Source of the DNA: Ruminococcus sp.
Lineage (GTDB): Bacteria > Bacillota > Clostridia > Oscillospirales > Acutalibacteraceae
DNA: 64,000 nt
Assembly (NCBI GenBank): GCA_017411385.1
Contig: JAFQQF010000023.1
Location: 19,597 to 83,596, forward strand
Reading direction: 5' to 3'
Shown: positions 1 through 64,000 of the stretch, in pieces
How positions within the stretch are numbered: the first letter of the stretch is position 1
Layout: each line of letters begins with the position of its first letter
Notes under the pieces: generated by a model
The model's database searches: none
What the model was told of the DNA's origin: nothing
Seen by the model: the letters and a program-made list of their open reading frames with translations, nothing else
Made by a program: the position numbers and the translations under genes

Positions 1-1472
1 TAAACTGTTTCTTTGATTTCCTCTGCAAAGGGGATGGTTTCGTCTTTATCGGAGGGGTTTACAAAGATAACATAGTCGCCTCTGCGGTATACAAAGGGAT
101 ATTTTTCTTTCTCGGCATACACAACCTCAAAGTCGGAGCCGTTGCCAAGCTGAGGAATTTCGTGGCGAAGCTTGATGATATCGGTTACAACCTTGTAGAT
201 TGAGTCTTCTTTGTCCTTCTGATTCTCAACGGTGGGAGCACCCTCCTGTGAGTCAACAGGCAGATAGAGCTTATCTGCATCTGCTGTGGAGAAGCCCATA
301 TTTTTGGAGGAATCCCACTGCATGGGAGTACGTGAGCCTGTGCGGGAGAATCCGCCTTCCTTGCTCACAAGCTCGCCTTGATAACGCATACCAAGCTCGT
401 CACCGTAGTAGAGGAAGGGAACACCGGGCATGGTGAAAATCATAGCGTGAGAAAGCTTGATTGTTTCCTTGTCCATATAGTGGGTGGCTCTGGGCATATC
501 GTGGTTGTTGGTCATAAATGAGATGTAGCCTGTGTCCTTTGTAAGGTTGTAAGCAGGTACATACTCGTCAAGGAAAGCTGTAATATCGCCCTTACCGCTC
601 TTGTGGAAGAATGCGTGGTTTACGCCCTTTTCGTCAAGGTAACGGAAAAGCTTTGAGTAGCCGTTGCCGTAGTGGTCAAGGTAGAAGTCCATATGGAAAC
701 CGCCGTCAATAATTGCACGCTCGGGATAGCACCACTCAGCAACAAAGGCAGCCTCGGGGTAATCCTTATCAAGCATATCTCTTACATCACGCCAGATTTT
801 TGCGGTAGCCTTTTTGTCCTTGTCATTCTTAACAAGGGAGTCTGCCATATCAACGCGGAAGCCGTCGGCACCCATATCAAGCCAAAAGCGGATGATGTCC
901 TTGAGTGCTTCGGCAGATGCCTTTGCGTCAGGGTGGTCAGCAGGTAACTGCCAGTCGGGATGAGTGACCTCTGCAAAGCCGTAGTTTAAAGCAGGCTGAG
1001 AGGAGAAGTAGTTTACAAGGTAGTTTCCGTCACGCTCGCAGATACCGCACATTAAGCGGTACTCAGAGGGTGCATCCCATACGCTGTTTGTGAAAATATA
1101 GCGGTTGGAGTATTCGCTCTTCTTGGCTTTTTTAGCCTCCTGAAACCAAGGGTGAGTATCGGATGTGTGACCGGGAACTAAGTCAAGCAGAACCTTGATG
1201 CCCATGCTGTGAGCAGTATCCAGCAGTCGCTTCATATCCTCGTTTGTGCCGTAACGCTCTGCTACCTGCTTGTGGTTTCTTACGTCGTAGCCTGCATCCA
1301 TAAAGGGAGAGTCGTAGCAGGGGTTGAGCCACAAGGCATTACAGCCTAAGGATTTAACATAGGGGAGCTTCTCAATAATACCCTGCAAATCACCGATACC
1401 GTCACCGTTGGTATCGTAGTAGCTTTGGGGGTAAATTTCATAAAAAACAGCAGTTTCAAGCCATTTTGGCAT
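1..1472 (-). CDS. GH13 alpha-glucosidase/alpha-amylase family protein (3' end cut by window)
   Basis: Reading the minus strand from an ATG at 1472 (good AAGGAGG site just upstream) gives 490 residues with no stop before the window edge, so the C-terminus is missing. The start MPKWLETAVFYEIYPQSY is the usual GH13 opening. The four catalytic-barrel motifs are visible: LLDLVPGHTSD (about 95-105), GFRVDMAD with the nucleophile Asp208, FVAEW with the acid/base Glu246, and TNNHDMPR with Asp325. The family hydrolyses or transfers alpha-linked glucose. The lack of a signal peptide suggests an intracellular maltodextrin- or oligosaccharide-degrading enzyme. Exact bond preference (alpha-1,4, alpha-1,6 or trehalose type) cannot be set from the motifs. 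It is divergent from the mecA-like gene, and a palindrome lies between them. Confidence 0.93.
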   Translation of the reverse strand, partial: MPKWLETAVFYEIYPQSYYDTNGDGIGDLQGIIEKLPYVKSLGCNALWLNPCYDSPFMDAGYDVRNHKQVAERYGTNEDMKRLLDTAHSMGIKVLLDLVPGHTSDTHPWFQEAKKAKKSEYSNRYIFTNSVWDAPSEYRLMCGICERDGNYLVNYFSSQPALNYGFAEVTHPDWQLPADHPDAKASAEALKDIIRFWLDMGADGFRVDMADSLVKNDKDKKATAKIWRDVRDMLDKDYPEAAFVAEWCYPERAIIDGGFHMDFYLDHYGNGYSKLFRYLDEKGVNHAFFHKSGKGDITAFLDEYVPAYNLTKDTGYISFMTNNHDMPRATHYMDKETIKLSHAMIFTMPGVPFLYYGDELGMRYQGELVSKEGGFSRTGSRTPMQWDSSKNMGFSTADADKLYLPVDSQEGAPTVENQKDKEDSIYKVVTDIIKLRHEIPQLGNGSDFEVVYAEKEKYPFVYRRGDYVIFVNPSDKDETIPFAEEIKETV

Positions 1473-1513
1473 AATTTATTCCTCCTTGGATTTTGATAAA
1501 ATTATCTGTTATT

Positions 1514-1542
1514 AGTGTATCACGTGAAGAACTTTATTTCAA
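1514..1542 (-). promoter_or_regulatory. Putative sigma-A promoter of the GH13 gene
   Basis: On the minus strand TTGAAA (1542-1537) and TACACT (1519-1514) are separated by 17 bp, about 40 bp upstream of the GH13 start. Inferred from hexamer match and spacing only. Confidence 0.55.
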
Positions 1543-1570
1543 CCGGAAAGTTATAAATTTACATCCAAAA

Positions 1571-1587
1571 ACTTTGCATTGCAAAGT
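1571..1587. promoter_or_regulatory. Perfect 17-bp palindrome, candidate operator
   Basis: ACTTTGCATTGCAAAGT is an 8-bp perfect inverted repeat around one central base, in the divergent space between the GH13 gene and the mecA-like gene. It overlaps the -35 of the plus-strand promoter and lies about 30 bp upstream of the GH13 -35. LacI/GalR-type regulators of sugar genes bind palindromes of this size; which protein binds here is unknown. Confidence 0.45.
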
Positions 1588-1607
1588 ACAGCCTGTATGA
1601 ATATTAT
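1579..1607 (+). promoter_or_regulatory. Putative sigma-A promoter of the mecA-like gene
   Basis: TTGCAA (1579-1584) and TATTAT (1602-1607) with a 17-bp spacer, 44 bp before the start codon. The -35 is inside the palindrome at 1571-1587. Confidence 0.5.
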
Positions 1608-1650
1608 GTTATATAGGTACCACTTGAATAAGTATAAGGAGGATAGGGCA

Positions 1651-2220
1651 ATGACCATTGAACAGCTTGATGCTCACAAGGTTTTGATTTCTTTGTGCAA
1701 TGAAGATATGGAGAGCTTTTCGCTCAGATTCAACACCCTGAGCTTCTGCGACGAACACTCGCGGAAGGTGCTTGTGCGTCTTACACAGCTTGCCTGTGTC
1801 AAAACAGGGCTTCAGCTTAATAAGTCGGCTGTGCTTATGGAGGCTCTGCCTCATCAGAGCGGGTGTCTTTTATTGCTGACGGTTTTGGAAAAACCTCATC
1901 GCAAGGTTTACAAGGTAAAGCGATATAAGTCTTTTCCTTGCTTTGTGTTTAATAGTGCAGAGGATTTGCTCAGCTGTGCCGAGAGTATAGGGGAGTTTGA
2001 ATTCCCCTTGCACAGAAACTCTCTGTGGCTCTTTGAGGGTAAGTATTACCTGATATTCGATTACCCCGTACTGCACAAAGCCGCAAAAGGTGTGCTGTGT
2101 GAATACAGCAAGGAGTCAGAGCGTACAGCGGTATCCCTCTCACGAATCAAAGAGAGCGGAAAACTTCTGTATAAAGACAGGGCAGTTGAAGGGATTTACA
2201 AAGCAATAACCTGCGGATAA
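1651..2220 (+). CDS. MecA-like adaptor protein
   Basis: 189 residues from the ATG at 1651, chosen because AAGGAGG sits 8 nt upstream; an earlier in-frame ATG at 1579 has no ribosome site. It has the MecA layout: an N-terminal domain starting MTIEQLDAHKVLISL, a charged and variable middle, and a C-terminal domain with HRNSLWLFEGKYYLIFDYP. In Bacillus MecA brings substrates to the ClpC ATPase for ClpCP degradation and controls competence. Similarity to the family is moderate, and the protein is somewhat shorter than the usual 210-220 residues. It is monocistronic and ends before a hairpin at 2248-2267. Confidence 0.72.
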   Translation: MTIEQLDAHKVLISLCNEDMESFSLRFNTLSFCDEHSRKVLVRLTQLACVKTGLQLNKSAVLMEALPHQSGCLLLLTVLEKPHRKVYKVKRYKSFPCFVFNSAEDLLSCAESIGEFEFPLHRNSLWLFEGKYYLIFDYPVLHKAAKGVLCEYSKESERTAVSLSRIKESGKLLYKDRAVEGIYKAITCG

Positions 2221-2247
2221 ATTGAACACAGCTCAGAAGCATAAAAA

Positions 2248-2267
2248 GGGAGGGCATCTGCCCTCCC
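2248..2267. terminator. Convergent terminator between mecA-like and dockerin genes
   Basis: GGGAGGGC, a 4-nt loop, then GCCCTCCC form a perfect 8-bp stem. On the minus strand it is followed by TTTTTAT, so it should end the dockerin transcript; on the plus strand the T-tract is poor. Confidence 0.75.
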
Positions 2268-2293
2268 TGAATTATTGAAATTTACTTTTATAT

Positions 2294-3187
2294 TCAGCCT
2301 TCAATATAGCCGCACTTTACTGTCAGGCTTTCGCTGACATATTCCTGCGCACCTTTATCACGTACATACACTGTAATGATGTGTTCACCGTAATCGTCAT
2401 TTGTAAGCTCTTCAATCACATACTGATTGTCTTCTGAAAAATCCTGTATTACTTCTCCGTCCCACATAAAGCAATACTCGTACTCTGAGCTTCCCATAAT
2501 TGCTAATGCGGTCACGGTAATATCGGTGTCTGCCATATCCATATACTGAACATAACTGCCTGTAAAGAACTGCTTGTCATAATACAAAGCGGCAACAACA
2601 GGTGTTTCGCTTTCATAAGGTGCTACAACCTCGTAAAGAGAGCGTGATTCATTAACTTCGTTTAAGGGATTGTATACGCGCACAGTTATATAGTAGGCAC
2701 CTTTTTCTTCAAAAGTATAGGTGAAGGAGTTGTTTTCGGAGCGTTCTGCTACGACCTCATCGTTTACCAGAAATTCATAACTTAAGGGCTCCATATAGCC
2801 GTCTGCCAAAGCGGTAAAGGTAACAGGAGTTCCTGCCATAGCCTTGCCCGAATCAAAGTCTGCATACATAGATACACGGTAAACGTTAGTGTATCCCTGC
2901 TCTTTGGAAAAGCTGTCAATCAAGCCTGCCACATGTTTCTGTATCATTGTGGCATCCTTTACCGTTACCTGTGAATCATTGTCCACATCTGCCCAATATG
3001 CAGCAGCTTCAGATAATTCTGCAAGTGATGCAAGGCTTTTTTGTATAAGGGTTGCATCCTTAACAGTTACCTCGAAATCTGCATCAACATCACCGGGGAT
3101 ATTGGCTTGTGGCATAGCAGATGCGCACAACACAGAAGCTGTGAGCAAAATTCCAAAGCACATTAAAATACATAAAAACTTTTTCAT
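2294..3187 (-). CDS. Secreted protein with N-terminal dockerin and PKD/Y_Y_Y-like repeats
   Basis: 297 residues with a signal peptide (MKKFLCILMCFGILLTASVL, cleavage near CASA). A type I-like dockerin follows at about residues 31-91. Both calcium loops are intact (DVDADFEVTVKD and DVDNDSQVTVKD, Asp at loop positions 1, 3, 5 and 12), each followed by a helix (ATLIQK, ATMIQK). The rest holds two beta-rich modules of about 95 residues (about 105-195 and 200-290) that resemble PKD or Y_Y_Y folds, with no catalytic motif seen. Dockerins bind cohesins; a membrane-anchored cohesin is encoded at 43567. The dockerin being N-terminal is less common. The start is supported by GGAG 8 nt upstream. Confidence 0.9.
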   Translation of the reverse strand: MKKFLCILMCFGILLTASVLCASAMPQANIPGDVDADFEVTVKDATLIQKSLASLAELSEAAAYWADVDNDSQVTVKDATMIQKHVAGLIDSFSKEQGYTNVYRVSMYADFDSGKAMAGTPVTFTALADGYMEPLSYEFLVNDEVVAERSENNSFTYTFEEKGAYYITVRVYNPLNEVNESRSLYEVVAPYESETPVVAALYYDKQFFTGSYVQYMDMADTDITVTALAIMGSSEYEYCFMWDGEVIQDFSEDNQYVIEELTNDDYGEHIITVYVRDKGAQEYVSESLTVKCGYIEG

Positions 3188-3281
3188 AAAATCAACTCCT
3201 AAATTGTTTTTTACTTAGATGTAAATAGTACGAAAAAATCACACTAAATATATTTTTGCAATCAATACTTTGTCTACTGTA

Positions 3282-3310
3282 ATTATATCGCAGGAACATA
3301 ATCAGGTCAA
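3282..3310 (-). promoter_or_regulatory. Promoter of dockerin gene 1
   Basis: On the minus strand TTGACC (3310-3305), a 17-bp spacer and TATAAT (3287-3282). The segment from here to the start codon, about 95 bp, is closely similar to the leader of the second dockerin gene (45060-45190), including the shared string AGACAAAGTATT just after the -10. Confidence 0.8.
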
Positions 3311-3317
3311 CAAAATG

Positions 3318-3350
3318 TTGTGTCCCTTGCCAATTTTTGTCTTGTTGCAC
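3318..3350 (-). promoter_or_regulatory. 33-bp conserved element upstream of dockerin promoter, copy 1
   Basis: On the minus strand this begins GTGCAACAAGACAAAA and ends TTGGCAAGGGACACAA. It matches the segment at 45020-45052 at 32 of 33 positions. Both copies lie 7 bp upstream of the -35. A further 14-bp match, TAAACTGCAATAAA (3367-3380 here, 44990-45003 there), is 16 bp farther out in both cases. Identical spacing suggests a shared regulator site or a duplicated promoter. Confidence 0.7.
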
Positions 3351-3392
3351 AATGGGACTCCCTTTCTTTATTGCAGTTTAACCAAATAAAAT

Positions 3393-3420
3393 ACGCAACT
3401 GCGAAATACTGCAGTTGCGT
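3393..3420 (-). terminator. Hairpin downstream of the htrA repeat array
   Basis: ACGCAACTGC (3393-3402) and GCAGTTGCGT (3411-3420) form a 10-bp stem with an 8-nt loop. On the minus strand it is followed by ATTTTATTTGG, so it may end htrA-operon transcripts that read through the repeats. Confidence 0.55.
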
Positions 3421-3548
3421 TTGAAATATTATAGGTTTTATTGTTATGTCACACCTGAGCTGTGATGGCAGGGAATATTGAGTAGGGCAGGGGTTTACTC
3501 CTGCCGAATATTATATAGGCTTGCTTACGGTTGGAGCAAGCCTCAACC

Positions 3549-3938
3549 CTACGCACCTCGGCGCTTCTGTGTCACGCCTCGTTGTGCTCCGCTGTTCTTA
3601 AAAAAGTCATCGTACTCCACAAATTCGCCTGTAAGTAAATGCATAGCATTTACTTACTTTTCGGCAAATCCGATGTCGTACTTGATTTTTTAAGGCTACG
3701 CACCTCGGCGCTTCTGTGTCACGCCTCGTTGTGCTGCGCTGTTCTTAAAAAAGTCATCGTACTCCACAAATTCGCCTGTAAGTAAATGCATAGCATTTAC
3801 TCACTTTTCGGCAAATTCGGTGTCGTACTTGATTTTTTAAGGCTACGCACCTCGGTGCTTCTGTGTCACGCCTCGTTGTGCTGCGCTGTTCTTAAAAAAG
3901 TCATCGTACTCCACAAATTCGCCTGTAAGTAAATGCAT
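3549..3938 (-). other. Three identical-frame 31-codon ORFs, one per repeat unit
   Basis: On the minus strand each repeat unit has an ATG in the hairpin loop region followed by 31 sense codons and TAG: 3644-3549, 3791-3696 and 3938-3843. The peptides start MHLLTGEFVEYDDFFKNS. They differ by one Ala/Gly and one Arg/His change. No Shine-Dalgarno sequence precedes them and the start codon is in a hairpin, so translation is doubtful. They may simply be the conserved body of a repeat element. They lie downstream of htrA on the same strand. Confidence 0.3.
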
Positions 3939-4009
3939 AGCATTTACTTACTTTTCGGCAAATTCGGTGTCGTACTTGATTTTTTAAGGCTACGCACCTC
4001 GGCGCTTCT
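3549..4009. repeat. 147-bp tandem repeat, three full units plus a 20-bp partial unit
   Basis: The motif CTACGCACCTCGG recurs at 3549, 3696, 3843 and 3990, exactly 147 bp apart. Units differ at only a few bases. The fourth copy breaks off at 4009, two bases past the htrA stop. Each unit holds a 12-bp hairpin (GTAAGTAAATGC, ATA, GCATTTACTTAC; 3631-3657, 3778-3804 with one mismatch, 3925-3951). This sits inside a longer imperfect inverted repeat ending in TTAAAAAA and TTTTTTAA. 147 is divisible by three, so reading frames are kept from unit to unit. No transposase is near. The stretch 3188-3548 otherwise holds only the dockerin promoter region and a hairpin. Confidence 0.95.
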
Positions 4010-4011
4010 TC

Positions 4012-5610
4012 TTACTGTTGAGTCTGGCCTTCGTCAGCCATAAGGGTTATGGTGACTTCAAGGGTTTTGCCTGTGTCGTTGCGGTATACGGTGAGCACTA
4101 CCTTGTCGTTGGGGTTATGCTTTGCTAGGATTGCATATACATCGGAGAAATCATCAATTTCCTCGTCATCAATCTTTGTGATAACGTCGTTTACCTTAAG
4201 CTCTGTATTGTCGCAGGGACCGCCTTCTGAGATTTCACCCACAAGGATTCCCTTGGGCAAATCATAGTACTGTTGCATAGCGGAGCTTACTGCCTGACCT
4301 GAAATACCAAGGCGAACGCGGTTGCTTACATATCCTTGAGTCATCAGGTCGTCAACAATTTCCTTGACTGTCTGGCTGGGGATTGCAAAGCCCATACCCT
4401 CAACGGATTCGGAACTGATTTTTGCAGTAGTAATGCCGATAACCTGACCGTACATATTGGAGAGGGGACCGCCGCTGTTACCGGGGTTGATTGCCGCATC
4501 GGTCTGGATGTAGGTTACCTGAGCAGAGAGTCCCAGTTCTCTGTTAAGAGCAGATACAACTCCGCGTGTGAGGGAATTCTGGAAGTCCATTCCGCCGGGG
4601 TTGCCCACAGCGATAACGTCAACGCCTACCTCAACAAGGTTGGAATCGCAGAATTCTGCAGGAGTCAGATTCTTTGCATTTACCTTGAGCACAGCAAGGT
4701 CGGTTCTGGAATCATATCCCACAACCTTTGCCTCGTAGGTAGTGCCGTCGTTGGTAACAACCTGAACGTTGTACGCACTACGGCTGTCGCCGATTACGTG
4801 GCTGTTTGTGGCAATGTAGCCGTCTTCGGTGATGACGATGCCTGTGCCCTGAGAAGCAGGCTCGCCTGTGAAGCCTTTGTCGTAGCAAATAACTCCGATG
4901 GTGGATTCTGCTACCTTTTTGTAGGCATACTGGGTTGTGTATTTATCTGTGTTGTTTTTGTCGCGGGGAAGTTCTTTAAGGTCGATGCTTCCCTGTGAGG
5001 AGTATTCGTCTTTGTCCTTGTCGGGCAGAGGAATCACACCCTCGGGGGTTTCTTCTTTTTCGCTTGCAGGCTCGGTTTCTTCATTTTTGTCGAACTCTTC
5101 AAAGAGTGTAGGTCTTGTGGAACCCGATGAGCCTGCGTGCTGTCCTGCCACATAACCGCAAAGCACAAAGAAGCTAATAGCAAAAACACCGATGATAGAG
5201 AAAAGACAAACAAGAAATGCAACGTGTCCTTTTTTCTTTTTTGGTGCTTCGGGAGCTGAGGGTTTTGCAGGACTCTGATAGGGAGCCTGATAGGGAGCCT
5301 GATATACAGGCTGTGTGTTTGCAGGTTGGTTGTAATATCTTACAGGCTCAGGATTTGTGTAAACCGGTACATTGGCGGGTGAGTCTGCAGGTGTAGCATC
5401 TGTCAAAGTTTCAGCAAAAGCTTCCTGTGAGGTTTCTGTTGCAGTATCGCATACAGAAGCTTCTGTGATTTCTTCTGCAGTATCCTTTACAGCTTCTGTA
5501 AATTCCACTGCCTGCTCTGTGAAATCGGTAGAATTGGTTTGAGTAGGTGCTTCGGGAGTTGTGTTTTCAGTGATGTTGTCCTCTGAGGGGTTCAGATAAT
5601 CATTGTTCAT
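4012..5610 (-). CDS. htrA: HtrA/DegP-like membrane-anchored serine protease with PDZ domain
   Basis: 532 residues. An unusually long N-terminal cytoplasmic part (1-128) is acidic and rich in Thr, Pro and Gln with short QAPY repeats. One transmembrane helix follows at about 129-155. The trypsin-like domain has the full triad: His271 in TNSHVIGD, Asp304 in RTDLAVLKV and Ser379 in NPGNSGGPL. A C-terminal PDZ domain covers about 430-525. The family degrades misfolded exported proteins outside the membrane. The start ATG overlaps the end of the histidine kinase gene by 11 bp with GGAG upstream, so it is co-translated with the two-component system. This parallels CssRS-HtrA in Bacillus and suggests an envelope-stress operon. 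Confidence 0.96.
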   Translation of the reverse strand: MNNDYLNPSEDNITENTTPEAPTQTNSTDFTEQAVEFTEAVKDTAEEITEASVCDTATETSQEAFAETLTDATPADSPANVPVYTNPEPVRYYNQPANTQPVYQAPYQAPYQSPAKPSAPEAPKKKKGHVAFLVCLFSIIGVFAISFFVLCGYVAGQHAGSSGSTRPTLFEEFDKNEETEPASEKEETPEGVIPLPDKDKDEYSSQGSIDLKELPRDKNNTDKYTTQYAYKKVAESTIGVICYDKGFTGEPASQGTGIVITEDGYIATNSHVIGDSRSAYNVQVVTNDGTTYEAKVVGYDSRTDLAVLKVNAKNLTPAEFCDSNLVEVGVDVIAVGNPGGMDFQNSLTRGVVSALNRELGLSAQVTYIQTDAAINPGNSGGPLSNMYGQVIGITTAKISSESVEGMGFAIPSQTVKEIVDDLMTQGYVSNRVRLGISGQAVSSAMQQYYDLPKGILVGEISEGGPCDNTELKVNDVITKIDDEEIDDFSDVYAILAKHNPNDKVVLTVYRNDTGKTLEVTITLMADEGQTQQ

Positions 5611-7081
5611 TTTTATTCTCCTTTATATAGTAGGGGAGTTCTTTTTTTATTTTTGCTTCGTCGGGAATCCAAAAGATAAATCTGCAGTATTCTCCGGGTT
5701 CGCTTTCGGCTGTTATATCTCCGCCGTGAAGCCTTATTATTGTGCGGACTATGTAAAGTCCCAGTCCCATACTTTTTTTGTTGATGCTTCGGGATTTGTC
5801 GGCTTTATAAAATTTATCAAAAATCAGCTTCAGGTCTTCGGGCAGAACACCCTCACCGCTGTTTTCAATGCAAACATAGGTGGAGCCTGCTTTTCTTGAA
5901 AATCCGAAACGGATATAGCCGCCTTGATTTGTGAATTTCACGGCATTTTCCACCAGATTGTAAAGCACCTGATGAATAAGGTCTTTGTCGCCAAAGGTTA
6001 TTATGTCCTCATCGTTGTCCATTCCTTCAATGGAAAGCTCCTTTTTTTCAATTTCACTTTCAAAGCCTAAGAGTACATTAAAGGCGGTTTCCTGAATTAC
6101 AAAGGGAGCTTTTTTAACGTCGATTTCTCCGCTGTCGATTTTTGAAAGAGAAATCATAGAGGTAACAAGACGAGAGAGCCGCTTGACTTCTTGGGAAACA
6201 ATTCCCAGATAGTGGTCCTGCTCCTCTTTGGGAATAGTGCCGTCAAGGATACCGTCAATGTAGCCTGCAATGGTGGTCATGGGGGTTTTCAGCTCATGAG
6301 AAACATTGGCGATAAAGTTTCTTCTCATACCCTCGGAGGAAGCAAGAGAATCAGCCATTTCGTTGAAAGCCTGAGAAAGCTCGCCGATTTCGTCGTTGGA
6401 TTTGATGTGTCCTCTGCTTGCAAAGTCGCCTACAGAGAAACGCTTTGCCGCCGCCGCCATTTGCTTTAAGGGCAGGGTAGTGTTGTAGGCATATACCGCA
6501 GAGAGTATAAATATAAGAATAGCGGCAACAACCACAAGGAGCACCAGAATACCGAAGATTGTGGGGATATAATCTGCAGTCCACAAGGTAGCCTGAGCAA
6601 CAATGCAGTAGCCGATAATACTGTTATCCCTTTGGGAGGTTATTTTTATAGCTGAAATATAGAATTGTCGGTTATAGGTGTCGTTAAGAGTTCCGTGTTC
6701 AAAGTAAGTGCTGTGCGCAAGCTTTTGCTTCAGCGTGTCGGGCATATTGAGAATTGTGCCTGTAAGCTCCTCCTGTGATGAATACACAACCCTTCCCTGT
6801 GTGTCGCAGATTGCGGCGATGGCACGCTGAGAGGATGCATAGGTATTAAGAGAAGCGGTAAAAACCCTTCTTTCCGAAAGCGTTAGAGAGTACAGGTCGT
6901 CATACACAACCTCGCTTACAAGCTGAGAAAGGTTATGTGTGTTTTCTTCCAACGTACTTTTTTTTGAATTTTCGATGAATTCGGAAACAGGAAAAGTGAT
7001 AATTCCGCACACAACAATGATGCAGACAAGAGCCACAGCAAGGCTGAAGTACACGAAACGTCTGAATACGGATTTTGTCAT
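5600..7081 (-). CDS. Sensor histidine kinase (HAMP, HisKA, HATPase)
   Basis: 493 residues with a transmembrane helix at about 8-30, an extracellular sensor region of about 135 residues and a second helix at about 172-197. A HAMP linker (about 200-250) follows, then a HisKA domain with phospho-acceptor His262 in NVSHELKTPM and an HATPase_c domain (N-box NLVENAVKF, then ENSGEGV and GLGLYIV). It is the partner of the response regulator whose stop is 29 bp upstream; htrA overlaps its 3' end. The sensor region has no recognisable ligand domain, though its size and two-helix frame fit a PhoR/WalK-like sensor. Probably senses envelope stress, judged from htrA. Confidence 0.95.
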   Translation of the reverse strand: MTKSVFRRFVYFSLAVALVCIIVVCGIITFPVSEFIENSKKSTLEENTHNLSQLVSEVVYDDLYSLTLSERRVFTASLNTYASSQRAIAAICDTQGRVVYSSQEELTGTILNMPDTLKQKLAHSTYFEHGTLNDTYNRQFYISAIKITSQRDNSIIGYCIVAQATLWTADYIPTIFGILVLLVVVAAILIFILSAVYAYNTTLPLKQMAAAAKRFSVGDFASRGHIKSNDEIGELSQAFNEMADSLASSEGMRRNFIANVSHELKTPMTTIAGYIDGILDGTIPKEEQDHYLGIVSQEVKRLSRLVTSMISLSKIDSGEIDVKKAPFVIQETAFNVLLGFESEIEKKELSIEGMDNDEDIITFGDKDLIHQVLYNLVENAVKFTNQGGYIRFGFSRKAGSTYVCIENSGEGVLPEDLKLIFDKFYKADKSRSINKKSMGLGLYIVRTIIRLHGGDITAESEPGEYCRFIFWIPDEAKIKKELPYYIKENKNEQ

Positions 7082-7110
7082 AGTTTACACATTCTCCGTT
7101 TGCTTAGAAT

Positions 7111-7800
7111 TTATTCAAAGGTAACGAATTTATAGCCTCTTGCCCAAACTGTGCGAAGCTCCCATTTGTCGGAAGCACCGTCGATTTTTTCGCGGATACG
7201 CTTGATATGTACGTCAATGGTTCGGCTCTCTCCGCAGTAGTCAAAGCCCCACACCTCGTCAAGAAGCTGGTCGCGGGAGAACATCTGGTTAGGATTGCTT
7301 GCAAGGTGATACAGAAGCTCAAGCTCTTTGGGAGGAGTGCTGATAAGCTCACCCTTTACCTTAAGCTCGTAGTTTGTCAGGTTGATTACAAGGTTATCAA
7401 ACTTAACCTCTTTAATCTGAGAGCTTTCACCTGTGGAGGTGCGGCGCAAAACGGCACGAACACGTGCTACTACCTCTTTGTTTTCAAAAGGCTTTACTAT
7501 GTAGTCATCTGCACCAAGCTCAAGTCCCAGAACCTTGTCAAAGGTTTCGCTTTTTGCAGTAATCATAATGATGGGACATTGTGAGGTTTTGCGGATTTCT
7601 CGGCACACCTGCCAGCCGTCAAGCTTGGGTAGCATTATGTCCAGCAGAATAAGGTCGGGCTGAGCTTTTTCAAAAACAGACAGAGCCTCTTCGCCGTCAT
7701 CGGCAGTAAAAACCTCAAAACCCTCTTTTTCCAGATAAAGTCTGAGCAGGGTGGAAATGTTGGTGTCGTCATCTACAACCAGAACCTTATATGTAGTCAT
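7111..7800 (-). CDS. OmpR/PhoB-family response regulator
   Basis: 229 residues. The receiver domain has the acidic pair in VVDDD, phospho-acceptor Asp54 in LLDIMLP and Lys103 in VKPF. The C-terminal winged helix (about 130-227) ends in ELRTVWARGYKF. The start at 7800 is chosen over the ATG at 7806 because GGAGG lies 7 nt before 7800 but touches 7806. First gene of the regulator-kinase-htrA operon. The promoter region contains 11-bp direct repeats of the kind used by this family, so autoregulation is likely. Confidence 0.96.
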   Translation of the reverse strand: MTTYKVLVVDDDTNISTLLRLYLEKEGFEVFTADDGEEALSVFEKAQPDLILLDIMLPKLDGWQVCREIRKTSQCPIIMITAKSETFDKVLGLELGADDYIVKPFENKEVVARVRAVLRRTSTGESSQIKEVKFDNLVINLTNYELKVKGELISTPPKELELLYHLASNPNQMFSRDQLLDEVWGFDYCGESRTIDVHIKRIREKIDGASDKWELRTVWARGYKFVTFE

Positions 7801-7843
7801 AATCATACCTCCAAAGCTTTTATGATTCCTAATTATTTATTAT

Positions 7844-7932
7844 ATTATATACCATTTGAGAAATAAATAGTGAACAAATTAGAAACAAACAGGAACTATA
7901 TCTTAAATTTTGGTGAACAATTGGTGAAAAAA
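7844..7932 (-). promoter_or_regulatory. Promoter with 11-bp direct repeats upstream of the response regulator
   Basis: On the minus strand TATAAT lies at 7849-7844 with only a weak -35-like TTCACT at 7874-7869. Three successive 11-mers precede and overlap it (7896-7886, 7885-7875, 7874-7864), sharing a TTC...TTTG pattern. Farther up, TGGTGAACAAT and TGGTGAAAAAA on the plus strand (7911-7932) repeat with the same 11-bp period. OmpR/PhoB-family dimers bind 11-bp direct repeats, so this fits an activated, autoregulated promoter. Confidence 0.45.
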
Positions 7933-7967
7933 ACCGTATTCGGCACAGTGCTTCTTAATAAAACAAA

Positions 7968-8000
7968 CCGCTGCAAAGGGAAGGACTCCCACTGCAGCGG
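7968..8000 (-). terminator. Terminator of the DegT aminotransferase gene
   Basis: CCGCTGCA (7968-7975) pairs with TGCAGCGG (7993-8000), with an inner GGGA/TCCC stem. On the minus strand it is followed by TTTGTTTTATT, 35 bp after the aminotransferase stop. Confidence 0.75.
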
Positions 8001-8034
8001 TGATGTGTAATTTGATTACTGCAGCCTGTAAAAT

Positions 8035-9240
8035 TTAGTAAGGCTGAGCCATACACCTGCGGAAGGTGTCGGTGATATACTGAGCATCCTCATCGGTAAG
8101 AGTGGTGTTGAGAGGAAGTGTCAGCTGGTTTTTATACATATTGTAGGCATTGGGATAATCCTTGATGTCAAAGCCTAAGTCTTTGTATGCTGTGAGCAGG
8201 GGCAGAGGCTTAAAGTGAACGTTGCAGATTACACCGTTTTGAGCCATACGCTTGAAGAAGGTGTTGCGGTAGGTGTCATCTTTGCCTGTAAAGCGTACAA
8301 AGTACAAATGTCCGCTTGAACGGTGAGTTTCGTCGGCGTGGTTGAGAACGCTGACGGGCAGGTCAGCAAAAGCCTTGTTGTAACGCTTAATAAGCTCGTG
8401 ACGGCGGTTTATGGTTTCGTCGTATCTTTCCAGCTGGGCAAGTCCCATTGCGGCTAAGATGTCGGGCATATTGCATTTGTACTGAGTTTTAACCACATCG
8501 TATTCCCAGGATGTACCCTTGTTTTTTGCGTAGGTATCCTTGGTCTGTCCGTGAAGTGAGAAGAGCATATACTGGCGGTAAAGGTAGTCGTTGTCGATAC
8601 CCTTTGTGTTTTTCCAGGTAACAGCACCGCCTTCGCCTGTGGTCAGGTTCTTAACTGCGTGGAAGCTGAAGTTTGTAAAGTCAGCAACCTCACCGCACAT
8701 TTTGCCATTGCGCTGTGCACCCAGAGCGTGAGCACCGTCGCACATAACGATGATTCTGCCAAAAACTTCCTGAAGCTCGCTTGAAGGCTTGAAGAGATGC
8801 TTTTTTCTCTCAACGATTTCATAGATGCGGTCATAGTCGCACATTACACCTGCAAGGTCAACAGGAATGATAACCTTGGTGTTTTCGTTGATGGCGGCTT
8901 CAACCTTATCGTAGTCCATCTCGAAGCTGTCAGGTGCACAGTCGATGATTACAGGCTTTGCACCAATGTGGCATACAACAGAGGCTGTAGCCGTGTAGGT
9001 GTATGCAGGCACGATAACCTCATCTCCGGGACCTACACCCAGAATACGCAAAGTCATTTCTGCGCAGGCTGTCTGAGAAGAAAGGCAAACAGCTCTTTCT
9101 GTGTGACAAAATTCTGAGAGTTTCTGTTCAAATAGCTTTGTTTTAGGACCTGTGGTTATCCAACCTGACTTTAACACGGAAACAACAGCATCAATTTCTG
9201 CTTGTGTAATGTCAGGAGGTGAAAAAGGAATGTTTCTCAT
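8035..9240 (-). CDS. DegT/DnrJ/EryC1/StrS-family sugar aminotransferase
   Basis: 401 residues, the family's normal length. It opens with IPFSPPDITQAEIDAVV, has the glycine-rich PLP phosphate site region (SSQTACAEM), MCDGAHALG with Asp168 for the pyridine nitrogen, and FSFHAVKNLTTGEGG with Lys197 for the Schiff base. These enzymes transfer an amino group from glutamate to a nucleotide-linked keto sugar (as ArnB, PglE and related enzymes do). The regiospecificity is not readable. It is a single-gene unit with its own promoter and terminator; it probably supplies an amino sugar for the nearby polysaccharide loci. Confidence 0.93.
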   Translation of the reverse strand: MRNIPFSPPDITQAEIDAVVSVLKSGWITTGPKTKLFEQKLSEFCHTERAVCLSSQTACAEMTLRILGVGPGDEVIVPAYTYTATASVVCHIGAKPVIIDCAPDSFEMDYDKVEAAINENTKVIIPVDLAGVMCDYDRIYEIVERKKHLFKPSSELQEVFGRIIVMCDGAHALGAQRNGKMCGEVADFTNFSFHAVKNLTTGEGGAVTWKNTKGIDNDYLYRQYMLFSLHGQTKDTYAKNKGTSWEYDVVKTQYKCNMPDILAAMGLAQLERYDETINRRHELIKRYNKAFADLPVSVLNHADETHRSSGHLYFVRFTGKDDTYRNTFFKRMAQNGVICNVHFKPLPLLTAYKDLGFDIKDYPNAYNMYKNQLTLPLNTTLTDEDAQYITDTFRRCMAQPY

Positions 9241-9286
9241 ATTAATTTCTCCGAATTCCTATTTTGACATTCTTAACTATTATAGA

Positions 9287-9315
9287 ATTATACTACATTT
9301 GTTACCTTATGTAAA
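9287..9315 (-). promoter_or_regulatory. Promoter of the DegT aminotransferase gene
   Basis: On the minus strand TTTACA (9315-9310) and TATAAT (9292-9287) with a 17-bp spacer, close upstream of the start codon at 9240. It begins just after the spoIIID stop. Confidence 0.65.
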
Positions 9316-9320
9316 GTTTT

Positions 9321-9590
9321 TTATTTACAGTTTTTGGCACTTGCAAGCAGAAGATATTTGTTTTTTGTGGCAATTCCGCCCCGAAGATGCCTTTCTGCTT
9401 TGTTTTGTTCCAACACTTCCTTTACGCTTTTGTATAATTCCGGACTTAATGTGCGCAGTCGCTGACTCACATCCTTGTGGACTGTTGACTTACTTATTCC
9501 GAACTTTTTTGCAGTATATCTGACGGTCGATTTGGTTTTTATTATATATTCAGCAAGCTCCACAGCACGCTCTTCCACATATCCGTTCAT
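9321..9590 (-). CDS. spoIIID: Sporulation transcriptional regulator SpoIIID
   Basis: 89 residues from the ATG at 9590 (GGAGGA 7 nt upstream; a 10-codon upstream extension has no ribosome site). The sequence runs MNGYVEERAVELAEYIIKTK, then a helix-turn-helix KKFGISKSTVHKDVSQRL, then a basic tail, the full SpoIIID plan. In Bacillus it acts in the mother cell after sigma-E and tunes sigma-K-stage genes. Its presence indicates a sporulating lineage, though not that this organism still forms spores. Confidence 0.95.
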   Translation of the reverse strand: MNGYVEERAVELAEYIIKTKSTVRYTAKKFGISKSTVHKDVSQRLRTLSPELYKSVKEVLEQNKAERHLRGGIATKNKYLLLASAKNCK

Positions 9591-9619
9591 AGTGCTTCCT
9601 CCCTGTGTATTATTACTCA

Positions 9620-9648
9620 ATTATATGCGGTGAATTTTGAGCTTATAA
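9620..9648 (-). promoter_or_regulatory. Possible sigma-E-type promoter of spoIIID
   Basis: On the minus strand CATATAAT (9627-9620) resembles the sigma-E -10 (CATACAnT); TTATAAG is 14 bp upstream as a poor -35 match. Suggested because spoIIID is sigma-E dependent in Bacillus; a sigma-A reading is also possible. Confidence 0.3.
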
Positions 9649-9684
9649 CAGGTGAAAAAACGGCGTTTATATGGAAAGTTTTTG

Positions 9685-9713
9685 TTTACACGGGTGCTAT
9701 ATTGTGGTATTAT
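9685..9713 (+). promoter_or_regulatory. Promoter of the plus-strand polysaccharide operon
   Basis: TTTACA (9685-9690), a 17-bp spacer and TATTAT (9708-9713), followed by about 90 bp of leader. The leader contains TATCCG (9731) and CGGATA (9772), which could pair or act as half-sites. It precedes an 11-gene same-strand run ending at the terminator at 21566. Confidence 0.55.
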
Positions 9714-9805
9714 ATAGAATAGGATTTTAATATCCGTAAGTATGTGATTTTATACTATGGTTTTAGATATTCGGATACCTTATAGCGGGGAAGGATAATG
9801 TTACT

Positions 9806-11011
9806 GTGCCTCAAAACAAACCTGTCAAAATTTGTATGATTACAACTATAGCAAAGTCCTTTGAATGCTTTGTGTCGGATTCAGCAAAGAATCTTGCACA
9901 AAAAGGCTTTGATGTGACGATAATGTGCAACGATATGGACAAAGCTTTTCTTGATAAACACGAAAGCTTTGCCCGTTGTATTCCTTTGCCTGCAAAAAGG
10001 GGAGTAGACCCTGTATCCCTTGTGAAAAGTGTAAGACTTATGCGTAAAGTCTTCCGCAAGGAGAATTTTGACATAGTGCAGTATTCTACGCCCAATGCAG
10101 CTTTTTACTGTGCTTTGTCAGCTCATGCTATGAAAAACAGTTTCAGAGTTTACAATCAATGGGGGCTCAGGTACATAGGTCTTAAGGGCATCAAGCGATT
10201 TATTTTCAAGATGATTGAAAAATATACCTGCTTGCGTTCCACTCATGTTATTTCCACAAGCCCCAAGAATATGCAGTTCAATATTGACGAGGGACTGTGC
10301 CCCAAGGATAAGATTTCCGTTATAGGCAAGGGCGGTACTATCGGAGTTGATTTTTCCGTTTATGATATAAACAAAAAGGAAGAATACAGACAGCAGGTGC
10401 GTCAAGAGTACGGTATCGGGGATAATACCTTTGTCTTTAGCTTTGTGGGCAGAGTTAATGCTGACAAGGGAATAAACGAGCTCATTCGTGCATACAGAAC
10501 CCTTTCAAACAAATACAGTAACACAAAGCTCATGCTTATCGGTATGGAGGACAATGCAAATCCTCCTGAAAAAAGCCTTATGAACTGGGCAAAGGACAGC
10601 GATAAGGTTATTTTAACTGGCGTTGTGCCTTCATTGCGTGTGGCACAGCTGATGGCTGCTTCTGATATGATGGTTCATCCTACATACAGAGAGGGCTTTT
10701 CTATGGTTATTCAGGAGGGAATGGCGATGGAGCTGCCTGTGCTGACAACTGATGTACCGGGACCGAATGAGGTAGTTGTTGACGGAGAAACAGGTGTTCT
10801 TGTGCCTGCTCACAGCTGTGAGGCACTTCAGCAGGAGATGGAGGCGCTTATGAATGATTCTGAGCGCAGACAAAAGTACACAAAAAACGGCAGACAGCGG
10901 GTAGAGCAACATTTTTCTCGGCCTGTTATGCTTGAGAATATTTACGAAAATTACATCAAACTTTTGGGAATTGAGGAAAAACAAATTGAAACTAATGTAT
11001 CTTACAGCTAA
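9806..11011 (+). CDS. Glycosyltransferase family 4 (GT-B fold)
   Basis: 401 residues from a GTG at 9806, following GGGGAAGGA; the reading KICMITTIAKSF fits a GT4 first strand. The acceptor half covers about 1-180. The donor half contains FSFVGRVNADKGINELI, VILTGVV and the donor-binding signature PTYREGFSMVIQEGMAMELPV (Glu-x7-Glu type). Retaining enzymes of this family add a sugar from a nucleotide donor to a lipid-linked acceptor at the cytosolic membrane face. First gene of the polysaccharide operon; it overlaps the aldolase-like gene by 26 bp. Donor and acceptor are unknown. Confidence 0.9.
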   Translation: MPQNKPVKICMITTIAKSFECFVSDSAKNLAQKGFDVTIMCNDMDKAFLDKHESFARCIPLPAKRGVDPVSLVKSVRLMRKVFRKENFDIVQYSTPNAAFYCALSAHAMKNSFRVYNQWGLRYIGLKGIKRFIFKMIEKYTCLRSTHVISTSPKNMQFNIDEGLCPKDKISVIGKGGTIGVDFSVYDINKKEEYRQQVRQEYGIGDNTFVFSFVGRVNADKGINELIRAYRTLSNKYSNTKLMLIGMEDNANPPEKSLMNWAKDSDKVILTGVVPSLRVAQLMAASDMMVHPTYREGFSMVIQEGMAMELPVLTTDVPGPNEVVVDGETGVLVPAHSCEALQQEMEALMNDSERRQKYTKNGRQRVEQHFSRPVMLENIYENYIKLLGIEEKQIETNVSYS

Positions 11012-11792
11012 TCCTGAGGCAGCAATAATAGCAGAGAATGCCGGTGTTGACAGGATTTTTCTCGACCTTGAAATATTAGGAAAATCACGCCAGATACATC
11101 TGAATACCTTTATTTCTCACGCAAGCATTGAGGATGTAAAGAAGCTCAGAGCTGTAGTGAAAAAAGCAGAACTTTTGGTTCGTTGCAATCCTGTGCATAA
11201 GGAAATCAAAAGTGAAATAGACCGAATCATTGCAGACGGTGCAGATATTGTTATGCTTCCGTTTTTCAAGACTGCCTGTGAAGTCCGTGCTTTTCTTGAT
11301 GCTGTAGCAGGCAGAGTCCGCACAGTTCTTCTATTTGAAACCAAAGAGGCGGTGGAGTGCATAGATGAAATACTGTCACTTGAGGGTATTGATGAAGCAT
11401 ATATCGGATTAAACGATTTACATATAAGCTATGGAATGAAGTTTATGTTTGAGCCTCTTGCAGACGGTACCGTGGAGTATCTTTGCAAAAAGTTCAGTGA
11501 AAAAGGTCTTCCTTATGGGTTTGGCGGTATTGCCAAGATTGGCGAAGGTCTCCTCAAAAGCGACTACATAATCGGAGAGCATAAGCGTCTAGGTTCTACC
11601 AGTGCTATTCTTTCCAGAACCTTTAGAAATGAAGTGGACTTAAGCCGTCCCATTGATGATTTTAAGGGTGAGGTTGAGCTTCTTCGCAGGCGTGAAGAGG
11701 AAATTGATTTATGGAATGAAACCGATTTTGAAGAAAACCGAAGAATAGTTTGCGAAGCGGTTGATGCGATTGTCCACAGGATTACGAGGTAA
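10986..11792 (+). CDS. HpcH/HpaI aldolase/citrate lyase-family protein
   Basis: 268 residues from a TTG at 10986. This start is chosen because GAGGA lies 8 nt upstream and it gives (M)KLMYLTANPEAAIIAENAG, the proper beginning of the fold. It overlaps the GT4 gene by 26 bp. TIM-barrel features include RIFLDLE, VRCNPV, IVMLPFFKTACEV, LLFETKEAVE (metal-binding Glu) and YIGLNDLHISYGM. The family cleaves or forms C-C bonds of oxo-acids such as pyruvate or oxaloacetate adducts. Sitting between glycosyltransferases, it may make an acidic sugar or a pyruvate-derived substituent, but this is inference. Confidence 0.82.
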   Translation: MKLMYLTANPEAAIIAENAGVDRIFLDLEILGKSRQIHLNTFISHASIEDVKKLRAVVKKAELLVRCNPVHKEIKSEIDRIIADGADIVMLPFFKTACEVRAFLDAVAGRVRTVLLFETKEAVECIDEILSLEGIDEAYIGLNDLHISYGMKFMFEPLADGTVEYLCKKFSEKGLPYGFGGIAKIGEGLLKSDYIIGEHKRLGSTSAILSRTFRNEVDLSRPIDDFKGEVELLRRREEEIDLWNETDFEENRRIVCEAVDAIVHRITR

Positions 11793-11797
11793 CCCCT

Positions 11798-12784
11798 ATG
11801 TTTTTCAGTATAATTGTTCCTATGTATAACGTTGAAAAATACATAGGCGAATGTATAGAAAGCTTGCAAAGCCAATCTATGAAAGACTTTGAGCTTATTG
11901 TGGTTGATGACGGCTCAGAGGATAAAAGTGCACAGATTGTAAGGAGTTTTGCAGAAAAGGACAGCAGAGTTGTTCTTCTCAAAAAAGAAAACGGCGGACA
12001 GTCAACAGCCCGCAACTTCGGTCTAAGACACGCAAAAGGTGAGTTTGTAATTTTCATTGACAGTGATGATTTTATAACCCGTGACGATTACCTGCAGACT
12101 CTTTTTGATAAGATTCAGAAAACCGATGCCGATGTGGTAATGTACCGATACAATAAGTTTTACGAAAACCGCAATCCTCAGCTTGAAAAATGCGGATACT
12201 CTTTTTTTGGTGTTACGGATATTACAGAGCCGTCACGGCTTATTCCTATGCTGGTGCAGAGGGATGCATACTACGGCTCAGCTTGGACAAAAACAGTCAG
12301 ACGCTCCCTGCTCCTAAAAAACAACATTGAGTTTGACGAGGAGCTTCGTTGCGAGGACATCGATTGGAGCTACCGCATTATGGAGAAGGCAAAGAGGATT
12401 GCCTGTGTTGATAAGGAGTTCCTTGCATACAGACAGCGTGAAGGCTCTGTTACAAAGGTCTGCACTCTGAAGAATGCAGAGGATTTCCTCTTTACCTTGG
12501 AAAAATACAAAAAGCGTTATGAGTCCTCGGAAACAGAAATTGACGAAAACCTTCGCAAAGGATTGCTTTCGTCTTTGGCTAAATACTATGCAAACCTGTT
12601 TTTAAGCTACGGCAGAGTGAAGAATAAAGAAAAGAAGTATCTCAAAAAACGAATGAAGGCTATTTCATCGTTGCTTGATTATGCAGACAGCTACCGTCCT
12701 TTACTTGTGAGGAAATTTTATCGCGTGTTTGGATTTTCTGTTACGCTCAAAACAATGTGTTTGCTTGACAGAATTAAGAACTGA
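11798..12784 (+). CDS. Glycosyltransferase family 2
   Basis: 328 residues. It begins FSIIVPMYNVEKYIGECIESL and shows the GT-A nucleotide-binding motifs VVDDGSEDKSA and FIDSDDF (DXD-type), then ELRCEDIDWSYRIM near the acceptor site (ED catalytic base type). The C-terminal 90 residues are basic with no membrane helix. The family transfers sugars from UDP- or dTDP-sugars with inversion. It follows the aldolase gene by 5 bp and precedes a further GT by 11 bp, so it is inside the operon. The sugar is unknown. Confidence 0.93.
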   Translation: MFFSIIVPMYNVEKYIGECIESLQSQSMKDFELIVVDDGSEDKSAQIVRSFAEKDSRVVLLKKENGGQSTARNFGLRHAKGEFVIFIDSDDFITRDDYLQTLFDKIQKTDADVVMYRYNKFYENRNPQLEKCGYSFFGVTDITEPSRLIPMLVQRDAYYGSAWTKTVRRSLLLKNNIEFDEELRCEDIDWSYRIMEKAKRIACVDKEFLAYRQREGSVTKVCTLKNAEDFLFTLEKYKKRYESSETEIDENLRKGLLSSLAKYYANLFLSYGRVKNKEKKYLKKRMKAISSLLDYADSYRPLLVRKFYRVFGFSVTLKTMCLLDRIKN

Positions 12785-12795
12785 TAGGAGTCAGT

Positions 12796-14091
12796 ATGGA
12801 TAATAAACTGCCCAGAGTTCTGGTGCCCTCTATCAATGTGTGGCAGGACACAGGCTCGGTGAGAACTCTGCCCGAGATTTTTTCATCTTGGGACAGAGAA
12901 AAGGTTGCACAGATTTATACAAAGGCGGGGCTTCCCCAAACCTCGGTCTGCAATAGGTTTTTTCGTATTAACGAAAACACCGTTATGAAGAGTGTTTTCA
13001 AAAGAAGTGTGAAAACCTCGTCACAAGTTGAAAATACAAAAGGCGGAGGGGATTTTGCACAACAGCAGGAGCTGAATGCAGAAAGCAAGCGTTACAACGG
13101 CAGACACGGTGCGTTTTTATCTCTGTGCAGAGAAATGGTCTGGCTTCTGGGAAAATGGAAAACCCCTGAGCTTGACGAGTTTATTGAGGAGTTTGACCCC
13201 GAGCTTTTGTTTGTGCCTGTGTACCCTGTTGTGTATATGGCAAGGCTTCAGCTTTATATAATAAAGAAAACCAAGAAGCCTGTGGTGTGCTACCTTTCCG
13301 ATGATAATTATTCCTACAAGACCTGCGGGGTAAATCCGCTGGCATATATTCACAGGTTTTGGCTTCGACGCGGTGTTAAAAAAATAATGAGGCATTGCGA
13401 TAAGCTGTTTGTTATTGCTCCCAAGCAAAAGGAGGAATACGACAGGATTTTCAAAACAGACAGCCTTATTCTGACAAGGGCGATTGATACAAAGGAGCTT
13501 TTTTGCAAGGAGCAGATTCCCTCTGAGCCTTTGAGAATGGTATACACAGGCAAGCTGTGCATAGGAAGAGATAAGACGGTGGCACAGGTTGCAAAGGCTG
13601 TGGCTTCAATTAATAAAGACAAAGAGCGGATTTGCTTTGATGTGTATTCCTCTGACACTCCCAAAGGTGAGCTTGAGAAGCTCCTTTCTTGTAAAGGAAA
13701 TCGTTATTGCGGCAGTGTGAGTGCAGACAGGATTGAAGAAATACAAAGGCAGTCAGACATTACACTTTTTGCAGAGGCTTTAAAGGGTAGGCACAAGAAT
13801 GCCGCCAGACTGAGTTTTTCAACAAAGCTTACCGATTATTTCAAAAGCGGTGCTTGTGTGCTGGCAGTAGGCAGCCGTGATATAGCTCCCATAGATTACC
13901 TTGTCCGTGAGGATGCGGCGATTGTAGTGACCGATTATGCCGAGCTGGAGCCTGCCTTGAGAAGACTGTGTGACAACCCTGCACTTATTGGTGAATACGG
14001 CAAAAAGGCAACAGCTTGCGGAAAACGCAACCACAGCAAGGAAAAGATAGAAAAAACCTTTATAAGCACTATGTGCAGTGTTGCACAGTAA
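12796..14091 (+). CDS. Glycosyltransferase, GT-B type (family 4-like)
   Basis: 431 residues. The N-terminal half has PRVLVPSINVWQDTGSVRTL and ELLFVPVYPVVYMARLQLY. The C-terminal half has LRMVYTGKLCIGRDKTVAQ, DVYSSD, YCGSVSADRIEEIQRQSD and TKLTDYFKSGACVLAVGS, the donor-site arrangement of GT-B enzymes. The match to GT4 is weaker than for its neighbours. Operon member; 27 bp before the next gene. Substrate unknown. Confidence 0.8.
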   Translation: MDNKLPRVLVPSINVWQDTGSVRTLPEIFSSWDREKVAQIYTKAGLPQTSVCNRFFRINENTVMKSVFKRSVKTSSQVENTKGGGDFAQQQELNAESKRYNGRHGAFLSLCREMVWLLGKWKTPELDEFIEEFDPELLFVPVYPVVYMARLQLYIIKKTKKPVVCYLSDDNYSYKTCGVNPLAYIHRFWLRRGVKKIMRHCDKLFVIAPKQKEEYDRIFKTDSLILTRAIDTKELFCKEQIPSEPLRMVYTGKLCIGRDKTVAQVAKAVASINKDKERICFDVYSSDTPKGELEKLLSCKGNRYCGSVSADRIEEIQRQSDITLFAEALKGRHKNAARLSFSTKLTDYFKSGACVLAVGSRDIAPIDYLVREDAAIVVTDYAELEPALRRLCDNPALIGEYGKKATACGKRNHSKEKIEKTFISTMCSVAQ

Positions 14092-14118
14092 ATCAGATTA
14101 AAAGAAAGGAGAATCGGC

Positions 14119-15303
14119 GTGAAAATTCTGCAGATTAATTCCGTGTACGGCGAACGCAGTACAGGCAGAATAGCCTACGAGTTAGCGTGTGCTCAGATAA
14201 AAAATTCCATTGACCCATACATCGTAAGCGGTGAAGGAAAGTCCGATTCTCCCAATATACATATAATGAGCGGAAAGCTTTATCTTAAGATGAACATTCT
14301 TAAGACAAGGCTTTTCGGCAAGCACGGCTTTTACAGTAAGCTTGCCACAAGAAGAATGCTTAAGTTTGTCAGCAAGGTATCCCCTGATATTATCCACCTT
14401 CACAACATCCACGGACACTATTTCAACGTGAAGATGATTTTTGAATATATACACAAGCACAATATACCCGTGGTGTGGACTCTTCACGATTGCTGGGCTT
14501 TTACAGGGCATTGTCCTCACTTTGATTATATAGGCTGTGACAGGTGGAAAAGCGGTTGCGGTAATTGTCCTCAGCGCAGAGGCTATCCGGACTCTTGGTT
14601 TTTTGACAGGTCAAAGGGTAACCTTAAGGCAAAGAAAAAGCTTTTTACCTTACCTCAAAAAATGCACATTGTCACACCATCTTACTGGCTTTCGTCACTT
14701 GCAAAGCAGTCGTTTCTTTCAAAATATCCTGTTACAACCATACACAACGGAATTGATACAGAGAAGTTCTGCCCTGCGGAGTCTGATTTGAAAAAACGAC
14801 TGGGGATAGATAATAAATTTGTGATTATGGGAATTGTCAGTAACTTAAACAGCACCAAGGGCGGTCAGTATTTTTTAGAGCTTGCAAAGCTTCTTAAGGA
14901 GGACGAGCATATTGTGATTCTCTCCTTGGAGAAGGATTTTGAAAAGCTTCCCCAAAATATTACGGCTTTGCCCAGAACAGAAAGTGCCGAGGCTTTGGCA
15001 AAGGCTTATTCAGGGGCGGATGTGTTTGTGAATCCTACCTTGCAGGATACCTTTCCGACTGTTAATATTGAGGCACTTTCCTGTGGAACTCCTGTTGTTA
15101 CCTTTGATACAGGCGGCAGCAGTGAGTCCCTCACACAGGACTGCTCAGTCGTTGTGAAAAAAGGCGACACAAAGGGATTGTACGAAGGTATACAGATTGT
15201 TAGAAACGGAGATTTTTCAAGAGAAAAATGCAGGGCAAGAGGTTTGGAATTCACCTCTGAAAACTGCTATTCAAAGTACATTGATATTTACAGAAATATT
15301 TAA
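14119..15303 (+). CDS. Glycosyltransferase family 4
   Basis: 394 residues starting MKILQINSVYGERSTGRIAYELA, a GT4 opening seen in capsule and colanic-acid-type loci. VWTLHDCWAFTGHC and GCGNCPQ are characteristic of this subgroup. The donor domain has TIHNGIDTEKF, VSNLNSTKGGQYFLELAKLL and VNPTLQDTFPTVNIEALSCGTPVV. Good AAGGAG ribosome site. Cytosolic, membrane-peripheral; adds one sugar of the repeat unit. Donor not known. Confidence 0.93.
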   Translation: MKILQINSVYGERSTGRIAYELACAQIKNSIDPYIVSGEGKSDSPNIHIMSGKLYLKMNILKTRLFGKHGFYSKLATRRMLKFVSKVSPDIIHLHNIHGHYFNVKMIFEYIHKHNIPVVWTLHDCWAFTGHCPHFDYIGCDRWKSGCGNCPQRRGYPDSWFFDRSKGNLKAKKKLFTLPQKMHIVTPSYWLSSLAKQSFLSKYPVTTIHNGIDTEKFCPAESDLKKRLGIDNKFVIMGIVSNLNSTKGGQYFLELAKLLKEDEHIVILSLEKDFEKLPQNITALPRTESAEALAKAYSGADVFVNPTLQDTFPTVNIEALSCGTPVVTFDTGGSSESLTQDCSVVVKKGDTKGLYEGIQIVRNGDFSREKCRARGLEFTSENCYSKYIDIYRNI

Positions 15304-15326
15304 GTAAGTTAAATTTAGGAGATAAA

Positions 15327-16424
15327 ATGCTGATTTGGATTTTGATGCTTCTGAGCATTGTTTTATTCTGGGTTCTTCTACCGGATGCTCTTGGCAAGAA
15401 AAAGAAAAATCTAATATTTTTATGGCTGAGTTTTCTGGTTGTTGTGTTTGTAGTCGGAAGCCGTAGTCCCCATATGATGAACAGCGCTGACCTTGTAAAC
15501 TATTACAGGATGTACTCCCGTGCGACAAACTGGACTTTGGAGCGATTGCTTACCCATTACGATACAGTCGGAAGCGGATATCTTATCCTTAACAAGGTTC
15601 TTTCGTGGATGTTTCCTTGGCCGTACACTATGCAGTATGTGCAAGCTGCATTCTGTACCTTTGTGATGTTCTGGTATATATACCGCAATGCAGACAATGT
15701 GTTTTTTGGAGTTATGGTGTATATCTGCATCGGTCCTTGGCAGTTCTTTTTAACAGGCTTTAGGCAGAGTATAGCAGTTTGCATCTGTATGATTGCTTTT
15801 GAGTGTATGAAAAAGCGTAAGCTTTGGTGGGATTTGCTGGCTGTGGCAATTACCTTGTTTGCAACCACCATGCACATTACGGCGTGGGTGTTCCTGCTGG
15901 CTTTTGTTGTAAGACAGGTTAAGATAACAAAGAAGGTTCTTATATACGCCGTTTGCGTTACACTTGTGCTTTTTGTGTTCCTTGATGATATTCTTGCTCT
16001 TGGCAACAGTATAGTGCAAAAGGAATACACAATGAATTATTACGGAAATACCTTTGGCGGTCTTGTTCCCATACTTGTGTATTTGGGAGCTTTGTTGCTG
16101 AATTTCTTTATTTGGACAAAGAATAAAAAGCATCTGGAAGAAAACGGCTTTGAAATAGCAATGCTGATTTTCGCCCTGTGCCTGTATGTGCTCAGGTATC
16201 AGGTGCACATTATGGAGAGAGTAAGCCTTTACTTTACCCCTGTAAGCTGTATAGTGCTTTCAAACGGCATCACAAGGCAGGAGGGAAAAAGTGGCTTCAG
16301 CAAGCAGGTTTTGCCTGTGTTGAGTGTTGTTTTGTTTATAATTTTGTTTATTTACCGTTCTAATGCACAGTATGGTAATTATCATTTCTATTGGGAGTTT
16401 TTGGAGAGGGTGATATATATATGA
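15327..16424 (+). CDS. EpsG-like polysaccharide polymerase (Wzy type), copy 1
   Basis: 365 residues, almost wholly membrane-embedded with about ten helices. Marks of the EpsG family are VGSRSPHMMNSADLVNYYRMY in the first loop, TGFRQSIAVCICMIAF, and HITAWVFLLAF. Proteins of this family are thought to join repeat units on the outer face of the membrane. It overlaps the following GT gene by 4 bp (ATGA). The second such gene in the window is at 23017, in the opposing operon. Confidence 0.88.
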   Translation: MLIWILMLLSIVLFWVLLPDALGKKKKNLIFLWLSFLVVVFVVGSRSPHMMNSADLVNYYRMYSRATNWTLERLLTHYDTVGSGYLILNKVLSWMFPWPYTMQYVQAAFCTFVMFWYIYRNADNVFFGVMVYICIGPWQFFLTGFRQSIAVCICMIAFECMKKRKLWWDLLAVAITLFATTMHITAWVFLLAFVVRQVKITKKVLIYAVCVTLVLFVFLDDILALGNSIVQKEYTMNYYGNTFGGLVPILVYLGALLLNFFIWTKNKKHLEENGFEIAMLIFALCLYVLRYQVHIMERVSLYFTPVSCIVLSNGITRQEGKSGFSKQVLPVLSVVLFIILFIYRSNAQYGNYHFYWEFLERVIYI

Positions 16425-17578
16425 CGGTTGCGTTTGTTTCTTGTTTTCTTAATCACCACCAGATACCGCTATGTACCGAATTTGCAAAAAGGTGCGATAA
16501 GTTTTATTTTATAGAAACAACTCCTATGCCAAGAGCCAGACGTAAGCTCGGGTACGGCATCGACACCGCAAAGTATGATTTCATTGTGCGTACATACGAC
16601 TCTTCTGTGGAAGAAAGCTTTGTTTATGAGCTTTTAAGGGATTGCGATGTGGTTGTCTTCGGTTCCTGTCCCAATGAATATATAGAATACAGAATGAGCT
16701 TCAATAAGCTTTCTTTCCTGTATTCGGAACGTTTTTTCAAAAAAGGCGTGTGGCGCAGATTTATTCCCAGAACCTACAGGAAGGTATATGACAGGGTCCT
16801 CAGGTTTAAGGATAAAGAGCTGTATGCTTTGTGTGCAAGTGCCTATCTTTCTTGGGATTTGAGCCTTTTGGGCTTTGATGCTCAGAAATGCTACAAATGG
16901 GGATACTTTCCTCAGACAAATACCTGTGACGTAAGACCAAAGCGTGACAATCCTGTTTGCAGAATTATCTGGGTTGGAAGAATGCTTCCTTTGAAGCGTG
17001 CTTCTCTTGCGGTTAAGGCGGCGGCAAAGCTTAAAGCAAATGGACTTGATTTTTCTCTTGATTTTATCGGAATGGGTGAGTGTGAGGAAGAATTAAAGGC
17101 TTTGACTTGTAAGCTTAAGCTTGAGGATAAGGTTCACTTTTTGGGTGCAATGCCCCATGAGCAGGTAATAGAACAGATGGAAAGTGCCGACATATTCCTT
17201 ATGACAAGCAATTTCAGAGAAGGCTGGGGTGCCGTTGTCAATGAGGCAATGAGTACAGGCTGCTGCGCTCTTGTGAGCAGTGCTGTAGGCAGTGCGGCTT
17301 ACCTTATCGAAGATGAACAGAACGGACTTTTGTATCAATACGGAAACTCTAAGGATTTTGAAAATAAGCTTTGTAAGCTTGTTGAGGATAAGCAGTTAAG
17401 AGAAAGGCTTGGACAGAAAGCTTTTGAAACTATCAGATATCATTATTCTGCGGCTGTAGCTGTTGAGCGTCTTTTGGAGTTTATAGAGAGTGAGGGCAAG
17501 GTGTCCTATACCTCAGGACCTATGTCAAAGGCTCAGATTATAAAGAATAATTGGTATAAGAGCAAACCTAAAAGATAA
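16421..17578 (+). CDS. Glycosyltransferase family 4
   Basis: 385 residues from the ATG at 16421, which overlaps the EpsG stop as ATGA; GGAGAGGG is upstream. It starts MTVAFVSCFLNHHQIPLCTEF, a variant N-terminal strand without the usual glycine-rich loop. The donor domain is standard: RIIWVGRMLPLKRASLAVKAA, LDFIGMGECEEELK, VHFLGAMPHEQVIEQM and SNFREGWGAVVNEAMSTGC with the two conserved Glu. Operon member; 54 bp of leader with a small hairpin (17601-17619) separates it from the flippase. Confidence 0.92.
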   Translation: MTVAFVSCFLNHHQIPLCTEFAKRCDKFYFIETTPMPRARRKLGYGIDTAKYDFIVRTYDSSVEESFVYELLRDCDVVVFGSCPNEYIEYRMSFNKLSFLYSERFFKKGVWRRFIPRTYRKVYDRVLRFKDKELYALCASAYLSWDLSLLGFDAQKCYKWGYFPQTNTCDVRPKRDNPVCRIIWVGRMLPLKRASLAVKAAAKLKANGLDFSLDFIGMGECEEELKALTCKLKLEDKVHFLGAMPHEQVIEQMESADIFLMTSNFREGWGAVVNEAMSTGCCALVSSAVGSAAYLIEDEQNGLLYQYGNSKDFENKLCKLVEDKQLRERLGQKAFETIRYHYSAAVAVERLLEFIESEGKVSYTSGPMSKAQIIKNNWYKSKPKR

Positions 17579-17632
17579 ATTAACCAAAGCGTATAGCATA
17601 ACAGTATAATACATACTGTTTCGGGAGTATAA

Positions 17633-19150
17633 ATGGCAAAATCACAGCGTAAATTCGGAATGTTGCTTTCCTACGGAAGTAACCTGCTGCTTGTAGCAGT
17701 TAATATATTTATGACTCCTTTCCTGATAAAGTCACTTGGCGATGCGGAGTACGGAGTTTATCAGATGATGGCATCCTTTGCGGGCTATCTGGTTCTGATG
17801 AATTTCGGCACAAGCAACGTTATGACAAGGTACGTGTCGATGTACCTGGGAAAAGGAGATAAAAAGGGCGAGCGTAATTACATTGCAATGTGCCTCATAA
17901 TTACAGGTGTGCTGGCTTTGTTGATTTCAATAGCGGCAACTGTAATGTATTTGTTTCTGGATAATATATTTGCAGGAAGTCTTACTCCTGAGCAGATAGA
18001 TAAATCCAAGCAGCTATTTATCATTATTGCAATTACCCTTGTGATTACTTTTATAGCTCAGGCTGTTCAAGGCATCGTGGTAGCATACGAAAAGTTCATT
18101 TTTTCCAGCGGTTGGGGCGTTGTGCGACCTGTTCTCAAGGCGGTACTGCTTGTTCCCCTTTTTATGCTGAAGGCGGACTCCATAGTCATTGTGCTGGTGG
18201 ATTTGATTATTTCGGTAGTGTTCTTGGTTGCTTGCTGTGTGTATGCTTTTGGGGTGCTTAAGGCAATCCCGAAGCTGTACAAGTTTGACAAAACTATATT
18301 TATATCATCTGCAGTGTTTTCGCTGGCGATTATGCTTCAGGCAGTTGTTAATCAGGTGAATACACGTGCCGATACTACAATTCTCGGCATTATGGTTAGC
18401 CCTGAAAGTGTTACACTGTATTCTGTGGCAATGCAGATTTTTCACGTGTTTTCCTCCTTGTCCTCAGCGGCGGCTACTATCTACCTTCCTCAGTTTACAA
18501 AGATGGTGGCATCGGGCGAATTTTCAAAGACCGCAATTACAAAAGCAATGATTGCTCCCAGTCGCTTGCAGACCTTGGTTTCGGGTGCAATTACCTTTGG
18601 CTTTATTATTTGCGGCAGAGATTTTATACATATGTGGATGGGCGAAGGCTACGAAAAATCCTTTTTGATTGCAGTAATAATAATGGTTCCGAATTTTCTT
18701 GTGTATACAAACAGTGTGGTTGAAGCGGTGCTGGATGCAATGCAGAAAAGAATGGTGCGTTCCGTTGTGCTGTGCTGTGTTGCACTGGCGAATATACTTA
18801 TAAGCATTGTGTTGGTTCACTTCTTCGGTGAAATCGGTGCTCCTGTGGGCACAGCAATAACCACTTTGGCAGGTCCGCTGATTATTATGAATATATATTA
18901 TCAAAAAGCCATTGGTGTAAGGTTAAAAATGTTATTTACAGAAGTTTTTAAGGGTATTTTGCCCTGCTTGCTTATTGCGACGCTTGTAAGTGCACCCTTA
19001 GCCTTTGTGTTGCCTGTAAGTGTATGGGGGCTTTTTGTAAAAGGCGGAGTGTTTGTCCTTGTGCTTGCAGTAGCACTTATGCTTTTCGGTTTAAACAAAA
19101 ATGAAAAAGAATTGGTTATGCGAGTTATTAAAGGCAAGCAGAATCAATAA
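17633..19150 (+). CDS. Wzx-type oligosaccharide flippase (MOP superfamily)
   Basis: 505 residues with about 14 predicted helices and the MATE/MOP pattern of a positively charged start (MAKSQRKFGMLLSYGSNLLL) and TPFLIKSLGDAEYGVYQM, a hallmark of the Wzx/PST family. RADTTILGIMVSPESVTLYS begins the second half, and IGAPVGTAITTLAGPLIIMN the last part. It would move undecaprenyl-linked repeat units across the membrane. It stands between the glycosyltransferase block and the CapF-like gene. Confidence 0.92.
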   Translation: MAKSQRKFGMLLSYGSNLLLVAVNIFMTPFLIKSLGDAEYGVYQMMASFAGYLVLMNFGTSNVMTRYVSMYLGKGDKKGERNYIAMCLIITGVLALLISIAATVMYLFLDNIFAGSLTPEQIDKSKQLFIIIAITLVITFIAQAVQGIVVAYEKFIFSSGWGVVRPVLKAVLLVPLFMLKADSIVIVLVDLIISVVFLVACCVYAFGVLKAIPKLYKFDKTIFISSAVFSLAIMLQAVVNQVNTRADTTILGIMVSPESVTLYSVAMQIFHVFSSLSSAAATIYLPQFTKMVASGEFSKTAITKAMIAPSRLQTLVSGAITFGFIICGRDFIHMWMGEGYEKSFLIAVIIMVPNFLVYTNSVVEAVLDAMQKRMVRSVVLCCVALANILISIVLVHFFGEIGAPVGTAITTLAGPLIIMNIYYQKAIGVRLKMLFTEVFKGILPCLLIATLVSAPLAFVLPVSVWGLFVKGGVFVLVLAVALMLFGLNKNEKELVMRVIKGKQNQ

Positions 19151-19189
19151 TGTGCTAAAATTCGAGTGTAGAATTAAGAGAGGGAAAAT

Positions 19190-20335
19190 ATGAAAATTCT
19201 TGTGACAGGTGCAAAAGGCTTTGTCGGCAAAAACCTTTGTGCCGAGCTTATGAATATTTCAAAGGGTAATTGTTCCTTCGAGGGAATTCCCAAGGGTGTT
19301 GAGGTTTTGTGTGCGGATGTGGATACAGATGCTCAGGTTCTCAGAGAATATTGCTTAGATTGTGACTTTGTTTTTCATTTGGCTGGGGTCAACAGACCGC
19401 AGAATACCGAGGAGTTTACCGTAGGTAACGTTGACTCTCTGACTCAGGTTGTTACATATCTTAAAGAACAAGGGAATTTCTGTCCTGTAGTGCTGAGCTC
19501 TTCCACTCAGGCACAGCTTTTAAACCCTTACGGAGAGAGCAAGCGACAGGCAGAGGCTTTCCTTTTGCAGTATGGTAAAGAAGCTAATGTGAAAACCTAT
19601 ATTTTCCGATTTCCCGGTATCTTCGGCAAGTGGTGCAGACCAAACTATAACAGCGTGGTGGCTACCTTCTGCCACAACACAGCACATAATCTGCCCTTGC
19701 GGATTGATGCTCCCGAAAAAGAAATCACTTTGGTGTATATAGACGATGTTGTCCGTTCTCTTCTGATGTGTGTGAATGACTCGGCACAGAGGAATGATGA
19801 GGGGTTCTGCACGGTTTCGCCCGAGTACACCCCAAGCCTGCAAAAAATTGCGGACTTGCTTTTGTCCTTCAAAGAGGGCAGAAAAAAGCTTCAGGTGCCT
19901 CAGCTTTCCGATTCTTTTACAAGCAAGCTCTATGCAACCTATCTTTCATATCTGCCGAAGGATGAGTTTTCTTATCCTCTTGATACGCATTCTGATTACA
20001 GAGGTTCATTTACAGAGATTATAAGAACATCTGACAGAGGTCAGTTTTCCGTTAATATCTCAAAGCCTCACATCACCAAAGGAAATCATTGGCACCACAC
20101 GAAGAATGAAAAATTCTGTGTGGTTTCAGGTAAAGGTGTTATTCGCTTCAGAAATATCAACGATGATGAAATTATTGAGTATTTTGTAAGCGGTGATAAA
20201 ATAGAGGTTGTGGACATTCCCACAGGGTATACTCACAACATCGAAAATCTTGGTGACACAGATATGGTCACCTTTATGTGGGCAAGCGAAGCCTTCGAAC
20301 CCCAGCATCCGGACACGTACTTTTTAGAAGTATAA
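19190..20335 (+). CDS. CapF-like bifunctional SDR reductase/cupin epimerase
   Basis: 381 residues. The N-terminal SDR domain (1-245) has the NAD(P) motif TGAKGFVGKN, FHLAGVNRPQ and YGESKRQAE (Tyr-x3-Lys). The C-terminal cupin (265-381) has GNHWHHTKNEKFCVVSG, VDIPTGYTHNIENLG and HPDTYF. This is the domain order of Staphylococcus Cap5F. There the cupin epimerises C3 of a UDP-2-acetamido-hexulose and the SDR reduces C4, on the way to UDP-N-acetyl-L-fucosamine. The matching CapE (5-inverting dehydratase) and CapG (2-epimerase) are not obvious nearby; a membrane 4,6-dehydratase is at 28776. Confidence 0.88.
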   Translation: MKILVTGAKGFVGKNLCAELMNISKGNCSFEGIPKGVEVLCADVDTDAQVLREYCLDCDFVFHLAGVNRPQNTEEFTVGNVDSLTQVVTYLKEQGNFCPVVLSSSTQAQLLNPYGESKRQAEAFLLQYGKEANVKTYIFRFPGIFGKWCRPNYNSVVATFCHNTAHNLPLRIDAPEKEITLVYIDDVVRSLLMCVNDSAQRNDEGFCTVSPEYTPSLQKIADLLLSFKEGRKKLQVPQLSDSFTSKLYATYLSYLPKDEFSYPLDTHSDYRGSFTEIIRTSDRGQFSVNISKPHITKGNHWHHTKNEKFCVVSGKGVIRFRNINDDEIIEYFVSGDKIEVVDIPTGYTHNIENLGDTDMVTFMWASEAFEPQHPDTYFLEV

Positions 20336-20378
20336 GATATAAAAAATAAGTAGGATTTTTTATCCGTAGGAGATAGCA

Positions 20379-21560
20379 TTGAATACTATACAAAAGCAAC
20401 TAATCGACGTGCTAAGGAGCTTTGCAACCGGCACGAAAGTAAAATTGAATATCACCGATGCAGAGAAGGAGCAGCTTTTTGCTTTGTCAAAGAAGCACAG
20501 TGTAGCAGGAGTTGTGGCATACACGCTGGGACTTTGCGATACTGCTGTTCAGGGTGAGGTGGAGGTTAAGTTTGCCAGAGAGTACGAGCGTACTGTGATG
20601 CAGATGCTTAGCCGAGAGGCTTCAGCCTTGAATATTTGCAAGAAGCTGACCGAGATGGATATTCCCCATATTCTTTTCAAGGGAATGACCGTCAGCGAAG
20701 CCTACCCTGTGCCTCAGCTGCGTGCATTCGCAGATGTTGACATTATTGTCAGTAAGTCGTACCTGAGTGATATCCGCCGATATATGGAGGCTAACGGCTT
20801 TAAGCATACACTTGCAGACGAGGGTGTTGTAAACGCCTTTAAGCGGGGTAGGGAAAGATACGAGTTTCACAACACTTTAAATGTATTCAATGCTAAGGAA
20901 ACAGAGTATTTTTCTAATGTATGGGATAATACAGTAGTAATGCAGGGCAAGACTCTAAGGTTTAACCATAATTTTCATTTGTGCTATCTTATTTGCCATT
21001 TGGAAAAGCACGTTTACGGAAGCGGTGCAGGTGTAAGAATGTATCTGGATATTGCCTTGTATCTTAAAAAATACAAAGATGATATAGATATAGAATTCGT
21101 TCGCGAAACCATGGCGTTTTGCGGATTGGAGCAATTTTTGAATACAATTCTGTATGTTTGCAACCGTTGGTTTGGTTGTGAATTGCCTTCGTGGGTGAAG
21201 CCTTTGGAGGAGGAAATATACTCACAGCTGTGTGATTTTGTTTTCTCCGGCGGTGTTTTCGGAAATCAGGATAAGAAAGAGGTCTTTCAGGAGGATTTGC
21301 GAAGAGAAATGTCATCAGGCAAAAGGGGTGCAAAGCTCAGGTTTTTTATAAGCAGGGTTTTTCCTACGCCTTCTGAGCTTTACAGGATGTTTCCGAAATT
21401 TGAGAAAAAGCCCGTGCTTTTGCCTGTGGCGTGGGCTTGCCATGTTGGCAGCGTAATTAAAAACCGAAAGCTTTCAAACATTAAGACAATTATTTCTGCA
21501 GATTCACAAACAGCAGAAAGAAAGAAAGAATTTCTCAGCAGCATCGGTTCACGAAGATAA
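20379..21560 (+). CDS. PF14907-type nucleotidyltransferase-fold protein
   Basis: 393 residues from a TTG at 20379 with AGGAGA 6 nt upstream. The core is LTEMDIPHILFKGMTVSEAYPVPQLRAFADVDIIVSKSYL, where FKG and RxFxDxD match the uncharacterised nucleotidyltransferase family PF14907. After it come a helical part and a basic C-terminus. Members often sit in polysaccharide or peptide-modification loci, but the reaction is not established. The DVD pair could bind metal. Last gene of the plus-strand operon, directly before a strong terminator. Confidence 0.8.
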   Translation: MNTIQKQLIDVLRSFATGTKVKLNITDAEKEQLFALSKKHSVAGVVAYTLGLCDTAVQGEVEVKFAREYERTVMQMLSREASALNICKKLTEMDIPHILFKGMTVSEAYPVPQLRAFADVDIIVSKSYLSDIRRYMEANGFKHTLADEGVVNAFKRGRERYEFHNTLNVFNAKETEYFSNVWDNTVVMQGKTLRFNHNFHLCYLICHLEKHVYGSGAGVRMYLDIALYLKKYKDDIDIEFVRETMAFCGLEQFLNTILYVCNRWFGCELPSWVKPLEEEIYSQLCDFVFSGGVFGNQDKKEVFQEDLRREMSSGKRGAKLRFFISRVFPTPSELYRMFPKFEKKPVLLPVAWACHVGSVIKNRKLSNIKTIISADSQTAERKKEFLSSIGSRR

Positions 21561-21565
21561 AAAAT

Positions 21566-21609
21566 AAACTCCGCAGGGTGCAATGATAAGCTTGCACTTT
21601 GCGGAGTTT
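21566..21609. terminator. Strong bidirectional terminator between the two polysaccharide operons
   Basis: AAACTCCGCAGGGTGCAA and TTGCACTTTGCGGAGTTT form an 18-position stem with one mismatch and an 8-nt loop. A T-run follows on the plus strand and TTTATTTTTTATC on the minus strand. Confidence 0.92.
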
Positions 21610-21627
21610 TTTGTATTGATAATTGTG

Positions 21628-22158
21628 TTAATCAAGAGGCTCTGTAATGATGTTTTGTGCCAGAGCACTGTTTCGGTATCTTTTGTCAAAGGTGACATCT
21701 TTAATTATTGTGATGAAATCAGGGATAGGAGGCTTTACGTTTTCGCTTTCAACCTCTATTTCAAGGTATGCTCTGTCGCTCCAAAAAGGGAAAACATCAA
21801 CCTCGTAAGTAAAGCCCGAAATGCAGAAGCTGTGGCGTTCTTTTGAGATGGGGGAATATTCTTCAGCAATGAACCGGCTTAAATAAGCGAATTCTCTTTC
21901 GGTGATTTCTTCCTCGATTTCTATACGTGTCATTTCCGTGAGCTTTCTCTTAAAGGTTTTGATATAGCTTGTGCCTTCTTTGGATTTCACTTTACGGATT
22001 CTGCATCGACCGGCTTCGTATTCTGTACCTTTGGGAATATTAAGATACAGTTGCAAAAGCTCATAACAATTGTACTCGGGTTGCAGCTCAAGAATTTTTA
22101 TATCCGGATATTTTATTAAAAATTTATATTCAATTTCAAGAGAGTTTTTGTTTTTCAT
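21628..22158 (-). CDS. CYTH-domain (triphosphate tunnel) protein
   Basis: 176 residues with the signature EIEYKF (ExExK) at 9-14. Alternating basic and acidic strands follow, as in the tunnel fold: CRIRKVK, SYIKTFKRK, RIEIEEEIT, YEVDVF and LEIEVE. Family members include inorganic triphosphatases and class IV-type adenylate cyclases; most bacterial ones act on triphosphates with divalent metal. The start overlaps the stop of the phosphoesterase gene as ATGA, so the two are coupled. It is the last gene of the ddl-led operon. Its link to polysaccharide synthesis is unknown. Confidence 0.88.
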   Translation of the reverse strand: MKNKNSLEIEYKFLIKYPDIKILELQPEYNCYELLQLYLNIPKGTEYEAGRCRIRKVKSKEGTSYIKTFKRKLTEMTRIEIEEEITEREFAYLSRFIAEEYSPISKERHSFCISGFTYEVDVFPFWSDRAYLEIEVESENVKPPIPDFITIIKDVTFDKRYRNSALAQNIITEPLD

Positions 22159-23006
22159 AGTAAATCAATAACCATTATTTCAGGAGGGTTATGGAATCTG
22201 GGTACGTATTCGGGTGATGAGCCCAGACCCTTGCATACAGCAAGGTGGCCGGTACCGACATCGTAGAAGCCTCCTGCATATTTCGGAAATCTGCCTTGCT
22301 CAGGAGCGTGTAAAGCTCCCACAAAGGGAAGTCTTATCATTCCGCCGTGAGTGTGACCGCTTACCATAAGGTCAAAGGAATAGTCCCGAATTCCCCAAAG
22401 ATACAGCTCAGGATGATGGCACAAAAGCAAGGTGAAGCTGTCGCAGTTTTTGCTGACAAAGTCCTGCATATATGTGTTGGCTTCCTCGTCCCAGGTGCGG
22501 TAGTAGCTCAAGCCTCCAAGACGAATTTTACTGCCATTTACTGAAACCTCTTCTGTGGAAAGCTCAAGTAGCTTTGCCCCTGCTGATGTCATAGCTACTT
22601 CATACATTTGACGGTATGTGCTGTACCTTTCCTGATTTCCAAGGCAGGAGTAAACAGGAGCTATCTCCGAAAGCGAAGAAATAAGCTCTTCAAGATAAGC
22701 ACAGGCTTCGTCTGAATCAGCGTTTTTTTCTATTAAATCCCCAACAGTTAAAATCAAGTCAGGGTTCTGCTGTTTTACTTTTTTTATAAGCCTTGCATTA
22801 TCTTTGCCAAAACTTTTTTGGTGCAAATCAGTAATCACAACAAGTCGTACCTCTGAGGTGATTTTGTCGCTTTGCACAGAGTGCTTGCTTGTGGTTATAA
22901 GCGTGTTGCTGACTATAAGGTCGGTAGCAATCCACAAAAGGAAAAGAATGAGTAAAGATAATGCAATATGCTTAATAATTGTAGTTTTATGTTTTCTGTT
23001 AGTCAT
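22155..23006 (-). CDS. Membrane-anchored metallophosphoesterase (YkuE-like)
   Basis: 283 residues from the ATG at 23006; a GTG at 23027 is also possible and neither has a clear ribosome site. One N-terminal membrane helix (about 12-32) is followed by a calcineurin-like domain: VVITDLHQKSFGKDN, LTVGDLIEK, SCLGNQERY (usually GNHD/E), LCHHPELY and VSGHTHGGMIRLP. These give a complete two-metal centre, though with Gln instead of His in the GN motif. It resembles YkuE-type enzymes, which are placed outside the membrane or in the wall. Substrate unknown; it may act on lipid-linked or sugar phosphates. Confidence 0.87.
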   Translation of the reverse strand: MTNRKHKTTIIKHIALSLLILFLLWIATDLIVSNTLITTSKHSVQSDKITSEVRLVVITDLHQKSFGKDNARLIKKVKQQNPDLILTVGDLIEKNADSDEACAYLEELISSLSEIAPVYSCLGNQERYSTYRQMYEVAMTSAGAKLLELSTEEVSVNGSKIRLGGLSYYRTWDEEANTYMQDFVSKNCDSFTLLLCHHPELYLWGIRDYSFDLMVSGHTHGGMIRLPFVGALHAPEQGRFPKYAGGFYDVGTGHLAVCKGLGSSPEYVPRFHNPPEIMVIDLL

Positions 23007-23016
23007 AGTTGTTTTA

Positions 23017-24120
23017 TCAGTAAACACTTGCTCGGTCGAATACCCAATACCAATTTGACGAGCCTGTAATCAGAAACCAGATCCATAGGAAACCATATAG
23101 TATAAGAACAGTTGCTTTTACAATGAGTTTTTGATTTTTATCAAACTTATTGACTAAGAACAATAGAGAAAGGGGTATGAATGGTTCGAAGTAAATACCT
23201 ACGCGGTTTAAGTAGGCACTGTTATGGGTTGCAATAATTGTGGAAGCAGATACAAATATAAATCCCATGTAGAAGTTTTCTTCCCCTGAAAAGGTTCTTT
23301 TTTGCAACACCAAAAAGAAGTAGAGAAGTACAGGTGAAAGTGCAATCAATATACGCAGGGGGTTGATTTGCTCCTGATTATATGCACTGTCAGTGAAGCT
23401 TGATTCTGTGTCTTTTAACACACCAACTAACTCAAAAAGAAAATCATAAGAGAAAACAAGAGCTACACCTGATGCCATAATGAAAACGATTTTTTTAATA
23501 TCAAGATTCTCTGTGATAAGGAAGTACATAGGGAGCATTATTAGCGCAGTAACGTGAAAAGAGGCGGCTAAAAAAACGACTATACAAAACTTTATGAATT
23601 TTCTTTCATAAATTAGTCTGTGTCCGGCAAAGAGAATGGCAGCCGCCAGATACTGACGAACACCGTTGAAGCATCCGCTCCAGCAGGAGGTGAATATATA
23701 TAACATAATGACGAAGAAGAAATCATCGGTATGTCTTGCTAAGGTGAATCCAAAAAGGAATACTGTAATGGCGGTGCAGGCAAACATAAAGGCGCCGGGA
23801 TCATCATAAACAAGGCTTACAATCTTTGCGATAATTGCAATTCCGGGCTCATCCCAGGTCTGAATTCTTTCTATAACGCTATCAGCGTATTTTGCATAGC
23901 CGTGATAATATGCACCGTAATCCGTACCTACATAGTATCTGAGTCCGCCGACTGAAGCGAGGATGATAATGCAGATAGTAGCAAACAGGTAGTAGGAGGT
24001 CAATTTTTTTGAACCCTGTTTTCCTGTAACAGGGTTAACGGCAAATGCATGATTATACTGTCTGTTTGCAAGGTATGCAAAGAATCCTACTGCAACAGCA
24101 GTAATTATCATAACCTGCAT
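23017..24120 (-). CDS. EpsG-like polysaccharide polymerase (Wzy type), copy 2
   Basis: 367 residues, about ten membrane helices. The first loop has VGTDYGAYYHGYAKYAD and the middle NGVRQYLAAAILFAGH, then HVTALIMLP, the same landmarks as copy 1 at 15327 but at low overall identity. This implies a second, different polymer. It lies in the minus-strand operon between a GT2 gene (46 bp upstream) and the phosphoesterase (10 bp downstream). Confidence 0.88.
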   Translation of the reverse strand: MQVMIITAVAVGFFAYLANRQYNHAFAVNPVTGKQGSKKLTSYYLFATICIIILASVGGLRYYVGTDYGAYYHGYAKYADSVIERIQTWDEPGIAIIAKIVSLVYDDPGAFMFACTAITVFLFGFTLARHTDDFFFVIMLYIFTSCWSGCFNGVRQYLAAAILFAGHRLIYERKFIKFCIVVFLAASFHVTALIMLPMYFLITENLDIKKIVFIMASGVALVFSYDFLFELVGVLKDTESSFTDSAYNQEQINPLRILIALSPVLLYFFLVLQKRTFSGEENFYMGFIFVSASTIIATHNSAYLNRVGIYFEPFIPLSLLFLVNKFDKNQKLIVKATVLILYGFLWIWFLITGSSNWYWVFDRASVY

Positions 24121-24166
24121 ATTATTTATTCCTCCTCACATAGATTAGTGTTTTGTTTTTAGTGGT

Positions 24167-24985
24167 TTATTTTTTTGCTTTTTTAGCTTGGTGCTTTCTG
24201 TATGCTAGAACCGCAAAGCTGGGAACCATACTTTTTATGATGAACACAAATACAGGCTTAATGTACCAATGCAGAGGATAGTGCAGAAGCTTGAAGCCGT
24301 GTATTGTGATACATAAAATGTGGTATCTGACTTTAATGGTACGTCTTTTGATGGCGTTTATGTCTTCCCTCATTAGATACAAAGGCTCCTGCATATTTAC
24401 GCCCTTGAAGCCATTGTGGAAAAAACGGAACCACAAATCGTAGTCCTGAGAACGGACAGTCATTTTTGAAACCCTATAACCGCCGCATTTATCATATACG
24501 TGTTTATATGTCATTACGGTTGCGTGGTTAAAGGCAACCTCGTTTCGCTGGGTGAATTTGTCGGGAAATTCCGGTTTGCTTAGTATATCGGCAAGGCCCT
24601 CATCGCTGAAGCGCTGTACCAGAGAGCTGACAAGGTCAACGTCAGGATGTTCCCTTAAATACCTCACCTGCTTTTCGAAGCGGTCGGGTACAGAAATGTC
24701 ATCGCCGTCCATACGTGCAATAAACTCACCCTGCGCATATTTTAGGCAATGGTTGAGAGAAAAGGAAAGCTTGGAGTTAACCTCGTTCTGAATAACCTTG
24801 AATTTGCCGGGATACTTTGCCTCGTATTCTCTGACAATTTCCAAGGTGTTATCTGTTGAGCAGTCATCACAGATTATAAACTCCCAGTTGGTGTAAGTCT
24901 GATTAAGTATGGAATCAATGGATTCTCTCAGGGTGGGAGCACAGTTGTAGACTGCCATTATTATAGAAATTAAATCTTTTTTCAT
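24167..24985 (-). CDS. Glycosyltransferase family 2
   Basis: 272 residues. It starts ISIIMAVYNCAPTLRESIDSIL, with ICDDCSTDNTLEIV for nucleotide binding, ARMDGDDISVPDRFEKQ for the metal (DGDD) and TVRSQDYDLWFRF near the catalytic base. The C-terminal 60 residues carry one hydrophobic stretch and a basic tail (QAKKAKK), suggesting membrane attachment. Follows the C4-epimerase gene by 23 bp. It may use the UDP-sugar made by the two genes upstream; this is inference. Confidence 0.92.
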   Translation of the reverse strand: MKKDLISIIMAVYNCAPTLRESIDSILNQTYTNWEFIICDDCSTDNTLEIVREYEAKYPGKFKVIQNEVNSKLSFSLNHCLKYAQGEFIARMDGDDISVPDRFEKQVRYLREHPDVDLVSSLVQRFSDEGLADILSKPEFPDKFTQRNEVAFNHATVMTYKHVYDKCGGYRVSKMTVRSQDYDLWFRFFHNGFKGVNMQEPLYLMREDINAIKRRTIKVRYHILCITIHGFKLLHYPLHWYIKPVFVFIIKSMVPSFAVLAYRKHQAKKAKK

Positions 24986-25008
24986 AGTCGTTTACTTTCA
25001 AAATTGTT

Positions 25009-25986
25009 TTACAGATTTTCCTTATACCACTCAATTGCAAGCTTGATGCCTTCTTGGAAACTGTAATCCGGGTCATAGCCCAGAAGCTCTCTTGCTTTTG
25101 ATATATCTGCATTTGAGTGCTTAATATCTCCTGCTCTGTCAGGACCGAAGTTTGGCTCTACATCCTCTTTGCCCAGAGCTTTTGCAAGTCCGTAGTAAAT
25201 GTCGATAAGGTATTCTCTGCCTCCAAAGGCGATGTTGAATGCCTCGCCTGCAGCCTCAGAAGGAGCAAGGCAGGCTTTAAGGTTGGCTTCTACTACATTT
25301 TCTACATATGTGAAATCGCGGGACTGCTTTCCGTCACCGTTGATGGTGGGGACTTGTCCGTTTAAGAGCTGTTTTATAAATTTAGGGATAACAGCGGCGT
25401 ATGCTCCGTCAGGGTCCTGACGTCTGCCAAATACATTGAAATATCGCATACCGTAGGTGTCCAGCCCGTAGAGCTTTTTGTAAAGCTTGCCGTATTCCTC
25501 GTCAACTCTCTTTGTGAGAGCATAGGGAGAGAGCAGGTTGCCCTCTCTGCCTTCCTTTTTGGGAAGATTGGGCTCGTCACCGTAAACAGAGGAAGAGGAT
25601 GCATAAACAAATTTTTTGACACCGCATCTTCTTGCTGCTTCCATCATGTTGAGCGTTCCGCCGATATTGATATCTTCGTACAGAAGGGGCATCTCAATGG
25701 AGCGGGGAACAGAGCCCCAAGCAGCCTGATTGAGAACGAAATCCACTCCCTCGCAAGCTTTTATACAGGTGTCGAGGTCGCGGATGTCGCCTTCGATAAA
25801 TGTAAAATCGGGGTTGTCAAAAAACTCATCCATATTGGACTTTTTACCTGTGGAAAGATTATCAAGGCAACGTACCTTGTAGCCCATTTCAAGAATGGCC
25901 TGACACAGGTTGGAGCCGATAAAGCCAGCTCCGCCTGTAACTAAAAACGTAGAGTTTTCAGGAAATTGCAGATGTTTATAGCCCAT
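25009..25986 (-). CDS. UDP-N-acetylhexosamine/uronate C4-epimerase, WbpP/TviC type
   Basis: 325 residues of an extended SDR. NAD binding is by TGGAGFIGSNL. The catalytic set is in ASSSSVYGDEP and SPYALTKR (Ser, Tyr, Lys). INGDGKQSRDFTYVENVVEAN is typical of the WbpP/TviC branch, which inverts C4 of UDP-GlcNAc or UDP-GlcNAcA. Two base pairs separate it from the upstream dehydrogenase gene. The pair is the TviB-TviC arrangement that makes UDP-GalNAcA from UDP-GlcNAc. An ordinary UDP-glucose 4-epimerase is less likely. Confidence 0.88.
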   Translation of the reverse strand: MGYKHLQFPENSTFLVTGGAGFIGSNLCQAILEMGYKVRCLDNLSTGKKSNMDEFFDNPDFTFIEGDIRDLDTCIKACEGVDFVLNQAAWGSVPRSIEMPLLYEDINIGGTLNMMEAARRCGVKKFVYASSSSVYGDEPNLPKKEGREGNLLSPYALTKRVDEEYGKLYKKLYGLDTYGMRYFNVFGRRQDPDGAYAAVIPKFIKQLLNGQVPTINGDGKQSRDFTYVENVVEANLKACLAPSEAAGEAFNIAFGGREYLIDIYYGLAKALGKEDVEPNFGPDRAGDIKHSNADISKARELLGYDPDYSFQEGIKLAIEWYKENL

Positions 25987-25988
25987 AA

Positions 25989-27302
25989 TTACAGCCTCCA
26001 GTAGATGTAGCCTGCGTTTTCGTATTCCTTGCGGGTTAAGAGTCCCTTGATATCAAGGAGCACGGGTGTGTGCTCGCCTGAATAGAATTTGTTCATATCC
26101 TCCATAGTGAGAGAAGAGAATTCTTCGTGAGCAACCGAGAGGATTACCGCATCCATATCCTTTACTGTGCTGATATCGGTAAACTGTATACCGTACTCGT
26201 GCTTTGCCTCCTCCTTGTCTGCAACAGGGTCTGCAATAACAGGAGTTATGCCGTATTCTTTAAGCTCGTTTACTATATCAATAATTCTTGTGTTTCTTGT
26301 GTCGGGGCAGTTTTCCTTGAAGGTAAAGCCCAGAATTGCAACCTTTGCAGACTTCACGTTTACGTCAGCCTGAATAAGCTTTTTAACCAAGGACTCAACA
26401 ACGTATTTGCCCATATCGTCATTGATGCGTCTGCCCGAAAGGATAATCTGGGAGTGATAGCCCATCTGCTCAGCCTTGTATGTAAGGTAATAAGGGTCAA
26501 CACCGATGCAGTGTCCGCCTACAAGTCCGGGGAAGAATTTGAGGAAGTTCCACTTGGTGCCTGCGGCTTCAAGAACAGCTTTGGTGTCGATACCCATTTT
26601 GTTGAAGATAATGGAAAGCTCGTTCATAAAGGCGATGTTGATGTCACGCTGAGAGTTTTCGATAACCTTTGCAGCTTCTGCAACCTTGATGCTCTCTGCT
26701 CTGTGAACGCCTGCCTCAACAACCAGCTCGTAAACCTTTGCAACCTCTTCAAGGGTTTCTTCGTCCATACCCGAAACAATTTTCACGATAGTTTCAAGTC
26801 TGTGTACCTTGTCGCCGGGGTTGATACGCTCGGGTGAATAGCCGATTTTGAAGTCCGTACCGCACTTGAGTCCTGATTCAGCCTCAAGGATAGGAACACA
26901 CACATCCTCGGTAACACCGGGATAAACGGTGGACTCATATACAACGATGGAGCCTTTGGTAAGATGCTTGCCCAAGATATGGCTTGCACCCTCCACAGGA
27001 GAAAGGTCGGGTGTGTGGTCAGAGTTTACGGGAGTAGGAACTGCCACAATGTGGAACTTAGCCTCTCTGAGTCTTTCGGGGTCACAGGTGAAGTCTACCG
27101 TGCAAGCTTTGATTGCTTCATCACCGACCTCTTTGGTGGGGTCAACACCGCTTTTGTAAAGGTCGATTTTTGCTTTGTTTACATCAAAGCCGATAACATC
27201 TACCTTCTTTGAGAAAGAAACGGCAATGGGCATACCAACGTAGCCAAGACCTACAAGGGAGATTTTTTCTTCTCTGTTTACAATTTTCTGATAGAGTGAC
27301 AT
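25989..27302 (-). CDS. UDP-N-acetylglucosamine 6-dehydrogenase, TviB/WbpO type
   Basis: 437 residues with three domains of the UDP-sugar dehydrogenase family. The NAD motif is LVGLGYVGMPIAVSF, and the substrate region has ESTVYPGVTED and GYSPERINPGD. The catalytic Cys is in GLVGGHCIGVDPYYLTY, followed by LGFTFKENCPDTRNT. GGHCIGVDPYYL and the missing UGDH-specific motifs place it with enzymes that oxidise C6 of UDP-HexNAc to the uronic acid, using two NAD. Its partner epimerase is directly downstream. Clear GGAGG site. Second gene of the ddl-led operon. Confidence 0.92.
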   Translation of the reverse strand: MSLYQKIVNREEKISLVGLGYVGMPIAVSFSKKVDVIGFDVNKAKIDLYKSGVDPTKEVGDEAIKACTVDFTCDPERLREAKFHIVAVPTPVNSDHTPDLSPVEGASHILGKHLTKGSIVVYESTVYPGVTEDVCVPILEAESGLKCGTDFKIGYSPERINPGDKVHRLETIVKIVSGMDEETLEEVAKVYELVVEAGVHRAESIKVAEAAKVIENSQRDINIAFMNELSIIFNKMGIDTKAVLEAAGTKWNFLKFFPGLVGGHCIGVDPYYLTYKAEQMGYHSQIILSGRRINDDMGKYVVESLVKKLIQADVNVKSAKVAILGFTFKENCPDTRNTRIIDIVNELKEYGITPVIADPVADKEEAKHEYGIQFTDISTVKDMDAVILSVAHEEFSSLTMEDMNKFYSGEHTPVLLDIKGLLTRKEYENAGYIYWRL

Positions 27303-27340
27303 TTCAATTCCTCCGTTTTTATATCCGATTAGATTGAGGT

Positions 27341-28399
27341 TTATTTTTGTATATCTGCACTTTCAATGAGAGCATCCATAAGCTTATCAATGGGGTAACC
27401 TACAGCGCCCATCATCATGGGATACATACTTATTGCAGTAAAGCCGGGCAGAGTGTTGATTTCGTTGAATATAACTCTGTTTGTTTCTTTTTCAAGGAAA
27501 AAGTCAACTCGGGATAGTCCGTTACAACCCAGAGCCTTGAAGATAGCTTGTGCATATTCCCTGACCTTTTCGTTGACACCTTCGGGAATATCGGGTGTGA
27601 GGACTGTTTTTGAGTCGGAGTTGTTGTACTTTGCCTCGTAACTGTAGAATACATCGCCTGCTACAGCTTCGCCTGCATTGGAGCAAACGATGTTACCTTT
27701 GCTTTCAAGCACAGCACACTCAAGCTCTCTGCCTGTGATTGCTTCTTCAATGAGTACTTTTGAGTCGTGAGTCAAGGCAAGAGCCACGGCATCGGTAAGT
27801 TCGTGTTGATTTTCTGCCTTGGAAACCCCTTGAGAAGAACCTGACTTGCAGGGCTTTACAAACATAGGATAGCCCAGCTTTTCTTCAGCAGTCTTGATGT
27901 AACTGTTATCATCGCCTTTTCGGACAAGCACGTAGTCTGCCTGAGGGATGCTATGAAGGCTGTCTACGATGATTTTTGTGTAGGCTTTGTCCATAGATAC
28001 TCCCGAGGCAACCACACCGCAGCCTACATAAGGGATTTCACAAAGCTCAAATAGGCCTTGAATGGTTCCGTCTTCGCCGTTTTTTCCGTGGAGTACGGGA
28101 ATTATAACATCAATGGGTATGAGAGTTGTGCTCTCGCCCAAAAGAACAAGTCCCTTTGCCGAAGTGTTCGGCGAAAGCACACAGGGGATGTTGGAGCTTT
28201 CCTGTGTCCACTGCCCTGTGGGTATAAGAGCAGTGTCGCCTGTGTAATAAATCCAGTCACCGTTTTTTTTGATGCCTACATAGTGCTTTGTATATTTTTC
28301 CTCGGAAATATTGTTTACAAAGCTCATAACCGATTTGCAGGAAACCTCATGCTCTGTTGAGTTTCCGCCGAAAATAATGAGAACGCTTTTTTTGTTCAT
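27341..28399 (-). CDS. ddl: D-alanine--D-alanine ligase
   Basis: 352 residues of ATP-grasp type. It starts VLIIFGGNSTEHEVSCKS with the conserved Glu. Other landmarks are LHGKNGEDGTIQGL, FVKPCKSGSSQGVSK with the key Ser, ELECAVLE, and the omega-loop SYEAKYNN. The EAKY loop is the D-Ala-D-Ala form, not the VanA/B D-Ala-D-Lac form. FNEINTLPGFT binds the metals. It makes the dipeptide for peptidoglycan precursors. Heading a polysaccharide operon is unusual; usually ddl is with murF or alone. AGGAAGG ribosome site. Confidence 0.95.
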   Translation of the reverse strand: MNKKSVLIIFGGNSTEHEVSCKSVMSFVNNISEEKYTKHYVGIKKNGDWIYYTGDTALIPTGQWTQESSNIPCVLSPNTSAKGLVLLGESTTLIPIDVIIPVLHGKNGEDGTIQGLFELCEIPYVGCGVVASGVSMDKAYTKIIVDSLHSIPQADYVLVRKGDDNSYIKTAEEKLGYPMFVKPCKSGSSQGVSKAENQHELTDAVALALTHDSKVLIEEAITGRELECAVLESKGNIVCSNAGEAVAGDVFYSYEAKYNNSDSKTVLTPDIPEGVNEKVREYAQAIFKALGCNGLSRVDFFLEKETNRVIFNEINTLPGFTAISMYPMMMGAVGYPIDKLMDALIESADIQK

Positions 28400-28518
28400 A
28401 TATACCTTCCTGAAGCTAAAGTCTGTTTCATAATACTTACGCCGTATTTCTCTGATTTATGTTTTGTTTGAACCAAAGTGGGCAGGATAATACGATATAA
28501 CCCTATTATAACAGGTTA

Positions 28519-28546
28519 ATTATAGCACAATCTAAAGAAAAATCAA
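28519..28546 (-). promoter_or_regulatory. Promoter of the ddl-led polysaccharide operon
   Basis: On the minus strand TTGATT (28546-28541), a 16-bp spacer and TATAAT (28524-28519). The leader to the ddl start is about 120 nt. Confidence 0.6.
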
Positions 28547-28671
28547 TTAAAAATACATAATAAATGTATATAAAATATAAATTAATCTCAAATAACAAAG
28601 AATCGCTACAGCAATGAGAAAAAAGCATCGGCGGTTAATGAGCAGAATACATAAAAATTTGCCTGTTATTG

Positions 28672-28700
28672 TTGACTTTGGTGTCACTTTGTATTATAAT
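28672..28700 (+). promoter_or_regulatory. Promoter of the 4,6-dehydratase gene
   Basis: TTGACT (28672-28677), 17-bp spacer, TATAAT (28695-28700): a near-consensus sigma-A promoter about 75 bp before the start codon. Confidence 0.75.
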
Positions 28701-28775
28701 TTCAATGAATTATTGTGAGTTACTGTGTGTTTTTTGATATTACACTGCAGAAATGCTGATAAATCGGAGCATAAT

Positions 28776-30680
28776 ATGAAGAATTTTAATGCTAAAAAAC
28801 TAATATTGATGATTGCTGACGCTCTGATAATTGCGGCAACAGGACTTTTCTCAAACCTTATTCTGATGTGGATTGACATCGTCAGAGATGTGGTAGGTGC
28901 TGGCAGTTACCATATAGATTGGTCAACCGTTACTCTGGTGATTGCCATTGAGGTTCTGTTCTGCTTCTTTACTTTGAATGTGTCGGGAGCCTATGCTTTC
29001 TTTTGGCGGGTGCTGGGTAAGCACGAATATCTCAGCTGTATCTTTGGTGCAGTTGCAGGTTTAGTGCTTTCTACAGGACTTATGGCCTTTTTTGGTGTGT
29101 TTGACAACGGAGTCCCCTTACTTCTTTTGGCAATTCAGGCTTTGCTGTCCCTTGGCACGATGCTTTACATAAGAGTTTTTGCAAAGCGTGCAGTGTTAAA
29201 ACTTACAGAATCAGGCCGTGCAGAGAATTACGAAAGAACCCTTATTGTAGGTGCAGGTCGTGCCGCAATGATGATTCTCACCGATATAGAAAATGCCAAG
29301 AAGGACCCCAACAATCCTTCAAGAAACATCTTGCCCGTCGGTCTTGTGGATGATGACAGAAGCAAGCTTGGAAGCAAGATTATGGGTGTGCCTGTTTTGG
29401 GCAGTTGTATGGATATTCCCGAGCTTTGCAAGCAAAGCAACATTTCACTTATTGTTTTTGCGATTCCCTCCTGCACAGAGGATGACCGCCAGAGGATACT
29501 TGCTCTCTGCTCGGAAACTCAGTGCAAAATTAAAATGGTTCCTTATCTCAGTCAGCTTCTGTTTGATGATTCCAATCCTCAGCTTCTCAATCAGGTGAAG
29601 GACATCAGAATCGAAGATTTGCTTGGCAGAGAGCCCATTACCTTTGACAAGGATCAGACAAAGAGCTTTGTTGAGGGAAAGGTGTTTATGGTAACAGGCG
29701 GAGGCGGCTCCATAGGCAGCGAGCTTGTGCGCCAGATTGCAAAATATAAACCTCAGCAGATTATTATAGTAGATATTTACGAAAATAACGCATACGATAT
29801 ACAGCAGGAGCTTATGCTGGAGTATGGGGACAGCGTAGATGTTGTGACTTTGATTGCTTCTGTGCGTGATTACGAAAAGATGGACAGCATCTTCTCTAAG
29901 TACAGACCTCAGGTTGTGTTCCACGCGGCAGCACACAAGCACGTTCCCCTTATGGAAACAAGTCCTGAAGAAGCTGTTAAGAACAACATCTTTGGTACCT
30001 TCAATACAGTAACTCTGGCTGAAAAATACTTAGTTGAAAAGTTTATTATGATTTCCACAGACAAGGCTGTTAACCCCACAAATGTTATGGGAGCTACTAA
30101 GCGTGCCTGTGAGATGATTGTTCAGTATAAGGCTCAGCATGCGGATAAAACCGATTTTATTACCACCCGATTTGGCAATGTTCTGGGCTCTAACGGCTCG
30201 GTTATCCCTTTGTTCAGACGTCAGATTGAAAGCGGTAAGCCCGTCACGGTTACACACCCTGATATTATCAGGTATTTTATGACCATTCCCGAGGCGGTGT
30301 CCTTGGTGCTTCAGGCAGGCGCAATGGCTCACGGAGGCGAGATTTTCGTTCTCGATATGGGTGAGCCTGTGAAGATTACAACCTTGGCTGAAAACCTCAT
30401 CCGAATGTACGGCAAGGTGCCTTACAGGGATGTGGAGATAAAATTCACAGGGCTTCGCCCCGGTGAAAAACTCTTTGAAGAGCTTCTTATGGACGAAGAA
30501 GGACTCAAATCCACAGAGAATAAGAAAATCTTCATCGGCAACCAGATAACTATTGATGAGAACGATTTGCTTGAGAAGCTCTCAAGACTAAGAAAGTTTG
30601 CAGATGCAAACGACAGCGAGGGTGTTGTAAAGATGCTTAGTGAAATTGTTCCCACCTTCAATCACAAACTCAATAAATAA
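28776..30680 (+). CDS. Membrane-bound UDP-GlcNAc 4,6-dehydratase (FlaA1/CapD/PglF type)
   Basis: 634 residues from the ATG at 28776 (GGAG upstream; an earlier in-frame ATG at 28725 lacks a site). Four N-terminal membrane helices lie within 8-135. A Rossmann domain follows (TLIVGAGRAAMMIL), then the SDR dehydratase domain with VTGGGGSIGSELVRQ (about 306-320), HAAAHKHVPLME and STDKAVNPTNVMGATKR. The usual catalytic Tyr is Met in this family, as here. These enzymes turn UDP-GlcNAc into the 4-keto-6-deoxy sugar that aminotransferases such as the 8035 gene use next. It may also supply the CapF-like pathway. Confidence 0.93.
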   Translation: MKNFNAKKLILMIADALIIAATGLFSNLILMWIDIVRDVVGAGSYHIDWSTVTLVIAIEVLFCFFTLNVSGAYAFFWRVLGKHEYLSCIFGAVAGLVLSTGLMAFFGVFDNGVPLLLLAIQALLSLGTMLYIRVFAKRAVLKLTESGRAENYERTLIVGAGRAAMMILTDIENAKKDPNNPSRNILPVGLVDDDRSKLGSKIMGVPVLGSCMDIPELCKQSNISLIVFAIPSCTEDDRQRILALCSETQCKIKMVPYLSQLLFDDSNPQLLNQVKDIRIEDLLGREPITFDKDQTKSFVEGKVFMVTGGGGSIGSELVRQIAKYKPQQIIIVDIYENNAYDIQQELMLEYGDSVDVVTLIASVRDYEKMDSIFSKYRPQVVFHAAAHKHVPLMETSPEEAVKNNIFGTFNTVTLAEKYLVEKFIMISTDKAVNPTNVMGATKRACEMIVQYKAQHADKTDFITTRFGNVLGSNGSVIPLFRRQIESGKPVTVTHPDIIRYFMTIPEAVSLVLQAGAMAHGGEIFVLDMGEPVKITTLAENLIRMYGKVPYRDVEIKFTGLRPGEKLFEELLMDEEGLKSTENKKIFIGNQITIDENDLLEKLSRLRKFADANDSEGVVKMLSEIVPTFNHKLNK

Positions 30681-30759
30681 TCTGGTGTGACAAAAGGATT
30701 ATTACTGCTTTCTGATGTTTCGGAAGGCTTAGACCTATACTTATTTAAGGAGCATTTTT

Positions 30760-32586
30760 ATGTGCGGAATTGTTGGATATGTTGGAAACAAAGACTGCAG
30801 CGAGGTGCTTGTTGATGCACTGAGAAAGCTTGAATACCGCGGATATGACTCTGCAGGTATTGCGGTTTTTGAGAACGGCAAAATTAAAGTGGCAAAAGAA
30901 AAGGGCAGACTCGACGATTTGCAGGCAAAGATGAATGCAGAGGGTGTTCCCTTTGGCAACGTAGGCATCGGTCATACCCGTTGGGCGACTCACGGCATTC
31001 CTTCTGCGGTGAATTCTCATCCACACAGAGGTGGCGACAAGGTTACTCTGGTACATAACGGTATCATCGAAAACTACAAGGAGCTTAAGGAATACCTTAT
31101 TTCTCAGGGCAGAGTTTTTGTGAGTGAAACCGACACAGAGGTTGTAGCTCAGCTTCTGGATTTTAACTACGAGGGCGACCCCTTGAAGGCTATTGCAAAG
31201 ACACTCTCTCAGGTTGAAGGCTCCTTTGCACTTGGTATTCTCTTTGCTGACCGCGACGGCGAGCTCTTTGCCGTAAGACGCGGAAGCCCTCTTATCGTAG
31301 GTGTTGCTGAGGGTGAAAGCTTCATCGCATCCGACGTTCCCGCTATTATCAAATATACAAATCAGTATTATCTTTTAGAGCACGACGAGATTGCACATCT
31401 GGATTCAGAGGGTGTGTCTTTCTGTGACCTTGAAGGCAATGCAATAGACAAAGAGCTTAATGTGGCTGACTGGGATCAGGAGGCTGCAGAAAAGGGCGGA
31501 TACGAGCACTTTATGCTCAAGGAAATCCATGAACAGCCCACAGCAGTCAAGACCACCATCACTCCCAGAATTTCTGACGGACTTCCTTGTCTTGAGGAAT
31601 GCTCAATTACAGTAGACAGCCTAAAGGCTGTAAATCAGATTTATATTGTTGCTTGCGGTACTGCTATGCACGCAGGTATGGTAGGCAAGTATGTTATAGA
31701 AAAATTGGCAAAGGTGCCTGTTATTGTTGATATCGCATCTGAGTTCCGTTACCGTGACCCCCTTATTAAAGAGGGTGATTTGGTAATTATCATTTCTCAG
31801 TCAGGCGAAACCGCCGACAGCTTAGAGGCTATGCGTCTTGCAAAGAAAATGGGCGCTAAGACTCTTGCTATTGTAAACGCAAAGGGAAGCTCCATCGCCC
31901 GCGAAGCTGATATGCTCATCTATACTCACGCAGGTCCCGAGATTGCCGTTGCATCCACAAAAGCTTATATGGTGCAGATTGCGGTTATGTATCTGCTTGG
32001 TTTCAAGATGGCACTTTCAAAGGAGCAGATTTCAGAGGATGAATGCCGCAGACTTACAGGGGTCCTCTCATCAATTCCCGAGTACCTTGATAAAACCATC
32101 ACAGCAGTTGATGCTGTATGTGAGGAGATTGCAACCCATCTCCTTGAGGCTGAAAACCTTCTTTACATCGGTAGAGGTCTTGATTATGCTCTCTCTATGG
32201 AAGGCTCACTCAAGCTTAAGGAAATCTCCTATATTCACTCTGAGGCTTACGCCGCAGGTGAGCTCAAGCACGGTACAATCTCCCTCATTACAGACGGTAT
32301 GCCTGTTATTGCTGTTGCAACTCAGAACACACTCTTTGACAAAACAGTAAGCAACATCAAAGAGGTTAAGGCAAGAGGTGCTATGGTTATCCTTGTTTGC
32401 GACGAAGAGGCTGTTGTGGGTGAGGATGTGGCAGATTACATCATCCGTGTGCCCAAAATTGAGGAAAGCCTTGCACCTATGTTGGCAGCAGTTCCTCTTC
32501 AGCTTGTGGCTTACTACACCTCTTACAAGCGTGGCAACGATGTTGATAAGCCAAGAAACCTTGCAAAATCCGTTACTGTTGAGTAA
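30760..32586 (+). CDS. glmS: Glutamine--fructose-6-phosphate aminotransferase
   Basis: 608 residues, the standard length. Cys2 is the glutaminase nucleophile (MCGIVGYVGNKDCSE), with EYRGYDSAGI and GHTRWATHG. Two SIS domains follow: CGTAMHAGMVGKY, then ISQSGETADSLEA and ASTKAYMVQI, and ends LAKSVTVE. It makes glucosamine-6-phosphate, the first step to UDP-GlcNAc for peptidoglycan and for the surface sugars of the neighbouring loci. AAGGAG ribosome site. Only 79 bp separate it from the upstream dehydratase gene, and no glmS ribozyme was recognised there. Confidence 0.98.
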   Translation: MCGIVGYVGNKDCSEVLVDALRKLEYRGYDSAGIAVFENGKIKVAKEKGRLDDLQAKMNAEGVPFGNVGIGHTRWATHGIPSAVNSHPHRGGDKVTLVHNGIIENYKELKEYLISQGRVFVSETDTEVVAQLLDFNYEGDPLKAIAKTLSQVEGSFALGILFADRDGELFAVRRGSPLIVGVAEGESFIASDVPAIIKYTNQYYLLEHDEIAHLDSEGVSFCDLEGNAIDKELNVADWDQEAAEKGGYEHFMLKEIHEQPTAVKTTITPRISDGLPCLEECSITVDSLKAVNQIYIVACGTAMHAGMVGKYVIEKLAKVPVIVDIASEFRYRDPLIKEGDLVIIISQSGETADSLEAMRLAKKMGAKTLAIVNAKGSSIAREADMLIYTHAGPEIAVASTKAYMVQIAVMYLLGFKMALSKEQISEDECRRLTGVLSSIPEYLDKTITAVDAVCEEIATHLLEAENLLYIGRGLDYALSMEGSLKLKEISYIHSEAYAAGELKHGTISLITDGMPVIAVATQNTLFDKTVSNIKEVKARGAMVILVCDEEAVVGEDVADYIIRVPKIEESLAPMLAAVPLQLVAYYTSYKRGNDVDKPRNLAKSVTVE

Positions 32587-32597
32587 TACCGATAATT

Positions 32598-32636
32598 CTC
32601 CGTCTGTGGTTACACAGGCGGAGTTTTGGTTTTTTA
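32598..32636 (+). terminator. Terminator after glmS
   Basis: CTCCGTCTGTG and CACAGGCGGAG (one G-T pair) form an 11-bp stem with loop GTTA, followed by TTTTGGTTTTTT. Confidence 0.88.
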
Positions 32637-32796
32637 TAAGGAAGTTAACAATAAATACACAGGTCGTTTACAATGCGTAATTATATTACAATATTGTTTG
32701 TTGACTTGTGGCTTTGCAGGTAATAATATATCAGTAGGGTGTGAGCTTGCTCTGACCCGATTTGAAAGAATAAAAAGAAAGGTGGTGTGTGTTCTG

Positions 32797-34476
32797 ATGC
32801 AGTTTTTTGCGGATGTGGCAGTAGTGGGACTTCGTATTTTGCTTGCTGTTTATGCTGTGTTTATAGTGTATCAGTGCTTTGGCTCGATGCGCCGTCAGAA
32901 GCGTCAGGAGGCACCCCTTGTGATGCTTTATAACAAGACAATAAGGGAGAAAATTCCCGTGCTTTGCTGGGAAAACTCCATAGGCAGAAGCAAAGGAAGC
33001 GACATTGTGATTTCTGACCCGACTGTGTCCAGAAACCATTGCGTGCTTTTAAGGCGTAAGGACGGTTGGTTTGTTTCCGATTCGGACTCAAAGTCGGGCA
33101 CAAAAGTAAACGGACGTCCTGTTGCATCACGCCACAGGCTTTCTCTTGACGATGAAATTCAGATAGGCTCTACAACGCTTTGTCTTCGAAGAGCAGATGA
33201 ATTCCGCGGTGAAGTGCCACATCATTGGTTTTTTTCAAAAGGCTCATCAAAGCCCAGCGTTTCAGCTCCCTTGCTTCTGATACTTGTAAACCTTTTCCAC
33301 CTGTTTATGGCGGTTGAGGTGTGCATTGCATATCATCAGTTCTGCTTGCAAGCATTTGAGGTATGGCTTGCAATGGTGCTGTTTTCTTGGTTGCTTTATA
33401 CCTTTTCAAGAGGAGTTTTTCTAAGAAAAAACTTTGAGCTGGAAACCTTGGCGTTGTTTCTCACAGGCACAGGCGCTCTGCTTTTGGTTGAGCAGAACAT
33501 TATGGACTCGTGGATTCAGATAATTGCCGCTATGGTGGGGGCTGTGGGCTATATGCTTATGCTTTTGTTCATTGCAAACCCCGACCGTATTGTTAAGTGG
33601 CGAATGGCGGTAATGATAATTGCCTTGGGATTTCTGGCAATAAACCTTATTTTCGGTGTGGTGGAGTTTGGTGCCGCCAACAGAATTTACATCGGCGGTG
33701 TTTCTCTGCAGCCTTCGGAAATCGTAAAGATTGCATATATTTTCGTAGGAGCATCGGCACTTGACCATCTGCAGACAAAGCGTAATCTGTTGGAGTTTAT
33801 CATTTTCTCTGCACTTTGTGTGGGTGCTTTGGCACTTATGGGTGACTTTGGTACAGCACTTATTTTCTTTGTCACCTTCCTTGTGATTTCTATAATCCGT
33901 TCAGGCGACTACAAAACAGTAATTCTGGCAGTAGCAGGAGCCGCCTTTGCGGTGATGCTTATATTGCAGTTCAAGCCCTACATTGCAGACCGTTTTGCAA
34001 TTTGGGGACACGCTCTGGAGGACCCCTACGATGCAGGCTATCAGCAGTCGGGTGTGCTTACCTACATTTCTTCGGGCGGACTTTTCGGCACAGGCGTTGG
34101 CAACGGAATTCTCCGTTACTACGGAGCATCGGAAACAGACCTTGTATTTGGTATTGTTTCAGAGGAAATGGGACTTATCATCGCTTTGGCTATAGCACTT
34201 GTAATCTTTGGTCTTGTTATATATTCCCGTGCAATTTCTACCCGAAGCCGCAGTACCTTTTATTCAATTTCTGCCTGCTGTGCCGCAGCTATGATGCTCA
34301 CGCAAACGGCACTTAATATCTTCGGAAGTACGGACATACTCCCGCTTACAGGTGTTACTTTGCCCTTTGTGAGCGCAGGCGGTTCCAGTATGATTTCCTG
34401 TTGGGGACTACTTGCCTTCATAAAGGCGGCGGATGAGCGCACCTATTCAAAGGCAATACTTAACGGAAAAGAGTAA
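32797..34476 (+). CDS. FHA domain fused to FtsW/RodA/SpoVE-family SEDS protein
   Basis: About 559 residues from the ATG at 32797; AAAGAAAGG is upstream, and a GTG at 32785 would be too close to it. One N-terminal helix precedes an FHA domain (IGRSKGSDIVISDPTVSRNHCVLL, then KSGTKVNGRPV). After it come about ten membrane helices of the SEDS glycosyltransferase fold, with PSEIVKIAYIF, QSGVLTYISSGG, GVGNGILRYYG, VSEEMGLI and PLTGVTLPFVSAGGSS. SEDS proteins polymerise lipid II, and FHA domains bind phosphothreonine. The fusion implies control by a Ser/Thr kinase. The partner transpeptidase begins 17 bp downstream. Confidence 0.92.
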   Translation: MQFFADVAVVGLRILLAVYAVFIVYQCFGSMRRQKRQEAPLVMLYNKTIREKIPVLCWENSIGRSKGSDIVISDPTVSRNHCVLLRRKDGWFVSDSDSKSGTKVNGRPVASRHRLSLDDEIQIGSTTLCLRRADEFRGEVPHHWFFSKGSSKPSVSAPLLLILVNLFHLFMAVEVCIAYHQFCLQAFEVWLAMVLFSWLLYTFSRGVFLRKNFELETLALFLTGTGALLLVEQNIMDSWIQIIAAMVGAVGYMLMLLFIANPDRIVKWRMAVMIIALGFLAINLIFGVVEFGAANRIYIGGVSLQPSEIVKIAYIFVGASALDHLQTKRNLLEFIIFSALCVGALALMGDFGTALIFFVTFLVISIIRSGDYKTVILAVAGAAFAVMLILQFKPYIADRFAIWGHALEDPYDAGYQQSGVLTYISSGGLFGTGVGNGILRYYGASETDLVFGIVSEEMGLIIALAIALVIFGLVIYSRAISTRSRSTFYSISACCAAAMMLTQTALNIFGSTDILPLTGVTLPFVSAGGSSMISCWGLLAFIKAADERTYSKAILNGKE

Positions 34477-34493
34477 TTAAGAGAGGATTTAAT

Positions 34494-35834
34494 ATGAAAA
34501 GAATTATGTCGCGAAGCATAATATCCCTCGTACTTGCTCTGAGCTTTTTAGCAGGACTGGGGCTCTTATGCTACCGCTATATTGTTGACCACGACCTTTG
34601 GGCAAGTCAGACCTACAATCAGTATCTTTCGTCAGGCAAGGGGCTTTCAGAGGCAGGCACAATATATGACCGCAACAAGACAGCTCTTGCGTATTCCGAG
34701 GGAGGACAGAGGCTTTACCACGATGACTACAATGTGCGTCTTGGTACCTTGCACGCAGTTGGTGACAGCTCCTACAACATAGCAACCGCCTTGCAGACGC
34801 GCTACAGGGCTCAGCTTGTGGGGCACAGCTCAATTTTCGGCTACGGCTTGCCTGAAAGTTTACGCTCAAAGGGCAATATGAGATTGACTCTGGATGCTGA
34901 TGTGTGCGGTAAGGTTTACGAGGCATTCGGCGGATACAAGGGTGCTTGCTTTGTGTATAATTACAAAACAGGTGATGTGCTTTGCATGGTGAGTGCTCCT
35001 TCTTACGACCCTCAGAATGAGCCCGAAACCATTCCCGAGGGTGCCTACCTTAACAATGCAACCTCCAGCACCTACTCGCCGGGTTCAATCTATAAAATCG
35101 TGACTGCCATTGCACTTTTGGAGAGCAATCCCGATGCAGAAAATCTCACATTTACCTGTGAGGGTAAAAAAGAATTTGACGGTGACGATGTAACCTGCCT
35201 TGAAGAGCACGGTACCTTGAGTTTAAGAGATGCTTTTTCTTATTCCTGCAACATTGCTTTTGCAGAGGGGGCAACCTTGGCAGGGGCGGATAAAATGCAG
35301 AAAACATCAGAAAAACTGGGTGTTACAAAAAGCTTTAACATAAGCGGAATTAAAACTGCACAGGGACATTTTGATGTGAAAAACGCAAACGGCAACGAGC
35401 TTGCATGGTCGGGTGTAGGACAGTACACAGATATGGTAAATCCTGCCCAGATGGCAATTCTCTGCGGTGCCATTGCAAACGGGGGAGAAGCAAAGCTCCC
35501 TACCTATATTGACAATGTATACTCAGGCTCCACAGGCAGACTGATGAGTGCCGACACCGCACAGCGTATGCAGGAGTTTATGCGGTACACAGTAAGCGAC
35601 CATTACGGCGACACAATGTTCGGCGGACTTACCGTCGGTGCCAAAACAGGTACCGCCGAGGTGGGCGAGGGCAAGGAGCCCAATGCTTGGATGGTAGGCT
35701 ACAGCACAGACGAGGATTATCCTCTTGCCTTTGCGGTTGTGGTGGAGGAAGGCGGTTACGGCTTCTACAGTGCAGGTCCTATTGCAAGACTTGCCATGAT
35801 AGAAAGTGCCCGTTCCTTAGGTTATGAGGGATAA
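34494..35834 (+). CDS. Penicillin-binding transpeptidase, PbpA/FtsI-like
   Basis: 446 residues. A signal-anchor helix (about 8-28), a short N-terminal part with GTIYDRNKTALAYSE, and a transpeptidase domain with SPGSIYK (Ser198, Lys201), SCN (251-253) and AKTGTAE (Lys384). At 446 residues it is short for a class B PBP (usually 580-700) because the dimerisation part is reduced, similar to PbpA of actinobacteria. It cross-links strands made by the SEDS protein encoded 17 bp upstream. Terminator at 35855. Confidence 0.93.
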   Translation: MKRIMSRSIISLVLALSFLAGLGLLCYRYIVDHDLWASQTYNQYLSSGKGLSEAGTIYDRNKTALAYSEGGQRLYHDDYNVRLGTLHAVGDSSYNIATALQTRYRAQLVGHSSIFGYGLPESLRSKGNMRLTLDADVCGKVYEAFGGYKGACFVYNYKTGDVLCMVSAPSYDPQNEPETIPEGAYLNNATSSTYSPGSIYKIVTAIALLESNPDAENLTFTCEGKKEFDGDDVTCLEEHGTLSLRDAFSYSCNIAFAEGATLAGADKMQKTSEKLGVTKSFNISGIKTAQGHFDVKNANGNELAWSGVGQYTDMVNPAQMAILCGAIANGGEAKLPTYIDNVYSGSTGRLMSADTAQRMQEFMRYTVSDHYGDTMFGGLTVGAKTGTAEVGEGKEPNAWMVGYSTDEDYPLAFAVVVEEGGYGFYSAGPIARLAMIESARSLGYEG

Positions 35835-35854
35835 TTTTTTTGTTCTGTTTACTA

Positions 35855-35884
35855 AACGCACGGTTTGTTCCGTGCGTTTTTTGT
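35855..35884 (+). terminator. Terminator after the PBP gene
   Basis: AACGCACGG and CCGTGCGTT form a 9-bp stem with a 6-nt loop, followed by a run of Ts. Confidence 0.88.
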
Positions 35885-36033
35885 TTCGGGTTTGTAAATT
35901 TTGCGGTATATATCATTGCTTTTTCAAAATTCCCTTTCTTTTTTTCTGTTTGTGTGGTATGATAAGCTAAATAAATATGATTATAATGGGATAATCTGTA
36001 ATATATTGTTCATTTTGAAAGGAAGATTACATA

Positions 36034-38904
36034 ATGGCAAATTTTCTGAAGGCTTTGTTTGGAAGCTACAGCAAAAGAGAGATTAAGAGAATTCAGCCCT
36101 TGTGCGATAAAACTCTCTTGCTGGAAGAAAAATACAGTGCAATGACAGACAAAGAGCTGAAGGCTCAGACTGCTGTTCTTAAAGAACGCCTTGCAAAGGG
36201 CGAAACAACAGACGACATCCTCCCCGATGCATTCGCAGTGTGCCGAGAGGCTTCTTGGCGTGTGCTTGGTATGAAGCACTTCCCTGTGCAGATTTTGGGC
36301 GGTATTGTGCTTCATCAGGGCAGAATTGCTGAAATGAAAACAGGTGAGGGTAAAACTCTGGTTGCAACCTTGCCTGCATACCTTAACGCTCTCACAGGCG
36401 AGGGTGTGCACATTGTAACAGTCAACGACTACCTTGCACGTCGTGACTCCGAGTGGATGGGCAAGCTCTATCGCTTCTTAGGTCTTACCGTTGGTCTGAT
36501 TGTTCACGATATTACTCCCGATATGCGTCAAGCGGCTTATAATGCAGATATTACTTACGGTACAAATAACGAGTTCGGCTTTGACTATCTGCGTGATAAT
36601 ATGGCGGTTTATAAGGACGCAAGAGTTCAGCGCGGTCACGCCTTCGCTGTTGTAGACGAGGTTGACTCCATCCTAATTGACGAGGCAAGAACACCTCTGA
36701 TTATTTCAGGCAGGGGCGATAAATCCACAGATATGTATCAGCGTGCAGACACCTTTGCAAGACGCCTTAAAAAGCACGTGTTCACCGAGGTTGACACCAA
36801 GGAGAATATGGAGGATTTCTTTGAGGAAAACGGCATCGACTACATTGTTGACGAGAAGGCAAAATCGGCTACCCTGACACAGGTTGGTGTTAAGAAGGCA
36901 GAGGCTCACTTTGGGGTTGAAAACCTCACCGACCCCGACAACCTGACATTACAGCACCATATCAATCTGGCAATCAGAGCTTACGGTGTTATGCACCTTG
37001 ATATTGACTATGTAAACAAAGACGGCGAGATTATCATTGTTGATGAATTCACAGGCCGTCTGATGTACGGCAGACGCTTCAATGAAGGCTTGCATCAGGC
37101 TATTGAGGCAAAAGAGGGAGTAGAGATTCAGAACGAAAACAAAACCCTTGCTACAATCACATTCCAGAACTACTTCCGTCTTTACAAGAAGCTTTCGGGT
37201 ATGACAGGTACTGCCATGACCGAGGAGCAGGAATTCAGAGAGATTTACAAGCTTGACGTGGTGGAGGTGCCCACAAACCGTCCTCTTGCCCGTCAGGATA
37301 TGAACGACTGCTTCTATGCAACCATGAAGGCAAAGTACGAAGCAGTTATTGATAAAATCGTAAGCTGTCACGAAAAAGGCCAGCCTGTGCTGGTTGGTAC
37401 TATCTCCATCGAAAGGTCAGAGCTTCTTTCAAAGATGCTTTCACGTCGCGGTGTACCTCACAATGTCCTCAATGCAAAACAGCACGAAAAGGAAGCTGAA
37501 ATTGTAGCTCAGGCAGGTAAGCTTGGCGCTGTTACCATTGCTACCAATATGGCAGGCCGAGGCACCGATATTATCCTTGGCGGTAATGCTGAGTTTATGG
37601 CTACCTCCAAGATGCGCAAGCAGGGCTTTACCGACGAGCTGATTGCGGAGGCAACAGGCTTTGCAGATACCGACAATGAAGAGATTATTGAAGCAAGACG
37701 AGTATTCACAGAGCTTCACACACAGTTCAAGGAAGAGCTTAAAGAAGAAGCTGAGAAGGTAAGAGAGGTTGGCGGACTTTGCATTATCGGTACAGAGCGT
37801 CACGAATCCCGCCGAATTGACAACCAGCTTCGCGGTCGTGCAGGCCGTCAGGGCGACCCCGGTTGCAGCCAGTTCTTCCTTTCAGCAGAGGATGATTTGA
37901 TGAGAATCTTTGGCGGTGAGCGAATGAAGATGCTTATGGAAAGATTCTCAGGTGACGAAACAGTTGCCATTGACATCAAACTTTTCTCAAACGTTATTGA
38001 GAATGCTCAGCAGAAGGTTGAGCAGAATCACTTTGGTGCAAGAAAGAACGTGCTCCAGTTTGACGATGTTATGAACCGTCAGAGAGAGATTATTTATAAA
38101 CAGCGTAATCAGGTGCTCGAGGGCGAGGATATCCACGATACAATTATGACTATGATTGAGCAGACCATAAATGCCAACGTGGAGCTTTACCTGAGCGGTA
38201 CGCCCGATAACTGGAACCTTGTAAGCCTTAAGGAGTACTACAACGGTTGGCTTGCAGACGACAGATGTCCCCTTACATTCACTGAGGAAGCTTTAAGCGG
38301 GATGACCGCCTCTGAGGTTGCAGATATGCTTTTGAGCCACGCAAAACAGCGTCATGCAGAGTATGAGGAGCTTATTACCGAAGAAACAATGCGTGAGGTT
38401 GAGCGTGCTTGTCTGCTTCGTGCAGTTGATACCCATTGGATGGAGCACATCGACGATATGGATGAGCTCAAGCAGGGTATCCGTATGCGTGCCTATGCAC
38501 AGCACGACCCTGTAGTTGAGTATACCCACGAAGGCTTTGATATGTTCGACCAGATGATTGACTCTATCCGTCAGGATACCGTCAAGCTGGTGTTCACAAT
38601 GCCTATGAACGTGTATGCCATAAAGCGCCGTCAGGAGGAAGAGTTAAGACTTCGCCGCGAGGCTGAAAAAGCCGCCGCCGCAAGACACGAGGTAATCCTC
38701 GGCGCAAACACGGAAGCTCCCAAGGTTGACCCTGTGAACTTTGCCGTAAAGCGTGAGCAGGTTGCTAAGCCCATTGAGTTTTCCGGTGACGGCACAATGT
38801 CTACCAGCAAAACCGTCAAGAAAGGCAAAAAGGTAGGCAGAAACGACCCCTGTCCCTGCGGAAGCGGCAAAAAGTACAAAAAATGCTGCGGAATGAATGA
38901 GTAA
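36034..38904 (+). CDS. secA: Preprotein translocase ATPase SecA
   Basis: 956 residues, full length. Walker A is [12 protein letters not shown], followed by [32 protein letters not shown] and the DEAD-type [21 protein letters not shown]. Then [28 protein letters not shown] and [10 protein letters not shown] belong to the second motor domain. The zinc site [18 protein letters not shown] ends the protein. It drives export of signal-peptide proteins through SecYEG. Ribosome site GGAAG and no neighbours in operon; 150 bp of leader after the PBP terminator. Confidence 0.99.
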
Positions 38905-38911
38905 AAGAAAA

Positions 38912-38964
38912 AGCCTCCCTTGTGTAAAGGGAGGTGCTGAGCGAATGCGAAGCGGAGGGATTGC
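38912..38964. repeat. Left palindromic inverted repeat of the DUF559 cassette
   Basis: Contains CCTCCCTT, GTGTA, AAGGGAGG (38914-38934) and ends with GGAGGGATTG just before the DUF559 start. It is the inverted counterpart of 39351-39403: both share CTCCCTTGTGTAAAGGGAG and end in GAGGGATTG next to the gene. The GGAGGG of this repeat also serves as the gene's ribosome site. Confidence 0.8.
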
Positions 38965-38965
38965 A

Positions 38966-39334
38966 ATGCAAGGAAAGCACAATAAAAAGCTGGTTGTTGT
39001 TGCAAAAACGCTTCGCAAGAATATGACCAAAGAAGAACGTCACCTGTGGTATGATTTTCTCAGGACATATCCGATTAAGTTTCTCAGACAGAAACCTTTC
39101 GGGAATTATGTTGTGGATTTTTACTGTGCAAAAGCAAATTTGGTTATTGAGCTTGACGGCTCTCAGCACTATGGCGAAGACGGACTCAAGAAAGATAAAG
39201 AGAGAACAGATTGTCTTGAGTCATACGGTGTAAAGGTTGTTAGAATAACAAACCTTGAAATTCATCGTAACTTCAAAGGTGTTTGTGAGTATATAGACTT
39301 TATTGTCCGTCAAAATCTGCCAAGTGACAACTGA
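38966..39334 (+). CDS. DUF559 endonuclease-like protein
   Basis: 122 residues from the ATG at 38966 (GGAGGG 7 nt upstream; the longer reading from 38897 would translate the repeat). It follows the DUF559 pattern: AKTLRKNMTKEERHLWYDFLR, then FLRQKPFGNYVVDFYC, then LVIELDGSQHYGED, then DKERTDCLESYGVKVVRITN. The D-(x)n-ExDG core is that of the restriction-endonuclease-like fold, close to Vsr. The cellular job of DUF559 proteins is not known. It sits between secA and gltX, enclosed by inverted repeats, so it looks like an inserted cassette and not an operon member. Confidence 0.88.
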   Translation: MQGKHNKKLVVVAKTLRKNMTKEERHLWYDFLRTYPIKFLRQKPFGNYVVDFYCAKANLVIELDGSQHYGEDGLKKDKERTDCLESYGVKVVRITNLEIHRNFKGVCEYIDFIVRQNLPSDN

Positions 39335-39350
39335 ATCGTATTTTTAGTGG

Positions 39351-39403
39351 ACAATCCCTCAGTCAGCCTTCGGCTGACAGCTCCCTTTACACAAGGGAGC
39401 CTC
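39351..39403. repeat. Right palindromic inverted repeat of the DUF559 cassette
   Basis: Two hairpins in a row: GTCAGCC, TTC, GGCTGAC (39362-39378) and GCTCCCTT, TACAC, AAGGGAGC (39380-39400). Read on the minus strand it matches the left repeat at 38912-38964. AGTAAA occurs just outside (39404) and also near the left end (38900), but not flush with it, so a target duplication is uncertain. Confidence 0.8.
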
Positions 39404-39472
39404 AGTAAACCTTTCCTTGTGAAAGGCGGGACAATTTTAAACAAACAAAATCGGATATATTTAAAACAACAG

Positions 39473-39508
39473 AGGACTGAGTGTGTGAAAACACTCAGTC
39501 CTTTCTTG
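39473..39508 (+). terminator. Terminator downstream of secA/DUF559
   Basis: AGGACTGAGTGT and ACACTCAGTCCT form a perfect 12-bp stem with a 6-nt loop, followed by TTCTTGTT. Confidence 0.85.
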
Positions 39509-39648
39509 TTGGTTGCAAACGCTGAGAATTTCTCTGAAAATATTTTTCTTAAATAATTGTATTATTACTTTAATTGTGGTAAAATAAATTATTAAAATGT
39601 GTTATTATGGGTAATTTCAAAATTTTCCCCGAAAGGACGGTTTTTTAT

Positions 39649-41097
39649 ATGACAGTACGTACACGATATGCTCCCAGCCCCACAGGCTTTATGCACGTGG
39701 GTAACCTGAGAACTGCTCTTTATGAGTACCTGATTGCAAAGAGCCAACAGGGTAAGTTTGTTCTGAGAATTGAGGATACCGACCGTGAACGCCTTGTGGA
39801 GGGTGCTGTGGATGTTATCTACAACACCTTGAAGATTGCAGGACTCAATCACGATGAAGGTCCCGATGTGGGCGGTGATTTCGGTCCCTATGTTCAGTCT
39901 GAGAGAAAGGATATGTATTTACCTTTCGCTGAGCAGCTTATCAAAGAGGGCAAGGCATACCGTTGCTTCTGTACCAAAGAACGTCTTGAACAGCTTTCCG
40001 AGGAGTCTGTAGGCGGCGGATACGACGGTCATTGCAGAGATTTGCCTCAGGAGGAAATCGACAGACTGCTTAAAGAGGGTGTGCCCTATGTAATCCGTCA
40101 GAAGATGCCCTTGACAGGTTCAACAACCTTCTCCGATGCGGTTTTCGGTGATATTACAGTTGAAAATTCAGAGCTGACAGACCAGATTCTCATTAAGTCT
40201 GACGGCTATCCCACCTACAATTTTGCTAACGTTATCGACGACCACACAATGGGTATCACCCACGTAGTACGCGGTTGCGAGTACTTAAGCTCCACTCCCA
40301 AGTACAATCTCCTTTACGAAGCATTCGGTTGGGAAATTCCCACCTATGTGCACCTGCCTCTGATTATGGGCAAAAATGACGACGGCTCTGTTTCAAAGCT
40401 TTCCAAGCGTCACGGTGCAACAGGCTTTGAGGATTTGGTGCGTGACGGCTACCTGCCCGAGGCAATCATCAACTACATAGCTCTCTTAGGTTGGTGCCCC
40501 AAGTCTAATCAGGAGATTTTCACTTTAGAGGAGCTTTGTGAGAACTTCCACGTTGACGAGATTTCAAAATCTCCCTCTGTGTTTGACTACGACAAGCTTT
40601 CATGGCTTAACGCTGAGTACCTTCGTGCAATGACTCCCGAGCAATTTGCCGAGGTTGCAAATCCCTACTTCAAGGAAGTTTTTGGCGATGTGCCCTTTGA
40701 TGCAATGAAGCTTACAGCAATTTTACAGCAGAGAACAGTAAAGCTTACTGATATTCCTCCTATGATTGATTTCTTCAAGGAGCTGCCCGAGTACGAGGCT
40801 GAGCTTTATGTAAACAAAAAGAGCAAAACAAACCTTGAGAATGCACCTGTGCTTCTCAAAGCGGTTTACGATGAGCTTTCAGCACTTAATGAGTGGAACT
40901 GTGATACAATCAAGGAGCTTCTGATTTCTTATGCAGAAAAGAACGAGCTTAAAAACGGCACAGTTATGTGGCCTGCACGTATTGCGGTGGCAGGCAAAAC
41001 CGTTACTCCCGGCGGAGCGGTTGAGATTCTTGACATTCTCGGCAAAGAGGAATCTTTAAGAAGAATGGAAATCGGACTTAACAAACTTAACGCTTGA
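39649..41097 (+). CDS. gltX: Glutamate--tRNA ligase
   Basis: 482 residues from the ATG at 39649 (GAAAGGA upstream), chosen because MTVRTRYAPSPTGFMHVGN is the normal start; the 14-codon extension to 39607 is not. The class I HIGH-type motif is PSPTGFMHVGNLRTAL and the KMSKS-type motif is VSKLSKRHG. It charges tRNA-Glu with glutamate. It heads a five-gene run gltX-glnS-SDR-cohesin-DUF308. Since glnS is next, this GluRS may be of the discriminating type, which cannot be told from sequence alone. Confidence 0.97.
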   Translation: MTVRTRYAPSPTGFMHVGNLRTALYEYLIAKSQQGKFVLRIEDTDRERLVEGAVDVIYNTLKIAGLNHDEGPDVGGDFGPYVQSERKDMYLPFAEQLIKEGKAYRCFCTKERLEQLSEESVGGGYDGHCRDLPQEEIDRLLKEGVPYVIRQKMPLTGSTTFSDAVFGDITVENSELTDQILIKSDGYPTYNFANVIDDHTMGITHVVRGCEYLSSTPKYNLLYEAFGWEIPTYVHLPLIMGKNDDGSVSKLSKRHGATGFEDLVRDGYLPEAIINYIALLGWCPKSNQEIFTLEELCENFHVDEISKSPSVFDYDKLSWLNAEYLRAMTPEQFAEVANPYFKEVFGDVPFDAMKLTAILQQRTVKLTDIPPMIDFFKELPEYEAELYVNKKSKTNLENAPVLLKAVYDELSALNEWNCDTIKELLISYAEKNELKNGTVMWPARIAVAGKTVTPGGAVEILDILGKEESLRRMEIGLNKLNA

Positions 41098-41119
41098 TTA
41101 TTTTAAGAGGTGAACATAA

Positions 41120-42808
41120 ATGGCAGACGAGAAAATTATTAACGAAGAAAGCACAATGCCTTCTAATTTTATCCACGATTTTATTGACGAGGATATAGCA
41201 AAGGGCGGTCAGTACGAGGGTATGACAGTTCACACCCGTTTTCCACCCGAGCCTAACGGATACCTGCACATCGGCCATGCAAAGGCTATCTGCATTGATT
41301 TCGGAACAGCTCAGAAATACGGCGGTGTGTGCAACCTGAGAATGGACGACACCAACCCCACAAAAGAAGACGTGGAGTATGTTGACGCTATTCAGGAGGA
41401 TATCAAGTGGCTTGGCTTTGACTGGGACGACCGCTTCTACTATGCATCCGATTATTTTGATGATATGTACCGCTTTGCAGTTGAGCTTATTGAGAAAGGT
41501 CTTGCCTACGTTTGCGAGCTCAATGCTGAGCAGATGCGTGAGTACAGAGGAGATTTGACTACTCCTGCAAAGAGCCCCTTCCGTGACAGACCTATTGAGG
41601 AAAGCCTTGATTTGTTTGAGAGAATGAAGAATGGCGAGTTCCCTGAGGGCACAATGACTCTGCGTGCAAAGATTGACCTTGCAAGCGGTAACTTCAATAT
41701 GCGTGACCCTGTAATCTACAGAATCAACAAGCTCCCTCACCACAGAACAGGCAACAAGTGGGTTATCTATCCTATGTACGACTTTGCACATCCCATTGAG
41801 GATGCTATGGAGCACATCACCCACAGCCTTTGCTCTCTGGAGTTTGAGGACCACAGACCTCTTTACGATTGGGTTATAAATAACGTTTCTGTTCCTGCAA
41901 AGCCCCGTCAGATTGAGTTTGCACGCCTTGGCATCAACAACACAGTTATGTCAAAGAGAAAGCTCAGAACCTTAGTTGATGACGGCTATGTAAGCGGTTG
42001 GGACGACCCCAGAATGCCTACACTTTGCGGACTCAGACGCCGTGGTTATACACCCCAGTCAATCCGCAATTTCACAGAGCGTAACGGCGTTTCCAAGGTA
42101 AACTCTGTAGTTGAGTACAGCTTCCTTGAGCATTGCCTCAGAGAAGACCTGAACGAGAAAGCTCAGCGTGTTATGGCTGTTATCAATCCCGTTAAGCTCA
42201 TTATCGAAAATTACCCCGAGGGACTTTCTGAGACCTTTGAGGTTGAGAATAACCCCAACCGTGAGGAAGACGGCAAGAGAACCATCACCTTCACACGCGA
42301 GTGCTATATTGAGGCTGAGGACTTTATGGAGGAGCCTATCAAGGGCTACCAGCGTCTTTTCCCCGGCAACGAGGTTCGTCTGAAGTCTGCATATATTGTT
42401 AAGTGCACAGGCTGTAAGAAGGACGAGGAGGGTAATGTAGTAGAGGTTTATGCAACCTACGACCCTGACACCAAGGGCGGTAATACTCCCGACGGCAGAA
42501 AGGTAAGAGGTACTATCCATTGGGTAGATGCTTCAAATTGTGCTGAGGCAGAGGTAAGGCTTTATGATAACCTCTTCACAGTTCCCGACCCCGATGCAGG
42601 CGAGAGAAACTTCCTTGACTTCCTCAACCCCGACTCCCTTAAGGTGCTCACAGGCTGTAAGGTAGAGCGTGCTTTGGAGAACGCACAGGTGGGTAAGGGC
42701 TATCAGTTTATGCGACTTGGCTACTTCTGCGCAGACAAGGACTCTACTGCAGAGCATCTTATCTTTAACCGAAGCGTATCTCTTAAAGACGGCTTCAAGA
42801 AGAAGTAA
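41120..42808 (+). CDS. glnS: Glutamine--tRNA ligase
   Basis: 562 residues. The HIGH motif is in RFPPEPNGYLHIGHAKAI and the KMSKS motif is VMSKRKL. RMDDTNPTKEDVEYVDAIQED and GWDDPRMPTLCGLRRRGY are GlnRS-specific. The C-terminal anticodon-binding beta-barrels are complete. It charges tRNA-Gln directly. Many Firmicutes lack GlnRS and use GatCAB instead, so this is a lineage marker. GAGGTG ribosome site; 22 bp after gltX. Confidence 0.97.
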   Translation: MADEKIINEESTMPSNFIHDFIDEDIAKGGQYEGMTVHTRFPPEPNGYLHIGHAKAICIDFGTAQKYGGVCNLRMDDTNPTKEDVEYVDAIQEDIKWLGFDWDDRFYYASDYFDDMYRFAVELIEKGLAYVCELNAEQMREYRGDLTTPAKSPFRDRPIEESLDLFERMKNGEFPEGTMTLRAKIDLASGNFNMRDPVIYRINKLPHHRTGNKWVIYPMYDFAHPIEDAMEHITHSLCSLEFEDHRPLYDWVINNVSVPAKPRQIEFARLGINNTVMSKRKLRTLVDDGYVSGWDDPRMPTLCGLRRRGYTPQSIRNFTERNGVSKVNSVVEYSFLEHCLREDLNEKAQRVMAVINPVKLIIENYPEGLSETFEVENNPNREEDGKRTITFTRECYIEAEDFMEEPIKGYQRLFPGNEVRLKSAYIVKCTGCKKDEEGNVVEVYATYDPDTKGGNTPDGRKVRGTIHWVDASNCAEAEVRLYDNLFTVPDPDAGERNFLDFLNPDSLKVLTGCKVERALENAQVGKGYQFMRLGYFCADKDSTAEHLIFNRSVSLKDGFKKK

Positions 42809-42835
42809 TTAATATTATTGCACAGGAGTTTTTAT

Positions 42836-43570
42836 ATGAAAACTGCAGTGGTTACAGGCGCATCCAGAGGTATTGGTGCCGCCTGTGCGGTAGCCCTTGC
42901 AAAGAGCGGCTACAATGTGATTTTAGGATATAAAGTAAATAAAGAACGTGCAGAGCAGTTGGCAGAGGTGCTTATCTCAGGCTATGGTATAGCCGCCATT
43001 GCACAGAAGGCAGATGTGTCTTTGTCAAGCGAGGCAGATGCCCTCATAGAAACTGCATACAGAAACTTCGGCAGAGTTGATGTGCTTGTAAACAATGCAG
43101 GTATTGCAGGGTTCAAGCTTTTCACCGAGATTACCGATGAAGAGTGGAACGAAATGATTGGCACAAATCTGACAGGTGTTTTTAACTGCAGTCGGGCAGC
43201 GGCAAGATATATGATTAACCAAAAGAGCGGAAGTATTGTAAACATCAGCTCTATGTGGGGACAGGTGGGTGCCTCCTGCGAGGTGCACTACTCTGCCTCC
43301 AAGGCAGGTGTTATCGGTTTAACACAAGCGCTTGCCAAGGAGCTTGCACCCTCAAATGTTCGTGTTAACTGCATCTGCCCCGGTGTTATCAAAACCGATA
43401 TGCTCTCAGAAATTGACGAGGAAACCATAGCTTCGCTTGTGGAGGAAACACCCTTGGGAAGACTCGGCACTCCTAAAGATATTGCCGATTCGGTGGCTTT
43501 CCTTTGTAGTGACAGAGCAGAGTTTATCACAGGTCAGGTGCTTGGGGTAAACGGCGGCTTTGTAATATGA
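42836..43570 (+). CDS. SDR-family oxidoreductase (FabG/YmfI-like)
   Basis: 244 residues from the ATG at 42836 (GGAG upstream). The cofactor motif is TGASRGIGAACA, followed by NNAGIAG, ISSMWG and YSASKAGVIGLTQALAKEL (catalytic Ser, Tyr, Lys), and CPGVIKTDM. The SSMWGQVGASCEVHYSASK string is closer to YmfI-type enzymes, including EF-P 5-aminopentanone reductase of Bacillus, than to FabG of fatty acid synthesis; no efp gene is near. The stop overlaps the start of the cohesin gene as ATGA, so the two are translationally coupled. Confidence 0.88.
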   Translation: MKTAVVTGASRGIGAACAVALAKSGYNVILGYKVNKERAEQLAEVLISGYGIAAIAQKADVSLSSEADALIETAYRNFGRVDVLVNNAGIAGFKLFTEITDEEWNEMIGTNLTGVFNCSRAAARYMINQKSGSIVNISSMWGQVGASCEVHYSASKAGVIGLTQALAKELAPSNVRVNCICPGVIKTDMLSEIDEETIASLVEETPLGRLGTPKDIADSVAFLCSDRAEFITGQVLGVNGGFVI

Positions 43571-44346
43571 TTACTGCAAAGGCGCACAGAGTTGTTTTGT
43601 CCTTGCTGATTGCAATAGTACTGGTGCTTTCCTCTGCTGTTGTTGCTTTTGCAGGGAGTGAAGCACAGTTTTCGCTCACAGATGCACAGGTGCAAAATGG
43701 CAGACTCTTTAAGGTTACACTAAGAGCGAAAACAGATGCTGAGCTTTCTTCCTTTGTTTGTGAGCTTTTGTATGACTCACAGGTGCTTAAGTTCAATTCG
43801 GCTGAAGTGCTTGAAAGCGAAGCTGAGTATAGTGTGAGTACCCTTGAAGATGGTAAAGTCACTGCCGTGTACCTTTGTGAAGAGGGAGTTGTCTGCACGA
43901 AAGGCACAGCACTTATGACCTTTACCTTCAAAGGGATGGAAACGGGTAACACTCAGATTAAGCTTTCTGTTAAAGATGCAATAGCTTCTGATTTGGCTGA
44001 TGTTGCAGTTTCTGAGTGTGTACCGTCTAAAGTGATGGTTTTGGGTGCGAGTACATCAGGCACAGAGAACAGAAAAGGAAAAAACGCAACTGCTAATAAT
44101 GCGGATACTCAGAATCTGTCAAGCACAGACGAAAGCAAAATTTCCTTTATTAACGGCAGGACTGACATAGCGGGTTTGAGCATCAGCAATCAGACCTTGG
44201 TATCCTTTGCACTTTCCTTTTTGTGTACCTTGTGTGTGGCGGCTTATCTTGCATATAGGCTGGGTGCACACAGACAAAAAGAAAAACAAAAGTCTGTACC
44301 TTTGGCTTTTAAAGACAATACAGGCAACGATGAATTATCAGATTAA
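43567..44346 (+). CDS. Membrane-anchored cohesin-domain protein
   Basis: 259 residues. A signal peptide (1-29, ending VVAFA) is followed by a single cohesin-like domain at about 33-157. Its landmarks are FSLTDAQVQNGRLFKVTLRA, SFVCELLYDSQVLKFNS, GTALMTFTFKGM and TQIKLSVKDA. Then come a low-complexity linker (160-205), a membrane helix (about 210-233) and a basic cytosolic tail. Cohesins bind dockerins; this one would face outward at the cell surface. Two dockerin proteins are encoded in the window (2294, 45191), the second 845 bp downstream. It starts on the SDR stop codon (ATGA). Cohesins anchored by a C-terminal helix rather than by SLH domains or sortase are less common. Confidence 0.85.
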   Translation: MITAKAHRVVLSLLIAIVLVLSSAVVAFAGSEAQFSLTDAQVQNGRLFKVTLRAKTDAELSSFVCELLYDSQVLKFNSAEVLESEAEYSVSTLEDGKVTAVYLCEEGVVCTKGTALMTFTFKGMETGNTQIKLSVKDAIASDLADVAVSECVPSKVMVLGASTSGTENRKGKNATANNADTQNLSSTDESKISFINGRTDIAGLSISNQTLVSFALSFLCTLCVAAYLAYRLGAHRQKEKQKSVPLAFKDNTGNDELSD

Positions 44347-44368
44347 TTAGTACAAGAGAGGTAAACAG

Positions 44369-44923
44369 ATGAAGAAAACACTTAATGCTTTCTGGATAAT
44401 TTCCTCAATTTTTCTGGCAGTAGCCGCACTGTGGGGAGTTGTGTCAGGACTTTCCTCGGTTATGGGCTCAGATACTATCTGCGGAATAGGACTTGTTATT
44501 TTCGGTGTAATCAGCGTGCTTGCCTTCTTTACTGCAGGTGTGAAAGCAAGCGGCAGCGGATGGCTGTTGTTTGACGGTTTATCCTCGTTTTTCTGCGGAC
44601 TTGCCTTTATTTTTCAGTATGTGGACAACGCATTGTTTACGGTAAACCTTATATACATAATGGGACTTTGGCTTATGTTCCTTGGAATTTCACAGGTGGC
44701 AAGAGCATCCCGTGTTTCAAAGTCCTTCGGCAGAGTGCTGATGACAGCAACCGGTGTTTTAGCTGTGCTTTCGGGACTTTCACTTTATGTAAAGCCCGTG
44801 TCCGACCTGCTTCTGATTTCTGAGGCAATGGCACTTTTTGATTACACTCTCACATTCCTGCTGATTGTGGCGGCTGTGCTTGTAATCTCCCGTTGCTTTG
44901 CAAAGGAACCCTCCAGAAGATAA
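44369..44923 (+). CDS. DUF308/HdeD-like membrane protein
   Basis: 184 residues with six predicted helices, three hairpin pairs: AFWIISSIFLAVAALWGVV, GIGLVIFGVISVLAFF, WLLFDGLSSFFCGLAFIF and so on. Repeated W..G......G patterns are those of the DUF308 (HdeD) family. Function is not settled; HdeD of E. coli is linked to acid resistance. It follows the cohesin gene by 22 bp with AGAGAGG upstream and ends the gltX-led run at a terminator. Confidence 0.8.
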   Translation: MKKTLNAFWIISSIFLAVAALWGVVSGLSSVMGSDTICGIGLVIFGVISVLAFFTAGVKASGSGWLLFDGLSSFFCGLAFIFQYVDNALFTVNLIYIMGLWLMFLGISQVARASRVSKSFGRVLMTATGVLAVLSGLSLYVKPVSDLLLISEAMALFDYTLTFLLIVAAVLVISRCFAKEPSRR

Positions 44924-44951
44924 CTGAAAATTTATATACAGTATAAAATTT

Positions 44952-44985
44952 ACCGCTTTACTTCAATAGTAAGGCGGTTTTTATT
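44952..44985 (+). terminator. Terminator after the DUF308 gene
   Basis: ACCGCTTTAC and GTAAGGCGGT (one G-T pair) form a 10-bp stem with a 7-nt loop, followed by TTTTATTTT. Confidence 0.85.
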
Positions 44986-45019
44986 TTGATAAACTGCAAT
45001 AAACAACACTCGTTGAGTT

Positions 45020-45052
45020 GTGCAACAAGACAAAATTTGGCAAGGGACACAA
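45020..45052 (+). promoter_or_regulatory. 33-bp conserved element upstream of dockerin promoter, copy 2
   Basis: Begins GTGCAACAAGACAAAA and ends TTGGCAAGGGACACAA; 32 of 33 bases match copy 1 at 3318-3350 on the other strand. It sits 7 bp upstream of the -35. The outlying TAAACTGCAATAAA match is at 44990-45003, again 16 bp away. Confidence 0.7.
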
Positions 45053-45059
45053 TAATTTA

Positions 45060-45089
45060 TTGACTGTGCTTGTTTTGTGATGTTATAAT
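45060..45089 (+). promoter_or_regulatory. Promoter of dockerin gene 2
   Basis: TTGACT (45060-45065), an 18-bp spacer and TATAAT (45084-45089). The 100-nt leader after it resembles that of dockerin gene 1, with AGACAAAGTATT and a GTGTGA(G/T)TTTTTCG string at corresponding places. Confidence 0.8.
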
Positions 45090-45190
45090 TACAATAGACA
45101 AAGTATTATTGCGAAAATATATGCTTTTGGTGTGAGTTTTTCGCACTTTATACGACTAAGTAGTGAAATAATCCAAAGGAGGTTTTGTTT

Positions 45191-46210
45191 ATGAAAAAGA
45201 TAATTAGTTTTGTGTTGGTGCTTGTGTTGCTATTGGGTGTCTGTGTCACCGTGGGTGCGGCGGAAACCGACACAGAGCTTCAGCAGAAGTTTTACAATTA
45301 CTGCCTTGAAGTTTTACCCGAAGATATGAAGCCTTCCGAGGGGGACAATGTGCGTGTTTATTCTGTCAAAAAAGTTGATGGGCTTGAGGTCTTTAAGGGC
45401 TTTTGTCCATGGATTGAAAGCGAACCTACTTCAGTCTATAAGATTATCGGTGATTGGTGCGTTTGCTCAGAATATACATTATATCCTTATGCTTTTGGCA
45501 TTTATGTAAGTGGCGGGGATGAGATATATACTCTTGAACAAGCATACGAAATCGGATTGTTTACTGATTTGAAGCCTCTGGTTGCAAGTTCTTATTGTGA
45601 TTGTATAGCAATAGCTAAGAATTGCAAATATGCAGATAAAGTTATACCTGCTTTTGTGGACTATTGGGGGACAGGTGTAAGCCCTTACTCCTACGATGAG
45701 GACTATGAATACTACTCTTCTGACAACTCTGCTGATAGTTCCGAAGCAACACCTGATTATGTGCTTGTGTCACTACGTACACGTATGCATTATGCTGCCT
45801 CTATTGTTTATAGATACGGAAGATATATGATACGCAATGAAAACGGAATGACACCATATCCGGATGGTAAGTGTATCTATGTTCCTGAAGAAAACAAATT
45901 ATATGACCTCTGGAATGCATATCAACAAATAGAGGGAATAGAAAACATATTTATCGAAGCAGGATTAGGTGAGCCGGTAGGCGATATGGATGAGGATGGT
46001 AAGCTTACAGTTAAAGATGCTACCATAATTCAGAAATGTATTGCAGGGCTTGAGAGTTTTCCTTTAGAAGATAATCTTTACGGAGGCTCGACCATAAGCA
46101 TTACAGGCAAATTTGTACCTTTTTATATTTCCGATTTCTACTGTGACGGAGTACGCAACGTAAAGGATGCCACCGCGATTCAGAAGTGCATTGCAGGGCT
46201 TGAATACTGA
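45191..46210 (+). CDS. Secreted protein with C-terminal dockerin
   Basis: 339 residues from the ATG at 45191; AGGAGG is 8 nt upstream, so the TTG at 45185 is not needed. A signal peptide (MKKIISFVLVLVLLLGVCVT, cleavage near GAA) is followed by about 235 residues with no family I recognise, rich in Tyr, Asp and Glu. The C-terminus has an atypical dockerin. The first loop is complete (DMDEDGKLTVKD, then ATIIQKCIAG). An insert of about 20 residues follows. The second loop (DFYCDGVRNVKD, then ATAIQKCIAG) lacks the Asp at position 3. It probably binds a cohesin such as the one at 43567. Own promoter and terminator. Confidence 0.87.
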   Translation: MKKIISFVLVLVLLLGVCVTVGAAETDTELQQKFYNYCLEVLPEDMKPSEGDNVRVYSVKKVDGLEVFKGFCPWIESEPTSVYKIIGDWCVCSEYTLYPYAFGIYVSGGDEIYTLEQAYEIGLFTDLKPLVASSYCDCIAIAKNCKYADKVIPAFVDYWGTGVSPYSYDEDYEYYSSDNSADSSEATPDYVLVSLRTRMHYAASIVYRYGRYMIRNENGMTPYPDGKCIYVPEENKLYDLWNAYQQIEGIENIFIEAGLGEPVGDMDEDGKLTVKDATIIQKCIAGLESFPLEDNLYGGSTISITGKFVPFYISDFYCDGVRNVKDATAIQKCIAGLEY

Positions 46211-46238
46211 TTGTATGAAAATAACTGAATAATTAATA

Positions 46239-46270
46239 AGGCTGTGTCACAAACTTTTGTGACACAGCCT
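46239..46270. terminator. Bidirectional terminator between dockerin gene 2 and the flavin reductase gene
   Basis: AGGCTGTGTCACAA and TTGTGACACAGCCT form a perfect 14-bp stem with a 4-nt loop. TTTGTTGTTTG-like T-rich sequence follows on the plus strand and TATTAATTATT on the minus. Confidence 0.85.
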
Positions 46271-46294
46271 TTGTTGTTTGATTATGTTTACGTG

Positions 46295-46792
46295 TTATTT
46301 TGTGAGGATTTTTACAATCTCGCCTACATAGAAGGTGTGGTAGGGCTCGTTTTCGCCGTAGTGCTTTGTGACTTCTTCGGTGAAAGCCGAGTCCTTTTGC
46401 ATTTCCTGTGAGTACATTTTACGGCAGATTAGTGTAAGGCTTGCTTGTTCAAAGCAGGGTACACCGTCGATGAAGGTGGGGGTGAGGTTTGCCTCTTTTA
46501 TCTTGTCACAATCTCTGCCCGATTTTCTTCCGCACAGGGTGAGTGCATCTCTGTATTCTTCCTCAAAGAAGCAAAGTGAGAAGAATTCCTCTTTCTCGGT
46601 GAATTCATAGGTGTAACGGCTGGGGCGTATAAAAGTAAATGCCACATCCTTGTTCCACAGCACTCCCACACCGCCCCAAGAAGCTGTCATGGTGTTGAAG
46701 CTTTCTTCACTACCTGCGGTAATGAGCATCCACTCCTTGCCGATTTTAGTAAAGGGATTCATATTCAAATCCTTGATGCTGATTTCTTTCAT
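46295..46792 (-). CDS. Flavin reductase-like FMN-binding protein
   Basis: 165 residues. The split-barrel FMN domain shows PFTKIGKEWMLITAG, NTMTASWGGVGVLWNKDVAFTFIRPSRYT and FFSLCFF, with YHTFYVGEIV near the end. The family binds FMN and reduces flavins or acts as a small oxidoreductase; TASWG is the usual flavin phosphate site. GGAGG upstream. It follows birA by 35 bp and is the last gene of the coaX-panT-birA run. Its substrate is not known. Confidence 0.88.
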   Translation of the reverse strand: MKEISIKDLNMNPFTKIGKEWMLITAGSEESFNTMTASWGGVGVLWNKDVAFTFIRPSRYTYEFTEKEEFFSLCFFEEEYRDALTLCGRKSGRDCDKIKEANLTPTFIDGVPCFEQASLTLICRKMYSQEMQKDSAFTEEVTKHYGENEPYHTFYVGEIVKILTK

Positions 46793-46827
46793 AGTGTTAC
46801 CTCCGAGTAAATATATGATTTATAAGC

Positions 46828-47526
46828 CTAGTAAATACCGTTTACAAAAACTTCGCCAAAGCGGATTTCTTCTTCGCCCTCTTGGGTTTTAACTATCAGC
46901 GAGCCGTCAGGCGAAATTCCTTGTGCAATTCCTTTTTTGTCTTGCCACAAAACCTCTTTGCCAAGGTTTGCACAAAGAGAAGTGTATTCCTCCAAAGCTT
47001 CTTTGGTAAGCTGAGATTTGTGTGCTTCTATGGTTTCAAACACACTCTTTGCAACCTTTTTGCAAAGCTCTTTGGCAGAGTAGGTATTGCTTGTGAGCAG
47101 TTTAAGTGAGGTTGCCTTGCGGGAGATTTCATCACAGAATTCTGTTTGGTTTAAGTTAATTCCTATGCCCACAACGGTGCCTGACTCGGTGCCCTCTGTG
47201 AGTATTCCGCAGAGTTTTTTATTATCGGCAATTATATCGTTGGGCCATTTGATTTGAAGCATGGGATAAAATTCTCTGAGTGCCTTGTGCACCCCCAAAG
47301 CTGAAAGCAGGGTGATTGAGGGGTTGGCGGTATCGGACAGAATAAGACTCATACAAAGGGAGTCACCCTTTTTGCTTTCCCAAGTTCGTTTTAGTCTGCC
47401 TCGGCCTTTGGTTTGTTCCCTTGCAAAAACTACCGTAAAAGGGCGCAAAGGCTCCCCTGATTTCAAGAGAGCCTTTGCGTATGTATTTGTTGATTCTGTT
47501 TTTTCTAAATTGATTAAGTTTATCAT
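46828..47526 (-). CDS. birA: Biotin--[acetyl-CoA-carboxylase] ligase, single-domain BirA
   Basis: 232 residues without the N-terminal helix-turn-helix of bifunctional BirA, so a ligase only. ESTNTYAKALL begins the domain; GRGRLKRTWES is the biotinyl-AMP loop; IKWPNDIIADNKKLCGIL holds the catalytic Lys; GIGINLNQ follows. The C-terminal SH3-like part is present. It attaches biotin to carboxylases. Its start overlaps the stop of the ECF transporter gene as ATGA. In this family such a gene pair would suggest biotin uptake, but the gene next but one is coaX, so pantothenate is the likelier substrate of the transporter. Confidence 0.94.
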   Translation of the reverse strand: MINLINLEKTESTNTYAKALLKSGEPLRPFTVVFAREQTKGRGRLKRTWESKKGDSLCMSLILSDTANPSITLLSALGVHKALREFYPMLQIKWPNDIIADNKKLCGILTEGTESGTVVGIGINLNQTEFCDEISRKATSLKLLTSNTYSAKELCKKVAKSVFETIEAHKSQLTKEALEEYTSLCANLGKEVLWQDKKGIAQGISPDGSLIVKTQEGEEEIRFGEVFVNGIY

Positions 47527-48140
47527 ATCAACTTTTTCTTAGCAATTGTGAGGGGCTTGCAGATTGCAGTACCTACCACAATATTAACTGCGATTTCAAT
47601 AAGTCCGTTGGTGCCTGCAAAAAGTGCAAACAAAGCGAAGATGTTATCAATAGCAACTCCTACTACGTCGCTAAGACTGTTTCCGAAGAAGAGCCACATG
47701 GAGCCTAAGAATAAAACTGTGTTTATAATTGCCACGCTTGCTCCTGCAACTGGAATTGCAAGCATTGTTCGCTTGGTGCCGTTTTTGCTGATTGCCTTGT
47801 AGATAAGTGCAGGCAGATAACCGCACAGAACTCTTGGTACAAAGCACATCACAAAGGTGAGGAAGGGGTTTATAGAGAGAAGTCCCATTCCCACAAAGTC
47901 CATACCGAAGCAGGTGTAAAAGCTTGTAAGTCCGAAGATACTTCCCAGAATAATACCGCTTCTTGCACCAAGAACAATACTGCCTACTGCTACAGGCAGG
48001 GTCATAAGTGTCATCTTAACGGGACCGATGGGAATGTAGCCGATGGGTGTGAAGGTCATCAGGATAATCAATGCCGCAAGTATGGCGGTCATGGTCATCT
48101 CTACAACCAAGGGGTTTACGGTGGATTTTCTTTTTGTCAT
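47523..48140 (-). CDS. ECF transporter S component, probably for pantothenate (PanT-like)
   Basis: 205 residues from the ATG at 48140 (AGGAGG 9 nt upstream). Six membrane helices, with the S-component features MTAILAALIILMTFTPIGYI, KMTLMTLPVAVGSIVLGARSG and LGSIFGLTSF. S components catch a vitamin and dock on a shared EcfT/EcfA module, which is not in this window. Placement between coaX (pantothenate kinase) and birA suggests pantothenate or biotin; the coaX link favours pantothenate. A BioY assignment is less likely because the BioY signature was not seen. Confidence 0.85.
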   Translation of the reverse strand: MTKRKSTVNPLVVEMTMTAILAALIILMTFTPIGYIPIGPVKMTLMTLPVAVGSIVLGARSGIILGSIFGLTSFYTCFGMDFVGMGLLSINPFLTFVMCFVPRVLCGYLPALIYKAISKNGTKRTMLAIPVAGASVAIINTVLFLGSMWLFFGNSLSDVVGVAIDNIFALFALFAGTNGLIEIAVNIVVGTAICKPLTIAKKKLI

Positions 48141-48241
48141 AATAAATACCTCCTGCTGTCTCCCCAAATTCGGGTGAGATGCAATTATTATATTTTACGG
48201 CTTTTATAAAAGCCGAAGAAAACCAAATATTGATTTGTGGT

Positions 48242-49009
48242 TTATCCGCGATTTTTGTTGTAGATAATTCGAAGTCCCTGAAGCATCAGGTCATCGCGGA
48301 GAATGATATCGTGAGTACAGCTGGGGATTATCTCCTGTGCAATGCCGCCTGTGGCAACAACTGTGCATTCTTCTCCTAGCTCGCGGTTTATGCGGTCAAT
48401 CATACCGTCTATCATACAAGCATTGCCCAGCACCACACCCGAGCGGATGCATTCGTCGGTGTTTTTGCCGATTGCCTTTTTGGGTGCTTCCATAGCAACT
48501 GAGGGCAGAAGAGCGGTTTTATCAGAAAGTGCAGTCATTGAAATGCTCACACCGGGGGAGATTGCACCGCCAATCATAGCCCCTGACTTATCGAGCACAA
48601 TAATTGTGGTGGCTGTGCCCATACTGATTACAATGGAGGGTGCGCCGTAAAGGTGAAGTGCGGCAACACAGCCGGTAACCAAATCTGCACCTGTGGAGGA
48701 GGGGTTGTCGATTTTGATGTTGAGTCCGGTTTTGATGCCGGGACCTACCACCAGAGGCTCAATGCCTACAGTTGTGATAATAGCCTGCTTTACTGTGCGA
48801 AGCACCTGAGGCACAACGCTTGAAATAATGCAACCGTCAATCTGTCTTTCGTCAAAGCCGTAAACCCTCATAACTGCGTGGATTTCTCCTGCAAATTCAT
48901 CAGAGGTCTTGGTTCTGTCGGTGGAAACGCGTGCGAGCATAACAAGCTCTTCACCCTCAAAAAGACCGAATTTAATATTGGTATTGCCTATATCAATTAC
49001 AAGTAGCAT
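48242..49009 (-). CDS. coaX: Type III pantothenate kinase
   Basis: 255 residues from the ATG at 49009 (AAGGCGGTG upstream); the longer reading to 49054 lacks a site. MLLVIDIGNTNIKFGLFEG is the ASKHA phosphate-1 motif, followed by ISSVVPQV, VGPGIKTGLNIKIDNPSSTGADLV (pantothenate and phosphate binding), MGTATTI and GGAISPGV. It phosphorylates pantothenate in the first step of coenzyme A synthesis and is insensitive to CoA feedback. First gene of the coaX-panT-birA-flavin reductase operon; a weak hairpin follows in the 100-bp gap before panT. Confidence 0.96.
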   Translation of the reverse strand: MLLVIDIGNTNIKFGLFEGEELVMLARVSTDRTKTSDEFAGEIHAVMRVYGFDERQIDGCIISSVVPQVLRTVKQAIITTVGIEPLVVGPGIKTGLNIKIDNPSSTGADLVTGCVAALHLYGAPSIVISMGTATTIIVLDKSGAMIGGAISPGVSISMTALSDKTALLPSVAMEAPKKAIGKNTDECIRSGVVLGNACMIDGMIDRINRELGEECTVVATGGIAQEIIPSCTHDIILRDDLMLQGLRIIYNKNRG

Positions 49010-49252
49010 ATTAATCACCGCCTTCATTATATTGCAATTATACGAATATTGCAAGGCTAAGTATTGTGCCTTGGGTGCGATTTATTCAGTGATTATATTT
49101 AAAGTCTTTGTTTTTGCCTCTTTTTGTTCAAAATTACAAAAAAGAAAAAATCACACTCTTTTTGTCAAAAAGTAAATATAGAAGACTCAAGGTGTGATAA
49201 TATATTACTGTTGTTAATACTACTATTAATTTGTTCAATAGGAGGAATTACT

Positions 49253-50101
49253 ATGCAAACTACTGAAAAACGTCAGCTTCAGATTCTTGCAACCAAAGCA
49301 AGACTGGGCGCAGTAATCGGCACATTTAATGCCAAGTCAGGTCATCCCGGCGGTTCACTTTCCGCTGCAGATATTATGACCTACCTTTATTTCAAGGAAA
49401 TGAACGTAGACCCTGCAAATCCTTCGGATGCAGACAGGGACCGTTTTGTATTATCAAAGGGCCATTGTTGCCCCAGCCTTTATGCAGTGCTTGCACTCAA
49501 GGGCTTCTTTGAGTGGGAGGAGCTTTATAAGCTTCGCCACGTAGGTGCAATGCTTCAGGGCCACCCCGATATGAAGGGCACACCCGGTATTGATATGAGC
49601 ACAGGCTCTCTCGGTCAGGGCGTATCTGCCGCTTGCGGTATGGCACTTGCAGGCAAGTTTGACAAAAAGGACTACCGTGTATACGCAATCCTCGGCGACG
49701 GTGAGTGCGAGGAAGGTCAGGTTTGGGAGGCAGCCATGTTTGCCGCTCACAACAAGCTTGACAACCTTGTAGTTATCGTTGACCAGAACGGTCTGCAGAT
49801 TGACGGACCTGTTTGTGAGGTTTGCGGTATTGAGCCTCTTGATAAAAAGTTTGAAAGCTTCGGCTTCAACGTAGTTAAGATTGACGGCCACAACTTTGAC
49901 GAAATCGAGGCAGCATTTGAGAATGCTAAGAGCGTAAAGGGCAAGCCCACAGCAATCCTTGCAAAGACAGTAAAGGGCAAGGGCGTTTCCTTTATGGAGG
50001 ATAAGGTTGACTGGCACGGTAAAGGCCCCAACAAGGCTGAGTTTGAAATGGCTTCTGAGGAGCTTAATGCTGAAATTGCAAGACTGGAGGGTGAGTGCTG
50101 A
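49253..50101 (+). CDS. Transketolase, N-terminal subunit
   Basis: 282 residues from the ATG at 49253 (AGGAGG 8 nt upstream). It carries the thiamine diphosphate domain: SGHPGGSLSAADIMTYLYF, DRFVLSKGHCCPSLYAVL, STGSLGQGVSAACGMAL and AILGDGECEEGQVWEA, the metal/TPP motif. It pairs with the C-terminal subunit encoded by the next gene, which it overlaps by 1 bp (TGATG). Two-subunit transketolases are common in Clostridia and archaea. Moves C2 units in the pentose phosphate pathway. Confidence 0.96.
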   Translation: MQTTEKRQLQILATKARLGAVIGTFNAKSGHPGGSLSAADIMTYLYFKEMNVDPANPSDADRDRFVLSKGHCCPSLYAVLALKGFFEWEELYKLRHVGAMLQGHPDMKGTPGIDMSTGSLGQGVSAACGMALAGKFDKKDYRVYAILGDGECEEGQVWEAAMFAAHNKLDNLVVIVDQNGLQIDGPVCEVCGIEPLDKKFESFGFNVVKIDGHNFDEIEAAFENAKSVKGKPTAILAKTVKGKGVSFMEDKVDWHGKGPNKAEFEMASEELNAEIARLEGEC

Positions 50102-51048
50102 TGGCAGATGTAGTAACAAAGGCAACCAGAGAGAGCTTCGGCGAGGCTCTTTGCGAGCTTGCTAAAGAAAACGACCGTATCGTTGTACTTGATGCAGACC
50201 TTGCAGGTGCAACAAAGACTTCTATTTTCCAGAAGGCTTATCCCGACAGATTCTTCGATTGCGGTATTGCCGAGGGCAATATGATGAGCATTGCCGCAGG
50301 TCTTTCTACATGCGGTAAAATCCCCGTAGCTGCTTCCTTTGCAATGTTTGCAACAGGCAGAGCTTATGAGCAGATTCGTAACTCTATCGGTTATCCTAAC
50401 CTTAACGTTAAAATTGCAGGCTCACACGCAGGTATCTCCACAGGCGAAGACGGTGCAACCCACCAGTGCCTTGAGGACGTAGCATTGATGCGTACCATCC
50501 CCGGTATGACAGTTCTCTGTCCTGCTGACCACTACGAGATGCTTGCCGCTACAAAGGCTGCTATTGAGCACGTTGGCCCTGTTTATATCCGTCTGGGCAG
50601 ACTTGCTATTGACTCCTTCAACGACCCTGCTACCTACAAGTTTGAGCTTGGCAAGGGTATCACAATGCACGAAGGTAATGAAATTACCGTTATCGCAACA
50701 GGTCTTGTTGTTAATGAGGCAAGAAAGGCAGTTGAAACTCTTGAAAAAGAGGGCCACAGCGTTCGCCTTATCAACATCCACACAATCAAGCCTATCGACC
50801 GCGATATCGTTATCAAGGCTGCAAATGAAACAGGCAGAATCATCACCATCGAAGAGCACAACGTAATCGGCGGTCTTGGCGATGCAGTTTGCGACGTTGT
50901 TACTTCTGAGTGTCCTGTTCCTGTACGCAAGGTTGGTGTATATGACCGCTTCGGCTACTCAGGTCCTGCTTGGGAGCTTCTTGAAAAATTCGGTCTTACC
51001 GAAACAGGCATTGCAGAGGTTATCCGCGAGGAGCTTGCAAAGAAGTAA
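50101..51048 (+). CDS. Transketolase, C-terminal subunit
   Basis: 315 residues from the ATG at 50101, overlapping the previous stop; GGAGGGTG is just upstream. It supplies the pyrimidine-binding domain (DADLAGATKTSIF, FFDCGIAEGNMMSIAAGLS with the catalytic Glu, AGSHAGISTGEDGATHQ) and the C-terminal transketolase domain (VIATGLVVNEARKAVE, TIEEHNVIGGLGDAV). The real break between two complete ORFs argues against a frameshifted single gene. Confidence 0.96.
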   Translation: MADVVTKATRESFGEALCELAKENDRIVVLDADLAGATKTSIFQKAYPDRFFDCGIAEGNMMSIAAGLSTCGKIPVAASFAMFATGRAYEQIRNSIGYPNLNVKIAGSHAGISTGEDGATHQCLEDVALMRTIPGMTVLCPADHYEMLAATKAAIEHVGPVYIRLGRLAIDSFNDPATYKFELGKGITMHEGNEITVIATGLVVNEARKAVETLEKEGHSVRLINIHTIKPIDRDIVIKAANETGRIITIEEHNVIGGLGDAVCDVVTSECPVPVRKVGVYDRFGYSGPAWELLEKFGLTETGIAEVIREELAKK

Positions 51049-51074
51049 TTTTTTAAATCAACTTATATATAATG

Positions 51075-51108
51075 AACTCCGACAGTTTTGTTGCTGTCGG
51101 AGTTTTTT
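51075..51108 (+). terminator. Terminator after the transketolase genes
   Basis: AACTCCGACAG and CTGTCGGAGTT form a perfect 11-bp stem with an 8-nt loop, followed by TTTTTTG. Confidence 0.92.
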
Positions 51109-51166
51109 GTGCTTATAATCGCAACTTTTGCTCACATACTAAATAAAACGAGCAGGAGGAACTGTG

Positions 51167-51496
51167 ATGAAAGAAATAAATACAGATGAATTTGAAGCAG
51201 AGGTTATACGCAGTAAGTCTGATGTGCTTGTAGCATTTACGGCACCTTGGTGCGGATTTTGCAAGAATACAGAGAAGATGCTGTCTGCCACAGAGCAGGA
51301 GCTTGCGGATGTAAAATTCTGCAAGCTGGATATAGAGCAGAATAGTGAGATTGCAAAAAAATACAGTGTCAGAGGTGTGCCCACTACCTTGTTTTTTAAG
51401 GAAGGTACTATGAAAAACCGCAGGACAGGCGCACTTACCAAAGCTGAGGTTTTTGCCCTTGCAGAGCGAAAGCCTTTGCAAACAGCAGAAATGTAG
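51167..51496 (+). CDS. Thioredoxin-family protein
   Basis: 109 residues from the ATG at 51167, where AGGAGGA is 6 nt away (a GTG codon directly before is not needed). TAPWCGFCKNTEKML contains the CxxC pair (usually CGPC; here CGFC). KLDIEQNSEIAKKYSVRGVPTTLFF has the cis-Pro. No signal peptide, so cytosolic. A CGFC active site is found in several thioredoxin-like proteins and could shift redox potential. Single gene between two terminators. Confidence 0.93.
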   Translation: MKEINTDEFEAEVIRSKSDVLVAFTAPWCGFCKNTEKMLSATEQELADVKFCKLDIEQNSEIAKKYSVRGVPTTLFFKEGTMKNRRTGALTKAEVFALAERKPLQTAEM

Positions 51497-51517
51497 ATAA
51501 AGAACAGTGTAAGCAAA

Positions 51518-51543
51518 AGCACCTGCAGTATTCTGCAGGTGCT
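51518..51543. terminator. Bidirectional terminator between thioredoxin and FkbM genes
   Basis: AGCACCTGCAG and CTGCAGGTGCT form a perfect 11-bp stem with loop TATT. The minus side is followed by TTTTGCTT; the plus side by GTGTTTATA. Confidence 0.8.
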
Positions 51544-51547
51544 GTGT

Positions 51548-52606
51548 TTATATACAGTACAGATTTGTGTCCCAGAAGGGGAAGTAAGGGTGGTGGCGAA
51601 GATGGATTTTGTATTCGGGATTTATTCTGTTTATAAGAGGTATCAGCGTGGATAAATCCTCGGTGCGGTGATAGCAAGCAATGCTGACCTTCGGCTTCTG
51701 AGCTTTAATAAGCTCCTGCATTCCCTCCAAGGCTTCTTTTTCCACTCCTTCAACATCCATTTTTACATAGGTGATTTTTTTATCCTTTGCAACGCTGTCA
51801 ACGGTTACGGCTTTTACCGTGTATTTGCCTGTATGTGACAGAGTACTCTGCCGTCCTCCGCCTCCCGAAAAAACAAGCTCTTTGTGTCCGTTCCAGACTG
51901 CATAGGGCAGAGCTTCTGTGTTTTCTTTATCTGCAAGGTAAGAGCACAGCTTCTCAAAGGATTTTTTATCAGGCTCAAGTGCAAGGACTGAGTTGTATCC
52001 ACCTGTGAGGTTTATCAGCTCCTCTATGGTGTCGCCTCTGTATGCACCTAAGTCCAGCATATCCTCTTTGTCTGAAAGTGCAAGGATTTGTGTCAGAGCT
52101 TCTTCTCTTGTGCTTTCTGAGTCAAAAAGGTGTTGGAGCTTGCCTGTGAATTGAAAGCACACCATATTGTCAAAGATTCTTTTTGATTCTTCATCAAAGA
52201 GCAGTTCTCTTGTGAGTTGCAGTTTTGTGAGGTTTGCCTCTAAGTAGTCGCGGTTAAAGAGAGTTTTTCCGAAAACAGGCACCACGGGCATAATGACCTC
52301 GTGTTTTTCTGCAAGCTTTTTAACGCTTTCCATAACCTCAGGCACAGAGCTTGCAAAGCCAAGAACGATTATAAAATCTCCAAGCTCGGCTTCGGCATCA
52401 GAAATACTTTTCACCTCAAAACCGCGGAAAGCTCTTTTCCGCACAAAGCCCTCAGAGGCAACCACCATATTGATTTTAATCCCAAGTCGGGAAAATTCAT
52501 CCAATACCAAGTCTGCACCGTTGCCTGTGCCGTAGAGCACAAGGGGCTTTGAGGCGGTTTTTAAGTATTCCCAAGAGGACTGTGTTTTTAGTAGTTCATT
52601 AATCAT
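51548..52606 (-). CDS. FkbM-family methyltransferase with N-terminal Rossmann-like domain
   Basis: 352 residues. The N-terminal part (20-120) has PLVLYGTGNGADLVLDEF and LGDFIIVLGFAS, a nucleotide-binding Rossmann-like fold often found before FkbM domains. The methyltransferase domain (175-335) has EDMLDLGAYRGDTIEELI for SAM, VLALEPDKKSFEKL and ITYVKMDVEGVEKEALEGM, the FkbM signature. Members methylate hydroxyls on sugars and polyketides. Twelve bases separate it from the MBL gene upstream. The substrate is probably a glycan, judged from the family and the surface loci in the region. Confidence 0.9.
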   Translation of the reverse strand: MINELLKTQSSWEYLKTASKPLVLYGTGNGADLVLDEFSRLGIKINMVVASEGFVRKRAFRGFEVKSISDAEAELGDFIIVLGFASSVPEVMESVKKLAEKHEVIMPVVPVFGKTLFNRDYLEANLTKLQLTRELLFDEESKRIFDNMVCFQFTGKLQHLFDSESTREEALTQILALSDKEDMLDLGAYRGDTIEELINLTGGYNSVLALEPDKKSFEKLCSYLADKENTEALPYAVWNGHKELVFSGGGGRQSTLSHTGKYTVKAVTVDSVAKDKKITYVKMDVEGVEKEALEGMQELIKAQKPKVSIACYHRTEDLSTLIPLINRINPEYKIHLRHHPYFPFWDTNLYCI

Positions 52607-52618
52607 AAAAAGTTCCTT

Positions 52619-53692
52619 TTAAGGTTTGCAGCTTGCACAGGGCTTGTAGCCTGCTTTTTCTGCATCCTCGCGATTTAAAAATTCAACCTTGTTTTTATCC
52701 TGCATATCTTTGATACCGCTGCAGGTGTTAAGGTGGAAAACCTTTGAGTTGCGGTTTCCGATGTAGGGTGCGGTTTCGCTTTGTGCTTCGGTGGGTATCT
52801 GATTAACCTCGGTAGTGGTATCGTTGGTGGAAATGTAAATCTTCTCTCCGTCTGTGGTAGCCTTAATGCTTCCCAACAGGTCGGTTCTCCAAACAGGGAT
52901 GTCCCTATCGTCAAGGGCACTTATTACTTCCTTATGAGGGTGTCCGTAGTCGTTGTTTTTACCGCAGGAGATGATTGCCGCCTGAGGCTTTACAGCGTCA
53001 AGGAATGCATCTGAGGAGCTTGAGGAGCTTCCGTGGTGACCGCATTTGAGCACATCTGCAGAAAGGTCGAAGCCGCTTTTAACAAGGGTCTTTTCCACAA
53101 GAGCTTCGGCATCTCCCGTGAGCAGAAATGAGGTATCCCCGTATTCAATCATCGTAACAACAGAGTAGTTGTTGAGGTCTGAGTATACTTCGTCAGAAGC
53201 GGGGGAAAGCACCGTTAGGGTGGCACTGCCTATTTGGTAGGTGTCGAAGGGCTCAGGGGTTTCACAGATAACACCGCGCTCGTCTGCCGCATCAAGTACA
53301 TAGTTCCAGGAGTCGGACTCAACGTTTGGCATAATAAGGGTTGAGGGGTTAAAGTGCCTTATAACATCGGAAAGTCCTCCGATGTGGTCTGAATGGGGAT
53401 GGGTTGCAATAATAAAATCAAGGGTTCTCACTCCAAGAAGTGAGAGATAGGAGATTACCTTGTCGCGCTCCTTGTATTCACCTGCATCAACAAGGGCATA
53501 ATGACCCTTTGACTCAATCAGAGTGCAATCCCCTTGACCCACGTCAATGAAATGCAGGGTTAGCCCCTTGTTTTCTTCTGCAATAGGCTCATCTGTAAGG
53601 TGTGAAGGATTCCAGTACGGATAGAGGATGCAAAGGATAAGCGTTGCGATGCATAAAATTATGGAAGCAACAATGTAAATCGTTTTCTTCAT
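52619..53692 (-). CDS. Secreted ComEC/Rec2-like MBL-fold hydrolase with C-terminal Cys motif
   Basis: 357 residues. An N-terminal helix (5-25) can be a signal peptide or anchor. The metallo-beta-lactamase domain (45-270) has FIDVGQGDCTLIES, ATHPHSDHIGG (HxHxDH), LLTGDAEALVE and LKCGHHGSS, as in the hydrolase domain of ComEC. After a linker the last 45 residues, NSKVFHLNTCSGIKDM up to GYKPCASCKP, form the small Ada-like or zinc-binding module that is often added to such proteins. ComEC-type domains may act as nucleases on DNA; the role of this free secreted form is not known. No ComEC channel part is present. Confidence 0.88.
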   Translation of the reverse strand: MKKTIYIVASIILCIATLILCILYPYWNPSHLTDEPIAEENKGLTLHFIDVGQGDCTLIESKGHYALVDAGEYKERDKVISYLSLLGVRTLDFIIATHPHSDHIGGLSDVIRHFNPSTLIMPNVESDSWNYVLDAADERGVICETPEPFDTYQIGSATLTVLSPASDEVYSDLNNYSVVTMIEYGDTSFLLTGDAEALVEKTLVKSGFDLSADVLKCGHHGSSSSSSDAFLDAVKPQAAIISCGKNNDYGHPHKEVISALDDRDIPVWRTDLLGSIKATTDGEKIYISTNDTTTEVNQIPTEAQSETAPYIGNRNSKVFHLNTCSGIKDMQDKNKVEFLNREDAEKAGYKPCASCKP

Positions 53693-53949
53693 ATTTCCTC
53701 CGTTTTAAACCAGACTTAATTTGCTTTAATTATATATCATAAGGCAGTTTTTTTCAATCCGGATATATGCATTATGGATGATTATTGCAGAGATTTAAGG
53801 ATAAAAAAGATTTAGCAAAATTTATTTTTGTATAAAATATGTGCAATTTTTTGTAAAAACGCAGCATAAATTAGGGGTTTATGTCATTTACAAAGCTTAA
53901 TATATATGGTAGTATATTATTAATAAAAATAAAGAATCAAGGTGGTTTT

Positions 53950-54828
53950 ATGGCAAAGAATTATAGGTATAAGTATGAGATTGTTTCTGCTGACGACAAT
54001 CTTCCCGGTAAGGTGACGTTATTTGATAAGCCCGGTCAGGAATGCTTTACTAATAAGCACTGGCATAAGAACATTGAGATTGACTATGTTCTCAAGGGCG
54101 ACCTTTGGGTTATGGCAAACAACGAGGATTTTGTTATTTCCGACGGCGAGTATATGGTTGTTAACAACGACGATATTCACCAGACCTGCGGCAAAGATCC
54201 TGCAGAGAATGTTAAGTATCTTGTGGTGCTTTATTCCTACAACTTTATCAAGGCTTATTTTGATGATTTTGAGAATTTCAGCTTCAACGTAGAGAAGAGC
54301 CCTTCTGCAAAGGCAGAAATCAAAAGACAGCTTGACCTTATTGTTGAGTGTGTAGAGGAGCAGGGCGACTTCACGGATTTGAAGATTACCTCCGCTATGA
54401 CACAGATTCTCATTGAGCTGTGCACAAAGTGTTTGGAGGAAAGAGCAAAGACTCATCCTGAAATCGAGCATGAGGAGCTGGAATACGCAAAGAAGGCTAT
54501 TGATTACATCAAGCTGAACTTCAGAGAGCGTATTACCTTGGGCGAGATTGCATCACACGTGGGACTTACTCCTACGTACTTCTCACGTTACTTTAAGCAG
54601 AACACAAGAAAAACCTTCAAGCAGTATCTTAATCTTGTTCGCTTGGAGCACGCTCTGCGTGATATTCAGACCAGCGGTATCTCTGAAACCCGTGCTGCTG
54701 TTGAAAACGGCTTCCCCAGCGTTAAAGCTTTCATTGCCGCTTTCAAGAGTGTTTACAATTGCACACTCAGCGAGTATGTAAGACAGTATCACGACATTCC
54801 GTCTATCTCTGAAATCAGACGTATATAA
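53950..54828 (+). CDS. AraC-family transcriptional regulator with cupin domain
   Basis: 292 residues from the ATG at 53950 (AAGGTGG upstream). The N-terminal cupin (about 25-110) has KHWHKNIEIDYVLKGDLWVM and GEYMVVNNDDIHQ, a sugar-sensing fold in relatives. The C-terminal double helix-turn-helix (about 185-285) has ITLGEIASHVGLTPTYFSRYFKQ and the weaker second motif AAVENGFPSVKAFIAAFKSVY. Such proteins usually activate nearby genes; the closest are the CDP-glycerol transferase/YidC-fusion pair downstream. About 250 bp of AT-rich upstream sequence has no recognised site. Confidence 0.93.
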   Translation: MAKNYRYKYEIVSADDNLPGKVTLFDKPGQECFTNKHWHKNIEIDYVLKGDLWVMANNEDFVISDGEYMVVNNDDIHQTCGKDPAENVKYLVVLYSYNFIKAYFDDFENFSFNVEKSPSAKAEIKRQLDLIVECVEEQGDFTDLKITSAMTQILIELCTKCLEERAKTHPEIEHEELEYAKKAIDYIKLNFRERITLGEIASHVGLTPTYFSRYFKQNTRKTFKQYLNLVRLEHALRDIQTSGISETRAAVENGFPSVKAFIAAFKSVYNCTLSEYVRQYHDIPSISEIRRI

Positions 54829-54867
54829 CCTGCGGATATTCAGTTTGTGATTTTAATAATTAAACAG

Positions 54868-54905
54868 AGCTGTTTCGGTTATCATTGAAACAGCTTGTTC
54901 TTTGT
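54868..54905 (+). terminator. Terminator after the AraC gene
   Basis: AGCTGTTTC and GAAACAGCT form a perfect 9-bp stem with a 10-nt loop, followed by TGTTCTTTGTT. Confidence 0.7.
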
Positions 54906-54941
54906 TAAAGCAAAAGTATTATTTTAAAAGGGGGATTTGCA

Positions 54942-56183
54942 GTGAAGCTTTATATTGACCCTGGTACGGGCAGTATGCTTTTCACCATTTTGATTGGTGT
55001 TATCGGTGCCAGCGTGTATTCATTGCGTATGCTTTTTATCAAGCTCAGATATAAGCTGGGCGCGGGTAAGGTTGAGGATAATACCTTCAAAAAGATTCCT
55101 TATGTTATCTTCTCCGACAACAAGCGTTATTGGAATATTTTTGAGCCCATTTGCCGTGAGCTTGAAAAGCGAGGTAAAGAGGTTGTGTATATCACAGCTT
55201 CCCCTGATGACCCTGCACTCACAACCACTCTTACAAATGTTAAGGCTGAGTGCATAGAGAACGAAAACAAGCTTTTTACAAGACTTAATTTCCTCAATGC
55301 AACAATGGTGCTTTCAACCACTCCGGGCCTCGATGTTTATCAATGGAAGCGCTCCAAGGACGTGCAGTATTATGTGCATATTCCTCACGCAGCCAACGAC
55401 ATCACTCTTTACAGAATGTTCGGTCTGGATTATTACGATGCGGTTTTACTTTCAGGTGATTATCAGATTGACGATATAAGAGCTCTTGAAAATATCCGCA
55501 ATCTGCCTCAGAAGGAGCTTCTGAAGGTAGGTATTCCTTATATGGACGAAATGGCAAAGCGACTTGAAGAGGCCCCTGCGGTACCCCAGCATGAAAGAAC
55601 CGTTCTTCTGGCACCTTCTTGGGGCAAGAGTGCGATTTTCGGTGTTTACGGCTCAAGGATTATTGAAGTCCTCCAAAAAACAGGCTACAACATTATCATC
55701 AGACCTCATCCCCAGTCATTCTCATCAGAAAAGGAAATGCTTGATAAGCTTATGGCAGAGTTCCCCGAAAGTGATAAGCTTCATTGGAACAGAGATAATG
55801 ATAACTTCGATGTATTGAATAAAGCGGACATTCTTATTTCTGATTTCTCGGGTGTTGTGTTTGATTTTGCACTTGTGTATAACAAGCCTATTATCTATAC
55901 AAATCCTCAGATTGACGTAAGTGTATACGATGCATGGTGGCTCAAAACTCCCTTGTGGACAGCTTCTGCCTTGCCCAGAATCGGCCGTGAGCTTACAGAC
56001 AGCAATATGGAGAGCTTAAAAGAGCTTATTGATACCTGTATCGAGGATTCCCAGTATGCTCAGGGACGTGCAGAGGTTAAGGCTGAAACCTGGGCTAATT
56101 TTGGCTGCGGTGCACAAAAGGTTGCAGAGTATATGGTACAGAAGTACGATGCATTGACAGCGAGTGAAGAGGGTAAAGCATAA
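54942..56183 (+). CDS. CDP-glycerol glycerophosphotransferase-like protein (TagB/TagF family)
   Basis: 413 residues from a GTG at 54942 (AAGGGGG upstream). The N-terminus YIDPGTGSMLFTILIGVIGA is a short motif plus membrane helix found in front of several clostridial envelope enzymes. The catalytic half has HIPHAANDITLY, VGIPYMDEMAKRL, LLAPSWGKSAIFGVYG, IRPHPQSF and SDFSGVVFDFALVYNKPIIY, the TagF-type donor site with the His and Asp-Ser-Gly residues. The family moves glycerol-phosphate (or another polyol phosphate) from CDP onto teichoic-type polymers. Its stop overlaps the start of the YidC-sulfatase fusion by 1 bp, so the two act together. Confidence 0.9.
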   Translation: MKLYIDPGTGSMLFTILIGVIGASVYSLRMLFIKLRYKLGAGKVEDNTFKKIPYVIFSDNKRYWNIFEPICRELEKRGKEVVYITASPDDPALTTTLTNVKAECIENENKLFTRLNFLNATMVLSTTPGLDVYQWKRSKDVQYYVHIPHAANDITLYRMFGLDYYDAVLLSGDYQIDDIRALENIRNLPQKELLKVGIPYMDEMAKRLEEAPAVPQHERTVLLAPSWGKSAIFGVYGSRIIEVLQKTGYNIIIRPHPQSFSSEKEMLDKLMAEFPESDKLHWNRDNDNFDVLNKADILISDFSGVVFDFALVYNKPIIYTNPQIDVSVYDAWWLKTPLWTASALPRIGRELTDSNMESLKELIDTCIEDSQYAQGRAEVKAETWANFGCGAQKVAEYMVQKYDALTASEEGKA

Positions 56184-58972
56184 TGAGTTTTATTTCTATT
56201 TTAGAATCGATATTCATAGGGCCTCTTAAAATACTGTTTGAAATGATTTTTCAGATTGCAAACAGCGTTGTTGGGGACCCCGGTATTTCTATTATATTCC
56301 TGAGCCTTACAATGAATATCCTTGTTCTGCCCCTTTATAAGCGTGCAGATGCTATGCAGGAGGAAGCAAGGGATATTGAAGCAAAGCTTCACGACGGTGT
56401 GGCTCACATCAAAAAGTCCTTCTCCGGTGACGAGAAGATGATGATTCTCCAGACCTATTACAGACAGAACAACTACAAGCCTACACAGGCACTCAAGGGC
56501 TCTGTGTCCTTGCTTCTGGAGATTCCCTTCTTTATGGCGGCTTATCAGTTTTTGTCACATTTGGGTGCGCTCAACGGAGCAACCCTTGGTCCTATTACAG
56601 ACTTAGGCAAGCCTGACGGACTCCTTGTTATAGGCGGTATCGCTATCAATGTGCTTCCTGTAATTATGACGCTGATAAACGTTATTTCCAGTGCAATTTA
56701 CCTTAAAGGTTTTCCTCTCAAGACAAAGCTTCAGCTTTACGGAATGGCTTTGTTCTTCCTTGTGTTCCTGTATACATCTCCCTCAGGTCTTGTTTTCTAC
56801 TGGACTCTGAACAACCTGTTCTCTCTGGTGAAAACTATCTTCTACAAGTTGAAGAATCCCAAGAAGGTAATCACTATTATTTGTGCACTTGCAGGCATTG
56901 CCGTACTTGTTTGCGGTATTTTTGTCTTGGATATAAACTCCTTGAAAAAAGAAGTGCTTGTTCTGGCTGTAGGACTCGGACTTGAACTGCCCGTGTTCAT
57001 TATGGCGGCAAAAAAGCTGTTTAAGATAAAAGAGAAGAAGGCAGAGGTAACTTATCAGCCTAACAAAAAGATGTTCCTTGTCTGTTCAATTTTTCTGACG
57101 CTTCTTGTAGGTCTTTTGATACCCTCTGCGGTGATTTCTTCCTCTCCCGAGGAATTTGTGGATATGACGTATTTCTACAATCCTCTTTGGTACATTGTAA
57201 GTGCTCTGTGCCTGTCTGCAGGCTTGTTCCTTGTATGGATGAGAGTTTTCTATTGGCTTGCAACACCCAAGGGCAAATGCATTTTTGACAGAGTCGTTTT
57301 TGCTTTGAGCTTTGTAATGGTAATTAACTATATGTTCTTCGGCACCAAGATGGGTGTAATCCTTACAAATCTTCAGTACGAAACAGGACTTGCAATGACA
57401 AGAACGGAGCAGCTTGTCAATTTTGGTGTTGTGATTCTGGCTTTTGCACTTTTGTATTTTGTTGCAAAGAAATGGGGCAAGCATCTTGTTCTTGTAAGCC
57501 TTATTCTCACGGTTGCGTTGGGTGCAATGTCTGCAGTCAATGTGGTTAAAATCAACAGAGAAATCAACACTATAAAGACTGCAGGGGTTGTTGAAGAAAG
57601 CAACGGTGTTCAGCTTAAATTCAGCAAGACAGGTCAGAACGTTGTTGTTCTTTCCTTGGACCGCGCCTTGGGACAGTACATTCCCTATCTTGTAAACGAA
57701 AAGCCTGAGCTTAAAGAAATGTTTGACGGCTTTACTTACTATAAAAACGTTGTTTCCTATGGCGGTCATACCAATTTTGCTGCACCTGCTTTGGCCGGCG
57801 GTTATGAGTACACCCCTGTAGAAATGAACAAAAGAGATACAGAGAAGCTTGCAGACAAGCATAACGAAGCATTAAAGGTAATGCCTGTTATGTTCTCCGA
57901 GGCTGATTTTGATGTAACAGTATGCGACCCAGCTTATGCAGGCTATAGGGCAAACCCCGATTTGTCTATATTTGATGAGTATCCTGAAATTGAAACACAT
58001 ATTACAAAGGGTATGTTCAGAAACGGAAAAGAGGAAGTTGTACAGCTTGTAGAGAACAATCGCAGAAACTTCTTCTGCTTTAGCCTTATGAAGACTCTGC
58101 CTATGGTAATACAGTCCACTGTTTATGATAACGGTACTTATCTGAGGGCGGCTTCTGCAAATGAGGCTGAGATGTATACTCACGTTATGGATGGTTTGTC
58201 AAAGGCAAGCGGTTACAAGAAATCCTTTATGAATTGGTATGGTGTTCTTGATAATATGGATACCATCACAAAATTTGAGGATGAGGATAAGAACAACTTT
58301 ACCTTTATGTTTAATGATGCAACCCACGAGGTTGTGCTTGTGCAGGAGCCTGAGTATGTACCTGCTGCCGAGGTTGATAATACCGAGTATGACAAGGCAC
58401 ACAGCGACAGATTTACTGTTGACGGTAAGACTCTGAAGATGACATCAAGTCTTCAGATGGCTCATTATGAAACCAATATGACAGTACTGCTGAGAATCGG
58501 CGAATGGTTAGATTTCCTGAAGGAAAACGGTGTTTATGATAACACAAGAATCATCATCGTTTCCGACCACGGCTACGGTATCGGACACGATGATAACCTT
58601 AATTTCTCCGATGAGAACTACAATCATTACAATACTGAGTTTTACTTCCCCCTTCTGCTTGTAAAGGATTTCAACAGCGCAGGCTTTACTGTGTCTGATG
58701 AGTTTATGACAAACGCAGATGTTCCTACAATTGCAACATCAGGCATAATCAGTAATCCCACAAATCCCTTTACAGGTAAGGCTATCAACAGCGATGAAAA
58801 GTATGCTCATGAGCAGTGTGTTATTCTTTCCGATGACCACAGCATAGGTAAGAATAACGGAACACAGTTCTTTGCTTCCGAGTGGGCAAGTATTTCTGAA
58901 AACCTGCACAACAGGGATAACTGGCACTTTGGCGGTACTACTGAGGTGCTGACTGAGCATAAGGTTGATTAA
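56183..58972 (+). CDS. YidC/Oxa1-like domain fused to a polytopic region and a sulfatase/LtaS-like domain
   Basis: 929 residues, one uninterrupted frame. Residues 1-225 are a YidC/Oxa1 insertase fold: LEIPFFMAAYQFLSHLGAL and SPSGLVFYWTLNNLFSLVKT are hallmark strings. Residues 228-455 carry about six further helices. Residues 475-929 are an alkaline phosphatase superfamily domain, with Asp493 in VVVLSLDRA, a likely nucleophile Thr530 in YGGHTNFAAPALAGG and Asp795/His796 in IIIVSDHGYGIGHD. LtaS and phosphoethanolamine transferases use this fold on the outer face of the membrane. A normal YidC has about 210-300 residues and no such tail. With the CDP-glycerol gene fused at the ATG, a polymer-phosphate transferase role is suspected; whether the YidC part inserts proteins is unknown. 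Confidence 0.88.
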   Translation: MSFISILESIFIGPLKILFEMIFQIANSVVGDPGISIIFLSLTMNILVLPLYKRADAMQEEARDIEAKLHDGVAHIKKSFSGDEKMMILQTYYRQNNYKPTQALKGSVSLLLEIPFFMAAYQFLSHLGALNGATLGPITDLGKPDGLLVIGGIAINVLPVIMTLINVISSAIYLKGFPLKTKLQLYGMALFFLVFLYTSPSGLVFYWTLNNLFSLVKTIFYKLKNPKKVITIICALAGIAVLVCGIFVLDINSLKKEVLVLAVGLGLELPVFIMAAKKLFKIKEKKAEVTYQPNKKMFLVCSIFLTLLVGLLIPSAVISSSPEEFVDMTYFYNPLWYIVSALCLSAGLFLVWMRVFYWLATPKGKCIFDRVVFALSFVMVINYMFFGTKMGVILTNLQYETGLAMTRTEQLVNFGVVILAFALLYFVAKKWGKHLVLVSLILTVALGAMSAVNVVKINREINTIKTAGVVEESNGVQLKFSKTGQNVVVLSLDRALGQYIPYLVNEKPELKEMFDGFTYYKNVVSYGGHTNFAAPALAGGYEYTPVEMNKRDTEKLADKHNEALKVMPVMFSEADFDVTVCDPAYAGYRANPDLSIFDEYPEIETHITKGMFRNGKEEVVQLVENNRRNFFCFSLMKTLPMVIQSTVYDNGTYLRAASANEAEMYTHVMDGLSKASGYKKSFMNWYGVLDNMDTITKFEDEDKNNFTFMFNDATHEVVLVQEPEYVPAAEVDNTEYDKAHSDRFTVDGKTLKMTSSLQMAHYETNMTVLLRIGEWLDFLKENGVYDNTRIIIVSDHGYGIGHDDNLNFSDENYNHYNTEFYFPLLLVKDFNSAGFTVSDEFMTNADVPTIATSGIISNPTNPFTGKAINSDEKYAHEQCVILSDDHSIGKNNGTQFFASEWASISENLHNRDNWHFGGTTEVLTEHKVD

Positions 58973-58997
58973 CAAAATCACCTTTGTATATTAAAAC

Positions 58998-59035
58998 AAA
59001 AGGCGACTATCTGCATAAACGGATAGTCGCCTTTT
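58998..59035. terminator. Bidirectional terminator between the fusion gene and the LCP gene
   Basis: AAAAGGCGACTATC and GATAGTCGCCTTTT form a perfect 14-bp stem with a 10-nt loop; the stem ends supply T-runs on both strands. Confidence 0.9.
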
Positions 59036-59055
59036 GAATTTTGTGATATTGTGTG

Positions 59056-60363
59056 TTAATTTACAGGCTTGTAGTATGTGTCAAGGATAAGCTCATAGAA
59101 TGCTTCTTCGTTGACGTGGTATTCGGCGTAGGTGCCGTCACTTGAAAGCTCACCGGGTACGGTTACAAAGTCAAGCTCAGAAATGCCGTTTGAAACAACA
59201 CTTGTTGCAAAGGCGGTAATAGTGGAGGGAGTCAGATTGGTTTCGCTGTTTTCAGCAACAATGTTATAAAGATTTACAGGAGTTGTCAAATCCTTCTTGG
59301 TCTGCTCCAGCGCCTTGCTTGAAAAAGCTTTCAGATAATTCACCTGACGGTTGAGTCTGTCGATAGAAGAGCTCAGATAATTTACATCTCGCTGTCGGAT
59401 GTAGCTGAGAGCGTTATCTCCATAGAGAGTCACAGCTTCACCTTCATAGTGAAATGTATGAGAGGTGTCATAAAAAGAATTGTCTATCATTGTAACAGTA
59501 ACACCGCCAACAGCGTCGTTGAGGGTTGCTATTGCGTTGAGATTAACTGCAAAATATGAATTGATGGGAAGCTGGTAAAAAAGACGGGAAACTGCGGTTG
59601 CAGTGTTAAGACAACTGGTTTTTCTGCCGTCGCCATAAGCATAAGAAAGGCAAAGCTGGTGCTTTTCTGTGCGCAGATATTCACCCTCCGGAGAGTAAAT
59701 GCCTATATCTGTGACAATGTCACGGGGAACAGCGATAACTCTGGTCTTTCCTGTGGCTGTATCCAGCGCAATCAGATAAATTGCATCTGCCTGACCGCCT
59801 GTGCCGTCATCAACACCCAGATCATATTTGTCAACACCGACACAAAGAATACTTGTCATATCAGTATTGAAGGCGTATTCTTTGTCTTTGTATGTAACCC
59901 TCTGACCGTTGTTTTCAACAGATACCTGAGCGTTTTCAATCACGGGAGCAGTCATATCAAGATTGGAATAATCGGTGAGCTTGAGAATGCCTGCATAACG
60001 GAGTATTAAGAAAAGAATAAGCAGAATAATAAGGATTATAACAGGAACCGCAACAATCCAAGCAAGGATAATAAGAAGCTTTTGCCACCAAGGACGGCTG
60101 TGCCACTTTTTATCCTTTAAGCTGAATTTTCTGTGATGCCTGTAGTGCTGTTCGGAGTTGCTTCTGACAATCTCTTGATTGTCACTGTATGCATATCTGT
60201 GCTTGCTTCTTTTGTGTTGGTTACTATGCTTTTTGTAATGAGCAAAAACATAATCATCATAATCTTCCTTGGGAAGCTCCGAGGTGTTATTTGCATCCTC
60301 TGTTGCCACGATTTTTTGCTCGTCTTCGCGTTTTATAGCTTCATCAGTATGTTCGTTGGTCAT
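59056..60363 (-). CDS. LytR-CpsA-Psr (LCP) family glycopolymer ligase
   Basis: 435 residues. The N-terminal 95 residues are cytosolic, acidic then rich in His and Arg (HYKKHSNQHKRSKHRY). A membrane helix covers about 96-118. The LCP domain (about 165-400) has ILCVGVDKY, GGQADAIYLIALD (the pyrophosphate-binding Asp), VIAVPRDIVTDIG with the conserved Arg, DAVGGVTVTM and DNALSYIRQRDVNYLSS with the last Arg pair. LCP enzymes move teichoic acids or capsules from lipid carriers to peptidoglycan. It overlaps the sortase gene by 20 bp, so it is made with it. Confidence 0.95.
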   Translation of the reverse strand: MTNEHTDEAIKREDEQKIVATEDANNTSELPKEDYDDYVFAHYKKHSNQHKRSKHRYAYSDNQEIVRSNSEQHYRHHRKFSLKDKKWHSRPWWQKLLIILAWIVAVPVIILIILLILFLILRYAGILKLTDYSNLDMTAPVIENAQVSVENNGQRVTYKDKEYAFNTDMTSILCVGVDKYDLGVDDGTGGQADAIYLIALDTATGKTRVIAVPRDIVTDIGIYSPEGEYLRTEKHQLCLSYAYGDGRKTSCLNTATAVSRLFYQLPINSYFAVNLNAIATLNDAVGGVTVTMIDNSFYDTSHTFHYEGEAVTLYGDNALSYIRQRDVNYLSSSIDRLNRQVNYLKAFSSKALEQTKKDLTTPVNLYNIVAENSETNLTPSTITAFATSVVSNGISELDFVTVPGELSSDGTYAEYHVNEEAFYELILDTYYKPVN

Positions 60364-61126
60364 CTGTCAGTACCCCCTGTACCAATAAGCGATATGATGA
60401 GTTGTAGTTTGTGCATGTGCTGAGAGTTATGATGCGGTCGTTTGTTGTAAGCTCAATGCCTTCTCTCACATTTGCATAGGCTGAGTGGGGATGGAGGCAA
60501 TCGTACAGATATTGCTCATAAACCTCATCATCTGAAAACTCAAAGGAATTGAGTATGTGTCGGTTATCGTAATCGTATGCGGCAAAAATTCGGTAGGTAA
60601 GAATATGTCCTTCGGTGTAAATATAAATATACTGGTTTTCCTCAAAGAATTCAGGGTCCTCAAAATCGTGAAGTCCTGCAAACATTGAGCCGTTGAGCAT
60701 ATTGTGGCCGTAAAGAACAGTTACACGGTCAACAAAATATCTTGTATTGTGACGCTGTGAGTAGATTGTGCCGGCAAATTCATAGTTGCCCAGATAGTTA
60801 TGGTGAAGATAAAAGTTGTCGTCCGAGTTTGAACTTTGTGCAACAGGGTAATCAATAACTGTGCCGGGAATACGAATCCACGCATAGAGGTCTTCGTTAA
60901 GCTCCTTTAACTCCTTAAAGTTAATTGGGTTTTCCACCAAAGGCTCGGTAGTTGTTACCTCTGTGGTTTCAGGCACAGGGGAGGTGGGATTTACTACCAA
61001 TGAATAATCGGTAGGGTCAATCCCGCCGGGGGTGCAGCTGCAGCCCGAAAAACAGCAAGCAAGTATAGCGAGTATAAGCGCAAGGCTCAGAATACTTGTG
61101 ATTTTCTTCAAAGTGGATTTGTGCAT
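60344..61126 (-). CDS. srtB: Class B sortase
   Basis: 260 residues from the ATG at 61126 (GAAGGTG upstream). A hydrophobic N-terminus runs into ACCFSGCSC, which may be a signal anchor or a lipobox (not a perfect one). A Thr/Pro linker follows, then the sortase beta-barrel (about 65-255). The catalytic set is His141 in LYGHNM, Cys238 in TLSTCTN and Arg246 in YRLLVQG. LNEDLYAWIRIPGTVIDYPV is the class B opening. It links proteins with a C-terminal signal to the wall or to each other. A candidate substrate with SPTTG is the next gene upstream on the same strand. Confidence 0.95.
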   Translation of the reverse strand: MHKSTLKKITSILSLALILAILACCFSGCSCTPGGIDPTDYSLVVNPTSPVPETTEVTTTEPLVENPINFKELKELNEDLYAWIRIPGTVIDYPVAQSSNSDDNFYLHHNYLGNYEFAGTIYSQRHNTRYFVDRVTVLYGHNMLNGSMFAGLHDFEDPEFFEENQYIYIYTEGHILTYRIFAAYDYDNRHILNSFEFSDDEVYEQYLYDCLHPHSAYANVREGIELTTNDRIITLSTCTNYNSSYRLLVQGVLTDDQRTY

Positions 61127-61229
61127 ATATGTCACCTTCAAAGATTAAGATATATCTCATATTTATATCTATAAATTATACATAATAATGAGTGTAATGT
61201 CAATTAACCTTTGTTTTTTAAAATAAGAA

Positions 61230-61254
61230 AAAGCTCCGTAAAAAACGGAGCTTT
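61230..61254 (-). terminator. Terminator of the SPTTG-protein gene
   Basis: AAAGCTCCGT and ACGGAGCTTT form a perfect 10-bp stem with a 5-nt loop. On the minus strand TTTTTCTTATTTT follows, so the SPTTG gene is separated from the sortase gene. Confidence 0.85.
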
Positions 61255-61269
61255 CAGATGCATTGTTAA

Positions 61270-61818
61270 TTAAGCGTTTGTTTTCTCTTTCTTAAGAACA
61301 ATTACGATTGCAAGAAGAACAACTGCCATTGATGCACAAGCAATGTAAACAACGCTGTTGTTTGTGAAGAAGAACTCACCTGTTGTGGGAGAAGTAACTT
61401 CTGTGCCGGGCTGGGGAACAGTGCCTGAGCTGGGAACAGAGGGGTCTTCGCCTTCTTTAATAAAGTGAGCGTAAGCTCTTACGTCTGAGTCGCCTGTGGG
61501 CTTGATTATGATTGTAGCGGTTGTTGTGCTGCCTTCGATGATATCAAACTCGCCGAATGCAAATTCCCAGTGAGAGAACTTGTAGCCGTCCTTGGGAGTA
61601 GCAGTAAGTGTAACAACCTCACCTGAGTTAACCTCAACCTTACCGGGGTTGTTGATATCGGGAGTAGCGTTACCTGCAATGTCAGGAACGGGAATAGCGT
61701 CAATGATAATCTGATCTTTTGCAGTTGAAGCGGTGGGGCTGATGATTTCTGCGGAAACAGAAGCAACTGCACAGCACATAAGCATAAGTGCTACAAGAAT
61801 GGAAATTACTCTTTTCAT
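61270..61818 (-). CDS. Small secreted surface protein with C-terminal SPTTG sorting signal
   Basis: 182 residues from the ATG at 61818 (AAGGAGG upstream; the 15-codon extension is dropped). A signal peptide (1-23, ending SVSA) is followed by one InlB B-repeat-like module (about 55-120: VEVNSGEVVTLTATPKDGYKFSHW). A Pro/Ser/Thr spacer follows. The end has SPTTG at 143-147, a helix (153-175) and KKEK, i.e. a cell-wall sorting signal. S/PPxTG signals are the targets of clostridial class B sortases such as that of C. difficile. It is probably wall-linked; no enzymatic domain is seen. Confidence 0.88.
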   Translation of the reverse strand: MKRVISILVALMLMCCAVASVSAEIISPTASTAKDQIIIDAIPVPDIAGNATPDINNPGKVEVNSGEVVTLTATPKDGYKFSHWEFAFGEFDIIEGSTTTATIIIKPTGDSDVRAYAHFIKEGEDPSVPSSGTVPQPGTEVTSPTTGEFFFTNNSVVYIACASMAVVLLAIVIVLKKEKTNA

Positions 61819-62260
61819 ATTGATTATCCTCCTTAAGGAATTTGGTTCGGTATAATAAACCAATTTTTATTAGTAACTAAAGTATATCACTCAAAACTTC
61901 AAAAGTAAAGACTTTTATTTAAACATTATAATTATTTGTTCATAGTGTATAAGTAAGGTTGCTGAAATTTGGTAATTTGCTGTAAATTTATAATTTGTAT
62001 GAGGGTCAAGCCTTGAAAAAAGCTTTCTGAAATTTAGTTTTAAGGGCAAGTGCTTGGCTAAATTTAACAATAAAAAGTTGGATTTTTGTCATACCTTACA
62101 AAAATCCGCTTGTGTGTATATTCTCAATAAAAATTATTGCAATGCTTGATATTTAGTGGTACAATTATACAGTAAATATATTGTTAAAGGTGTGCCTTTT
62201 ACTATGAGTCTGCAGTGTGCATTTTTAACTTATTATGTTATTTTTTAGGAGGAACAAAAG
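61819..62260. other. Divergent intergenic region, 442 bp, AT-rich
   Basis: No gene is supported here. A 10-bp hairpin, GGATTTTTGT and ACAAAAATCC with an 8-nt loop, is at 62080-62107 with no T-tract in the expected place. A plus-strand promoter follows. The part 61865-62070 shows nothing I could name. Confidence 0.55.
62137..62165 (+). promoter_or_regulatory. Putative promoter of the large secreted protein
   Basis: TTGCAA (62137-62142), 17-bp spacer, TACAAT (62160-62165), giving a leader of about 90 nt before the start at 62261. Confidence 0.5.
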
Positions 62261-64000
62261 ATGAACAAGGTTTTTAATAAAAAAGTTCTTGCGATGCTTC
62301 TTACCTTGGTTATGCTTCTCTCTTTGGTTTCAACAGGTTTGTCCTCGGTTATAGCTGTGGATGTTCAGCTTGCTGAGGGGACAGCAGACACGAAGACGGT
62401 TTACTTTTCTGTAAACGGTCAATGGACACAGAAGCTGTGTGCGGTTTTCACTTGGGGTGATGACTACGCTGAAGGTCAGTGGCTGGCAATGAAAAATCTT
62501 GACAGTGCAGCAGATTTGTGGACAGCTGAGATTCCTGCGGATTATTCTAACATTACCTTCTGCAGCAGAACTGCTCCCTATCTGGGTTGGGGTGCTGTGA
62601 AGAATCAGACAGGTCAGCTTACCATCCCCGAGGGATGCGACCATTTTACCCTTACAAATGAAACCGCAGGTGTGTGGGACTCATATAAAAAGGACACAGA
62701 CAGCCCCGTTGGCACCAGAGTTGTCTATTTTGCTCCCAATGAGGAGTGGATGGAGATTCAGGGCGCTCAGGGTCACAACTTTGCTTTGCACGCATACAAC
62801 ACAACCTCTGATTCTGTTGGTGCTTACTACGATATGACTCTTGTGCAGGGCTCTTACGGAATGTACCCCACAATCTGGCAGGCTGAAATTTCCGAAGCCT
62901 ACACTAATGTGGAGTTTATGAGAGGTGAGGGCACCTACGAGGATGGTACATGGAAGCTTTGGGAGTCAACCTTCAGTGCAGGTATCCATTCTACATACAA
63001 TCTCTTTACTCAGGATATGGATGATTATCAGACAGGTGAGTGGAGCTATATTGATGCACCTGCTCCCACAGAGCCTAAGCCTACTGAGCCCACTCCCACA
63101 GAGCCCGAGCCATCAGACCCCGGTACAACCGAGCCCGATGTGGACCCTGTGGAAACAAAGAAGGTGTACTTCACACCTAACAGCGTATGGGCAACTGCAG
63201 TGAGTCAGTCCGGCGGATTTTCTGTTTGCTCTTGGAGCGATGCTTCTAATGATAAAACTTGGACTTGGCTTGAAGCAAGCAGCGGTTCAAGCTATAGCGC
63301 TGATATCCCTGCCACAGCCACAAGCCTGTTCTTTGCGGTTTCCTACAGCACAGAGCCTGATGCCGTTTGGAATCAGACAGATAATCTGACTATTCCTCAG
63401 GACAGCAATCATTTCACTCAGGATTCAAGCGATTTTACCACAGGCACATGGAACACCTCTTCGGTTACCGTTTCAAGCTACTATGTAGTATTTATTGACG
63501 AGGACGGTACCCTTCTTGATGCACAGCTTGTAAAAGAGGGTGAGAGTGCAACTGCTCCCAAGGAGCCTTCAAAATCAGGCTATACCTTCACAGGTTGGGA
63601 TACAGATTTCTCCTGCGTTAAAGCAAATCTCACGGTTAAGGCACAGTATAAGCTGGATGCTTCCTCTGTAACACCTGCAACCACGGGTTCTCTGAAGATT
63701 GAGGTGTCAGGCGGTACAGGCTTTGCAATTTCCTTAAATGGCGGAGTAAACCGTCCTCAGGGTAATTCCTATGCAAACTCCAAGGCTCCTATCGGTGCCG
63801 CTGTTAAAGTAACTGCCAATGAAGTTGCAGGTAAAGAGTTTATGGGCTGGATTAATCCAGCAAACGGACAGATACTGACAAAAGAGTATACATACAGCTT
63901 CACAACCTCCGGAAACGACTTTATCAAGGCAATGTATAAGACAGACATTGACGGAGTAAACTCGGTAATCTTCAAGAACGGCAAGGCATATTCAGGCAAC
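62261..64000 (+). CDS. Large secreted protein with CBM26-like and InlB-type repeats (3' end cut by window)
   Basis: The frame from the ATG at 62261 (AGGAGG 8 nt upstream) stays open for 580 codons to the window edge. A signal peptide (about 1-32) is followed by beta modules that begin VYF and continue with N..W..., the pattern of starch-binding CBM25/26 modules. They are near 47-145, 150-265 and 300-400. A PTEP-rich linker (270-295) splits them. Then come a Listeria-Bacteroides-type repeat (about 405-465, SGYTFTGWDTDF) and an InlB-like module. The catalytic or anchoring part, if any, lies outside. It is divergent from the SPTTG gene. A role in binding glycans at the surface is inferred. Confidence 0.85.
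   Translation, partial: MNKVFNKKVLAMLLTLVMLLSLVSTGLSSVIAVDVQLAEGTADTKTVYFSVNGQWTQKLCAVFTWGDDYAEGQWLAMKNLDSAADLWTAEIPADYSNITFCSRTAPYLGWGAVKNQTGQLTIPEGCDHFTLTNETAGVWDSYKKDTDSPVGTRVVYFAPNEEWMEIQGAQGHNFALHAYNTTSDSVGAYYDMTLVQGSYGMYPTIWQAEISEAYTNVEFMRGEGTYEDGTWKLWESTFSAGIHSTYNLFTQDMDDYQTGEWSYIDAPAPTEPKPTEPTPTEPEPSDPGTTEPDVDPVETKKVYFTPNSVWATAVSQSGGFSVCSWSDASNDKTWTWLEASSGSSYSADIPATATSLFFAVSYSTEPDAVWNQTDNLTIPQDSNHFTQDSSDFTTGTWNTSSVTVSSYYVVFIDEDGTLLDAQLVKEGESATAPKEPSKSGYTFTGWDTDFSCVKANLTVKAQYKLDASSVTPATTGSLKIEVSGGTGFAISLNGGVNRPQGNSYANSKAPIGAAVKVTANEVAGKEFMGWINPANGQILTKEYTYSFTTSGNDFIKAMYKTDIDGVNSVIFKNGKAYSGN

Follow-up and report, generated by a model that had tools for sequence, protein, structure and literature searches.

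Why should a protein insertase domain share one reading frame with a predicted surface enzyme? This question is raised by a locus in a Ruminococcus sp. contig (JAFQQF010000023.1), from which a stretch of 64,000 nucleotides, called the window below, was analysed. The window contains an uninterrupted open frame (56183..58972, + strand, ATG start) that codes for a YidC-LtaS/sulfatase-like fusion protein of 929 aa. A preliminary description had proposed that this frame joins a YidC/Oxa1 domain, a polytopic segment and a sulfatase/LtaS-type domain, and the open frame together with Pfam matches bears this out.

Architecture of the fusion protein

The YidC/Oxa1-family domain (residues 34-221; 56282..56845, + strand) carries PSGLVFYWTLNN and matches PF02096 (60KD_IMP) with 80.5 bits against a cut-off of 35 (E 1.8e-22), so that the YidC assignment, named beforehand as a possible point of failure, passes the profile search. 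The score for TIGR03592 (yidC_oxa1_cterm) was 77 bits, narrowly below its cut-off of 84.3, and a profile of the fusion family matched the solved YidC structures 5mg3 from E. coli (E 6.5e-11) and 3wo7 (E 9.7e-7). To compare residues across relatives, we used an alignment of 93 rows, comprising the window's protein and 92 of 94 fused ORFs (L090:3181-5985 and L149:1799-4534 were left out). A variable linker with a mean pairwise identity of 0.22 (residues 233-297; 56879..57073, + strand) is followed by five hydrophobic segments that form a module (residues 298-456; 57074..57550, + strand), delimited by hydropathy and by the K+R counts of the loops and situated where membrane LtaS-type enzymes have theirs. 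The segment is thus polytopic, as first described, but the count of about six additional helices was not upheld: averaged over the 93 rows, seven hydropathy peaks follow the YidC core, two in the linker (about 233-297) and five in the module. Residues 293-589 gave low-similarity matches to separate membrane sulfatases. The remainder is an alkaline-phosphatase-superfamily (sulfatase/LtaS-like) domain (residues 471-929; 57593..58969, + strand), with a PF00884 Sulfatase match at residues 638-847 (29 bits against a cut-off of 25, E 8.4e-7), and the topology pattern given by hydropathy and loop K+R predicts that it lies outside the membrane.

Directly upstream lies a TagF-like (Glyphos_transf, PF04464) transferase gene of 413 aa with a GTG start (54942..56183, + strand). 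Its stop codon TAA (56181-56183) ends on base 56183, with which the fusion's ATG begins, and the reported 1-bp overlap is therefore exact. Within the 3' end of this gene, GAAGAGGG (56166..56173, + strand) was recognised by eye as the likely ribosome-binding site of the fusion.

Conservation in related gut and rumen bacteria

A genome scan yielded at least 558 relatives, of which the best 80 loci were analysed; these are best matches and not a random sample. The YidC-sulfatase architecture recurred as a fused frame in 80/80 of them, a few being cut by contig ends, and full-length unbroken homologues were found in 6 of the 59 genomes searched, own genome counted. The fusion occurs in related gut and rumen bacteria, with Schwartzia succinivorans DSM 10502, Butyrivibrio sp. 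MB2005 and [Clostridium] aminophilum DSM 10710 among the named carriers. This recurrence, including in named strains, argues against a chance fusion, an assembly chimera or an annotation artefact, an explanation to which we give practically no credence; a chimeric assembly or frame artefact is refuted by the fused homologues, and nothing was found in its favour.

The coupling to a CDP-glycerol-phosphotransferase-like gene that had been noted in the window is likewise kept: a TagF-like gene lies within 250 bp of the fusion in 70/80 best loci, 25 of which show an overlap by mechanically called starts. Three loci (L102, L148 and L155) have full upstream flanks, yet no TagF-like gene nearby. Alignment of the TagF-like proteins included the window's protein and 68 of 71 transferase ORFs (those of L088, L109 and L153 were left out); L198 holds the sequence of L137 and was otherwise unused. 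Plasmid or phage cargo was also considered and rejected, as tblastn of the fusion matched 18 plasmid and 7 phage records, none of them over 80% of the query; in the rows listed (10 plasmid, 5 phage), the YidC part alone was aligned, with a coverage of at most 23%.

A highly conserved YidC core with a changed groove

The YidC part is the best conserved region of the protein, with a mean pairwise identity of 62% compared to 49% for the outer domain and to 0.39 and 0.22 for the remaining membrane part, and many polar residues of its core are invariant across the 93 rows. At residue 45 (56315..56317, + strand), the site of the canonical Arg/Lys of the hydrophilic groove (TM1), the window's protein has an Asn that aligns with the Arg of E. 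coli YidC. This position is Asn in 91 of the fused rows, Ser in one and a gap in one, whereas K/R was read by eye in 13/13 canonical-length YidC proteins, which are the matches of 200-460 aa among 17 distinct matches in the analysed loci, including L001. A tree built with 17 of the 93 fused rows places the fusion YidC domains on one side of a long branch. They share with the YidC/Oxa1/SpoIIIJ insertases (PF02096) the family assignment by profile, a PSGLxxYW-type motif and a K/R-rich region between the first two helices (mean 10.4), but differ from them in carrying a transferase, in the groove Asn and in their linkage to head-group genes.

The high conservation combined with the exchange of the groove Arg/Lys for Asn suggests that the YidC domain has an active but altered role, which weakens the earlier proposal that the YidC fold is reused as a membrane scaffold. 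To our knowledge (see also PMC7618853 and PMC10491306), the YidC fold has so far been studied as an insertase and chaperone and for lipid scrambling in vitro. PMC10491306 describes lipid scrambling by E. coli YidC in vitro and, in simulation, by every Oxa1-family protein that was tested.

A second fusion arrangement of the same parts

The preliminary description had asked for a second, normal yidC in the genome, and this gene is present between rnpA and the jag gene. The genome also contains a third YidC, which is fused to a Glyphos_transf domain (YidC-TagF) and followed by an NTP transferase gene that resembles a LicC-like query (E 1.9e-36). A separate LtaS-like gene adjoins YidC-TagF in 3/6 examined loci, namely L062, L195 (overlapping ends) and L197, and in L196 YidC-TagF is next to genes for a decarboxylase, an NTase and PEP mutase. 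Because the same parts occur in two fusion arrangements, we propose that the functional unit consists of a TagF-like, a YidC and an LtaS-like part, and that it varies which two of them are fused. YidC-TagF fusions retain Lys/Arg in the groove, showing that loss of the groove charge is unnecessary for this association. An AU test on a single origin of both YidC fusions gave p 0.346.

These arrangements bear on two other explanations of the YidC domain. LtaS and GacH use an ordinary phospholipid such as phosphatidylglycerol (PG) as substrate, and LtaS-type enzymes are not known to require a dedicated flippase. The YidC domain could then be no more than a scaffold in the membrane, or a platform on which the TagF-like partner docks, with the outer domain receiving an ordinary phospholipid, for example PG. 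Fusion and adjacency would serve such co-localisation, and the independence of LtaS-type enzymes from a flippase fits with it. Nonetheless, a scaffold would hardly need a whole Oxa1 core in two fusion arrangements, nor does it agree with a core whose conservation far exceeds that of the other membrane regions and which is rich in invariant polar residues. We therefore regard this explanation as unlikely.

Alternatively, YidC might still insert proteins, either the C-terminal membrane and extracellular parts of its own chain or the anchor of the TagF-like partner. Its score above the Pfam cut-off and its matches to solved YidC are compatible with this, as are the potential clients within the fusion, seven further hydrophobic segments and a predicted extracellular domain of 460 residues. 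However, the groove Arg/Lys is replaced by Asn in nearly all rows, the genome has a normal yidC as well, and the separate LtaS-like proteins beside YidC-TagF manage without a fused insertase, which makes a dedicated insertase very improbable.

The two putative transferase domains

Four residues of the outer domain had been put forward as putative catalytic residues, and each of them is identical in 93/93 rows. They are Asp493 (57659..57661, + strand), a putative metal ligand, and Thr530 (57770..57772, + strand), the putative nucleophile, which align with the Asp and Thr, respectively, of five separate LtaS-like proteins, as well as Asp795-His796 (58565..58570, + strand), putative metal ligands to which the DH motif aligns in LtaS 4uoo and in sulfatases. 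An additional His, His715 (58325..58327, + strand), is likewise invariant. Most PDB matches of the outer-domain profile are short; they comprise sulfatases, phosphonate monoester hydrolase and LtaS. The match to LtaS 4uoo (E 0.0027) consisted of a single 38-residue stretch with a first block of -1.9 bits and is too short to prove LtaS membership. The separate LtaS-like proteins of L195 and L062 had weak or no matches in the PDB. The fusion resembles LtaS, GacH and EptA-type transferases in that several hydrophobic segments precede an AP-type domain, predicted to be extracellular, that carries Thr and Asp-His. Unlike LtaS-type transferases, it has a whole YidC domain in front and a TagF-like partner alongside.

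The partner itself matches PF04464 (Glyphos_transf) with 51.7 bits against a cut-off of 22.1 (E 8.7e-14), and the profile of its family matches the TagF-like capsule polymerase Cps3D (8qoy, E 2e-7). The protein is far from the TarF and TarL equivalog cut-offs (15.4 versus 550 and 15 versus 1000 bits). Both the partner and YidC-TagF belong to the Pfam family of TagF/TarF/TarL and have RPHP and SDFSG motifs (by eye), but the partner differs from these enzymes in being short and in starting with a hydrophobic segment, YIDPGTGSML, which is likely a membrane anchor.

Head-group genes next to the system in relatives

In relatives, the system has neighbours that code for choline kinase, a LicC-like enzyme, PEP mutase, phosphonopyruvate decarboxylase, AEP aminotransferase or IspD/TagD-like enzymes; neighbouring PEP mutase, decarboxylase and AEP aminotransferase passed their equivalog cut-offs. 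Head-group genes (phosphocholine, phosphonate or polyol) are present beside 39/80 best loci and 0/20 controls, counted with nine families that were picked post hoc. As controls, 20 pieces of 20 kb each were chosen arbitrarily, for the most part from contigs or genomes carrying the system; they amount to 0.40 Mb, and the non-system focal sequence to 0.63 Mb. The contrast is not blind, as the families were chosen after viewing the focal neighbours, and L083, L089, L104 and L119, all among the 39 loci, gave queries. Since, in addition, related species do not count as independent, a Fisher p of 1.5e-5 is too strong and serves only as a guide. With five stricter families, the count was 27/80 best loci versus 0/20 controls (p 0.0013). 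A head-group gene lies on the same strand within 300 bp in 23/80 best loci, and the flank analysed contains no gene of the nine families in 41/80. One locus, L070, owes its choline label solely to genes on the opposite strand, at distances of about 4 and 6 kb.

Two genomes of the same genus (G015 and G033) have a gene run of PEP mutase, Fe-ADH, phosphonopyruvate decarboxylase, TagF-like and YidC-sulfatase. In G015, PEP mutase scored 403.5 bits (cut-off 319.55) and phosphonopyruvate decarboxylase 466.9 (312.5), and the three enzymes of G033 are 94-98% identical to those of G015. Trees were labelled by head group with 31 of 32 labelled loci. On the TagF-like tree the label required 6 changes, a number that was as low in 9/200 shuffles, and its clustering on this tree did not exceed that on the YidC or sulfatase trees. 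Since head-group type barely clusters, we do not claim any sub-clade to be choline- or phosphonate-specific.

The idea of a dedicated phosphate-related surface machine is retained from the preliminary description; its cargo, however, is probably not simply a phosphoglycerol polymer. The varied neighbour enzymes suggest that the cargo in relatives is probably a set of interchangeable phospho- or phosphono-head groups, and a plain phosphoglycerol polymer was dropped as the default since neighbour genes differ between loci.

A proposed head-group relay across the membrane

Taken together, the two fusion arrangements, the head-group neighbours, the conserved YidC core, the groove Asn, the topology, the invariant catalytic residues and the lipid scrambling described for E. 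coli YidC lead us to propose, at about even chances, a trans-membrane relay that would decorate the cell surface, in which the TagF-like enzyme loads a head group, YidC moves it across and the LtaS-type domain transfers it. A cytidylyltransferase would first produce CDP-X or CMP-X, with X a small phospho-alcohol or phosphonate; candidates, whose genes neighbour the system in relatives, are phosphocholine, aminoethyl- or hydroxyethylphosphonate and polyol phosphate. The membrane-held TagF-like enzyme, judging from its family, would transfer X-P from the nucleotide to the hydroxyl of an inner-leaflet lipid. The YidC domain, with its groove lacking the positive charge, may then pass the lipid-borne head group across the membrane. 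Outside, the conserved residues suggest that the outer domain would take X-P onto Thr530 at the metal site, from which a glycan or polymer of the surface would receive it. Weighing against the relay are the 41/80 best loci without a gene of the nine families in the flank, the own genome, which gave no match for choline kinase or PEP mutase and no TagD among its CTP_transf_like matches, the poor clustering of head-group type on the trees, the Lys/Arg kept by YidC-TagF and the three loci that lack a neighbouring TagF-like gene.

Polymer extension is the usual activity of TagF family enzymes, so a polymer might be handled instead of a single head group. The TagF-like enzyme would then build a polyol-phosphate chain on the inner leaflet, YidC would guide its export and the LtaS-like domain would extend, ligate or trim it outside. 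Consistent with this, Cps3D and TarL, the solved relatives that were matched, go by the name of polymerases, and LCP genes are found near 4/80 best loci and in the window (59059-60363, minus strand). On the other hand, an ABC-2 exporter query matched only 2/80 best loci, and the neighbours with the best support are enzymes for choline or phosphonate head groups, and such groups are not known to polymerise. Moreover, the own genome has four CTP_transf_like matches, none of which looks like TagD; they resemble CoaD, NadD, a TmcAL-like nucleotidyltransferase and, by eye, a RibF-like protein. Weighing these points, we consider the polymer machine unlikely.

Our findings suggest that the cell has recruited a protein insertase as an aid in placing small phosphate or phosphonate groups on its surface. 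In its widest form, which we put forward tentatively and at somewhat less than even chances, the relay reading holds that an Oxa1/YidC domain left protein insertion and became the lipid-linked head-group translocator of a modular, head-group-agnostic relay, which would be the missing last stage of phosphonate and phosphocholine tailoring in Clostridia and Negativicutes. The repeated linkage of YidC to cytosolic and outer head-group transferases would make this a natural case in which the YidC groove may serve lipids or glycans. Among the titles and abstract openings that searches of an open-access library returned, none dealt with a YidC-sulfatase or YidC-TagF fusion.

The system also provides concrete candidate genes for the last steps that place phosphonates and phosphocholine on the bacterial surface. 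In PMC6697681, the steps after C-P bond formation (Ppm) are called enigmatic and LicD-like phosphotransferases or glycosyltransferases are given as neighbours; the terms insertase, sulfatase and glycerophosphotransferase are absent from that text. The TagF-like/YidC-sulfatase module is a new candidate for the last steps of the Pnt phosphonyl-tailoring and Lic phosphocholine pathways, with which it shares, in relatives, adjacent genes for PEP mutase, decarboxylase, aminotransferase and NTP-transferase. The own genome (listed as 92.98% complete) departs from these pathways, as it gave no choline kinase match and no PEP mutase match and has one LicC-like NTase, the one beside YidC-TagF. A further parallel is offered by GtrA/GtrB/GtrC-type relays, which combine cytosolic lipid loading, a flippase and an outer transferase. 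They share the three-part logic across the membrane that is proposed here, with other protein families and with a sugar instead of a head group.

Gene organization of the YidC-sulfatase fusion and its partner

Positions 56183-58972 (+) of the window form one uninterrupted frame of 929 codons. It encodes a YidC/Oxa1 domain at residues 34-221 (PF02096, 80.5 bits, E 1.8e-22) and, in its C-terminal part, a sulfatase-type domain of the alkaline phosphatase superfamily (PF00884, 29 bits, E 8.4e-7). The fusion's start codon begins on the final stop-codon base of 54942-56183 (+), whose 413-aa Glyphos_transf (TagF-like) product has a hydrophobic segment at its N-terminus. The preliminary description was correct as to the frame, the domains and the overlap with the TagF-like gene; its roughly six helices after the YidC domain are replaced by seven hydropathy peaks, two in a variable linker and five in a block, between the YidC and sulfatase domains. 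Mean loop K+R counts are compatible with a YidC core that ends in the cytosol and a catalytic domain outside the cell.

An AraC-family regulator gene (53881-54828, same strand) lies immediately 5' of the pair, and genes for a LytR-CpsA-Psr (LCP) protein and a sortase (59059-61141, -) lie just 3' of it on the opposite strand. LCP proteins were also found at 4 of 80 related loci, the best 80 of at least 558 relatives.

The fusion is a family with a conserved partner

A search of 59 genomes found full-length fused homologues in 6, every one of them among the 36 from the genus, with the window's own included. The family profile at E 1e-30 matched 9 genomes in a sample of 291 from the class, some with several copies, and a scan of named species genomes supplied the best 80 loci of at least 558 relatives. 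The fused frame was present in all 80, a few being cut by contig ends; the fusion is a family, not an accident. Judged by record title, hosts of these loci were mostly Clostridia, with one Negativicutes carrier, Schwartzia succinivorans, and one carrier MAG named Solobacterium (Erysipelotrichia).

A TagF-like gene lay within 250 bp on the same strand at 70 of the 80 loci (63 upstream, 7 downstream), overlapped the fusion at 25 (starts mechanically called) and was more distant at 4. None was seen at the remaining six, three of which (L117, L118, L123) start at or near a contig end and three of which (L102, L148, L155) have complete upstream flanks. More than one fused frame occurred at 17 of 80 loci; at L141:1-14757, four full frames, one cut end and one frame split over two accompany a single TagF-like gene.

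Invariant putative catalytic residues and an altered YidC groove

Residues D493, T530, H715, D795 and H796 were identical in all 93 aligned fused proteins. The outer domain's Asp, Thr and Asp-His blocks have aligned counterparts in five separate LtaS-like membrane proteins. The window's own genome also encodes, elsewhere, two separate LtaS-like sulfatases in tandem (L061:8204-11888, G000:C43), both of which have these blocks. Among the 93 sequences, residues 1-232 are the most conserved (mean pairwise identity 0.62), followed by the predicted extracellular domain (0.49), the five-helix block (0.39) and the linker (0.22).

Where E. coli YidC has its groove arginine in the alignment, 91 of 93 rows have Asn, and all 13 canonical-length YidC from examined loci have Lys or Arg (read by eye). 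In a maximum-likelihood tree of YidC domains, the 17 sampled fused domains share one side of a long branch (support 100/100), with the 13 canonical YidC and three YidC-TagF domains on the other. The YidC part of the fusion thus looks active but altered.

As judged by sequence, the parts of the fusion and its partner belong to known families. Unlike YidC, however, the fusion's YidC domain lacks the groove charge and falls narrowly below the TIGR03592 cut-off. The outer domain is of LtaS type but is not placed as LtaS proper, and the partner is neither TarF nor TarL.

Head-group genes neighbor the fusion

Neighbor genes were grouped into clusters, with representatives named from Pfam and NCBIfam matches. 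The families included choline kinase, LicC-like NTP transferase, EamA transporter and LicD, together with PEP mutase (406.6 bits vs cut-off 319.55), phosphonopyruvate decarboxylase (471 vs 312.5) and AEP aminotransferase (447.4 vs 360.8); IspD-like and TagD-like cytidylyltransferases fell under their equivalog cut-offs. At least one of nine head-group families (phmmer E 1e-12) was found at 39 of the best 80 loci (of at least 558) and at 0 of 20 control stretches, a comparison that is not blind because the families were chosen after viewing the neighbors and query proteins were taken from four of the focal loci. At 23 of 80 loci such a gene lay within 300 bp on the same strand.

Two near-identical cases in the window's genus, G015 (L079) and G033 (L137), have a co-directional run of an NTase-PEP mutase fusion, Fe-alcohol dehydrogenase, phosphonopyruvate decarboxylase, TagF-like and YidC-sulfatase genes. 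In G015 the PEP mutase and decarboxylase passed curated cut-offs, whereas the dehydrogenase was below its best one (144.6 vs 423.7). In genome G169, one fusion copy adjoins AEP genes; LicC- and choline-kinase-like genes lie ~4 and 6 kb from the other copy, on the opposite strand. The head-group label changed at least six times on the TagF-like tree (31 loci), as if cassettes had been swapped. The window's own genome gave no match to choline kinase or PEP mutase, and TagD was absent among its four CTP_transf_like matches.

Near YidC-sulfatase systems, L119:2907-4736 encodes an NTP transferase fused to a CobD-like PLP enzyme domain (Pfam and NCBIfam) and L073:1093-3006 is a 638-aa frame with a CobD-like match (phmmer), which could provide an ethanolamine-type head group. 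At L070:13012-18001, LicC-/choline-kinase-like genes sit next to an apparent trimethylamine-type methyltransferase and corrinoid protein (by eye). Another locus carrying the system encodes a second, distant TagF-like protein (L128:10142-13147, 19% identical to the window's), next to an ABC-2 membrane protein identified by Pfam and a probable ATPase judged by eye.

A possible trans-membrane head-group relay

TagF-like enzymes use CDP-activated alcohols, and LtaS-type domains take a lipid's phospho-head group and pass it via Thr to an acceptor. Lipid scrambling has been seen with E. coli YidC in liposomes and, in simulation, with all tested Oxa1-family proteins (PMC10491306). Alongside the architecture, partner conservation, invariant catalytic residues, groove change and head-group-gene linkage observed here, we give even chances to a reading in which fusion and partner act as a trans-membrane head-group relay. 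The cytosolic TagF-like partner would put X-P (head group X: phosphocholine, phosphonate or polyol phosphate) on a lipid, the YidC domain would allow the loaded lipid to cross the membrane, and the outer domain would pass X-P to the surface. The 41 of 80 loci without a recognised head-group gene count against this relay, as does the less likely alternative of a polymer machine, which the preliminary description had suggested.

Rice et al. (PMC6697681) characterised PntC cytidylyltransferases, termed the phosphonyl-tailoring steps after Ppm-catalysed C-P bond formation enigmatic and named LicD-like phosphotransferases or glycosyltransferases as neighbors; looking for the words insertase and sulfatase in that paper gave no match. 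No report of a YidC-sulfatase or YidC-TagF fusion was found among titles and abstract openings of the open-access literature searched.

A second fusion, YidC-TagF

The window's own genome has three YidC domains: the second, normal yidC whose presence was in question, found between rnpA and jag; the window's fusion; and a 707-aa protein joining YidC directly to a TagF-like domain (L002:217-2337, minus strand of L002; G000:C43:190097-192217). This YidC-TagF fusion occurs in G000 (the own genome), G010, G036 and G028, where it is cut by a contig end. In the sample of 291 class genomes, 4 have it, the own one among them. Lys or Arg is kept in the groove of the three aligned domains, and the two YidC fusions may or may not have a common origin (p-AU 0.346).

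Among six surroundings read, a separate LtaS-like (PF00884) gene directly adjoins YidC-TagF in three (L062, L195, L197). Since a TagF-like gene in turn lies beside YidC-sulfatase, TagF-like, YidC and LtaS-like parts go together under either arrangement. The other three (L060, L063, L196) have an NTP transferase gene, accompanied at L196 by phosphonopyruvate decarboxylase and PEP mutase genes. The L060 and L063 enzymes matched a LicC-like query (E 1.9e-36 and 1.1e-32); that of L196 showed no resemblance to it at E 1 and was tied to the other two only by the L060 query (E 1.9e-9).

In the own genome, the gene that follows YidC-TagF encodes an NTP transferase (L060:6773-7660) with an HTH match at its N-terminus. 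NTP transferases extended at the N-terminus recur beside both YidC fusions (also L063:2097-2930 and L069:11612-12481); all three resemble the LicC-like query, with the HTH_24 Pfam match in L060 only, and are possibly self-regulating activation enzymes. The same NTP-transferase match appears with identical scores on two contigs (G000:C13:9834-10217 and G000:C48:12725-13108), perhaps a duplicated stretch in the assembly.
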